Part shown: positions 1 to 35,981 of the stretch, piece after piece
How the letters are laid out: every line of letters starts with the position of its first letter
How positions within the stretch are numbered: position 1 is the stretch's first letter
Source of the DNA: Oceanospirillaceae bacterium
GTDB lineage: Bacteria > Pseudomonadota > Gammaproteobacteria > Pseudomonadales > Balneatricaceae
Direction: 5' to 3'
NCBI GenBank assembly: GCA_013215375.1
Contig: JABSRB010000051.1
Span: forward strand, 1 to 35,981
Length of the DNA: 35,981 bases
The notes under the pieces: model-generated
The model's database searches: none
Seen by the model: the letters and a program-made list of their open reading frames with translations, nothing else
Told to the model about the DNA's origin: nothing
Made by a program: the position numbers and the translations under genes

Positions 1-50
1 CCGATGGTAGTGTGGGGTCTCCCCATGTGAGAGTAGGTCATCGCCAAGCT
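1..50 (+). rRNA. rrf: 5S ribosomal RNA, 3' end (partial)
   Basis: The first 50 bases match the conserved 3' arm of gammaproteobacterial 5S rRNA: the CCGATGGTAGTGTGGGG stretch, then a CCCC-ATGTGAGAGTAGGTCATCGCCA segment ending near position 48-50. Only the last part of the gene is present, so the 5' part and the rest of the rrn operon lie upstream of the window. A hairpin terminator follows about 16 bp later, as expected at the end of an rrn operon read on the + strand. The exact mature 3' end cannot be fixed from sequence alone. Confidence 0.93.
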
Positions 51-495
51 TTAATACGTAAAGAAACCTCAAGCACTGCGTGCTTGGGGTTTTTTTCGTT
101 TAAAACTTAATGGCGATGACCAACTCTCACATGAGAGATAAAGAGCGCAACTTGTTGCTGCGAGTACCATGTGATAGTAGGGGGCATTTTCGAGTCCTTT
201 AAAGCGTAGCTTTAATCGAAAATCCCGTAGCTGCGCTTGCGCACTCCCTTAAGGTTTACCACGCCAAGCTTTAGCTGCGAAGTACCACGTTTCCACTTTA
301 CGCAGCTCTTTAATTCCACTTGGTTTTTTTCGTCAAAAATTTAAATGCGATCACTACTCGCACAAGGGAAGGAAGGTAAGAACTACAAGTAGGGGATTTC
401 TTTAATGCTGTAGAAGCAAGCTTCGTATCACTCTATCTTCGCTGAAGGCTCTTCCGTAGCCGCCTTGCGCCATCCTTTAAGATTACCACTTTACT
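42..495 (+). repeat. Degenerate tandem duplication of rrn-downstream sequence
   Basis: Two diverged copies of a unit of about 220-234 bp can be followed. CGCCAAGCTTTA at 42-53 recurs at 262-273. The T-run plus CGTTTAAAACTTAATGGCGA at 90-116 recurs as a T-run plus CGTCAAAAATTTAAATGCGA around 324-350. CCGTAGCTGCGCTTGCG (from 225) recurs as CCGTAGCCGCCTTGCG (from 454), and each is followed by a TTACCAC. The segment at 111-131 is also nearly the reverse complement of the 5S 3' end at 21-45. I see no gene in 98-544; the region reads as decayed rRNA-derived sequence. Confidence 0.7.
66..97 (+). terminator. rrn operon rho-independent terminator
   Basis: A 10-bp stem (CCTCAAGCAC at 67-76, GTGCTTGGGG at 80-89, one G-T wobble) closes a 3-nt loop and is followed directly by a run of seven T (90-96). 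This is a textbook intrinsic terminator placed just after the 5S gene. Confidence 0.93.
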
Positions 496-544
496 TTAGT
501 CTCCTCCCTAAACGACAACCACCCTGCTTTTATTCAATGCACTA

Positions 545-1495
545 TTACGGGAAGGGCTTAACAACCAGACTATTAAATATTTGCCAGTAGCTGGATTTGT
601 TGTTATCAAATACAAACCATTTGGTTAGTATTTTTCTAAATTGTTCTGTCTTTCTTATGCTTTTTATGGCCATATTAATATCGTTAATTCGCTGCTCTCC
701 CCAAGGGGTGTTAGTGCAAGCTATAGCCCCTAATGGCGGATCTTGTACCTGCTCAGATAAGGGGACAAAAGATAAATTATCATGTAAATTTAACGAGTTT
801 TTGAAATATTTAAAGGTGTAACTATATTCTAGAATGAAATCAATGCGCTTTGATGCGAGCATTTTAAAGATGCCTTCTGTAGAATCTTGCCCCGCTCTTC
901 GATAAATATTTGCGTACCCTTTTGCGTCGTTGATTAATCCATCTAATCGCTCACCAAACCCCCTGCCGGCTGGGATACCAAAAGTTAGTGTTTTGTTTTT
1001 GAGAAGTGCTTTTAAACTGAGAGATTGTTGTGTTTTTTTTAGCTGTTCTTTATCAATAATAATGCCATGAGGCTCATAAACTAAATATGGTATTGATGTT
1101 GTGACTAAATCTGCTCTGGTATCGTGTATCCAAGTTGAAAAACACAGTGGTTTTTTAGCTTTTAGTAATAAAAGGACACGTTTTAACGGGATGATTTTAT
1201 GACTGTGGTTATATTGCGGGAGCTGATTAATAATAGCTTTTTGGACTAGATCACCAAAACCCTGCTTTTTCAGCTTACCGTTTAAAATATAGAAAGGGGG
1301 AGCATCATTGATGACCCATAGAATCTTGGGCAATGGTTGGTTTAATGTTTGGGCATTAAGAGAAAAGCAAGAAAAAGAAAATACAAAAACGGCAAAAGTA
1401 CTAATTAGAGCGACTTTTGTGTGTAGATGAAAGTAGCTTTGATATTTTAGCATAATGATCAAGTGTCGGTATAAGCTCTGAATAACAGTTATCAT
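545..1495 (-). CDS. Periplasmic solute-binding-like protein (TIGR02285-type)
   Basis: A 316-residue exported protein. A hydrophobic segment at about residues 27-47 ends in a plausible signal-peptidase region (SLNAQ). The mature part begins with a strand of the type ILWVINDAPPFYI, followed by a glycine-containing turn and a QGFGDLVQKAI helix. This layout is typical of the amino-acid-binding-like (SBP_bac_3 fold) proteins grouped as TIGR02285. These stand alone without ABC permeases and their ligands are mostly unknown. The start is supported by AAGGTG on the minus strand (1501-1506), 5 nt from the ATG; an internal Met at residue 15 would give a more ordinary signal peptide. No transporter genes are adjacent, so a role in transport is not implied. 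The related-looking gene at 6799-7683 is probably another member of the broad fold. Confidence 0.75.
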   Translation of the reverse strand: MITVIQSLYRHLIIMLKYQSYFHLHTKVALISTFAVFVFSFSCFSLNAQTLNQPLPKILWVINDAPPFYILNGKLKKQGFGDLVQKAIINQLPQYNHSHKIIPLKRVLLLLKAKKPLCFSTWIHDTRADLVTTSIPYLVYEPHGIIIDKEQLKKTQQSLSLKALLKNKTLTFGIPAGRGFGERLDGLINDAKGYANIYRRAGQDSTEGIFKMLASKRIDFILEYSYTFKYFKNSLNLHDNLSFVPLSEQVQDPPLGAIACTNTPWGEQRINDINMAIKSIRKTEQFRKILTKWFVFDNNKSSYWQIFNSLVVKPFP

Positions 1496-1569
1496 AGCAA
1501 CACCTTGATCACGATAATATGCTAATTAGTCGTATAGCGATGCACCGCCTCGACGAAGACGTCTAAATT

Positions 1570-1590
1570 ATTACAAAAGAATATTGTAAT
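1570..1590 (-). terminator. Possible weak terminator hairpin after the aldolase gene
   Basis: ATTACAA (1570-1576) and TTGTAAT (1584-1590) form a perfect 7-bp AT-rich stem with a 7-nt loop, just downstream of the minus-strand aldolase stop. On the minus strand it is followed by TAATTTAG rather than a clean T-run, so termination is uncertain. Confidence 0.35.
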
Positions 1591-1597
1591 GTGGTGC

Positions 1598-2491
1598 CTA
1601 TTGAAGCGAAAAATGATTTAAAAAAAGCCCCAGTTTATCCCGATCTTCCCCTTGAATAGCCATCAACGGCTGCGGTAAACAAGTCCCTTTAACCAACCCT
1701 TCCAACTCAGCACAAGCAGCTATTACCCGCAAGCTCCCATACTTACCAAATAACATCCACAACGGTTGTAGAGCTGCATTTAGTTTATCTGCTTGGGCAG
1801 CATCGTTCGCCTGAGCTGCTCGGGTAATAGCAAGCATGGTCTTCGGGTAGAGACCGGCAATGGCCGAATACCATAAATTGCAACCTGCATTTAGTCCGGT
1901 AGCGCCAAAGCCATCACCACTGACCCCTAGTGATACGCTAGCGGGTAGTATTGCCTTTAAATGTTCAATACGACGTTTTGCGATTGATAAATCAGCGGGG
2001 ACTCCCGGGATTTTAATTGATGTTACATTGGGTAATTGTGCCAGTCTGACGTAGAGCTCATCTGTGAATCTGAAGTGAGTGGTGCCAGGATTGTCATAGA
2101 TACACAATGGTACTGAAATATTAGCAGTCACACTCTGATAGAGACTAAATACTTCTTCGCTAGAAAGTGCTTGGTAGGAAGTGGGAGATAGCAAAACCGC
2201 TTGTACCCCTAACTTTTGCACATCTTCAGCCAATTCTAGGACATCTCTGGTGCGCTGGGCGCTAATACCGGCTATAACGGGAATATTACCGCAGTGTTGC
2301 AGGCTCAGCTCTATAATGCGCTTGCGCTCAGTACGATTGAGATAGGTATAACAGCCGGTTGAACCTAAAGCCCCGATAGAATCGACTCTTGCGTTGACCA
2401 GTCGTGCTATTAACTCTTGCAGACTTTGTTCATCAACCTTATCTTGATAGAAGGGCGTTAACGGAAATGCACTCAATCCGGTAAAATTCAT
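1598..2491 (-). CDS. Dihydrodipicolinate synthase/N-acetylneuraminate lyase family protein
   Basis: A 297-residue cytosolic TIM-barrel aldolase of the DapA/NanA superfamily, of normal length. Visible family residues are the GSTGCY loop at 43-48 (family usually GTTGE or GSTGE), the catalytic tyrosine Y132 in IYDNPGTT and the Schiff-base lysine K160 in SIKIPG. These predict pyruvate-dependent aldol cleavage or condensation through a lysine imine. The loop residue after GSTG is Cys instead of the usual Glu, so it is unlikely to be the housekeeping DapA. It is divergent from the MocR-type regulator at 2610 across 118 bp holding a repeat-rich operator, so it is the likely target of that regulator. 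Substrate is unknown; a hydroxy-keto acid such as one from amino acid or hydroxyproline breakdown is possible but unproven. Confidence 0.85.
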   Translation of the reverse strand: MNFTGLSAFPLTPFYQDKVDEQSLQELIARLVNARVDSIGALGSTGCYTYLNRTERKRIIELSLQHCGNIPVIAGISAQRTRDVLELAEDVQKLGVQAVLLSPTSYQALSSEEVFSLYQSVTANISVPLCIYDNPGTTHFRFTDELYVRLAQLPNVTSIKIPGVPADLSIAKRRIEHLKAILPASVSLGVSGDGFGATGLNAGCNLWYSAIAGLYPKTMLAITRAAQANDAAQADKLNAALQPLWMLFGKYGSLRVIAACAELEGLVKGTCLPQPLMAIQGEDRDKLGLFLNHFSLQ

Positions 2492-2545
2492 CGCTATATC
2501 TCACTTTTATAGTAGCTCAAAGGCAAAGATAGATTTAAAATATCC

Positions 2546-2582
2546 TTTGTCCTAGCTATTAATTGTTTTGTCATAGGACAAA
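2546..2582. promoter_or_regulatory. Candidate MocR operator in a divergent promoter region
   Basis: TTTGTCCTA (2546-2554) is repeated directly as TTTGTCATA (2567-2575), exactly 21 bp (two helical turns) apart. It is also mirrored by TAGGACAAA (2574-2582), a perfect inverse of the first copy. Direct plus inverted half-sites of this kind in a divergent intergenic region are typical of MocR/PdxR-like regulators. The site lies between the aldolase gene (minus) and the regulator gene (plus) and could control both. Confidence 0.7.
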
Positions 2583-2609
2583 AATATACCATCAAGGATA
2601 ATTATACAA

Positions 2610-3908
2610 GTGTTATATATTGGAAAAAATGGCCAGCAAATATTCGATCATATTCGCAACGCAGTATTAAGCGGTGATTTGACTGGGGGAGATCTATTAC
2701 CTTCAGTACGAGATTTAGCATTAGAGCTGGGTGTTAATCGCAACACCGTGTCCGCGGTCTATATGCGTTTAACCAAAGCGGGTATTACGGTTTCCAATGG
2801 TCGTTTAGGCACCAGCATTAGTTTAGAACCCAGTGCAGGAGAACAGGAAGGCGCCAGTGACAGTAGCGTGCTGATTGATCTTGCCGATGGTAATCCCAAT
2901 GCGCAATATTTGGTAGATCCCAGTAGTGAAATGAGCAAGCTATCATTCAAGCCGCATCTATATGGTGATGCGGTGATACTGCCCGAACTCGTTAAAATTG
3001 GTAGTGATTACTTATCTGAAGATTGCCCAAATGGCTTTACATTAACGCTGACTAACGGTGCGATTGATGCCATAGAGCGATTACTGGCGGCGCATCTAGT
3101 AGCAGGGGACAAAGTTGCGGTGGAAGATCCGTGTTTTTTGGGCACTATCAATATTCTGCGCTTGGCGGGGATGAAAAGTGTCGGTGTGGAAATCGATGAG
3201 CAGGGAATCATTGTTGAGTCGCTTGAGAGAGCTTTAAAGGCTGGCGTGAGGGCGTTAATTATTACCCCCAGGGCACACAATCCAACAGGGTTTAGTTTAT
3301 CTAAAACACGTGCTGCGCAACTGCGGCTGCTATTAAAAGATTATGCCAATGTATTGATCGTTATTGACGATCATTTTTCCCTGTTAAGTCATCAACCTTA
3401 TCATTCTATATTAGAGACAAACTCTAATCGATGGGCACTGATTCGTTCGGTTTCTAAAGGATTAGGGCCTGATTTACGCTTGGCTTTTGTCGCAAGTGAC
3501 CAGACAACAGCCAAATTATTAGGTACAAGATTGGCGCCAGGGATGAATTGGGTGAGCCTGATACTACAGCGAATAGTCACGGCCTGTTGGCATGCTAAAA
3601 GTACCAGAGACAAGCTTGGACAAGCCAAAGCATTTTATCAAATCCGTCAAAACCAGTTAATAGAGGCTCTGCAGGCAAGAGGCATCTCTGTAGCAGAGCA
3701 TTGTGATGGACTCAATGTTTGGATCCTGACAAATATGGAGGAAAAGTCCTTGTGTTATGCGCTCGCTAAAAAAGGTTGGTTAGTGAGAATGGGGGGGGCA
3801 TTTAGTATTGATAGTAAAGTTCAAGCGATCCGTGTCACAGTGACTAAATTAGATGCAGAACAAGCACTGCTTTTCGCTCGAGATCTTAGAGAGGCTCTAT
3901 CTAAATAA
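2610..3908 (+). CDS. MocR-type (GntR/aminotransferase fusion) transcriptional regulator
   Basis: A 432-residue regulator. An N-terminal winged helix-turn-helix of the GntR type occupies about residues 8-75 (LPSVRDLALELGVNRNTV) and is joined to a fold-type I aminotransferase-like domain. PLP-site features include HNPTGFSLS, the aspartate in VIDDHFSLL (about D253) and the SVSKGLGPDLR segment with the Schiff-base lysine K283. MocR proteins bind PLP or an external aldimine and activate or repress adjacent genes. The GTG start at 2610 has an AAGGATA Shine-Dalgarno at 2594-2600. The divergent aldolase gene and the TTTGTC repeats suggest control of that gene and autoregulation. C-terminal substrate residues do not reveal the ligand. 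Confidence 0.92.
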   Translation: MLYIGKNGQQIFDHIRNAVLSGDLTGGDLLPSVRDLALELGVNRNTVSAVYMRLTKAGITVSNGRLGTSISLEPSAGEQEGASDSSVLIDLADGNPNAQYLVDPSSEMSKLSFKPHLYGDAVILPELVKIGSDYLSEDCPNGFTLTLTNGAIDAIERLLAAHLVAGDKVAVEDPCFLGTINILRLAGMKSVGVEIDEQGIIVESLERALKAGVRALIITPRAHNPTGFSLSKTRAAQLRLLLKDYANVLIVIDDHFSLLSHQPYHSILETNSNRWALIRSVSKGLGPDLRLAFVASDQTTAKLLGTRLAPGMNWVSLILQRIVTACWHAKSTRDKLGQAKAFYQIRQNQLIEALQARGISVAEHCDGLNVWILTNMEEKSLCYALAKKGWLVRMGGAFSIDSKVQAIRVTVTKLDAEQALLFARDLREALSK

Positions 3909-4041
3909 CAGGTTGATATTAAGATGTCATTGCCAAGGCGTGGGCGATAAACTTGCACGGATTGATTATTAACTTTGGACACAAGTATTAGCAGATGCCT
4001 CAGTACCTTAGTAAATATTTCCCTGTGTATATCCATGGCGT

Positions 4042-4070
4042 TTGACAATGAATGACAGCGACTATTTAAT
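4042..4070 (+). promoter_or_regulatory. Sigma-70-type promoter for the multicopper oxidase gene
   Basis: A perfect -35 TTGACA (4042-4047) is followed after exactly 17 bp by TTTAAT (4065-4070), five of six matches to the -10 consensus. Transcription would start near 4077, giving a leader of about 30 nt. No copper-regulator palindrome is evident over the promoter. Confidence 0.65.
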
Positions 4071-4107
4071 ACTCGAAATATTCTCTTTTATTTTATAGGT
4101 TAATACA

Positions 4108-5517
4108 TTGATAGTATCACGCCGCCATTTTTTGCAGAAAACCTTGTATACAGGATTATTGATAGGCTCCTCCCTGTCGGTCAGCTTAAACGTTGCCCGC
4201 GCAGATAAAAATAAGCCCTACCACTACACTTTAACGTTAGAGCCTGCTGATTTCCCATTAATCCCCGGTACAACCACACCGGGCTTGGGTTTTAATGGAC
4301 AATATCCAGTAACCCCGATTAAGGCCAAGCAAGGACAGCAGCTGACCATTCGTGTGATCAACAAGCTCAATCAGCCAACCACAGTGCACTGGCACGGTAT
4401 TCGCCTACCTATCGCGATGGATGGGGTGCCATTTCTCAGCCAGAAACCTATCATGCCTGGCGAAACGTTTGTCTACCAATTCACCCCACCCGATGCCGGT
4501 ACCTTCTGGTTTCATCCGCACGTCAATAGTGTTGAGCAGCTTGGTAGAGGTCTAGTAGGGCTGTTAATTGTTGAAGAAGCGGATAGCGATAGCTTTTCAC
4601 CGGCGCAATATGCAGCCGATATTCCGTTGATGCTAAAAAATTGGCACCTTAACAAAGATGGCTCTTTCAAGCCACTAATGAAGCTGCGAAATGCGGCTCG
4701 AATGGGGACTTCGGGAAGACATCAGACTGTTAACGGCATCGCTAAACCGGTGATTGAGGTGCCAGCTAATGGTTGGGTGCGGTTGAGATTCGCCAATGTT
4801 GATAATACCTTGGTGTATAGATTAAAGATCAAAGATCATCCGGCATACATCATCAGCATAGATGCTAATCCCCTGGACCAGCCAAGACCTTTAGACAGTT
4901 ATTCTATTGGGGTGGGAATGCGCGTTGATATCGCGATTAAAACGCCACAGGCCGGCTCTGAAATAGTTATAGAAACCTTAATAGGTAAGCGTAAACACCA
5001 AGAGCTATTACGCTTAAAAACCTTGGATATGCCATCGACTGCAGCAGTCAGCGCAGGGCCGCCCCTACCGTCTAAAAATCCTTTATCTGAACCGGATTTG
5101 AGTAGTGCAGAGGTTAAGCGGTTCGTCTTTGAATGGGAGGGAGCAATCACACCGGCAGATGGTGAGGGGAATACCACTCCAAAATTTTGGGCGATTAATC
5201 GTATTCCATGGGCGGGCATGAGCGCGGGACAAATTCCTGAGCCACTCGCAGAGCTCAGCTTAGGTAAGAGCTATATCTTTGACCTGAAAAACAACACCCC
5301 CCATCGTCACCCTATCCATATTCACGGAATCATGTTTAAAGTGCTGCGCTCCAACCAGAAAAAGATTGAGCCTTTTTTTACCGATACCGTATTGATGGAG
5401 AAAAACGAGCGGGTACAGATCGCATTCGTTGCAGATAACCCGGGACGCTGGATGTATCACTGTCATGTGATTGAGCACATGAAAACGGGGTTGATGGGGT
5501 ATATAAGGATTAGTTAG
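4108..5517 (+). CDS. Tat-exported multicopper oxidase (laccase/CueO-like)
   Basis: A 469-residue periplasmic multicopper oxidase that should oxidise phenols, amines or metal ions while reducing O2 to water. The TTG start gives a twin-arginine signal (SRRHFL, then a hydrophobic core ending near AR-ADKN). AGGT at 4097-4100 serves as a weak Shine-Dalgarno. All four copper motifs are present: HWHG (H94, H96), FWFHPH (H136, H138), HRHPIHIHG (H399 to H406) and HCHVIEH (H451, C452, H453, H457). Counting ten residues from C452, as in CueO, puts Leu462 (in TGLM) at the type 1 copper axial position where CueO has Met510. There is no Met-rich insertion like that of CueO. Its own promoter suggests single-gene transcription. 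A laccase-like enzyme is as likely as a copper-resistance oxidase. Confidence 0.92.
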   Translation: MIVSRRHFLQKTLYTGLLIGSSLSVSLNVARADKNKPYHYTLTLEPADFPLIPGTTTPGLGFNGQYPVTPIKAKQGQQLTIRVINKLNQPTTVHWHGIRLPIAMDGVPFLSQKPIMPGETFVYQFTPPDAGTFWFHPHVNSVEQLGRGLVGLLIVEEADSDSFSPAQYAADIPLMLKNWHLNKDGSFKPLMKLRNAARMGTSGRHQTVNGIAKPVIEVPANGWVRLRFANVDNTLVYRLKIKDHPAYIISIDANPLDQPRPLDSYSIGVGMRVDIAIKTPQAGSEIVIETLIGKRKHQELLRLKTLDMPSTAAVSAGPPLPSKNPLSEPDLSSAEVKRFVFEWEGAITPADGEGNTTPKFWAINRIPWAGMSAGQIPEPLAELSLGKSYIFDLKNNTPHRHPIHIHGIMFKVLRSNQKKIEPFFTDTVLMEKNERVQIAFVADNPGRWMYHCHVIEHMKTGLMGYIRIS

Positions 5518-5568
5518 GAGTTTCGAGTTAGAAAGCGACTAGCTACGAGCAAAACACTCAGGATCAAA

Positions 5569-5668
5569 GATTTTTTCACCACAGAGAACAAAGAGGCGCT
5601 GCGCTACACGGAGAAAATCATAGACCTTTTTAGATTTCTCAATGCTTCCTGTGGTAAATAAAATATCT
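5569..5668. repeat. Dispersed CACAGAG element, copy A (diverged)
   Basis: GATTTTTTCACCACAGAG (from 5569), an interior with GAGGCGCTGCGCTACACGGAG, and an inverted-looking end TTCCTGTGGTAAATAAAAT (to about 5664) resemble the elements at 32776-32881 and 35741-35850. This copy is shorter and more decayed. It carries no coding potential. Confidence 0.65.
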
Positions 5669-5714
5669 CATTTGTTACGAATATCTTGTACAGCCAATAT
5701 TTTTGGTTTGAACT

Positions 5715-5788
5715 GACTAACGACTAACGACTAACGACTAACGACTAACGACTAACGACTAACGACTAACGACTAACGACTAACGACT
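5715..5788 (+). repeat. Heptanucleotide tandem array (GACTAAC) x10
   Basis: Ten perfect head-to-tail copies of GACTAAC (5715-5784) are followed by a partial GACT (5785-5788). The array ends 9 bp before the ATG of the EamA transporter gene at 5798. Perfect identity of all units implies recent expansion or active slippage. The unit contains no ATG and 7 is not a multiple of 3, but the array is outside the reading frame. Copy-number change would therefore alter promoter-to-gene spacing or the mRNA leader rather than the protein. Confidence 0.95.
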
Positions 5789-5797
5789 GGAACCCCC

Positions 5798-6727
5798 ATG
5801 CAAGTTAGAGCCATACACTATATTTACATATTGATCTTGGCGGTGGTTTGGGGCAGTTCATTTACCGCCGTTAAAGTTGCTATTGATGAATTTACACCGA
5901 TGCAAGTTGCCTTTGTTAGGGTGTTGATTGGGGCTGTGATCATCACGGCGGTTTCAATATTCGGGCATCTTAAGCTACCTAAAATGGCTAAAAGCTGGGC
6001 TGTTTTATTACTTATCGCAATATTTAGTAATGTGGTGCCGTTCTCTCTTATCGGTTGGGCTAGTACTATTAGCGATAGCTCAACAGTGTCTATTTTGATG
6101 GCAACTTCGCCAATATTCGCGTTAGTTTTTGCGCATATATTTACCGAGGATGATAGGTTTACACTATTCAAATGTATCAGTGTTGCACTAGGTTTTAGCG
6201 CCGTCATGGTGTTAGCTCTACCCTCTGGAAATCTTTTAGATAGTAGTAACCTGCTGGCTAAATTTGCCACTTTAATGGCGGCGATGAGCTATGTAATCGC
6301 CGGTTTGTTAACCCGAAAACTGGATGAAAAAATTGGTGCGCGCTCTATCACTAGCATTGTCTTGGTGTTAAGTGTTTTGTTGTTAGCGCCAGCGGCGTTT
6401 CTCCAAGGTTTTTCAGCGCTAGATACGTATTCCAACCCCTCCTTATTTAGCTTGTTGTATCTCGGTGTATTCTCGACAGCCTTAGCGCTATTGATTCGCT
6501 ACAGTTTAATTTTGCAAGTTGGCTATACTTTTGTCTCTTACACTGGATTTCTAGTGCCTGTTTTTGCGGTGATATTTGGTGCTTTATTGTTAGATGAACA
6601 GCTGAGCATGAATGCTTATATTGCGCTTCTATTAGTATTGTTAGCGCTGGCCATATCAAGATTGAATCCACAGACATTTTCATCAATCGTTAATCTAAAA
6701 AGAGTTAATCTAAAAGAAAGGAAATAA
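5798..6727 (+). CDS. EamA/DMT-family transporter (RhaT-like)
   Basis: A 309-residue inner-membrane protein with about ten hydrophobic helices in two repeated EamA halves. The opening segment AVVWGSSFTAVKVAIDEFTP matches the classic EamA N-terminus (W-G-S-F, then a Pro-ending helix 1). The second half contains the YLGVFSTALALLIRY and FLVPVFAVIFGALLLDEQL signatures. Members export or import metabolites such as amino acids, purines and sugars, usually with unknown substrate. The ATG at 5798 has only GGA at 5789-5791 as ribosome-binding site. The (GACTAAC)10 array sits just upstream, so expression may depend on array length. The C-terminus is a short basic tail (NLKRVNLKERK). No partner gene is adjacent. 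Confidence 0.9.
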   Translation: MQVRAIHYIYILILAVVWGSSFTAVKVAIDEFTPMQVAFVRVLIGAVIITAVSIFGHLKLPKMAKSWAVLLLIAIFSNVVPFSLIGWASTISDSSTVSILMATSPIFALVFAHIFTEDDRFTLFKCISVALGFSAVMVLALPSGNLLDSSNLLAKFATLMAAMSYVIAGLLTRKLDEKIGARSITSIVLVLSVLLLAPAAFLQGFSALDTYSNPSLFSLLYLGVFSTALALLIRYSLILQVGYTFVSYTGFLVPVFAVIFGALLLDEQLSMNAYIALLLVLLALAISRLNPQTFSSIVNLKRVNLKERK

Positions 6728-6798
6728 ATCCTGTGTCGTAATGTTTATACACTAATTTATTATAGTAGTTTGCTGCTAGAGTTATAAAGGGATGTTAT

Positions 6799-7683
6799 AT
6801 GAAATTGCTCTGTTTGCTTTTGATGATGTCTGTCGGTATGCCAGCTAATTTATGGGCTAAAGAAATAACTACTTTTACTTATATGGCCCCCAAAGAAAAA
6901 GATAAAGGCCCCAGAGCCAGATACGGTGAGGCGCTACTTATTTTAGCGCTGGAAAAAACTATTGAGAGTCACGGTCCGTACCGCATTAAATTAAGTCCTA
7001 AAATGAATAAAAAACGTGCTTTAGCCTCATTAGAAACTAACAGCCTCGAGAATTTCTTCGTCAAACATTCAATTTCCAAAGGTGCCTCTGAAAAAATGGG
7101 TTACGTCAATTTTCCAGTAGATCTGGGAGTGGTCGGTTATCGAGTTTTTTTTGTATCACCCAAGGCGGCGGCTGCATTTAGTCAGGTTACAGACTTAGAG
7201 CAATTAAAAAAATTCTCAATCACACAAGGATTAGGTTGGTTAGATACGCAGATACTACGTCACAATGGCTTTAACGTGATTGAGGGAACGAGTTATGAAG
7301 GACTGTTTAAAATGGTTTCTAGAAATCGGGTAGATTTGTTGCCAAGGGGAGTTAATGAACTGTTCTATGAGTATCGAAGGCTTTCCAAAAACATGCCGTT
7401 AATCGTCAATACTAGTATTGTTCTCTACTATCCACTACCCCGCTTCTTTTTTACAAACAAACAAAATGTTGCTGCTATCGAGCGCATCCAAACGGGGTTA
7501 GAAATTGCTTACAAAGACGGTTCGGTGCATAAGCTTTGGAGAGAATATTATGCTGAAAGTGTTGGATTTGTAGATTTTAAAACGGCTAAAATATTTAAAA
7601 TTGAGAACCCTTTTTTAGAGGGTGTAGTTGATTCTTATAAGCAATATATTATTAGCCCTGGGCAATTAATACCTCCAAAGTGA
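6799..7683 (+). CDS. Exported periplasmic solute-binding-like protein, unknown ligand
   Basis: A 294-residue protein with a clear Sec signal peptide (residues 1-20, ending LWAKE). The rest has the alternating pattern of type 2 periplasmic binding folds: an early strand TTFTYMAP, a helix with YGEALLILALEKTIES, and later LEQLKKFSITQGLGWLDTQIL and YEGLFKMVSRNRVDLLPRGV. Proteins of this shape often occur without ABC permeases, next to signalling genes. Here the sensor-kinase gene begins 101 bp downstream on the same strand. A ligand-sensing partner for that kinase is therefore a reasonable inference, not shown. AAGGGA at 6786-6791 is a good Shine-Dalgarno 7 nt before the ATG, and TATTATAGT upstream may be its -10 region. 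A hypothetical protein of another fold cannot be excluded. Confidence 0.7.
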   Translation: MKLLCLLLMMSVGMPANLWAKEITTFTYMAPKEKDKGPRARYGEALLILALEKTIESHGPYRIKLSPKMNKKRALASLETNSLENFFVKHSISKGASEKMGYVNFPVDLGVVGYRVFFVSPKAAAAFSQVTDLEQLKKFSITQGLGWLDTQILRHNGFNVIEGTSYEGLFKMVSRNRVDLLPRGVNELFYEYRRLSKNMPLIVNTSIVLYYPLPRFFFTNKQNVAAIERIQTGLEIAYKDGSVHKLWREYYAESVGFVDFKTAKIFKIENPFLEGVVDSYKQYIISPGQLIPPK

Positions 7684-7718
7684 TGTTGTACAAAGATATC
7701 AGTGTAGTTTTTGGCACA

Positions 7719-7734
7719 CTGTCGTGAGCGACAG
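7719..7734. promoter_or_regulatory. Palindrome CTGTCG-N4-CGACAG upstream of the sensor-kinase gene
   Basis: CTGTCG (7719-7724), TGAG, CGACAG (7729-7734) forms a perfect 6-bp inverted repeat centred about 58 bp before the kinase ATG. The same core with the same 4-bp centre spacing recurs at 9696-9711 before the secreted-protein pair. It has no T-run after it, so it is not a terminator, and it is a candidate binding site for the nearby NarL-family regulator. Confidence 0.6.
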
Positions 7735-7784
7735 GTAGCTAAAAAAGGCTTGCGTGTTCTGCTGATTTTTTAGACACTTAGCGC

Positions 7785-9608
7785 ATGTTCTCCTTTGTAG
7801 TTAGGTATAAATTAATAATAGTTCTCCTTTTATTGGGCTGTAGCACAGAGATTTTTGCTAATAAATATCAGTCACTAGAGGATAATTGGCGCTTTCAATA
7901 CGGTGATGAAGCGCAGTGGTCAACTAATCTTTTTGATGATAGTCATTGGCCTGTCGTTAGCGTGCCTGGTATTTTAAACCAGATACATGGCCGGTCTCGC
8001 AACGGCTGGTATCGTATTCATTTTGATACACAATTATCCAAAATCAGCCAGTCGATTCTTATCGAGTCTATTCGTCACAGTGATGAAACTTGGTTAAATG
8101 GTGTGAAAATTGGTGCGCAGGGGAGTTTTGAAGAGCGCTGGACTTTTAACAATACCAACCCGCAAAGCATGATCAGGCTATATGGAATCCCCGAGGGGTT
8201 ACTGATAGAGCGCGATAACGTACTGGCTATCAAGGTTGCAGTGGGCTTTGGAGAAGCCTGGGGAGCGCTTTACCCCGGTGGGGCTGGTATTTATGGTGAT
8301 GTCATTCTTGGCAGTAGTAATACGTTACAAAAGAGCCAGCAAAATCAGCTAATCATCACAAGCTCATTAGATGTGTTATTTATCACTTTAGCGCTGGTGG
8401 ATGTACTCATCATCATTTTTTTATTAAAAAATGCTCTTGGAAACTTCCCTGAATTCAAATGGTTGATTGTTAGTAGTCTGCTCATGTTGATGGGGACTAT
8501 GTCCCATGATTTTTTTTACATACATCGCTTAAGCTTCGTCGATAGTAATTTATTTCTGATACTGACTTTGTTATTCACGCCTGTCGGCGTAGCCAGCTAT
8601 TTTTGGTCTCAAAACAGAGATATAAAAGCGGAGTATTTACAAGGAGCAGCTCTTTGCTGCTTACTTTGCGCCATTATTATATTAACCCCATCAGTGCCCG
8701 CGTATTTCAAAGTAGCTAGTTGGTATTTATATTGTATTATATCTTTTTTGTGTTTTTTCTACGCGCTGTATATTGCTATTAAACGTGTTTATCAGGGTGA
8801 TGTAGGCTCCATTGCTCAGTTGATTGCGCTAGCTGCCTATTTATATTCAATACGAACCCAGTGGATGCTCCATGAAAATTTTGGTCACCGAAATATCCAA
8901 ATTGGCAGCTTATTATACCGTTACGGGATTCTATTCGCCTACTTCCAGCAAATAGCTCATTTGCGTCTAGATTATAAAAAACTATCTGAGCGTATTGTTA
9001 ATATCACAGAGAAAACTCGTCATTCGCTCGCCAGGGAGCTTCATGATGGCTTAGGGCAACACTTAGCCTCGATGAAAATGCACATACAATTGCAGAATAA
9101 TAAAAGAGTCTCTTCGCATACTGATTATGTTGAAATTGAATTAAAAAATGCATTGCTTAACCTTAGAAGATTGATTAATGGGCTGCACCCGATCGAAATA
9201 GATGAATGCTGTATTTCAAAAGCCATCGAAAAGAAGTGCCTTAGTTTGTCTCATCAATATGGCATTGAGATCTTGTTTCAAAGTGGGACTTACAAGTTAG
9301 ATAAAGAGATTGAACAGCATATCTTTAGAATATTTCAAGAGTGTGTGGCTAATGCAATCAAGCACGGAAAACCGACTCAAATAATCGTCATTATGTCATT
9401 AAAGAATCAGCAACTAACTTTAACAATAGAAGATAACGGGTCGGGGTTTGATACAGAAGTTGAACAAGTACAAAAAGCGAATGGTGGGTTCGGTTATATC
9501 AGCCTTAACGAGCGGGTAGCGTTATTAAATGGTGCGATAAAAATAGTACCAGGGATTCATTGCGGCGTTCAATTGACCATTACTTTACCTATCACTAGTA
9601 AGCATTAA
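7785..9608 (+). CDS. NarL-type sensor histidine kinase with extracytoplasmic jelly-roll domain and 7TM region
   Basis: A 607-residue membrane kinase. A Sec signal or first hydrophobic segment (about 8-26) is followed by a periplasmic region (about 28-175) resembling a galactose-binding/glycoside hydrolase family 2 N-terminal jelly roll (LEDNWRFQYGDE, WYRIHFDT, ETWLNGVKIG, GGAGIYGDVILG). About seven hydrophobic helices (about 195-390) resemble 7TMR-DISM receptors. The cytoplasmic end is HisKA_3 plus HATPase_c: H-box LARELHDGLGQ with phospho-acceptor H420, N-box NAIKHG with N523, G-boxes IEDNGSGF and GGFGYISLNERV. This type pairs with NarL/LuxR-type regulators, and one is encoded at 15358-15975. 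The jelly roll suggests carbohydrate sensing, but the ligand is unknown. No strong Shine-Dalgarno precedes the ATG. Confidence 0.9.
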   Translation: MFSFVVRYKLIIVLLLLGCSTEIFANKYQSLEDNWRFQYGDEAQWSTNLFDDSHWPVVSVPGILNQIHGRSRNGWYRIHFDTQLSKISQSILIESIRHSDETWLNGVKIGAQGSFEERWTFNNTNPQSMIRLYGIPEGLLIERDNVLAIKVAVGFGEAWGALYPGGAGIYGDVILGSSNTLQKSQQNQLIITSSLDVLFITLALVDVLIIIFLLKNALGNFPEFKWLIVSSLLMLMGTMSHDFFYIHRLSFVDSNLFLILTLLFTPVGVASYFWSQNRDIKAEYLQGAALCCLLCAIIILTPSVPAYFKVASWYLYCIISFLCFFYALYIAIKRVYQGDVGSIAQLIALAAYLYSIRTQWMLHENFGHRNIQIGSLLYRYGILFAYFQQIAHLRLDYKKLSERIVNITEKTRHSLARELHDGLGQHLASMKMHIQLQNNKRVSSHTDYVEIELKNALLNLRRLINGLHPIEIDECCISKAIEKKCLSLSHQYGIEILFQSGTYKLDKEIEQHIFRIFQECVANAIKHGKPTQIIVIMSLKNQQLTLTIEDNGSGFDTEVEQVQKANGGFGYISLNERVALLNGAIKIVPGIHCGVQLTITLPITSKH

Positions 9609-9627
9609 TCACTTTAATAGAGATGAA

Positions 9628-9642
9628 TTAGGCGGAGCCTAA
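9628..9642. repeat. Short perfect hairpin
   Basis: TTAGGC (9628-9633), GGA, GCCTAA (9637-9642) is a perfect 6-bp inverted repeat soon after the kinase stop. It is the first of three hairpins within about 95 bp. Its role is unclear; it may protect the mRNA 3' end. Confidence 0.45.
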
Positions 9643-9664
9643 ATCATCAAGGGTTTAATTTCCC

Positions 9665-9685
9665 GCCCCTCGGGGGGCTTTATTT
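9665..9685 (+). terminator. Probable intrinsic terminator after the sensor-kinase gene
   Basis: GCCCC (9665-9669) pairs with GGGGC (9674-9678) around a 4-nt loop and is followed by TTTATTT. The GC-only stem plus U-rich tail fits a short rho-independent terminator that separates the kinase transcript from the secreted-protein operon. Confidence 0.65.
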
Positions 9686-9735
9686 GTCTTTATAACTGTC
9701 GCTTACGACAGTTATAAAGACTAGCGCATTATAAT
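9686..9735 (+). promoter_or_regulatory. Perfect 16-bp inverted repeat overlapping an activator-type promoter
   Basis: GTCTTTATAACTGTCG (9686-9701), loop CTTA, and CGACAGTTATAAAGAC (9706-9721) match perfectly over 16 bp. The core CTGTCG-N4-CGACAG is the same as at 7719-7734. A consensus TATAAT (9730-9735) follows. The -35 position, about 17 bp upstream, falls inside the right arm and has no TTGACA. This arrangement fits a promoter that needs an activator bound over the -35 region. The repeat could instead act as an RNA hairpin. Confidence 0.65.
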
Positions 9736-9776
9736 AATCTAGAAGGACTATCGTCATCACCTTCATAGGCATTGTT

Positions 9777-11897
9777 ATGTATTTCTACCCGATTTTTTTC
9801 AGCGCTTTATGCTTTTTTTCAGCTCCCCTTTTAGCAGATCCCCCAAGTAAACCTTTTACCTTTGGTAATACACTGGTTACTAAATTTAGTGGCACTGTTT
9901 TGGGGGTTGATGAGAAAGATTTGAATCCTACCAATCATTTGATAAATGAAACTTTCATTGATCCAACGGGGGCGGCAGCGATTATTTTGAATACGCATAC
10001 CCCTGATAATATATGGCGTGGTCAATTATTAAAGGTCGAAAAAAAGCAGTCTTTTCCGATACCGGCTCTCGCGGTAGGGCAGGTTTTTTCCGCAACTTAT
10101 GACAGTGCAGGAAATGCATATTTAGCCGCAACGTCAAGTTACGGCTTGAACCTTATTAAGCCTGATATTTGTGAGCGCGATAGGCTCGATAAAAAGGGAA
10201 ACTCTCTTTGTGAAACTATTGATAAAACAGACATAGACAGATTACCGGAAAGAATTACAACAGGTCACCCATCGGCTAGATGGATGGTGGGGCAGTTTGG
10301 TAAAACGGGTTCTCCAGGCTCTGTATGGAAGGTCGATGGGCACAGTGGAAAAATTAGTTTGTTTACTAATATTACCTTAGCAGGCGTAGCTAACTCTGGG
10401 GCAGCTCTGGGAGATATTAGCTTTGATGAAGCACACAACCAGTTCTTCGTATCCGACATGGATACCGGCATGGTGCATCGAATTTCTAATACAGCGAAAC
10501 ACCGAGGTGAAGAGCTAGACTTCTTTGATCACGGGATAACCGCAAGAACTGTTCTGAGCTTTCCTGTCATCAAACATAATAATGATGATCGCATAGATAT
10601 TACCAGTGAGAAATTTAAACCACTGGATCAGAAAACCTGGGGGTTTAGCCAGCTGGGAAGGCAAGTCTGGGCATTAAAGGTCTATAAAAATAGGCTTTAC
10701 TACTCAGTCTGGAATGGAGAAGAGCTAGGTTCTGAGATTTGGTCTGTCGCTCTTGATATAGATGGCCGCTTTTCAGAAGATATTCGATTAGAGATTTCAG
10801 TGGCTAAATACCAAGGCCATTTAAAAATTACAGATATTACCTTCAGTAAACAAGGTGCGATGATCTTAGCGCAACGTGGCGCTATTGCGACCAGCTATGA
10901 CTATAAAATCGCGATAGAAAGTAGTGACGCTAGAGTATTACGTTATTGGTTGGAACAGCCTAATGATCCGCAGACTAATAGTATGTGGGTTTCGCAAGCT
11001 GAAGAATATGCAGTGGGCATGGCGGATGACCATCGTAACTCTAGTGGTGGTGTCGCCTTAGGATACGGCTACAATGAACAGGGAGTATTAGATACACAAA
11101 GCTGTAAGGATGCTCTTTGGACAACGGGACACTCGTTGACCAAGGAAGGCTCTAAAAGCGTATCAGGGTTACAGGGAAGTCCATCTAGACCGGTTAGAAA
11201 TTTCAATACTCCACCTACAACCAGCTATTTTTTCGATGTTTATCCTGAATCTGAGATAGAAGCTGTTCAAGGTTGGTTAGGTGATGTGGAAATATACACA
11301 CAAGGGTGTGTTTGTCAGAATATTTGCGCTATTTCTGCTGCATCAGATCAAAAGCCAGTGATAGTTAAGTTACCCGCTAATTCATCACCTCCTGAAATAA
11401 ATTTACCAGAGCCCCCAGAGTTTCCGGAGTTACCCGATTTTCCAGAATTTCCCGAATGGTGTCCCTATGGCTTATGTGTAATCACAGTGGTTTGTATCCC
11501 TCCATTAGATTTTTGGCCCTGGTGTGGCAGTGAAGAAGATGAATTACCCGCTTGTATGGAGATGGCTATGTCCCCCGCTGGGCCTTTCTTAAACGGTAGT
11601 ACTTGGTCTATGCCTATGGGCGTGACTTCACTCAATAACAATACGATAGACACCTTGCGTATATTTTCAAATACCTCTGGCGTCAATATAACCAACGGTA
11701 ATATTTTCTCAGTTGGGTTTCCTACTCCCACCTTTACAGCGACAGCAAACCAAGACGCTGTCTTTGATTTGTGTGGATATAACAGTGCGGATGCGCAAAC
11801 AGGAAAACCTTATGATTGCTGCTCAATGAAAGTTAAATTTAAAGTACGAGAGTCGCAATCAGCTGAGGATCATCAAACCTTGGAGGTAGTGCAATGA
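9777..11897 (+). CDS. Large secreted protein of unknown function, beta-propeller-like N-terminal part
   Basis: A 706-residue exported protein that I do not recognise as a named family. Residues 1-20 form a Sec signal (ending LLADPP). About 30-430 has repeated short strands with motifs such as DSAGNAYLAATSS, GSVWKVDGHSGKI, DEAHNQFFVSDMDTGMVHRI and FSQLGRQVWALKVYKNRLYYSVW, which resemble NHL/SMP-30-like propeller blades. About 530-560 is a proline/acid-rich linker (PEPPEFPELPDFPEFPEW). The last 140 residues contain Cys pairs and an Ig-like beta region ending in DCCSMKVKFKVRE. Its stop overlaps the next gene's start (ATGA), so the two are translationally coupled and probably act together at the cell surface or outside the cell. 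No enzyme motif is visible. Confidence 0.75.
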   Translation: MYFYPIFFSALCFFSAPLLADPPSKPFTFGNTLVTKFSGTVLGVDEKDLNPTNHLINETFIDPTGAAAIILNTHTPDNIWRGQLLKVEKKQSFPIPALAVGQVFSATYDSAGNAYLAATSSYGLNLIKPDICERDRLDKKGNSLCETIDKTDIDRLPERITTGHPSARWMVGQFGKTGSPGSVWKVDGHSGKISLFTNITLAGVANSGAALGDISFDEAHNQFFVSDMDTGMVHRISNTAKHRGEELDFFDHGITARTVLSFPVIKHNNDDRIDITSEKFKPLDQKTWGFSQLGRQVWALKVYKNRLYYSVWNGEELGSEIWSVALDIDGRFSEDIRLEISVAKYQGHLKITDITFSKQGAMILAQRGAIATSYDYKIAIESSDARVLRYWLEQPNDPQTNSMWVSQAEEYAVGMADDHRNSSGGVALGYGYNEQGVLDTQSCKDALWTTGHSLTKEGSKSVSGLQGSPSRPVRNFNTPPTTSYFFDVYPESEIEAVQGWLGDVEIYTQGCVCQNICAISAASDQKPVIVKLPANSSPPEINLPEPPEFPELPDFPEFPEWCPYGLCVITVVCIPPLDFWPWCGSEEDELPACMEMAMSPAGPFLNGSTWSMPMGVTSLNNNTIDTLRIFSNTSGVNITNGNIFSVGFPTPTFTATANQDAVFDLCGYNSADAQTGKPYDCCSMKVKFKVRESQSAEDHQTLEVVQ

Positions 11898-14800
11898 AAA
11901 AGCTATTAACACTGAAAAATCTATTTGCTGCCATTACCTTAACAATGCTTTTGCCGTCTGTTTTGCAGGCGAACGAACTAGGTAATCCAGGTTTTGAAAA
12001 TGATACTAGTGGAAGCTATGGGGATAATATTGCTCCGCAACTTAACGTAGCCCCCTGGGTTTCTTTGAGTTTAGATAATGTTGTTCAAGTTGACGGAGTG
12101 GGCGGGCAAACAACATATGGCAATAGAGGACCTGAATCGGATGCATCCGGCATACTTGGCGTGAGGCATTACTTGGATATGCAAGGTGATGGGGAGATAT
12201 ACCAATCTTTTACTACGCCAAATGACTGCTCTGGAGAGGTTAGATTTGGCGGAAGCTTTTCAACACGTCATAACGAAGTGGGAAAAGCGCATATAGAAAT
12301 AAGGGAAGGAGTGGGAAACACCGGTGCGTTGGTAGGTACTACTACTAATTTGAGCTTACCAGTGGGGAACTCAGAAACAGATCCGTGGGTTAGGGCGAAC
12401 TATACTGCATTTTTAACAGCGTCCACCACATACTCATTCGTGATAGTGATGGATAATTACATAAATTTTGATGAAGGCTATGTTAATTTTTTATCTGGAC
12501 CTTGTCAGGATGATACAGTTATTGATCCACCGCCACCGCCAGAGTCTGTATGTTTAGAAATAAAACATGAGGTTAGCTGTACTTCAAAGGGATGGAGTGT
12601 TTCTTTAACACACGATCCTTCATCATTACTGCAGCCGGATCACTATAATTTATCACCCATTACTTCCGGGGTTACCATAAGTGGTAGCTCGCCAAATTAT
12701 ATTCTAAACGGTGCTCTACCTAATACAGCTGTTGATCTTCTGGTTTTTGGCACCCAAAAAGGTAAGGGTAATTTGTTAGGGACGGACCGATGCTGTGAAG
12801 AGAGCAGAATCCATGTCGATATTCCCAATCAAGCATGCCCAATAACTTGCGACTCAGGGGAAGAGTTGGTTAACGGTGTGTGTCAAGTGATCGAAGAGCC
12901 AGATATATCGCCTTCCTGTAACAGTAATATCGTTATTGTGGTCGATGAATCAGGGTCTATTGCGGATAATCCAGGGGATCCTAATCGCGTTAGGCTAGAA
13001 GTAAGAAATCTTCTAAAAGGTTTTAAAGGTCACGGTTCAAAAGCGTCGGTTATCCATTTTGATACCAACGCTCGTTTAATCAATTCAATGCTTGAAATAG
13101 CCACTGCACCCGGTCAAGAAATAGGCTTTTCTGGAGGTTATACTCCCTCTACGGGACAGACTAACTGGGAGGCGGGGTTGAGCTTGGCGCTGGCAGAAAT
13201 AAACAGTAACCCTGGGCCTGAACTGGTATTTTTTATTACCGATGGGCAACCTAATCGATACTTGGACAATAATGGAGCAGTGCAGACGGGCTCGGAAGCT
13301 ACTTCGGTGAATGAAGCAGTCGTTATTGCCAACCAAATAAAAGCAGCGGGTGCTAGGATCTTTTCTATCGGCGTCGGCAATATCGCAAACTCCTCAACCG
13401 CCGCCGCTAACCTTCAGGCCATCGCCTCAAGTGGGGATGCGATAACAGGTTCCATGAATGATTTAGCGGGTATTGTCGCTGATTATACGGCAAAATCATG
13501 CGCAGATATTCATTTACAAAAATACACGGTTGCTGATAAAAGGATAGATTTAACCTATAAAGAATTGAGTGACGCCAAGCCCACGTTTGATATTGCTATC
13601 ACTAATAATACACCGGGAACTTTGACTGGCATTGTTGTTGAAGATGCGCTGCCTACCCCCCAACTTACTTTTAACAGCATTGTAAGCACAAGTGCGGGGA
13701 CTGCTACGCAGCTGGCTAATGTGCTGACTTGGGTATTGCCCCCGATGGCCGCTAATACCACCGAGTATTTAAGATTTAAAACCAATATTAGCGGCGTAGA
13801 CGTTGGGGAGCAGGTTTATAACTATACGCAAGTAGTAGCAGTAGATCAGACAATCGCCTCTAATGTACTGTTAGCTAACCCGACTGTGGGCCCACTTAAT
13901 CCTAATGATAGAGACGAAGCTAGGGATTATGTCTATGTCGTTAAGTCTTCTCCTTGCATGGCCACTGTAGAGAGACCGGAAGGCTGCTTAGGAATTAATA
14001 AAGTGCTTACTCCGGGAGAGGGTAATTGTGAGTCAGGGCAAGCTTGTGAATATACATTATGGATAAATAATAACAGCAGCGTACCTTACGCAGGCGGTTT
14101 TTTGATAGGGGATAATTACACTCCTTCTGGTAGTGCTCCCATAGATTCTATACAGGCATCTGGCGGAGCCCCTGCCAATATCTGTGATACGCAACCGACT
14201 AGCATTCCTTTTAGCTGCACCCAAAGTACCGACATTCCAGCTTATACTAGGTGGAAGTATGTTGTCACTACTACTTGGGCGACCGATGCCACTAAAAATT
14301 GTTTTACGGTGAATAGCAGAAAAGTATGTGTCGCTAATTCATCAGGGAATAAAAGCAGTGCCAAAGAACCGAAACAGCAGCTATTGCTTTCTAAATATGG
14401 CCCTAAGCGATGTACAGCAGGAGGGGTTTGCCACTTCACCATTGAGATGAAGAACGCATCAGATAAGGCCATTGAGCAGCCTATCACTATTGTCGATAAA
14501 CCCAATAAAATGTTTGGTAGGGTGCAGGGGGCCTCTAATGGCTGGAAGTGTCAGCGTGGCTCGAGGAGTTATCAGTGTGTCAATCCGACCTTAGAGCTTG
14601 CGGCCAACGCGAGTACAAAGTTTGCCTTGAGTTTGTCTGTGCCCAAAAACATGAGCGGTAAAGTCACTAACTGTGTACGTGGACAGGGGGCTAGTGATCG
14701 GAGCGACAGCATCATGTTACTACAGACACTGTTGCTAAAAGCAGGCCACGATCCTAGAGGCGTGGATGGCCAATTAGGGCCGGGTACGCGCAAAGCGATG

Positions 14801-15274
14801 GCTGCTTATGCAAAGGCCAATGGCCTGAAAAGTCAGGACGCTAAAACGCTACTGCAGCATTTACAACAAGATGTCCCTGAACTCTTGTCCAATACCGCCT
14901 GTACTACTGTGCGAATTGATAGGCCTAAACGTCAGTGCAAATCGGGCACAGAGTACCAGGGAGGGGTTTGCGTTAGCATTAAAGTACAAGGTTGCCCTGC
15001 TGGGTCCAATTGGACAGGCAAGCAGTGTGTGACTTGTGAAGAGGGCAGTCTTTGGAATCAAGAGGACAAAGCTTGCGAATTTCCTGTCGCAGAAGTGAAG
15101 TGTCAAAAAGGTGAAAAGCGCGAAGGAAACCAATGCATCAAAGTTAAAAAACCTAGATGTATCCCCATTATAACCCGCTACAGTGAAATGCTTGGGATGT
15201 GTGTTCCCAATATAAGCATTGGCATCGGTATTGGAGGGCCTTCAAGTCCAACAAAGGATGACGATCATCCTTAA
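11894..15274 (+). CDS. Giant secreted VWA-domain protein with DUF11-like and peptidoglycan-binding-like regions
   Basis: A 1126-residue exported protein with a Sec signal (1-26, ending LQANE). About 27-200 looks like a lectin-type beta sandwich (NPGFENDTSG and following). A proline stretch (PPPPPES) precedes a second beta domain. A von Willebrand A domain spans about 343-540 with an intact MIDAS: DESGS (D351, S353, S355), a threonine in TPSTGQTNW and D450 in FITDGQP. DUF11-like repeats follow (about 560-670 and 850-930). About 934-985 resembles PG_binding_1 (LLQTLLLKAGHDPRGVDGQL). The C-terminal 110 residues are Cys-rich with repeated G-x-x-C knots. The gene overlaps the preceding one by 4 bp. 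Metal-dependent adhesion or complex formation is plausible; no catalytic domain is visible. Confidence 0.82.
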   Translation: MKKLLTLKNLFAAITLTMLLPSVLQANELGNPGFENDTSGSYGDNIAPQLNVAPWVSLSLDNVVQVDGVGGQTTYGNRGPESDASGILGVRHYLDMQGDGEIYQSFTTPNDCSGEVRFGGSFSTRHNEVGKAHIEIREGVGNTGALVGTTTNLSLPVGNSETDPWVRANYTAFLTASTTYSFVIVMDNYINFDEGYVNFLSGPCQDDTVIDPPPPPESVCLEIKHEVSCTSKGWSVSLTHDPSSLLQPDHYNLSPITSGVTISGSSPNYILNGALPNTAVDLLVFGTQKGKGNLLGTDRCCEESRIHVDIPNQACPITCDSGEELVNGVCQVIEEPDISPSCNSNIVIVVDESGSIADNPGDPNRVRLEVRNLLKGFKGHGSKASVIHFDTNARLINSMLEIATAPGQEIGFSGGYTPSTGQTNWEAGLSLALAEINSNPGPELVFFITDGQPNRYLDNNGAVQTGSEATSVNEAVVIANQIKAAGARIFSIGVGNIANSSTAAANLQAIASSGDAITGSMNDLAGIVADYTAKSCADIHLQKYTVADKRIDLTYKELSDAKPTFDIAITNNTPGTLTGIVVEDALPTPQLTFNSIVSTSAGTATQLANVLTWVLPPMAANTTEYLRFKTNISGVDVGEQVYNYTQVVAVDQTIASNVLLANPTVGPLNPNDRDEARDYVYVVKSSPCMATVERPEGCLGINKVLTPGEGNCESGQACEYTLWINNNSSVPYAGGFLIGDNYTPSGSAPIDSIQASGGAPANICDTQPTSIPFSCTQSTDIPAYTRWKYVVTTTWATDATKNCFTVNSRKVCVANSSGNKSSAKEPKQQLLLSKYGPKRCTAGGVCHFTIEMKNASDKAIEQPITIVDKPNKMFGRVQGASNGWKCQRGSRSYQCVNPTLELAANASTKFALSLSVPKNMSGKVTNCVRGQGASDRSDSIMLLQTLLLKAGHDPRGVDGQLGPGTRKAMAAYAKANGLKSQDAKTLLQHLQQDVPELLSNTACTTVRIDRPKRQCKSGTEYQGGVCVSIKVQGCPAGSNWTGKQCVTCEEGSLWNQEDKACEFPVAEVKCQKGEKREGNQCIKVKKPRCIPIITRYSEMLGMCVPNISIGIGIGGPSSPTKDDDHP

Positions 15275-15357
15275 AACAAAACAGAGCCTGATTGGATCGC
15301 TAGTCAGGTTGTGTTGTGCTGATAAATCAGACGTTTATAGTGGATGTAGACTAAGAT

Positions 15358-15975
15358 TTAAATTTCAAAAATAGACAGTGAAAGCGCTTTAGCGACAGCG
15401 TTTGTTCTGCCGTTGGCATCGAGCTTTATGCAGCAATTGGATAAGTGAAAACGTACTGTTCTTTCTGTAATATCAAGTTCTTTAGCCACGCTTTTGTTGC
15501 TATGCCCATTACTGATATAACGTAAAATTTCTGACTCTCTGCGACTTAATGTATTGATGTTATCGTGGAAATTTCGCATTACTTCAACCAGCGAGTTTGA
15601 AATATATTGCTCATCGCAAGCGACACTGCGTACTGCTATCTCCAACTCGTCAAAGGCATCTTCTTTTAGTATATAACCTGCTAAACCTAAGCTGAGTAAT
15701 TGATTTACTAAATTAGGCTCAGAGTGCATTGTTAGCGCTAGTACACGAACTTGCGGGTAGTCCTTATCAATCGCTTCAATGATTGACTCTATACTGGTAC
15801 CAGGCATTGATATGTCGATTAACACTACGTCTGGGTTATGAGTTTGTATAAGGCCTAATAACTCGTCTCTATGTTCGCACATAGCCACTAGCTGGCAATC
15901 ATTAATCGCAGAAAAAAGGCTGTTCACACCTTCAAGGAATATCCTGTGGTCGTCTGCTGCAACAATTCTTAGCAT
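15358..15975 (-). CDS. NarL/FixJ-family response regulator
   Basis: A 205-residue two-domain regulator. The receiver domain (1-120) has the acidic pair D8/D9, phospho-acceptor D54 in VLIDISMPG, T82 and K104. The LuxR-type helix-turn-helix (about 142-203) reads LSRRESEILRYISNGHSNKSVAKELDITERTV. All key receiver residues are intact, so it should be phosphorylated, most likely by the HisKA_3 kinase encoded at 7785-9608. It is convergent with the secreted-protein operon, 83 bp from its stop. A TATAAT lies on the minus strand at 15993-15988, upstream of the ATG. Its probable target is the CTGTCG-N4-CGACAG palindrome found twice in this locus; this is inferred from position only. Confidence 0.93.
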   Translation of the reverse strand: MLRIVAADDHRIFLEGVNSLFSAINDCQLVAMCEHRDELLGLIQTHNPDVVLIDISMPGTSIESIIEAIDKDYPQVRVLALTMHSEPNLVNQLLSLGLAGYILKEDAFDELEIAVRSVACDEQYISNSLVEVMRNFHDNINTLSRRESEILRYISNGHSNKSVAKELDITERTVRFHLSNCCIKLDANGRTNAVAKALSLSIFEI

Positions 15976-16358
15976 ATATATATTCCATTATAAATCTGAT
16001 GCTTAGTTGAAACTTAAGCCTAACATAGGTAATTGTTCGAAAAAAACACATAGCGGATGTTTAATGGTGTTTTCTTTTTATTCTTAGAAAAATTAGATGT
16101 TTATCGTATAAAACAGATTAATTTAGCCATTTTTCTACCAATAATATCTGCATATAATTATTTTTATTCCACGTTTAAAGGAAATTTAATAAATTACTCT
16201 TTTACGTTTTCCTATTGTTTTTTCTTGCTTTTAATCTTGAGCATATTGAGTTCAGGCTATTAATCAATAATAGTTGTGTAGATGTTTGTTATTTTAAATC
16301 AATTGGTTAGTAAATTTTTTATTAACGGGTTTTAATCTGAATATCGATAAAACCATGT
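15976..16358. other. AT-rich intergenic region without a convincing gene
   Basis: This stretch separates the response-regulator start from the sugar-operon promoter. It holds the regulator's minus-strand promoter region and about 300 bp of very AT-rich sequence. A 68-codon open frame at 16057-16263 encodes a Phe/Leu/Ile-rich peptide, but it lacks a spaced Shine-Dalgarno and looks like AT-rich chance, so it is not called as a gene. Confidence 0.6.
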
Positions 16359-16423
16359 ATGTAACTAGTTGGTTGACACCGATTCATATTGTGTATAAAT
16401 TATACATATTGACAATTCGTCAA
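16359..16423 (+). promoter_or_regulatory. Sugar-importer operon promoter with three candidate operator sites
   Basis: A perfect -35 TTGACA (16373-16378) is followed by TATAAA (16394-16399; spacer 15, or 16 to ATAAAT). ATGTAACTA (16359-16367) adjoins the -35 and recurs in the palindrome at 25023-25048. TGTATAA-A-TTATACA (16392-16406), a perfect 7-bp-arm palindrome, covers the -10. TTGAC-N5-GTCAA (16409-16423) lies at the likely transcription start. Such placement implies repression, plausibly by the TetR protein encoded at 24280. Confidence 0.6.
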
Positions 16424-16453
16424 GGTATTAACCTGAACAAAGGGAGAAGTTAG

Positions 16454-17746
16454 ATGAAAAAAATAAATAGAAGACAACTCTTGCAAGGAATGGTTACAGG
16501 CGCAGGCTGTGTTGCAGCAGCGTCTATGTTTGGTAGCGCAGCCTTTGCAGCAGATACACGTATTCGTCACTTTTGGTGGGGTAACCCGTCACGTGATGAG
16601 CGAACTTACAAAGTAATTGATCTGTTTAAAAATGCCAATCCAGGTTTCGATGTCGCTGGTGAAACTATCGGCTGGGGTGACTACTGGACTAAAATGGCTA
16701 CTCAAACAGCCGGTAAAAATATGGCTGATTTAGTGCAGATGGATTACCGGTTTCTTTTCGAATACGTGCATCGTGGAGCATTACTGCCATTAGATGAGTA
16801 TTTCGGAAAGACTTTGCACTTAGAAGATTTTGATAAAAGTGCGATTGCTGGTGGCATGGTAGATGGCAAGTTATACGCGCTAAACATCGGTTCAAACTCA
16901 CAAGTGATGATTTACAACAAACGTTTATTTGCAGAAGCGGGCATTGAGTTTGATCCCATTAAGTGGAATCAAGCCGAACAGATGGATATCGCTAAAAAAT
17001 TGTCGGCTTCTACACCTAAAGGTGTACACGGAATCGATGATGCGACCATGAATCCAATAGTGTGGGAAGCTTGGACCCAGCAAAGAGGCAAGACTTTCTA
17101 TGCGGATGGTAAAGTGCAAGCTGTCGCTGCCGATCTTGAATCCTTTTGGGAATACTGGAAAGAAATGCGTGAATCAGGTGCTGCACCTTCTGCCGATGTA
17201 TCTGTGGCCAACTTGGGCTTCAAAATGACGGAGTCAGGAATAGTTACAGGTGCGACTGCTATGTCACAATTCTGGTCTAACCAGATAGTGGGTGTGCAAT
17301 CACTAATGAAAGATGAGATTGGTGCCGCAATGTTGGCCCATAAGAAAGGCGGTATGCCTGGTCAGTTCATTAAGCCTTCCATGTTTATGGCGTTGACTCG
17401 TGATACTAAAAACCCTGAATTGGCGACAAAGTACATGAATGCCTGGGTTAATGATCCTGCGCAAACGGCTATTTTAGGATTGGAGCGCGGAGTACCTGCT
17501 TCCTCTAAAGTACGTGCGGCGTTAGAGCCTAATTTGACGGTTTCTGAAAAAGTTTCTGTTGATTACTTCAATGCGATTCAAAGTAGTGTTGGGCCACTGC
17601 CACCACCACCACCAAAAGGTGCTGGCGAGGTAAATGCTGCCTTTATCCGCATGGGTACTAATGTGATCTTGGGCAGGATATCGATTAAAGACGGTGCTGC
17701 TGAATTTATCGATGAAGCTAGTTCAATCGTAGAGCGCGCCTCTTAA
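16454..17746 (+). CDS. ABC transporter sugar-binding protein (family 1), Tat signal
   Basis: A 430-residue periplasmic binding protein of the family 1 (maltose-type) group. The N-terminus is a twin-arginine signal (NRRQLLQGMVTGAG, cleavage near AFAAD). The mature start RIRHFWWGNPSRDERTYKVI and the KMATQTAGKNMADLVQMDYR segment match oligosaccharide/sugar-binding proteins of CUT1 importers. Near the C-terminus (about residues 376-382) a run of prolines, encoded by a (CCA)n stretch, occurs in GPLPPPPPKGAGEV, a region commonly Pro-rich in this subgroup. GGGAGAAG at 16441-16448 is a strong Shine-Dalgarno. It is the first gene of the import operon; a hairpin after it may raise its expression over the permeases. 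The imported compound is unknown. Confidence 0.93.
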   Translation: MKKINRRQLLQGMVTGAGCVAAASMFGSAAFAADTRIRHFWWGNPSRDERTYKVIDLFKNANPGFDVAGETIGWGDYWTKMATQTAGKNMADLVQMDYRFLFEYVHRGALLPLDEYFGKTLHLEDFDKSAIAGGMVDGKLYALNIGSNSQVMIYNKRLFAEAGIEFDPIKWNQAEQMDIAKKLSASTPKGVHGIDDATMNPIVWEAWTQQRGKTFYADGKVQAVAADLESFWEYWKEMRESGAAPSADVSVANLGFKMTESGIVTGATAMSQFWSNQIVGVQSLMKDEIGAAMLAHKKGGMPGQFIKPSMFMALTRDTKNPELATKYMNAWVNDPAQTAILGLERGVPASSKVRAALEPNLTVSEKVSVDYFNAIQSSVGPLPPPPPKGAGEVNAAFIRMGTNVILGRISIKDGAAEFIDEASSIVERAS

Positions 17747-17802
17747 TATAAGCAGGTTTTTCTGTATCTTTGGCTACAGAGCTTAAGTGAAGACGAGAGC
17801 TG

Positions 17803-17827
17803 CAAAATAACCGCAAAGGTTATTTTG
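17803..17827 (+). promoter_or_regulatory. Intercistronic hairpin between binding-protein and permease genes
   Basis: CAAAATAACC (17803-17812), loop GCAAA, GGTTATTTTG (17818-17827) is a perfect 10-bp stem with no T-run beyond its own arm. Its place between the binding protein and the first permease matches the mRNA-stabilising or attenuating hairpins known in maltose-type operons, where they give excess binding protein. Confidence 0.6.
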
Positions 17828-17852
17828 TATGCTCTTTGCATTGAGGATTCCT

Positions 17853-18746
17853 ATGCGTAAATTTTTTGTGAGAAACCTGCCAGGCTATGCATTTTTAACG
17901 CCTTGGTTACTCGGTTTCTTTTTGCTGGCTCTCGGGCCAATGTTAATTTCATTATATTTGTCCTTTACCAAATGGGATATGGTCGGCGATCCACAATGGG
18001 TCGGCCTCGCTCAATATGAATACATGTTTCTTAAAGACAAGCGTTTTTGGCAGTCTTTAGACGTCACTTTTACCTATGTAATACTTGCAGTACCGGCGCG
18101 TTTAGCTTTTGCGTTGATGATAGCGATAGTGCTGGATAAAGGTATCCGGAAAATAGGTATATATCGCGCGCTGTATTACCTCCCCTCAATTTTGGGCGCA
18201 TCGATTGCGATTGCCATATTGTGGCGTGAGATCTTTAATATAGATGGTGTGGTCAACGCGGTGTTAATTAACTTTGGCATCCAGGGACCGAACTGGATAG
18301 GCAATCCAGATACCTCTTTGTACACCTTAGTCGTGCTGGCAATGTGGCAGTTTGGCTCGCCGATGCTGATCTTTTTGGCAGGCTTGCGCAATATACCCAC
18401 AGAGTTGTATGAAGCCGCTGAAATAGATGCCGCTTCTAAAGCGAAGCAGTTTTTCTCGATCACTTTGCCGCTATTAGCACCAGTGTTGTTCTTTAATATT
18501 ATTTTACAGACGATAGAAGCATTTAAGACCTTTTCCAGTGCATTTATCATCTCAAATGGCGATGGATCCCCGGCGGATTCACTACTGTTCTTTACCATAT
18601 ATCTGTTTAATGAAGCCTTCACCTATTTCCGTATGGGCTACGCATCCGCATTGGCCTGGACACTATTGATAATAATAGGTTTGTTTACCGCCGTATCTTT
18701 CTATACCTCCAAGTACTGGGTGTATTACGAAAATGAGAGGGATTAA
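17853..18746 (+). CDS. ABC sugar permease, MalF/UgpA-type (CUT1)
   Basis: A 297-residue inner-membrane permease with six predicted helices (FLTPWLLGFFLLALGPMLISLYLSF first). The cytoplasmic EAA loop is YEAAEIDAASKAKQFFSITL, which docks the ATPase. I chose the ATG at 17853 because GAGGA at 17843-17847 precedes it by 5 nt. An in-frame ATG at 17829 falls just after the stem-loop and has no Shine-Dalgarno. It pairs with the second permease, starting 2 bp after its stop, to form the channel for the substrate delivered by the upstream binding protein. Confidence 0.94.
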   Translation: MRKFFVRNLPGYAFLTPWLLGFFLLALGPMLISLYLSFTKWDMVGDPQWVGLAQYEYMFLKDKRFWQSLDVTFTYVILAVPARLAFALMIAIVLDKGIRKIGIYRALYYLPSILGASIAIAILWREIFNIDGVVNAVLINFGIQGPNWIGNPDTSLYTLVVLAMWQFGSPMLIFLAGLRNIPTELYEAAEIDAASKAKQFFSITLPLLAPVLFFNIILQTIEAFKTFSSAFIISNGDGSPADSLLFFTIYLFNEAFTYFRMGYASALAWTLLIIIGLFTAVSFYTSKYWVYYENERD

Positions 18747-18748
18747 TT

Positions 18749-19690
18749 ATGCCTGATACTACTATTGCAAATCATGAGTTAAATCTCGCCTCTCAAAGTG
18801 TCGAGGCTAAAAATACCAATGCCGCTGAGATTTCAAAGCAGCTGCGGGCAAACAGGCACAAAAGAGAAAGCCGTCAGGCGTTGTTAAAGCATTTGTTTTT
18901 GGGGTTTTTCGCGATATTGATGCTCTATCCACTGTTGTGGATGATGGCGGCATCGGTAAAACCTGAAAACGAAATATTTGGTAATTTGTCTATTTGGCCA
19001 TCAGCGTTTCACTGGGATAACTACGCCCACGGCTGGAATCGTATGCAGGTGAGTTTTACCACGTTTTACGCCAACAGCTTTCTAGTGACCATTTTGTCGG
19101 TGATCGGTAATTTGATCTCCTGCTCTTTTGCCGCCTATGCGTTTGCGCGATTAACCTTCGATCTGAAGAAATTTTGGTTCGCGTTGATGATGATGACCTT
19201 AATGATCCCCTATCACGTGGTGCTAATTCCACAGTATGTGCTGTTTTTAGAACTCGGTTGGGTCGATACCTATTTACCGTTAGTCGTGCCGAGATTTTTA
19301 GCGGCTGATGCCTTCTTTATCTTTTTGATGGTGCAGTTCTTTAGGCAGTTACCACGCGAGTTAGATGAGGCGGCGATGATAGATGGCTGCTCACCCTATA
19401 AAATTTACTGGGCGATTATTATGCCGCTGTCGTTGCCGGCGATGGCAACCGCGGGAATATTCTCCTTTATCTGGGTATGGGAAGATTTCTTAGCACCGCT
19501 TATCTATCTCAACGACATGAATAATTACACGGTACCGCTGGCGCTGAGATTGTTTGTCGACCAAGACAGCCAATCGGCATTTGGACAAATGTTTGCCATG
19601 TCAGTTTTATCACTGGTACCTGTCATCTTAGTGTTTGTGATCTTTCAGAAACTGATCATTAAAGGCATCGGCATGAGCGGCCTAAAATAA
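18749..19690 (+). CDS. ABC sugar permease, MalG/UgpE-type (CUT1)
   Basis: A 313-residue permease with an unusually long polar N-terminal tail (about 45 residues) before the first membrane segment LFLGFFAILMLYPLLWMM. The family-typical SVKPENEIF follows helix 1. The EAA loop is LDEAAMIDGCSPYKIYWAII, closely matching the MalG consensus EAAxxDG. It ends in KGIGMSGLK, the standard C-terminus (GxxxGAxKG-like) of this family. Two bases separate it from the preceding permease gene, so the two are co-translated. With the other permease and the ATPase at 19743 it forms the importer. Confidence 0.94.
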   Translation: MPDTTIANHELNLASQSVEAKNTNAAEISKQLRANRHKRESRQALLKHLFLGFFAILMLYPLLWMMAASVKPENEIFGNLSIWPSAFHWDNYAHGWNRMQVSFTTFYANSFLVTILSVIGNLISCSFAAYAFARLTFDLKKFWFALMMMTLMIPYHVVLIPQYVLFLELGWVDTYLPLVVPRFLAADAFFIFLMVQFFRQLPRELDEAAMIDGCSPYKIYWAIIMPLSLPAMATAGIFSFIWVWEDFLAPLIYLNDMNNYTVPLALRLFVDQDSQSAFGQMFAMSVLSLVPVILVFVIFQKLIIKGIGMSGLK

Positions 19691-19742
19691 ATGAGCCTCA
19701 ATATGAGAGCTCAATATAAAAAATAATAAGTTGGAGAATAAT

Positions 19743-20837
19743 ATGTCAGGACTGTCTCTAAATGGCGTTTGTAAGTCATACGGCCCGGTGAATGTAATTA
19801 AGAATTTAGATCTTGAAGTAATATCCGGTGAGTTTTTAGTATTAGTTGGACCTTCAGGGTGCGGCAAATCCACCCTATTGCGCATGATCGCCGGCTTGGA
19901 AGAAATCACCGACGGCACCATTTCTATCGGCGATAGAATTGTTAACGATTTACCCGCGTCCCAGCGAAATCTATCGATGGTGTTTCAGTCCTATGCGCTT
20001 TATCCGCATATGAGTGTGCGCAAAAATTTGGCCTTTGGTTTAACCAATTTAAAAATGTCCAAAGATGAAATTAAGCGCCGCGTCGATGAGGCCTCAGAGA
20101 TATTACAAATTGGCAATTTAATGGACCGTAAGCCTCGCCAGCTCTCTGGTGGGCAAAAGCAACGCGTCGCTATTGGCCGCGCTATCGTGCGTGAGCCTGA
20201 GCTGTTTTTGTTTGACGAGCCGCTGTCTAACTTAGATGCTGAATTACGCGTGCAAATGCGTGTAGAGCTAGCGGGGCTGTATAACCGTCTAGGGACTACC
20301 ATGATTTACGTTACTCACGATCAGGTGGAAGCGATGACCATGGCAACCCGCATAGTAGTGTTGCGTGAAGGCAAGGTTGAGCAGGTAGGAACTCCCTACG
20401 AGCTTTATAACCGACCACAAAATTTATTTGTGGCAGGGTTTATCGGTTCACCAAAAATCAACATGCTGGAGACTAAGTGCCAGTCAGGCAATGGTGCATC
20501 GCAGATAGAAATTGAAGATTTTGGCAGTGCTGAAATCGCTCGTTTAGGCAGTGACAGCACCGCGATAACGGTTTGTGTTCGGCCTGAAAACTTTGAGATC
20601 AATGGCAGTGGAGTACTCAGCGCTAAGGGAAAAATAGTGTTGATTGAGTATCTCGGCAGCGAGCTATATCTACACTTAGAGCTATCTTCTGGTAAACGTT
20701 TGATGATCAAAGCACCGAGTAAGGCGGAGCATTTGGTCGGAGATGAAATGTCCATCACTATCGACATAGACAATTGCCATTATTTTGATGAAGCGGGTTT
20801 GCGTATTGAACCGGCTAAAATGACAGAGGCCGCTTAA
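19743..20837 (+). CDS. ABC sugar importer ATPase, MalK/UgpC-type
   Basis: A 364-residue ATPase. Walker A GPSGCGKST is at 36-44, the Q-loop around Q82, signature LSGGQ at 134-138, Walker B LFLFDEP at 154-160, and the switch histidine in YVTHDQVEAM. The C-terminal 130 residues form the TOBE/OB-type regulatory extension (CVRPENFEI, GSELYLHL). The ATG at 19743 is preferred because GGAG at 19733-19736 precedes it; an upstream in-frame TTG at 19731 would contain that ribosome-binding site. The next gene starts directly after its stop. Such MalK-type subunits commonly serve one dedicated CUT1 importer, here the binding protein and permeases just upstream. Confidence 0.95.
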   Translation: MSGLSLNGVCKSYGPVNVIKNLDLEVISGEFLVLVGPSGCGKSTLLRMIAGLEEITDGTISIGDRIVNDLPASQRNLSMVFQSYALYPHMSVRKNLAFGLTNLKMSKDEIKRRVDEASEILQIGNLMDRKPRQLSGGQKQRVAIGRAIVREPELFLFDEPLSNLDAELRVQMRVELAGLYNRLGTTMIYVTHDQVEAMTMATRIVVLREGKVEQVGTPYELYNRPQNLFVAGFIGSPKINMLETKCQSGNGASQIEIEDFGSAEIARLGSDSTAITVCVRPENFEINGSGVLSAKGKIVLIEYLGSELYLHLELSSGKRLMIKAPSKAEHLVGDEMSITIDIDNCHYFDEAGLRIEPAKMTEAA

Positions 20838-22160
20838 ATGAGAATTGCTATTGTCGGTGTGGGTTCCAGGCATAAAATGTATCGTGACTCAATCGTTGAA
20901 GACTATGCAGATCAGCACCAAATTGTGGCACTTTGCGATATCAATGAACATCGACTAATGCTCTCGGCGAAAGAGATACCGTTGGTCAATGAGCAGCAGG
21001 TCGCGACTTATAAAGTGACTGAATTTGATCAATTACTCGCCGAGCAAAAGCCTGAATTGATTATAGTGACGACTCCTGATTTTCTGCACGATGTGTACAT
21101 TAAAAAAGCCTTTGATGCGGGTTGTAACGTGATCTGCGAAAAGCCGATGACCATCAATCTGGAAAAGCTAAAAATTATTTTAGATGCGCAAAAACGCAGT
21201 GATCAAGCGGTGACAGTGACTTTTAACTACCGCTATTCACCGGCGCGTACGCAAATCAAAGAATTGATTATGAATGACACGATTGGCGATATCACTGCAG
21301 TGGATTTTCGCTGGCATCTAGATCGCGTGCACGGCGCCGATTACTTTCGCCGCTGGCATCGCCAACACAAATTCTCCGGAGGTTTATTAGTACACAAATC
21401 TACCCATCACTTTGATTTACTCAACTGGTGGATGGATTCTACCCCCACGCAGGTGTTCGCTACTGGCAGTCGAGCTTTTTACCGCCCAGAAACCGCTGAT
21501 GCCATGGGTTTACAAGGGCGTGGTGAACGCTGCAGCGAATGCAAGCTCTCTAATAAATGTGATATGACGCTCAACATGCGCGATCAACCAGAGCTGAAAA
21601 GTCTCTATCAAGATGCAGAGTACGCAGATGGTTACATGCGTGATCAGTGTGTGTTTGCTGAAGAGATAGGCATTGAAGACACCATGCAGGCGCACATTCG
21701 CTACGCCAGTGGCGCCAGCGCTAACTATACGCTGGTGGCTTATTCACCTTGGGAAGGGTTAGAAGTGGTCTTTCAGGGGACCAAAGGCGAGATCAGACAT
21801 CGTCATATTGAAGTCCACGGTGTCTTTGGTGGCAAGCGCGAACACGCGGTAGACAATACCGTCACCACTTTGCAGTTGGCAGGTGAAGCTGTTCAAGAGC
21901 TAGACGTTTGGAGTGGAGAGGGCAACCACGGTGGTGCAGACCCGGTGATGTTAGATATCCTTTTTAACGAAAAAGGCGACAAGCAAGATAAATACTCAAG
22001 AGCGGCCAATCATGTGATGGGTGGCTGGTCAATATTAACCGGTATTGCCGCCAACCAATCCATCGCCAGCGGTAACATGGTCGATATCGATCAGATGCTG
22101 CAGCGCAATGGTATCGATCTACCGCGACCTGTATCTATTATGGAGACACAAACATTATGA
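20838..22160 (+). CDS. Gfo/Idh/MocA-family oxidoreductase with Cys cluster
   Basis: A 440-residue NAD(P)-dependent sugar-type dehydrogenase, longer than the usual 330-390. The Rossmann start is IAIVGVGSRHKMY, and CEKPMT (EKP at 101-103) carries the lysine used in catalysis. HKSTHHFDLLNWW (186-198) supplies the His/Asp of the active site. An insertion at 226-245 contains C232, C235 and C241 (CSECKLSNKC), a metal-site-like triad that I have seen described for a subset of this family without firm function. It starts immediately after the ATPase stop and overlaps the next dehydrogenase by 4 bp (ATGA), so it belongs to the importer operon. Substrate is probably the imported sugar or its oxidised product. 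Confidence 0.92.
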   Translation: MRIAIVGVGSRHKMYRDSIVEDYADQHQIVALCDINEHRLMLSAKEIPLVNEQQVATYKVTEFDQLLAEQKPELIIVTTPDFLHDVYIKKAFDAGCNVICEKPMTINLEKLKIILDAQKRSDQAVTVTFNYRYSPARTQIKELIMNDTIGDITAVDFRWHLDRVHGADYFRRWHRQHKFSGGLLVHKSTHHFDLLNWWMDSTPTQVFATGSRAFYRPETADAMGLQGRGERCSECKLSNKCDMTLNMRDQPELKSLYQDAEYADGYMRDQCVFAEEIGIEDTMQAHIRYASGASANYTLVAYSPWEGLEVVFQGTKGEIRHRHIEVHGVFGGKREHAVDNTVTTLQLAGEAVQELDVWSGEGNHGGADPVMLDILFNEKGDKQDKYSRAANHVMGGWSILTGIAANQSIASGNMVDIDQMLQRNGIDLPRPVSIMETQTL

Positions 22161-23179
22161 GCGACAAGCCGTTAACAATGGGCGTTTTAGGCATCGATCA
22201 TCGGCATATCTTCGGCCAGCTCAATAACATGCTTAACACTGGTGCGATCGCCACTAAATGGTGGACTAACGGTGCAGCTTTTGGCACCACTAAAGACTTT
22301 GCCGAAAGCTATCCTGATATTGTGCATGTGAGTGACAAAAATGAAATCCTCAACGATGCCAGTATCGATGTGGTGTTGATTGCAGCCATTCCCTGCGAGC
22401 GTGCAGATCTTGCCATAGAGGCAATGCTCAGCGGCAAAGACGTGATGGTTGATAAACCCGCTTGTACTACCTTAGAGCAATTAGCGCGGATTAAAAAAAC
22501 CGTGGCTGAAACTGGGCGTATATGGTCAGTGAATTTTTCTGAGCTGTTTGAAGTAGAAGCCGTAACCAAAGCTGCTGAGCTAGTGCAAAGCGGTAAAATA
22601 GGCACGGTAATTCAAACCATAGGCCTGGGACCGCATCGTCTCAACTTGCCAAGCAGACCCGATTGGTTTTATGACGAAGCACAATATGGCGGCATACTCT
22701 GTGATATCGCCTCACATCAAGTGGCACAATTTCTCTATTTTACCGGCTCCAGTGATGCAACAGTCGTTGCCTCTTCTGTCGGTAACTACGCCAATCAAAA
22801 AACACCAGGCCTGCAAGATTTTGGCGATATATTACTGCGCAGTGATCGCGCTCAAGGGTATATCCGGGTGGATTGGTTTACCCCTGATGGATTGCCCACT
22901 TGGGGCGATGGACGTCTAACGATATTAGGCACACAAGGTTATATAGAGCTACGTAAATATGTAGACATTGATGGACGCGCCGGGAAAAACCACTTGTTTC
23001 TGGTTAATGGTTATACCTGCGAGCACATTGATGCGAGCGGTGCAGGGCTGCCTTACTTTGATAATTTTGTCAGTGATATCAAAAATCGAACGGCGACCGC
23101 GATGGATCAACAATACGCATTTAAAGTCATGGAATTAGCCATACAGGCACAGCTAACAGCTGAAAAGGTGGGAAAATGA
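22157..23179 (+). CDS. Gfo/Idh/MocA-family oxidoreductase, atypical nucleotide loop
   Basis: A 340-residue family member. In place of GxGxxG, the dinucleotide loop reads GVLGIDHRHIFGQ (9-21), and the usual EKP is VDKP (DKP at 99-101). The central helix ILCDIASHQVAQFLYF keeps the active-site Asp and His. This GIDHRHI subgroup recurs in sugar catabolic operons; its cofactor use is not obvious from the loop. It overlaps its neighbours by 4 bp on both sides, so three dehydrogenases are translationally coupled. It may catalyse a second oxidation/reduction step or be a redox-neutral variant, as in Gfo/Idh glycosidases that recycle NAD; this is inference. Confidence 0.9.
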   Translation: MSDKPLTMGVLGIDHRHIFGQLNNMLNTGAIATKWWTNGAAFGTTKDFAESYPDIVHVSDKNEILNDASIDVVLIAAIPCERADLAIEAMLSGKDVMVDKPACTTLEQLARIKKTVAETGRIWSVNFSELFEVEAVTKAAELVQSGKIGTVIQTIGLGPHRLNLPSRPDWFYDEAQYGGILCDIASHQVAQFLYFTGSSDATVVASSVGNYANQKTPGLQDFGDILLRSDRAQGYIRVDWFTPDGLPTWGDGRLTILGTQGYIELRKYVDIDGRAGKNHLFLVNGYTCEHIDASGAGLPYFDNFVSDIKNRTATAMDQQYAFKVMELAIQAQLTAEKVGK

Positions 23180-24264
23180 GCGTGCAAAAAAAGTTTAAAG
23201 TGGGAATATTAGGCTCGGGTGTCGGCGGTATTGGTACTTCTCATGCCGGTGGTTACTGTAATACTCCTGAAGGTTTTGAGGTCATCATGGCCTGCGACTT
23301 AGATCCTGTTCGCGCCCAAGAAATAGCAAAAATGGCACCTAACTGCGAAGTTGTCACTGATATTGCGAAAGTATTATCGAATCCAGAAATTGATATTGTC
23401 GATATATGTCTGCCGCCACATTTACACTATCCCATTATGATGCAGGCACTGGATGCAGGTAAACACGTGGTTTGTGAAAAACCCTTTGTCAGCTCTCTCA
23501 AAGAAACCGACGCCTTTATCAAAAAGAGTGAGGAAGTGGGTAAAAAAGTATTCCCAGTATTCCAATATCGTTATGGCGTTGGTTTTCAGCGCTTCTTGCA
23601 CCTTAGAAATAATGGTTTGTTAGGTAAGGCATACGCGGGCTCCATGGAAACGCACTGGCGCCGTGATGCGCCCTATTATGCGGTGGATTGGCGCGGCACT
23701 TGGGCGGGTGAAAATGGCGGCACTATCGTCAGCCATGCCACTCATATCCACGATCTAGTCACAGAAATTTTTGGCCGCGTCGAGCAAGTATCGGCCTTTT
23801 TAGATGTACGGGTTAATCCGGTTGAAACAGAGGATTGCGCTGCTATAGCCATGAAAACAGCTTCTGGTGCGCTGGTTACTTCCTCTATAACTTTGGGTAA
23901 CTCAGGGGATATGTCGAGAATTCGTGCATGTTTTGAACATGTAACAGTTGAAAGCGGGCTACAGCCTTATACAATAGGCAACGGCGACTGGACCTTTACT
24001 GCCAGGGACAGTGCTTCTCAACAATTATTAGATCGAGAGCTCGACAAGATTCAGGAAACGAAGGTTCGTTTTGATGGGCTAATGGCCGATATCTATAAGG
24101 CATTGATTGATTCTCCAGATGCGTCACCACCAAGCACTGCAGATGCGCGTCATTCAATGGAATTGATAACGGCTATCTATCAAGCTGATAGAAGCAAAAT
24201 GACGCAATCGCTGCCACTTGACTCTACTCATCCACTATACGCTGGCTGGCAACCCAGTAAATGA
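23176..24264 (+). CDS. Gfo/Idh/MocA-family oxidoreductase
   Basis: A 362-residue dehydrogenase of normal length. The N-terminal loop is VGILGSGVGGIGTSHAGGY, glycine-rich with one more glycine pair than usual, and CEKPF (EKP 101-103) is standard. GGTIVSHATHIHDLVTEIFG carries the active-site histidines and aspartate. A C-terminal PLDSTHPLYAGWQP tail is typical of sugar dehydrogenases acting near the reducing end, but does not identify the substrate. It is coupled to the preceding gene by an ATGA overlap, and the TetR gene begins 16 bp after it, giving an operon of importer, three dehydrogenases and repressor. Confidence 0.92.
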   Translation: MSVQKKFKVGILGSGVGGIGTSHAGGYCNTPEGFEVIMACDLDPVRAQEIAKMAPNCEVVTDIAKVLSNPEIDIVDICLPPHLHYPIMMQALDAGKHVVCEKPFVSSLKETDAFIKKSEEVGKKVFPVFQYRYGVGFQRFLHLRNNGLLGKAYAGSMETHWRRDAPYYAVDWRGTWAGENGGTIVSHATHIHDLVTEIFGRVEQVSAFLDVRVNPVETEDCAAIAMKTASGALVTSSITLGNSGDMSRIRACFEHVTVESGLQPYTIGNGDWTFTARDSASQQLLDRELDKIQETKVRFDGLMADIYKALIDSPDASPPSTADARHSMELITAIYQADRSKMTQSLPLDSTHPLYAGWQPSK

Positions 24265-24279
24265 ATGTAATTTATTGAT

Positions 24280-24972
24280 ATGAAAGAAGAAAGAAAGCAT
24301 ACAGTGAGATTTAGTCGAGAGACACGGGTGATGGACGCAGACCAAGTGCTGCAAAAACCTGTTGGCAACTCTGAAATCACCAAGAAAAACATTCTGATTG
24401 CAGCGATGCATGAATTTGCGGAATATGGTGATAGCGGTGCCAGGATAGACAGAATTGCCAAGCGAGCAAATGCCAATAAATCGCTTATCTTTCGATATTT
24501 CACCAATAAAGAAGTGTTGTATGAGAACGCGTTAAGAGAGGCCTACAAACAGATTCGTCTCGGTGAGGAAGTGCTCGAGCTGGATCAGTTAGAGCCCTTT
24601 GATGCGATTCGGGCGCTGATGCGCTTTACCATGGACCATTATTTGAAAGCTCCTTGGTTCTTAAGGCTAGTGGCCACAGAGAATTTGCGCAGAGGTCAAA
24701 CCATTGAAAAAATGGAAAATATAGCGAGTTTACAATCGCCTTTAATCGCGCAGTTACGCAGTGTGTTAAAGCGCGGCGAGGAGGCGGGGTTATTTAGGGA
24801 GGGGGTAGACCCGACCAACTTGTATATATTGATCGCTTCATTTTTCTTTTTTCCCATTTCTAATACCTACACACTGCCGGTGGTGTTTGGTGTAGAGGTT
24901 GGGGATCCGCAGTGGTTAGAGCAGCATTTAGCGGCTTCAGAAACGATGATATTAGCGTATCTAAAAAAATAG
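24280..24972 (+). CDS. TetR-family transcriptional repressor (RutR-like)
   Basis: A 230-residue regulator. The helix-turn-helix at about 38-82 reads TKKNILIAAMHEFAEYGDSG then RIDRIAKRANANKSLIFRYF. The ligand domain resembles the RutR/TetR_C subgroup (FLRLVATENLRRGQ, RSVLKRGEEAGLFREGVDP). It is the last gene of the importer operon and is followed by a terminator. I keep the ATG at 24280, but it lacks a Shine-Dalgarno; an in-frame ATG at 24331 (residue 18) would remove a poorly conserved basic tail. Likely operators are the 11-bp-arm palindrome at 25023-25048 and the related half-site at 16359-16367, so it probably controls both transcription units in response to a pathway intermediate. Confidence 0.9.
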   Translation: MKEERKHTVRFSRETRVMDADQVLQKPVGNSEITKKNILIAAMHEFAEYGDSGARIDRIAKRANANKSLIFRYFTNKEVLYENALREAYKQIRLGEEVLELDQLEPFDAIRALMRFTMDHYLKAPWFLRLVATENLRRGQTIEKMENIASLQSPLIAQLRSVLKRGEEAGLFREGVDPTNLYILIASFFFFPISNTYTLPVVFGVEVGDPQWLEQHLAASETMILAYLKK

Positions 24973-24979
24973 GCTGACA

Positions 24980-25012
24980 AAAAAACAACAATTAATTAAC
25001 TTGTTGTTTTTT
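24980..25012. terminator. AT-rich rho-independent terminator after the TetR gene
   Basis: AAAAAACAACAA (24980-24991) and TTGTTGTTTTTT (25001-25012) form a perfect 12-bp stem around a 9-nt loop, ending in a T-run. The stem is nearly symmetric, so it could work on either strand. It separates the first sugar operon from the second. Confidence 0.75.
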
Positions 25013-25022
25013 ATTGATTATA

Positions 25023-25048
25023 CATGTAACTAACAGATTAGTTACATG
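25023..25048. promoter_or_regulatory. Candidate TetR operator, 11-bp inverted repeat
   Basis: CATGTAACTAA (25023-25033), CAGA, TTAGTTACATG (25038-25048) is a perfect inverted repeat lying between the TetR gene and the second sugar operon. Its ATGTAACTA half recurs at 16359-16367 beside the importer promoter, and ATTATACAT is also found at both places (25017-25025 and 16399-16407). A consensus TATAAT lies downstream at 25072-25077. Confidence 0.7.
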
Positions 25049-25149
25049 GTTTCGATGTACTGAATAATATTTATAATCCTTCGCGATTATTTAAGTTTTA
25101 AGCGCAAAGGCTACGTTTTTTGAGTTTGATTAATATTTGGAGAAGTAAG

Positions 25150-26301
25150 ATGAGTACCAAGAGAATCGGGATAATCATGCACGGTGTGACGGGTCGCATG
25201 GGTAAGAACCAACATTTAATCAGATCAGTATTGGCCATTATGAAGCAGGGCGGAGTGTTGTTATCTGACGGCTCACGGTTAATGCCCGATCCTATTCTAA
25301 TTGGTCGAAATGCCGCGAAAATGGAGGCGCTAGCGAATGAGCTAGGTATCAAACGTTTTGGTACCGATATTGAAAAAGCATTGCAAAATCCAGATGATAT
25401 TTTATTTTTTGATGCGGCCACTACCCAGCTTAGACCAGGCCTCTTAAAGAAGGCGATAGCGGCAGGCAAACACGTATACAGTGAAAAACCAGTTTCAGAA
25501 TCTCTCGAAGAAGCACTTGATATCGCACGCTTTGCCAAAGAGAAAGGTGTTAAAAATGGCATAGTACACGACAAGTTAGATCTCCCCGGGTTGGCTAAAC
25601 TCAAGCGCTTGAGAGATTCTGGTTTTTTTGGCGAAATACTTTCAGTACGAGGTGAGTTCGGCTACTGGGTATTTGAGGGCGATTGGATGCCTGCGCAGCG
25701 CCCCAGTTGGAATTACCGCAAAGCGGATGGTGGCGGCATTATCTCCGATATGCTCTGTCATTGGCGCTATGTATTAGACAACATTGTTGCACCGGTTAAG
25801 TCCGTCTCTTGTTTGGGTGTGACACACATCGATAAACGCTGGGACGAAGCGGGTAAAGAATACGTGGCAGATGCCGATGATGCTGCTTACGCCACTTTTG
25901 AGCTGGAGGGCGGCATTATTGCGCACATTAACTCTTCTTGGTGTGTGCGAGTACGCCGTGATGATTTAGTGACTTTCCAGATAGATGGCACACATGGTTC
26001 CGCGGTTGCAGGCCTGCACACATGTTACTCACAAGCGCGGGTGAATACGCCTAAGCCAGTGTGGAACCCCGATCAGCCACAAACGTTAGATTTCTACAAA
26101 AATTGGGAAGAAGTGCCCGATAACCAAGTATTTGATAACGGTTTTAAAGTGCAGTGGGAGCAGTTCTTGCGTCACATTGAAGAGGATACCCCTTGGCACT
26201 ACGACTTACTCGAAGGCGCTAAGGGCGTGCAGTTAGTCGAGCTAGGCTTGCAGAGTTCTAAAGAGCGCCGCTGGATTGATATCCCCGATCTGGAGTTATA
26301 A
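25150..26301 (+). CDS. Gfo/Idh/MocA-family oxidoreductase with DapB-like nucleotide loop
   Basis: A 383-residue dehydrogenase. The N-terminus IGIIMHGVTGRMGKNQHL (HGVTGRMG at 11-18) resembles the GAxGRMG loop of dihydrodipicolinate reductase DapB more than a usual Gfo/Idh loop. SEKP (EKP at 112-114) and the Gfo/Idh-type C-terminal sheet place it in this family. GGGIISDMLCHWRYVLDN supplies the active-site Asp/His. I start it at the ATG at 25150 because GGAGAAG at 25139-25145 precedes it; an earlier in-frame start at 25120 lacks one. The DUF993 gene follows after 2 bp and the TIM-barrel isomerase gene after that, a three-gene cassette that I recall as recurrent in other bacteria. Confidence 0.92.
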   Translation: MSTKRIGIIMHGVTGRMGKNQHLIRSVLAIMKQGGVLLSDGSRLMPDPILIGRNAAKMEALANELGIKRFGTDIEKALQNPDDILFFDAATTQLRPGLLKKAIAAGKHVYSEKPVSESLEEALDIARFAKEKGVKNGIVHDKLDLPGLAKLKRLRDSGFFGEILSVRGEFGYWVFEGDWMPAQRPSWNYRKADGGGIISDMLCHWRYVLDNIVAPVKSVSCLGVTHIDKRWDEAGKEYVADADDAAYATFELEGGIIAHINSSWCVRVRRDDLVTFQIDGTHGSAVAGLHTCYSQARVNTPKPVWNPDQPQTLDFYKNWEEVPDNQVFDNGFKVQWEQFLRHIEEDTPWHYDLLEGAKGVQLVELGLQSSKERRWIDIPDLEL

Positions 26302-26303
26302 AC

Positions 26304-27467
26304 ATGGTGACTTTAAATTTACCTTGTGCCGATCGCACCTTACAGCCGTTGACACTGCGCGCTCCCAGCACGCATTTGATCAACCCATCTAGCTTCAACC
26401 GCAAGGTTTACGCCGCCGCTCACGTGGTGGTTGATCCCTTTGCCGATGTTGATCCCTGGATAACGCCGGCGATTGACTGGGACAAAACCATCGCTTTTCG
26501 CGAGGAATTATGGAGTCGAGGCTTGGGTGTCGCTGAGGCGATGGACACCGCCCAGCGCGGTATGGGTCTCAATTGGGACATGTCTCTGGAGCTGATCAAG
26601 CGCTCACTGGCGGCGCGTAATGCGCGTGGCTCCGGGCTGATTGCCTGTGGGGCCGGTACCGATCATTTAATCCCTGGGCCCGATACCACGCTCGATGAGG
26701 TTATCGCTGCTTACGAGATGCAGTGTGAGGCGATTGAAGCTGCGGGTGGTCAAGTGATATTAATGGCGTCGCGCGCGCTGGTGGCCTGTGCGAAAGGCCC
26801 TGATGACTATGCCAAAGTTTATAGCCGGGTGTTATCTGGGCTGCAACAACCCGCCATATTGCATTGGTTGGGAGAGATGTTTGATCCAGCCCTTGAAGGT
26901 TACTGGGGTAGCAAGGATCACGATGTGGCCATGGACACTGCGGTTAAAATCGTTTCTGAAAATGCGGCTAAGATCGACGGCATTAAAATTTCATTACTGA
27001 GCGCTGAGAAAGAAATCAAAATGCGCCGAATGTTGCCTGATGATGTATTGATGTACACCGGTGATGATTTTAACTATCCAGATCTGATTGAAGGCGATGA
27101 GCAGGGGCACTCCCATGCGCTGCTGGGAATTTTTGATGCAATAGCACCTTCAGCGGCTGCAGCACTGACCGCTCTAGGCGAGGGACGAATCGATGATTAC
27201 CACAATATCTTTCGCCCTACCGTGCCTCTATCACGGCACATCTTTAAAGCGCCGACGCGCTTTTACAAAACTGGCATCGTGTTCCTCGCTTATCTGAATG
27301 GTTTTCAGGACCACTTCACCATGATAGGGGGGCAGGAGAGTACCCGCTCTACTTTACATTTGGCAGAGCTAGTGCGCTTGGCCGATGCAGCGGGGGCTTT
27401 GATCAATCCAGATTTAGCGGCCGGGCGAATAAAATCAGTTTTTGCCACACGTGGCATCGAGGTTTAA
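26304..27467 (+). CDS. DUF993 family protein (dihydrodipicolinate-synthase-like TIM barrel)
   Basis: A 387-residue protein of the DUF993 family, recognised by FNRKVYAAAHVVVDPFADVDP, DWDKTIAFREELWSRGLGVAEAMDTAQRGMGL and the C-terminal MIGGQESTRSTLHLAELVRLADAAG. The barrel is DapA-like: KIDGIKISLL (K228) sits where DapA has its Schiff-base lysine, and MYTGDDF is at the expected later strand. An aldolase or lyase role on an oxidised sugar intermediate is therefore a fair inference; no member's reaction is known to me with confidence. It lies 2 bp after the dehydrogenase gene, and the isomerase gene starts directly after its stop. By eye this gene is richer in GC than its neighbours. Confidence 0.88.
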   Translation: MVTLNLPCADRTLQPLTLRAPSTHLINPSSFNRKVYAAAHVVVDPFADVDPWITPAIDWDKTIAFREELWSRGLGVAEAMDTAQRGMGLNWDMSLELIKRSLAARNARGSGLIACGAGTDHLIPGPDTTLDEVIAAYEMQCEAIEAAGGQVILMASRALVACAKGPDDYAKVYSRVLSGLQQPAILHWLGEMFDPALEGYWGSKDHDVAMDTAVKIVSENAAKIDGIKISLLSAEKEIKMRRMLPDDVLMYTGDDFNYPDLIEGDEQGHSHALLGIFDAIAPSAAAALTALGEGRIDDYHNIFRPTVPLSRHIFKAPTRFYKTGIVFLAYLNGFQDHFTMIGGQESTRSTLHLAELVRLADAAGALINPDLAAGRIKSVFATRGIEV

Positions 27468-28289
27468 ATGCCAACATCACAACAGCTATCACTCAATACC
27501 GCCACGGTAAAAAAACAGTGGAATTTACGCCAAGCGATTGAAGGTTGTGCGCGGCACAACATCGGTGGTATCTCGCCCTGGCGCGACATACTGCAAGAGT
27601 GCGGGGCAAGTGAAGCGCGTAAAATGATCGACGATAATGGTCTTAAAGTGTCGGGCCTGTGTCGCGGCGGCATGTTCACCGCGCAGGGCAGTTTAACCAG
27701 TGCCGTGTTAGATGATAACAAGCTTGCCGTCGATGAGGCCGTCACTATTGGTGCGCAGTGCCTGGTGATGGTCGTTGGAGGGTTGATCGAGGGGTCAAAA
27801 GACCTTGCCAGCGCCCATGCCATGGTGGAAGAGGGGTTGGCAAAAACCGTGGAATATGCGCGTACGGTTAATATGCCGATTGCCATTGAGCCTCTGCACC
27901 CAATGTATGCTGCAGACAGAGCTTGTGTTAATAGCTTGGGACATGCGCTGGATATTTGCGATCGTATTGGCGCAGGTGTCGGGGTTGCCGTGGATGTCTA
28001 TCATCTCTGGTGGGACACCCAACTAGAGGCGCAGATTAAACGTGCCGGTAAAGACCGGCTGTTGGCCTTTCACGTTTGCGATTGGTTGAAAAATACCAAT
28101 GATTTCCTCTTAGATCGCGGCATGATGGGCGACGGAGTGATTGATATCCCGCTAATCCGCTCTTGGGTCGAACGCGAGGGATTCACCGGTCTAAACGAAG
28201 TGGAAATATTTTCCGCGGATAATTGGTGGACCAAAGATGCAGATGAAGTACTGAAAACCATGGTAGATCGGGGTAAAACCGCTGTTTAA
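27468..28289 (+). CDS. Sugar phosphate isomerase/epimerase-family (xylose-isomerase-like TIM barrel) protein
   Basis: A 273-residue metal-dependent TIM-barrel protein of the AP_endonuc_2 superfamily. Likely ligands are E141 (IEPLHP), D176 and H179 (VDVYHLWWD), H202 (FHVCDW) and E246 (NEVEIF), the set that holds a divalent ion in such isomerases. Substrates in this family include inosose (dehydratase), ketoses and, in glycoside pathways, 3-keto sugars (lyase). The gene abuts the DUF993 stop and ends the second operon, with an imperfect stem-loop overlapping its stop codon and a T-run terminator after it. Isomerisation, epimerisation or dehydration of the dehydrogenase product is the best guess. 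Confidence 0.9.
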   Translation: MPTSQQLSLNTATVKKQWNLRQAIEGCARHNIGGISPWRDILQECGASEARKMIDDNGLKVSGLCRGGMFTAQGSLTSAVLDDNKLAVDEAVTIGAQCLVMVVGGLIEGSKDLASAHAMVEEGLAKTVEYARTVNMPIAIEPLHPMYAADRACVNSLGHALDICDRIGAGVGVAVDVYHLWWDTQLEAQIKRAGKDRLLAFHVCDWLKNTNDFLLDRGMMGDGVIDIPLIRSWVEREGFTGLNEVEIFSADNWWTKDADEVLKTMVDRGKTAV

Positions 28290-28376
28290 ACTAAATTCTC
28301 CTGCTGGATTTAGCTTAAAATTTGAGGCCCACTTACTCTTCCCCGATGATAACCCTCAAAGGGGAAAGACTTTTTT
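28285..28376 (+). terminator. Stem-loop and alternative-stem terminator region of the second sugar operon
   Basis: An imperfect 14-bp stem (28285-28298 with 28306-28319) overlaps the stop codon of the isomerase gene. Then TCTTCCCC (28337-28344) pairs with GGGGAAAGA (28361-28369) before a T-run (28371-28376), an intrinsic terminator. A second stem, TTTGAGG (28321-28327) with CCTCAAA (28354-28360), interleaves with it, so the two form a pseudoknot or are mutually exclusive. The T-run overlaps the stop of the convergent dehydrogenase gene. Confidence 0.6.
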
Positions 28377-29397
28377 AGACAATATCTGCCAGCGATACCA
28401 TGGCTGCGCTATCTGATGAGCGTCTAATCGCTTCCAACAGTTTGTGAACACCCAGAGCAGTCCGTCCTGTTATTTTAGGATCGCGATTGTCTGACACTGA
28501 ACTTGCAAAATCTTCGATCACACTTTGATGCCAATCACAGGGGAAGTCCATCGGATTAGCCCCGCAACCCGTGCGGGTCTCCTCGCCCACCTCTACTGTT
28601 CGGCCATCGCGAAAGTTGATGACAAGTTTACCTGCTTCCAACGTCGCGGAGCCCAAGGTGCCATCAATGATTAATTTCTCAGCGCCACCTGGGTAACTCG
28701 CGGTGGTGGCGACAATAGAGCCTGGGAAACCGCCTTCAAAAACCAGCCCACAGCTGGCAAAATCTTCGGTTTCCATGTTGTGCAATTTGGTGGTGGCGCA
28801 CAGCGCTTGCACTTTTTTAACCGGGCCTGTTATCGACAGCATTAACTCTAAAACGTGAATGGCTTGGGTTATCAATACTCCTCCGCCATCTTGGGCGTAG
28901 GTACCGCGCGCGCCTGCATCGTAGTAGGCCTGCTCGCGCCACCAGGGGATTTCTGCACGCACTAAGGCGAGATCTCCCAGTTTACCATCCTTCATAATAT
29001 CAGCGAGTCGCATGGCGGCTACGCGAAAACGATGCTGAAAAACCACGCCTAATTTAACCCCACGCGCCTCACACATTTCCACTAGCGCCAGTGCGGATGA
29101 ATAGGAGCGCTCCAGTGGTTTTTCAGAGAGAATATGTTTGCCTGACGCCGACATCTTATTAATGATTTCGTAGCGTGCGCTCGGGGGAGTAATCAGTAGT
29201 ACTGCCTGGGTTTGTTGGCATAGCGCTATTTCGTCAAGGGAGGAGAAAGCGTGATAGCCATGTTCATTGGCGACTTTCTCACGCAGCACATCATCGCGGC
29301 AATAAACACCCGTGACAGTCACCTTATCGCTGAGATTTTTCAGTGCCGCTAGGTGTGGCAAGCTCGCCATTCCCAAACCAATGATTGCTATTCTCAT
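28375..29397 (-). CDS. Gfo/Idh/MocA-family oxidoreductase, convergent to the sugar operon
   Basis: A 340-residue dehydrogenase and the fifth of the family in this cluster. The loop IAIIGLGMASLPHLAAL has two of the three usual glycines, SEKPLERS gives the EKP lysine, and GGGVLITQAIHVLELMLSITGP has the active-site region with His but Gln in place of the usual Asp-containing turn. It resembles the dehydrogenases of polyol/sugar pathways. It is transcribed toward the main operon and shares the terminator region with it. A minus-strand TATAAT lies at 29449-29444, about 50 bp before the ATG. It may act on the same substrate family, but its separate promoter means its regulation could differ. Confidence 0.9.
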   Translation of the reverse strand: MRIAIIGLGMASLPHLAALKNLSDKVTVTGVYCRDDVLREKVANEHGYHAFSSLDEIALCQQTQAVLLITPPSARYEIINKMSASGKHILSEKPLERSYSSALALVEMCEARGVKLGVVFQHRFRVAAMRLADIMKDGKLGDLALVRAEIPWWREQAYYDAGARGTYAQDGGGVLITQAIHVLELMLSITGPVKKVQALCATTKLHNMETEDFASCGLVFEGGFPGSIVATTASYPGGAEKLIIDGTLGSATLEAGKLVINFRDGRTVEVGEETRTGCGANPMDFPCDWHQSVIEDFASSVSDNRDPKITGRTALGVHKLLEAIRRSSDSAAMVSLADIV

Positions 29398-29519
29398 GAC
29401 TATTGTCCCTTTCCTGTATTAATACCAATATTAAGCAGGTCAAATTATACCCAGCAATACATGCATTTAGTATTAATAAAGGCAGTAAATCTTATCGAAA
29501 ACTAGCAGGCTCTGTGTGC

Positions 29520-29543
29520 GAAAAAAACGCGGTGGTTTTTTTC
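29520..29543. terminator. Bidirectional-looking intrinsic terminator after the LysR gene
   Basis: GAAAAAAAC (29520-29528), loop GCGGTG, GTTTTTTTC (29535-29543) is a perfect 9-bp stem with T-runs on both strands. It lies downstream of the minus-strand LysR gene and upstream of the minus-strand dehydrogenase gene, insulating the latter. Confidence 0.6.
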
Positions 29544-29568
29544 AGTGGACCCTTAAAATCCCAAATTT

Positions 29569-30471
29569 TTAGCAAACGTGTTGCTGAATAATCAGTTCAT
29601 TTTGCAAAAAATGTTCGATGAAGTCTCTGAGACAGATAGCGCGATGGCTTAACAGCTTGCCACTTGGCCACAGCATGTAAATATCTCTAACGGGCCCCTG
29701 CCATTGCGGCAGTACCTTGATCAATTTTCCTGCTTCAAGAGAGTGTTGAATCTCAGAGTAAGGGAGTAGTGCAATTCCTAACCCATCTGAGGCTAATTGT
29801 GTAATGAGCTTTACGTCATTAATTAAGCAGGAAAATTTCGGCCGTAGCGCTTGTTGTTTACCTGTTTTGCGGTGGGTCATTTGCCAGTGGGAAATGTGGT
29901 GAGTACCAATCAGCCGGTGGTTAGTTAAATCGCTTAACTGCTCTGGTACTGGATTGTTAGCGAGATACGCAGCTGATGCCACTAACAGCGTTTGGATAGA
30001 TCCCACTCTTTTTTGATAGAGTGCAGAGGATGCTTGCGGGCCGATGCGCAGGGCAATGTCCGCCTGGGATGCAGGTAAATCTTGGGTGTCATTGTTTAAA
30101 TTTAGATCGAGCTTTATCTGCGGATACTTATCTATAAATGACGACCACATAGGGCGCAGCAAACTGGTTGATATGTTGCTCGGTGCCAGCACTTTAAGCG
30201 GGCCCTCAAGTGAGCCCATCTGCTTTTCTAACTGCTGTTGTCTGGCTTCAAACTGTTCGACGATATCCACATAGGCATTATAGAAAATATCCCCTTGGCT
30301 AGTTAAGGTAAATGCCCTTGCTGAGCGATGAATCAATTTGTTGCCAACTTGTTCCTCTAAATATTTAAGCCTTCTTGAAACGGTAGCAGCAGGCACGCCT
30401 AGTTTTGCCGCCGCTTTAGCTAAGCTCTGCTGTTGAACAATGTTCACGAACAAAAAAATATCGTCTATCAT
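29569..30471 (-). CDS. LysR-family transcriptional regulator
   Basis: A 300-residue LysR regulator. The N-terminal HTH is DIFLFVNIVQQQSLAKAAAKLGVPAATVSRRLKYLEEQVG (about 3-42). The effector domain (about 90-290) has the two-lobed periplasmic-binding fold, with DIALRIG and LASDGLGIALLPYSEI typical of the DsdC/CrgA-like, quinone/aldehyde-responsive group. I use the Met at 30471; 16 in-frame upstream codons are poorly conserved in type. It is divergent from the quinol-monooxygenase-like gene at 30579 across 107 bp, which contains TTTCA-N4-TGAAG (from 30514), a possible LysR site. It probably activates the 30579-31489 operon in response to an electrophile or oxidant; this is inference from neighbours. 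Confidence 0.9.
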   Translation of the reverse strand: MIDDIFLFVNIVQQQSLAKAAAKLGVPAATVSRRLKYLEEQVGNKLIHRSARAFTLTSQGDIFYNAYVDIVEQFEARQQQLEKQMGSLEGPLKVLAPSNISTSLLRPMWSSFIDKYPQIKLDLNLNNDTQDLPASQADIALRIGPQASSALYQKRVGSIQTLLVASAAYLANNPVPEQLSDLTNHRLIGTHHISHWQMTHRKTGKQQALRPKFSCLINDVKLITQLASDGLGIALLPYSEIQHSLEAGKLIKVLPQWQGPVRDIYMLWPSGKLLSHRAICLRDFIEHFLQNELIIQQHVC

Positions 30472-30578
30472 GATTTCATTTATGGTATTTAAGAATGATA
30501 TTTTGATTATATATTTCAAAAATGAAGTTGTATATGCTGCATTTTCTAATTCATTCAGAACAATGAGAGGAATATGTC

Positions 30579-30872
30579 ATGGATACATTTTTGGTGAGTG
30601 CCGGTTTAAAAACTTGCGCGGGAAAATCAAGTTCAGATACGTTAGCTAAATTGGCCAAGCTACAAGCTCAAACGATAAAAGAGCCCGGCTGTATGCGTTT
30701 TGACTTATTACAGCATCGCGATAACCCGACACTTTTTACCTTGTGGGAAGAGTGGCACAGTGAGCAAGATTTACAGGCACACTTTAAGGCGGCTCACACC
30801 TTAGAATATTTGGCATTGGAGCAGACAGAAGTATTGTATGTCGAAAAATTAGTGCGCATCAATGGTGCTTAA
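30579..30872 (+). CDS. Putative quinol monooxygenase (ABM/YgiN-like)
   Basis: A 97-residue protein of the antibiotic biosynthesis monooxygenase (ferredoxin-like) fold. It contains KLQAQTIKEPGCMRFDLLQHRDNPTLFTLWEEW and a DLQAHFKAAHTLEY helix typical of YgiN-type small monooxygenases, and it is of normal length. These dimers act on quinols or similar aromatics without a bound cofactor, though many members are uncharacterised. The ATG at 30579 has GAGAGGAAT (about 30565-30573) as ribosome-binding site. It heads a short operon with a DUF2798 gene and a RidA-like gene, opposite the LysR gene. Confidence 0.85.
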   Translation: MDTFLVSAGLKTCAGKSSSDTLAKLAKLQAQTIKEPGCMRFDLLQHRDNPTLFTLWEEWHSEQDLQAHFKAAHTLEYLALEQTEVLYVEKLVRINGA

Positions 30873-30884
30873 AAAGGAATGGAG

Positions 30885-31106
30885 ATGAAATATAGATTGG
30901 TTTTTTCACTATTAATGTCACTGTTGCTCTCATCGTTGATGAGCGGCTGGGTGAGTTATGTCAATTTGGGTTTAGTGGAGGGTTTCGCTAGCTATTGGTT
31001 GCATGCGTTTGCATTAGCTTGGCCTGCCGCGGCACTGATTTCGTTCCTTTGCGGCCCTGAAATACAAAAACTGTCCAAATTTTTAGCCGATAAGTTAGAG
31101 GATTAG
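30885..31106 (+). CDS. DUF2798-family small membrane protein
   Basis: A 73-residue protein with two membrane segments (RLVFSLLMSLLLSSLMSGWVSYV and WLHAFALAWPAAALISFLCG) and an acidic C-terminus. The layout and the PAA-LISFLCGPEIQKL ending match the DUF2798 family of two-helix inner-membrane proteins of unknown function. I use the ATG at 30885 because AAGGA at 30874-30878 lies 6 nt upstream; an ATG at 30879 is too close to it. The RidA-like gene starts 2 bp after its stop, so they are co-translated. Confidence 0.75.
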   Translation: MKYRLVFSLLMSLLLSSLMSGWVSYVNLGLVEGFASYWLHAFALAWPAAALISFLCGPEIQKLSKFLADKLED

Positions 31107-31108
31107 CG

Positions 31109-31489
31109 ATGCAATTACAAAGAGAAAATTATGCGGCGCTAGGGCCCGTCGCCGGGCCATATTCGCACTCGGTAGTTCATGCGAATACCTTGTATACCTC
31201 AGGGTTAAGCGCATTTGGAAGCGCAGATCAAAACAGCAGTATTGATCTGCAAGTGCGTAGTGTTTTTCAGCAGTTAGCGTCGATTTGTGCTGCAAATAAT
31301 ACCTCGTTAGCAATGCTGGTGAAAGTGACGCTCTTTGTCCCTGATATGGGGGAAATAGCACCATTGAGAGCTGCCTTATTCGATATCTATGGCGAGCATA
31401 TACCCGCTAGCTCTCTTATTGCAGTGAGCTCACTTTTTTCTGATGATCTAAAAATCGAGGTAGAGGCAATTGTGGCACTTGATGGGTGA
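31109..31489 (+). CDS. RidA/YjgF-family protein lacking the canonical arginine
   Basis: A 126-residue trimer-forming RidA-fold protein. The signature GPVAGPYSHSVVHANTLYTSG and the C-terminal LKIEVEAIVAL are standard. Canonical RidA needs an arginine in PARS to hold the imine carboxylate; here the motif is PASS with Ser at residue 101, so 2-aminoacrylate deaminase activity is unlikely. It is therefore a non-RidA member of the superfamily (of the Rid1-7 groups). The operon partner genes suggest a role in quinone or aromatic metabolism rather than amino acid imine detoxification. Confidence 0.88.
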   Translation: MQLQRENYAALGPVAGPYSHSVVHANTLYTSGLSAFGSADQNSSIDLQVRSVFQQLASICAANNTSLAMLVKVTLFVPDMGEIAPLRAALFDIYGEHIPASSLIAVSSLFSDDLKIEVEAIVALDG

Positions 31490-31534
31490 AGACATAGCTC
31501 CAAACTAAGGTTAGCAGCCTTACCTGAAATCATA

Positions 31535-32518
31535 CTAACGCATCGGCCTACAAGCCATGGTGGTCTTTGAAACTTGGTGACAGCGGCCTTGCAGGGTTGA
31601 GTTTCTATGCGGCACTTTGAAAGAGCAACTATCACCGTCTTGTTTGGATTGGCAGGCACTAATTGCCTGTTTGGGAGGGGTTCTTCCAAGTGATTGGCGA
31701 TTACGGTTGTTGTCTTGCTTGCCATTAGTTCTGTTAGGCCTTTGTCCGGCCTCCCTTTTTTGAATGAAATCAGCACTGATCTCCCCCCAGAGGCAACGGG
31801 GAAAGAATGGATAATTATCGGTGGCAAAATATCGATACTTACCCTCGATGAAGGCTCCATTACATTGATCTAGATCGCCAGTACCTTTAACAAACTGCCA
31901 GTCTTGGTTGTAAGTTCCGTCGTGTTTTCCTCCCGGATCTGTGGCACGAATCCCCGATTTCAACTGGTAACTGGAGGTATATTGCTCTGCTAGGTAATGA
32001 ATTGGAAAGCCGTCGGCGGCGTAGCCTAGTAAACTGTCTTTAAGTTTTTTAATGATGACAGGTGCTACGCCGTGGTAATGGTAGAGACCGCGGTTATCGA
32101 CATGGGCATTGTTGTTATCCATACCGAGCAACTCTCTCGCCCCGAGGCCTTCTAAATTCCAGCCTGAACTTCTATCGCGGCTAAAGCCCCTGCGGCTCGA
32201 TGCATCGTAATAATCAGCAGTGCCTGGGCGTATTTGCACACCATTGAGAGCGACCCCGATCGAGCCGCGCACTTGTTGTGCAGTATTACCTTTACTAGGA
32301 TTTATCGGCATACAGAGGTTAATGGTTTGCTTGGAAATACTGTTTGGGTTACCGCTATTAGGGAAGGTACCGGTGTTGTGGTCGGGCAGGCCGTTAGAGC
32401 TGATGCAACGCTGCTCTTTATCGACACTCATTGACACACGGTTTTCATTGGCGCTTAGCTGAAAAGCAGTAGTACTGAGGAAAAAGGTGACCAGTAACGT
32501 CGTATTATTATGAAGCAT
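31535..32518 (-). CDS. Exported YHYH-domain protein
   Basis: A 327-residue exported protein with a signal peptide at 1-23 (ending LSANE). The name-giving motif YHYH is at residues 146-149 (DNRGLYHYHGVAP). DGFPIHYLAEQYTSSYQLKSG and GGKHDGTYNQDW follow, the typical conserved blocks of the YHYH family, which occur in marine bacterial extracytoplasmic proteins. The C-terminal 80 residues are basic, glutamine/arginine-rich (RPNRTNGKQDNNRNRQSL) and end in a Cys-containing tail (CSFKVPHRNSTLQGRCHQ). Function is unknown; the histidines suggest metal binding. It is monocistronic, with 45 bp to the RidA-like gene in the opposite direction. Confidence 0.85.
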   Translation of the reverse strand: MLHNNTTLLVTFFLSTTAFQLSANENRVSMSVDKEQRCISSNGLPDHNTGTFPNSGNPNSISKQTINLCMPINPSKGNTAQQVRGSIGVALNGVQIRPGTADYYDASSRRGFSRDRSSGWNLEGLGARELLGMDNNNAHVDNRGLYHYHGVAPVIIKKLKDSLLGYAADGFPIHYLAEQYTSSYQLKSGIRATDPGGKHDGTYNQDWQFVKGTGDLDQCNGAFIEGKYRYFATDNYPFFPRCLWGEISADFIQKREAGQRPNRTNGKQDNNRNRQSLGRTPPKQAISACQSKQDGDSCSFKVPHRNSTLQGRCHQVSKTTMACRPMR

Positions 32519-32775
32519 TATTTTTACCTTTATGATTTACAGCCTAAGATCTATCGGACTGATTTTTAAAATGGACAAGCGCTATTGTGCAGCAACGTTA
32601 TGCAAAGAAGCGTAGGTCTTAAGTAAAGATAGGTAAAGTGATAGTGCTAAAAAATGGCAGCTGATAACAGAGCTTGATAGAGCATCGCGGTATTGTCAGG
32701 GGTATAAGCCTTAGATGAATTATGGGTCACATTGGGGGGCTACGTAGAGAAAAACAAAGATCTTAAGGTTTAGTC
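32519..32775. other. Intergenic region, no gene seen
   Basis: This stretch between the YHYH gene start and the dispersed element has no convincing open frame. It should contain the minus-strand promoter of the YHYH gene. I see no strong hairpin or repeat here apart from the element that begins at about 32776. Confidence 0.5.
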
Positions 32776-32881
32776 TTCTAATCTTACCTCCGTGTTCTCG
32801 GTGCCCCTCTGTGGTAAAAAAAATCTTTTAAAATAATTCACCACCGAGGTCACAGAGGTGCTGCGCTACACAGAGAAAAGA
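32776..32881. repeat. Dispersed CACAGAGG element, copy B
   Basis: Two outward-facing halves, CTTACCTCCGTGTTCTCGG followed by CCCCTCTGTGGT, and then CACCACCGAGGTCACAGAGG followed by TGCTGCGCTACACAGAG, flank an AT-rich centre (AATCTTTTAAAATAATT). The reverse complement of this whole arrangement is seen at 35741-35850. It is therefore a dispersed palindromic non-coding element of about 105-110 bp, resembling a MITE or REP-type unit. It lies just downstream of the minus-strand FMN reductase stop. Confidence 0.8.
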
Positions 32882-32896
32882 AATTAGCCTTATGAC

Positions 32897-33463
32897 TTAT
32901 CCCTCAGCTTTATCCGCTGCACTGCTTTGCAGAGCGCGAAGTGCATCGCGTAGAGTATCGGCGAGTAACACATCGCTAAATTTTCCTTGCTCGGCATCAA
33001 AGCGTTGTGCAAAAGGACCTACACTAAAATTCGCTTTTAGATCTGCGCCAAAATGCGGGGCTGAGTCAGTGGCTGCTTTAAGCACATTGCTTGCACCACC
33101 TGGGCCCGGGGATGCAGACATGATTAACATTGGCTTACCCTGAAAGACTTTTGCATTAATACGCGACGCCCAGTCAAAAATATTTTTGTAGGCAGCGGTG
33201 TAAGAACCGTTGTGCTCAGCATAGGAAATAATCACGGCATCCGCCGCGCCAATCTTGTCAAAAAATTGCTGTGCCAAAGCGGGAATTCCCGTATCGTTTT
33301 CGCGATCAATACTATAAATAGGCATTTCGAAATCATTGAGGTCGATAAGATCTATATCAGCACCTGGCACTATTTCTTGGGCTAATACTTGGGTGGCATG
33401 GGTAACAATAGCTTTGTTGATTGAATGGCGGCTACTGGTAGCGGCAAAGGCTAGTACTTTCAT
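32897..33463 (-). CDS. NADPH-dependent FMN reductase family protein
   Basis: A 188-residue flavodoxin-fold reductase. The phosphate loop ATSSRHSINKAIV and the later SASPGPGGASNVLKA and HNGSYTAAYKNIFDWAS segments are typical of the ChrR/SsuE-like FMN reductases, which reduce quinones, chromate or azo compounds using NAD(P)H. It is of normal length. It is divergent from the LysR gene at 33582, with a 7-bp-arm palindrome between them, so it is probably that regulator's target. Nearby quinol-monooxygenase and LysR genes fit a quinone-stress theme, but this link is inferred. Confidence 0.92.
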   Translation of the reverse strand: MKVLAFAATSSRHSINKAIVTHATQVLAQEIVPGADIDLIDLNDFEMPIYSIDRENDTGIPALAQQFFDKIGAADAVIISYAEHNGSYTAAYKNIFDWASRINAKVFQGKPMLIMSASPGPGGASNVLKAATDSAPHFGADLKANFSVGPFAQRFDAEQGKFSDVLLADTLRDALRALQSSAADKAEG

Positions 33464-33502
33464 TGATTAAATCCTCAAGTAAATGTTGTTGTAATTATAT
33501 GG

Positions 33503-33522
33503 TTGTTACATAAAAGTAACAA
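33503..33522. promoter_or_regulatory. Candidate LysR operator between the reductase and regulator genes
   Basis: TTGTTAC (33503-33509), ATAAAA, GTAACAA (33516-33522) is a perfect 7-bp inverted repeat in the 118-bp divergent intergenic region. Its dyad of T-N-A form fits a LysR recognition site. It is about 40 bp upstream of the reductase start. Confidence 0.6.
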
Positions 33523-33581
33523 TGCGCTAAAATAATCTATAGCTGTGCGTTTTTGCAACAAGGTAAATGTCGAGGGTTAAC

Positions 33582-34469
33582 ATGAAACATTGGAATGAGA
33601 TGAGAACGGCCTACAAAGTGGCTGAATTAGGCAGTGTTAGCGCGGCCGCACAAGCGTTAGAGGTGCATCGCGCAACTGTGTTACGGCATGTCGATGTACT
33701 GGAACGAGAATTGACCACAAAACTGTTCATACGTCATGCTCAGGGCTACATACCCACTGAGGCTGGCAATGCTCTGCTTAGAGTGGCCAAAGTCACCGAG
33801 GAGCAGTTTAGCCAATTCGCCAAGCGGAGCAAAATGCACGATGGTGAGTTGAGCGGTGATTTTGTTATCAGCTCAATTGATATAACTTCAGCTTTGTTAA
33901 TGCCGGCGATCAAAATATTCCAACAGCAACATCCCAAGATAGTGCTGCGCTATTTATCCAGTGAAGAGATTTTTAAACTGGAGTATGGACAGGCACATAT
34001 TGCCGTACGCACCGGGGTAAAACCTAGCGAAATGGACTATGTGTGCCTGCCTTTCTTTGACTTCGAAATAGGTTTTTTTGCCTCAAAAAGCTATTTGGCA
34101 CAGCACGGAACCCCTTTTGATATCGAAGATTTTGCAGAGCACGCGTTTATTGCGATAGACGATTTAAGCGCTAAACCGGTGATGCACCAATGGATGAGAG
34201 AGCACATTGATGAGTCTAATGTGGTGTTGCGTAGTACCAGTCGCACCGTACAAAAACAGGCTTTGCTCGCGGGGTTGGGCATCGCTTTGCTACCCACATA
34301 CGAGGGGCGACAAAACAGCGATTTAGTGGCTGTTGTGCCAGCGTTGAGCTGGCAGGTAAAAAATTGGTTGGTGACACATGGTGATCAACATCGCAGTGAA
34401 AAAATACAGGCGTTTTTAGCCGTGATTAAAAGCCCGCAGTACCTATATATTATGAAATTTATACTTTGA
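33582..34469 (+). CDS. LysR-family transcriptional regulator
   Basis: A 295-residue LysR regulator. The HTH region is MRTAYKVAELGSVSAAAQALEVHRATVLRHVDVLERELTTKLF (about 7-50). The effector domain contains ALLAGLGIALLPTYEG, the usual hinge-lobe signature, and HIAVRTGVKPSEMDYV. I prefer the ATG at 33582 because GAGGG at 33572-33576 lies 5 nt upstream; an ATG at 33567 has only AAGGT two bases away. It is unusually Arg/His-biased in the HTH (VHRATVLRHVDV). It is divergent from the FMN reductase, which it probably regulates. The C-terminus ends in a short hydrophobic tail rather than the usual extension. Confidence 0.88.
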   Translation: MKHWNEMRTAYKVAELGSVSAAAQALEVHRATVLRHVDVLERELTTKLFIRHAQGYIPTEAGNALLRVAKVTEEQFSQFAKRSKMHDGELSGDFVISSIDITSALLMPAIKIFQQQHPKIVLRYLSSEEIFKLEYGQAHIAVRTGVKPSEMDYVCLPFFDFEIGFFASKSYLAQHGTPFDIEDFAEHAFIAIDDLSAKPVMHQWMREHIDESNVVLRSTSRTVQKQALLAGLGIALLPTYEGRQNSDLVAVVPALSWQVKNWLVTHGDQHRSEKIQAFLAVIKSPQYLYIMKFIL

Positions 34470-34643
34470 TTGATAAATATTTTGTTCGATTGTTTTATGT
34501 AATTTGTTGATAAGTAAATACTAATTTTTATGCTCTGCGTTTTGAAATCACAACTGATAGGCACCCTGTAAATAGCACTAGATTTATCCAATGACAATTC
34601 GTAAACTAGCGGCTTCCATTATAGATGATAGCAAATAAATACT

Positions 34644-35699
34644 TTGATACCGCAATACTATTTTAGACCAAAGGTCTTTTTAACCTTATCTATTGTTCTC
34701 CTACTGACGCTCATTTTTGCCGTACCTAGCGTGCAAAGTGCGACATCATCAGCAAATTTAAAAGCCTTTAAAGCCAGTCGCAATATCGCTGTGCTCACCT
34801 CGACGAATGCCATGTCCTATATTCGTCAACCCAACGTAAAGCTGTTGGTGGTGTTGTTTTCAACCTTTGATAAGTCCTGCAAAACATGCGCGAATGCCAA
34901 CCGAAATTTCTACGCATTAGCTAAGCAGCATAAAGATATTAACTTCGCGTTTGTTAATACTCAGCCATGGCGTGCAAAAGAGTTGGAGAGCGTGCTGTTT
35001 TTTAGGTTAAGCAATACTAAGCCCGTTTCACTTATTTTTCACAACACTAAGGTTTTGCGAAAGCTAGTCGGTGCTAACTATCAAAAAATGCCAGGTTATT
35101 TAAAGGCGGCACGCAACATAATTACCTCGGGGCATCTACCGATGTACGGTAATAAACTAGCGAATGGCAGTTTTAGTGCGGTGGTTATTTCAGATCAATA
35201 TCAAGCCTTTTTGACCAAGTACCTCAATAATGAAAAAAATTACAAAGCATTGGCGGTAGCGCTTGGTAAACGTCAAAAGTGGACCGCGAGTCAAAAAGTG
35301 GGTTATCTGTCACAGGCGGACGCTAATAACCAAGCGCTCTCGCAGTGTAATCAACGTTGGAAATCCAAGGGCAATCGCGGCGCTTGCCAGTTATATATGG
35401 TTGGCGATGAATATGTCTATGGAAAATCGGGTCCACAAATTAAAGCGATTACTGCAGCGATCAAAAACAAACAAACGCCATTAGACAAATACGTATTAAA
35501 ACTTAAACCGTTAAAAAATAACAAAGCACTTGCCTATGCCGTCAACAAAAACGGCAGCTGGACGTCCAGCTATGTCTTCAACCACAGCAGTGTTCGCAGC
35601 GCAACCAAAGCGGTGTTGGCAAGCTGCGAGAAACGCCGCCTGCAAAAGAATATGAGCAGCCCCTGCAGTTTGTATTATGTTAATGATAGGAAGCTTTGA
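34644..35699 (+). CDS. Exported thioredoxin-fold protein with two C-terminal Cys-containing repeats
   Basis: A 351-residue exported protein, N-terminal hydrophobic segment at about 10-30. Residues about 40-165 form a thioredoxin-like domain with the active-site-like motif CKTC (79-82). Two similar repeats follow: NYKALAVALGKRQKWTASQK to CNQRWKSKGNRGACQLYMVGD (about 198-251) and NKALAYAVNKNGSWTSSYVF to CEKRRLQKNMSSPCSLYYVND (about 291-348). Each repeat carries a pair of cysteines about 12 residues apart. The protein is probably redox-active or disulfide-bonded in the periplasm. It starts with TTG and lacks a clear Shine-Dalgarno, so the start is uncertain. Its stop codon overlaps the first heptad of a repeat array. 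Confidence 0.75.
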   Translation: MIPQYYFRPKVFLTLSIVLLLTLIFAVPSVQSATSSANLKAFKASRNIAVLTSTNAMSYIRQPNVKLLVVLFSTFDKSCKTCANANRNFYALAKQHKDINFAFVNTQPWRAKELESVLFFRLSNTKPVSLIFHNTKVLRKLVGANYQKMPGYLKAARNIITSGHLPMYGNKLANGSFSAVVISDQYQAFLTKYLNNEKNYKALAVALGKRQKWTASQKVGYLSQADANNQALSQCNQRWKSKGNRGACQLYMVGDEYVYGKSGPQIKAITAAIKNKQTPLDKYVLKLKPLKNNKALAYAVNKNGSWTSSYVFNHSSVRSATKAVLASCEKRRLQKNMSSPCSLYYVNDRKL

Positions 35700-35733
35700 G
35701 CTTTGAGCTACGAGCTACGAGCTAAAAGCTAAA
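35692..35733 (+). repeat. Heptad array AGCTNNN x6, overlapping the stop codon
   Basis: Six consecutive 7-bp units in the register AGCT-NNN: AGCTTTG twice, AGCTACG twice, AGCTAAA twice (35692-35733). The thioredoxin-fold gene's TGA (35697-35699) falls within the first unit and the start of the second. Pairs of identical units in a row suggest stepwise duplication. Confidence 0.85.
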
Positions 35734-35740
35734 ATATCTC

Positions 35741-35850
35741 AGTTTTTCTCTGTGTAGCGAAGCGCCTCTGTGCTCTCGGTGGTAGATAGTCTTTAAAAGA
35801 TTTTTTTCACCACAGAGGGCACAGAGAACACGGAGGAAAGATTAAGAAAA
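35741..35850. repeat. Dispersed CACAGAGG element, copy C (inverted relative to copy B)
   Basis: TTTTTCTCTGTGTAGCGAAG followed by CGCCTCTGTGCTCTCGGTGG, an AT-rich centre with CTTTAAAAGATTTTTTT, and then CACCACAGAGGGCACAGAG followed by AACACGGAGGAAAGATTAAG form the reverse complement of copy B with small differences. The two halves are inverted relative to each other. It is non-coding. Confidence 0.85.
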
Positions 35851-35860
35851 GACAATCGAG

Positions 35861-35874
35861 AGCTAACAGCTAAA
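35861..35874 (+). repeat. Two further AGCT-type heptads
   Basis: AGCTAAC (35861-35867) and AGCTAAA (35868-35874) follow copy C directly, in the same AGCTNNN register as the array before it. They look like a remnant of another array. Confidence 0.6.
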
Positions 35875-35918
35875 ATAAATGTGTTGATGAACTTTGATGT
35901 GACGGCGAAACTTTCTTG

Positions 35919-35981
35919 CTCACAGCTCACAGCTCACAGCTCACAGCTCACAGCTCACAGCTCACAGCTCACAGCTCACAG
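35919..35981 (+). repeat. Heptanucleotide tandem array (CTCACAG) x9, open at the window end
   Basis: Nine perfect copies of CTCACAG (equal to AGCTCAC in the AGCTNNN register) fill 35919-35981 and continue past the window. Perfect unit identity implies recent expansion. The gene that it might precede is outside the window. Confidence 0.93.

Follow-up and report, generated by a model that had tools for sequence, protein, structure and literature searches.

The window (the whole 35,981-nt stretch of an Oceanospirillaceae genome that was analysed here) carries a unit that, judged from comparisons of genes and their neighbourhoods, is composed of two joined modules, a sensor kinase with its response regulator and a pair of large secreted proteins, giants A and B. 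The best explanation of the whole, to which we assign a probability of roughly 70%, is a conserved two-component module with its own operator that controls a lineage-specific secreted cargo, represented in this genome by A-B. The co-occurrence of these genes across genomes, on which the initial annotation had built a single system, was found within each pair, in all six other loci for the kinase and regulator and in 87 of 92 loci for A and B, and did not extend to the combination of the two pairs, which were seen together only in the window. All five open reading frames that had been claimed for this region were recovered (Table 1). Signal peptides were assigned by eye in all proteins.

Table 1. 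Genes and candidate operator sites of the region, with positions in the window.
Feature	Position	Strand	Description and basis
SBP_bac_3-like secreted protein, 294 aa	6799..7683	+	some homologs match PF00497; neighbour, probably outside the unit
Operator O1 (candidate)	7719..7734		TGTCGTGAGCGACA exact; long form CTGTCGN4CGACAG; ~50 bp 5' of kinase start
Sensor histidine kinase, 607 aa	7785..9608	+	beta-galactosidase-type jelly roll, membrane region, HisKA_3, HATPase_c; Pfam and orthologs (40-61%)
Operator O2 (candidate)	9686..9721, core 9696-9711		inside a perfect inverted repeat with 16-bp arms
Giant A, 706 aa	9777..11897	+	secreted, predicted beta-propeller, Pro-rich linker, C-terminal Cys-Cys region; AF2 model, Foldseek, family
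Giant B, 1126 aa	11894..15274	+	VWA with MIDAS-like DESGS, DUF11, PG_binding_1 match, Cys-rich tail; Pfam
NarL-type response regulator, 205 aa	15358..15975	-	Pfam/NCBIfam; probable kinase partner

For the first module, the genomic arrangement shows the kinase and the regulator to be a true pair, conserved as convergent neighbours. The window kinase matched HisKA_3 and HATPase_c, and the regulator matched the receiver and GerE HTH domains, all above the Pfam cut-offs, and the NarL type previously proposed for the regulator was confirmed by Pfam and NCBIfam. Full-length kinase orthologs (40-61% identity) were identified in six other gammaproteobacterial genomes, one of the same genus (G003), two of the same family (G790, G032) and three of other families (G921, G801, G1052). 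Partial matches occurred in five further genomes (kinase domain in G791, G030 and G011, sensor part in G873 and G991), and a further genome search around G801 yielded no new kinase orthologs. The pairing of this regulator with this kinase, on which the initial annotation had made its proposal depend, was borne out, as the regulator ortholog (43-67% identity) is the convergent neighbour of the kinase in 6/6 other loci, which include two same-genus pairs (L118/L119 and L158/L159) and hence dependent samples. The phosphoacceptor positions, the kinase His and the receiver Asp, are invariant in the ortholog alignments. In the relatives, the stop codons of the two genes are separated by 5 to 582 bp, or the gene ends overlap; in the window the distance is 5750 bp and is taken up by A-B.

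The external sensor of the kinase, previously described as a jelly roll, appears to be of the beta-galactosidase type, based on matches to PF13364 above the cut-off in two of the three orthologs scanned (L117 and L118, not L158); the Pfam scan gave no PF13364 match in the window kinase itself. A tblastn search with the sensor region matched nine plasmid records, four of which are annotated as beta galactosidase jelly roll. The 7TMR-DISM_7TM model (PF07695) matched the window kinase at E 0.22 and 11.9 bits, below its cut-off of 29. A carbohydrate signal is plausible for this kinase from the jelly-roll family of its sensor.

The initial annotation had also reported a shared palindrome tying the transcription units together, and this held for two of them. 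The sequence TGTCGN4CGACA is present exactly before the kinase gene (7720) and 67 bp before the gene of giant A (9697), these being two of the 11 exact sites in the whole 5.0-Mb genome, and a search of the intergenic sequence upstream of the 6799 and regulator genes, allowing up to two mismatches, detected no palindrome. An extended form, CTGTCG-N4-CGACAG, recurs at all six other kinase loci, near the kinase or its cargo, as an exact site in L118, L119, L157, L158 and L159 and with one mismatch in L117; L157 carries two such sites, one between kinase and cargo and one after the cargo. The ERTVRFH stretch, which we take to be the recognition helix of the regulator, is identical in 7/7 regulator orthologs and differs in a paralog. 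Since the extended palindrome recurs at the six kinase loci and the recognition helix is invariant, it is probably the operator of the NarL-type regulator. The long form was absent from all 92 A-relative loci scanned, which suggests that the operator belongs to the sensor module and not to A-B; the short core also turns up by chance, in 11 of these 92 loci and at one place within an L159 ORF.

Four genomes (the window's own, G003, G790 and G032) contain 32 other exact core sites, of which seven have the long form. It was seen at 7/9 intergenic versus 0/23 intragenic core sites (Fisher p 1.1e-5), four of the seven forming two pairs of sites that are conserved in both G790 and G032. These conserved sites precede genes for secreted-looking proteins of 128 and 316 aa (the latter DUF7450), and a long-form site elsewhere in the window's own genome (L144) precedes a 553-aa gene that has no evident connection. 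At the density of the own genome, the chance of a core site in a 600-bp stretch is 0.0013, a value that was not multiplied over the partly dependent loci. A TATAAT hexamer lies 29 nt past the O2 centre, a spacing that would fit activation over repression; among the loci, the operator centre lies anywhere from 28 to 278 bp from the start codon, and several have weak -10-like sites.

It could alternatively be argued that an unrelated regulator binds the palindrome, or that it forms an RNA hairpin or terminator, and that A-B merely landed beside the two-component genes. A perfect inverted repeat could indeed fold, a terminator-like GC-rich stem with a T-rich tail is visible by eye just before O2 (~9661-9686), and the core motif occurs near background frequency genome-wide, with 160 sites versus 272 for the reversed control in the own genome at up to one mismatch, and 10 vs 11, 8 vs 6 and 7 vs 6 exact sites in the other genomes. 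The idea of a large regulon was rejected on these counts, and the lack of genome-wide enrichment implies that any regulon is small. However, the arms of the long form are constant across loci while the central 4 bp vary, a pattern more in keeping with protein binding than with a structural hairpin, and O2 itself is not followed by a T-run. As the long form in addition accompanies the kinase/regulator relatives and not those of A, we consider such an origin of the palindrome unlikely.

The protein encoded next to the kinase appears to change between lineages, whereas the candidate operator is conserved. The adjoining cargo is an 829-aa FG-GAP protein in L118 and L119, a 534-aa FG-GAP protein in L157, a protein of ~1,560 aa with thrombospondin type 3 repeats in L158, and a 106-aa lipoprotein-like protein in L117; the L159 contig starts shortly 5' of the kinase, so that any upstream cargo lies outside the view. 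Whole-genome searches for giant A gave no match in five of the other six kinase genomes (G003, G032, G801, G921 and G1052), the absence in G921 and G1052 being deduced from the order in which matches were listed, and the sixth genome, G790, was covered at the kinase locus only. We consider it an even bet that the kinase-regulator cassette and its operator may carry different secreted proteins by lineage and that, reciprocally, A-B has, by independent events, become coupled to unrelated two-component systems.

For the second module, the comparison of loci indicates that giants A and B are a true conserved pair. Their overlap, noted in the initial annotation, is a 4-nt ATGA that was confirmed in the window and is shared by its two nearest A-B relatives, L035 and L062. 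Among the 92 loci of A relatives examined, B directly follows A in 68 and is fused to it in 19, and only five loci (L016, L017, L029, L030, L032) have A without an adjacent or fused B. This set comprises a Ciceribacter locus, 11 fetched loci and the best 80 of 199 matching stretches that a 13-row profile of A yielded in 84,980 species genomes, the 80 being kept as distinct loci; identical A propellers (L018/L051, L020/L100, L021/L102, L039/L040) reduce the number of distinct loci to at most 88. The Ciceribacter locus, a tblastn match on a megaplasmid, encodes A and B fused in one 1805-aa ORF. A search of genome contigs with the single A sequence found nothing, whereas the profile search did find matches.

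Giant A had been described as propeller-like with a proline linker, in agreement with the beta-propeller now predicted for it; a Pro-rich linker and then a Cys-rich end come after the propeller. The AlphaFold (AF2) model of the propeller domain has a pLDDT of 88.8 and a pTM of 0.91, and its top PDB matches in Foldseek have E values of 2e-7 and weaker, with TM-scores by query length of only 0.16-0.41 among the 50 matches listed, which is modest; the top matches are propellers themselves (strictosidine synthase, nidogen, SMP-30-like). The composition proposed for giant B (VWA, DUF11-like and PG-binding-like) was recovered in full by Pfam matches to VWA, DUF11 and PG_binding_1, the last of which lies, by eye, within the DUF11-like stretch. 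For B, structure prediction gave a poor model (pLDDT 58.8), which was left out of the fold search. A domain common to the A tail and B had been suspected by eye and was rejected, as jackhmmer returned A proteins only among the matches listed.

The distribution of A is patchy, and in these searches the giants look foreign to the window's lineage. Giant A was identified in 1/57 genomes of close relatives and in 1/390 genomes of an even draw of the order, in both cases the window's own only, and among 369 Gammaproteobacteria in the own genome and as one weak partial match (G928, E 2.8e-6). A two-row profile of A matched 11/398 genomes of a draw of the phylum, the own genome included. By record title, the best 80 A loci are mostly from Alphaproteobacteria, Mesorhizobium above all. 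No hint of a foreign origin comes from base composition, the G+C contents being 42.9% for A and 45.3% for B versus 44.2% for sampled sequence of the own genome. A tree of 41 A sequences places the window A, which has a long branch and atypical composition, with L035 and L062 (support 98/93), two MAGs labelled Campylobacterota whose labels may be wrong.

At these two loci, A-B is likewise found next to two-component genes, whose class differs from that of the window's pair. In L035 it lies directly behind a HATPase_c kinase (HisKA match below the cut-off) and an OmpR-type regulator, and in L062 directly behind an OmpR-type regulator, close to where the contig begins; in L054 a divergent kinase and a receiver protein adjoin a fused A-B. 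Receiver or kinase ORFs were present on 11 of the 92 A loci scanned (the 92 being L003 and L016 to L106), several of them distant or with unrelated genes in between, as in L046, where a transporter operon separates them from A-B, and in L045, L052 and L077, where the spacing is similar by coordinates. Matches to the window kinase and regulator at A loci were weak or limited to the HTH. A general association of A-B with two-component genes was rejected; direct adjacency was observed in L035, L062 and L054, and no enrichment is claimed from the raw count.

The gene at 6799 was proposed to encode a periplasmic binding-like protein and to be part of the same system. The first proposal is reasonable, as SBP_bac_3 (PF00497) was matched by 3/9 proteins aligned with the 6799 protein, a set that includes the window's other binding-like protein (545-1495, 19% identical); the 6799 protein has no Pfam match of its own. 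Its membership did not stand, and the gene is probably outside the unit, because it is not preceded by the operator and no homolog was seen beside the kinase in the six relatives (two on short contigs); in G003, which has the kinase, no homolog was found at E 1e-5. The dedicated, co-inherited five-gene system of the initial annotation, with the 6799 protein as the ligand receptor of the kinase, has in its favour that all of the genes are together in the window and that 6799 homologs can adjoin sensor kinases, as does a 66% ortholog in G006 (L156), which lies near a hybrid kinase. Besides the exclusion of the 6799 gene, this system is contradicted by the five kinase genomes in which A was not found (two by inference) and by the 92 A loci devoid of the long operator, and it is thus highly improbable.

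Under the two-module explanation, the jelly-roll/membrane sensor kinase would detect an extracellular, probably carbohydrate-like ligand and phosphorylate the NarL-type regulator, which would then bind CTGTCG-N4-CGACAG at the promoters of the kinase and of the neighbouring secreted-protein gene and activate both. In the window, binding to O1 and O2 would raise the expression of the kinase and of A-B. It is plausible that A-B arrived by horizontal transfer and came to lie between the two genes of the sensor module, under the control of a second operator.

Two-component systems that control a surface protein encoded beside them are of a known kind, and the PprA/PprB-BapA system of Pseudomonas, with two-component control of a giant surface protein, resembles the one proposed here; it is set apart by another kinase class, cargo and gene order. 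Systems with 7TMR-DISM-type sensors and NarL/UhpB-type (HisKA_3) signalling are alike in the jelly roll, the membrane region, the HisKA_3 kinase and the NarL-type regulator. They differ from the window module in that the 7TM model match of its kinase is below the cut-off, and in that the module is convergent, with its own candidate operator and a lineage-specific secreted cargo. DUF11 and VWA surface-protein families (PF01345, PF00092) have the same domains as B, which in contrast to them has the propeller partner A, adjacent or fused. PpoS/PpoR was rejected as a counterpart, as its published description (PMC8523701) makes it a BarA/UvrY-type system and hence other than that of the window. No description of the kinase, the operator or the A-B pair was found in the literature searched by titles and abstract openings. 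What appears to be new is the conserved candidate operator with a changing cargo, and the occurrence of A-B beside differing two-component systems. If true, this would mean that bacteria re-wire their surface or matrix proteins, a sensor retaining its operator and exchanging the secreted protein under its control. The analysis also supplies a candidate operator for an uncharacterised regulator family and brings to light an undescribed pair of secreted proteins, most of whose other occurrences are in distantly related bacteria.

As for their function, A and B would be exported and act together as an envelope or surface complex of two chains, or of a single chain elsewhere, for which a location at the surface and a role in adhesion or matrix formation may be suggested. 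The pair might instead serve envelope integrity, peptidoglycan tethering or carbohydrate processing, a possibility to which we give an appreciable chance, short of even. The PG_binding_1 match in B, the M23 peptidase gene that in L035 precedes both the two-component genes and A-B, the SMP-30/lactonase-class propellers among the fold matches of A, and the presence of the VWA DESxS pattern in only 6/87 B loci examined are consistent with such an activity. Two weak indications favour an adhesin or matrix role: the VWA domain of the window B retains an intact DxSxS motif, as a MIDAS-like DESGS, and the Ciceribacter A-B fusion adjoins chaperone-usher pilus genes.

For the putative operator of the NarL-type regulator, an exact search of the whole window returned no copy of the core palindrome TGTCG-N4-CGACA besides those at 7720 and 9697. 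The long operator (CTGTCG-N4-CGACAG) was also identified in two same-family genomes with kinase orthologs, G790 and G032, upstream of genes encoding a 128-aa protein and a 316-aa DUF7450 protein. Both proteins are apparently secreted, and it is possible that their genes are additional regulon members.

At locus L017, the homolog of the secreted beta-propeller protein (A), which lacks an adjacent or fused VWA/DUF11 partner (B), has two flanking genes: one encodes a DsbA-like thioredoxin protein, the other a protein of 405 aa that looks Cys-rich by eye and gave no match in a Pfam scan. These neighbours fit a secreted, Cys-rich product. Among the nearest A-B relatives, the M23 peptidase of L035 appears EnvC-like by eye, and the stretch preceding A somewhat resembles, again by eye, that of L062, the two having no exact 9-mer in common among the matches listed.

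Features elsewhere in the window and at related loci
Feature	Location	Context
Tandem GACTAAC heptamer array	window 5701-5791	directly upstream of EamA-type transporter gene
Genes for an SBP_bac_8 protein and, after it, a permease, at the start of a sugar-type ABC uptake group	window 16454-18746	adjoins the finding
Long-operator-preceded genes (128-aa and 316-aa DUF7450 proteins)	L163:2540-3014 and L165:3001-4037	G790 and G032
A homolog with both flanking genes	L017:7632-12281	
M23 peptidase, membrane kinase, OmpR-type regulator, A, B, in this order	L035:883-11174	Sulfurovum-labelled MAG
A-B fusion, pilus genes (chaperone, usher, spore-coat-U-type) directly downstream	L003:14797-24926	Ciceribacter
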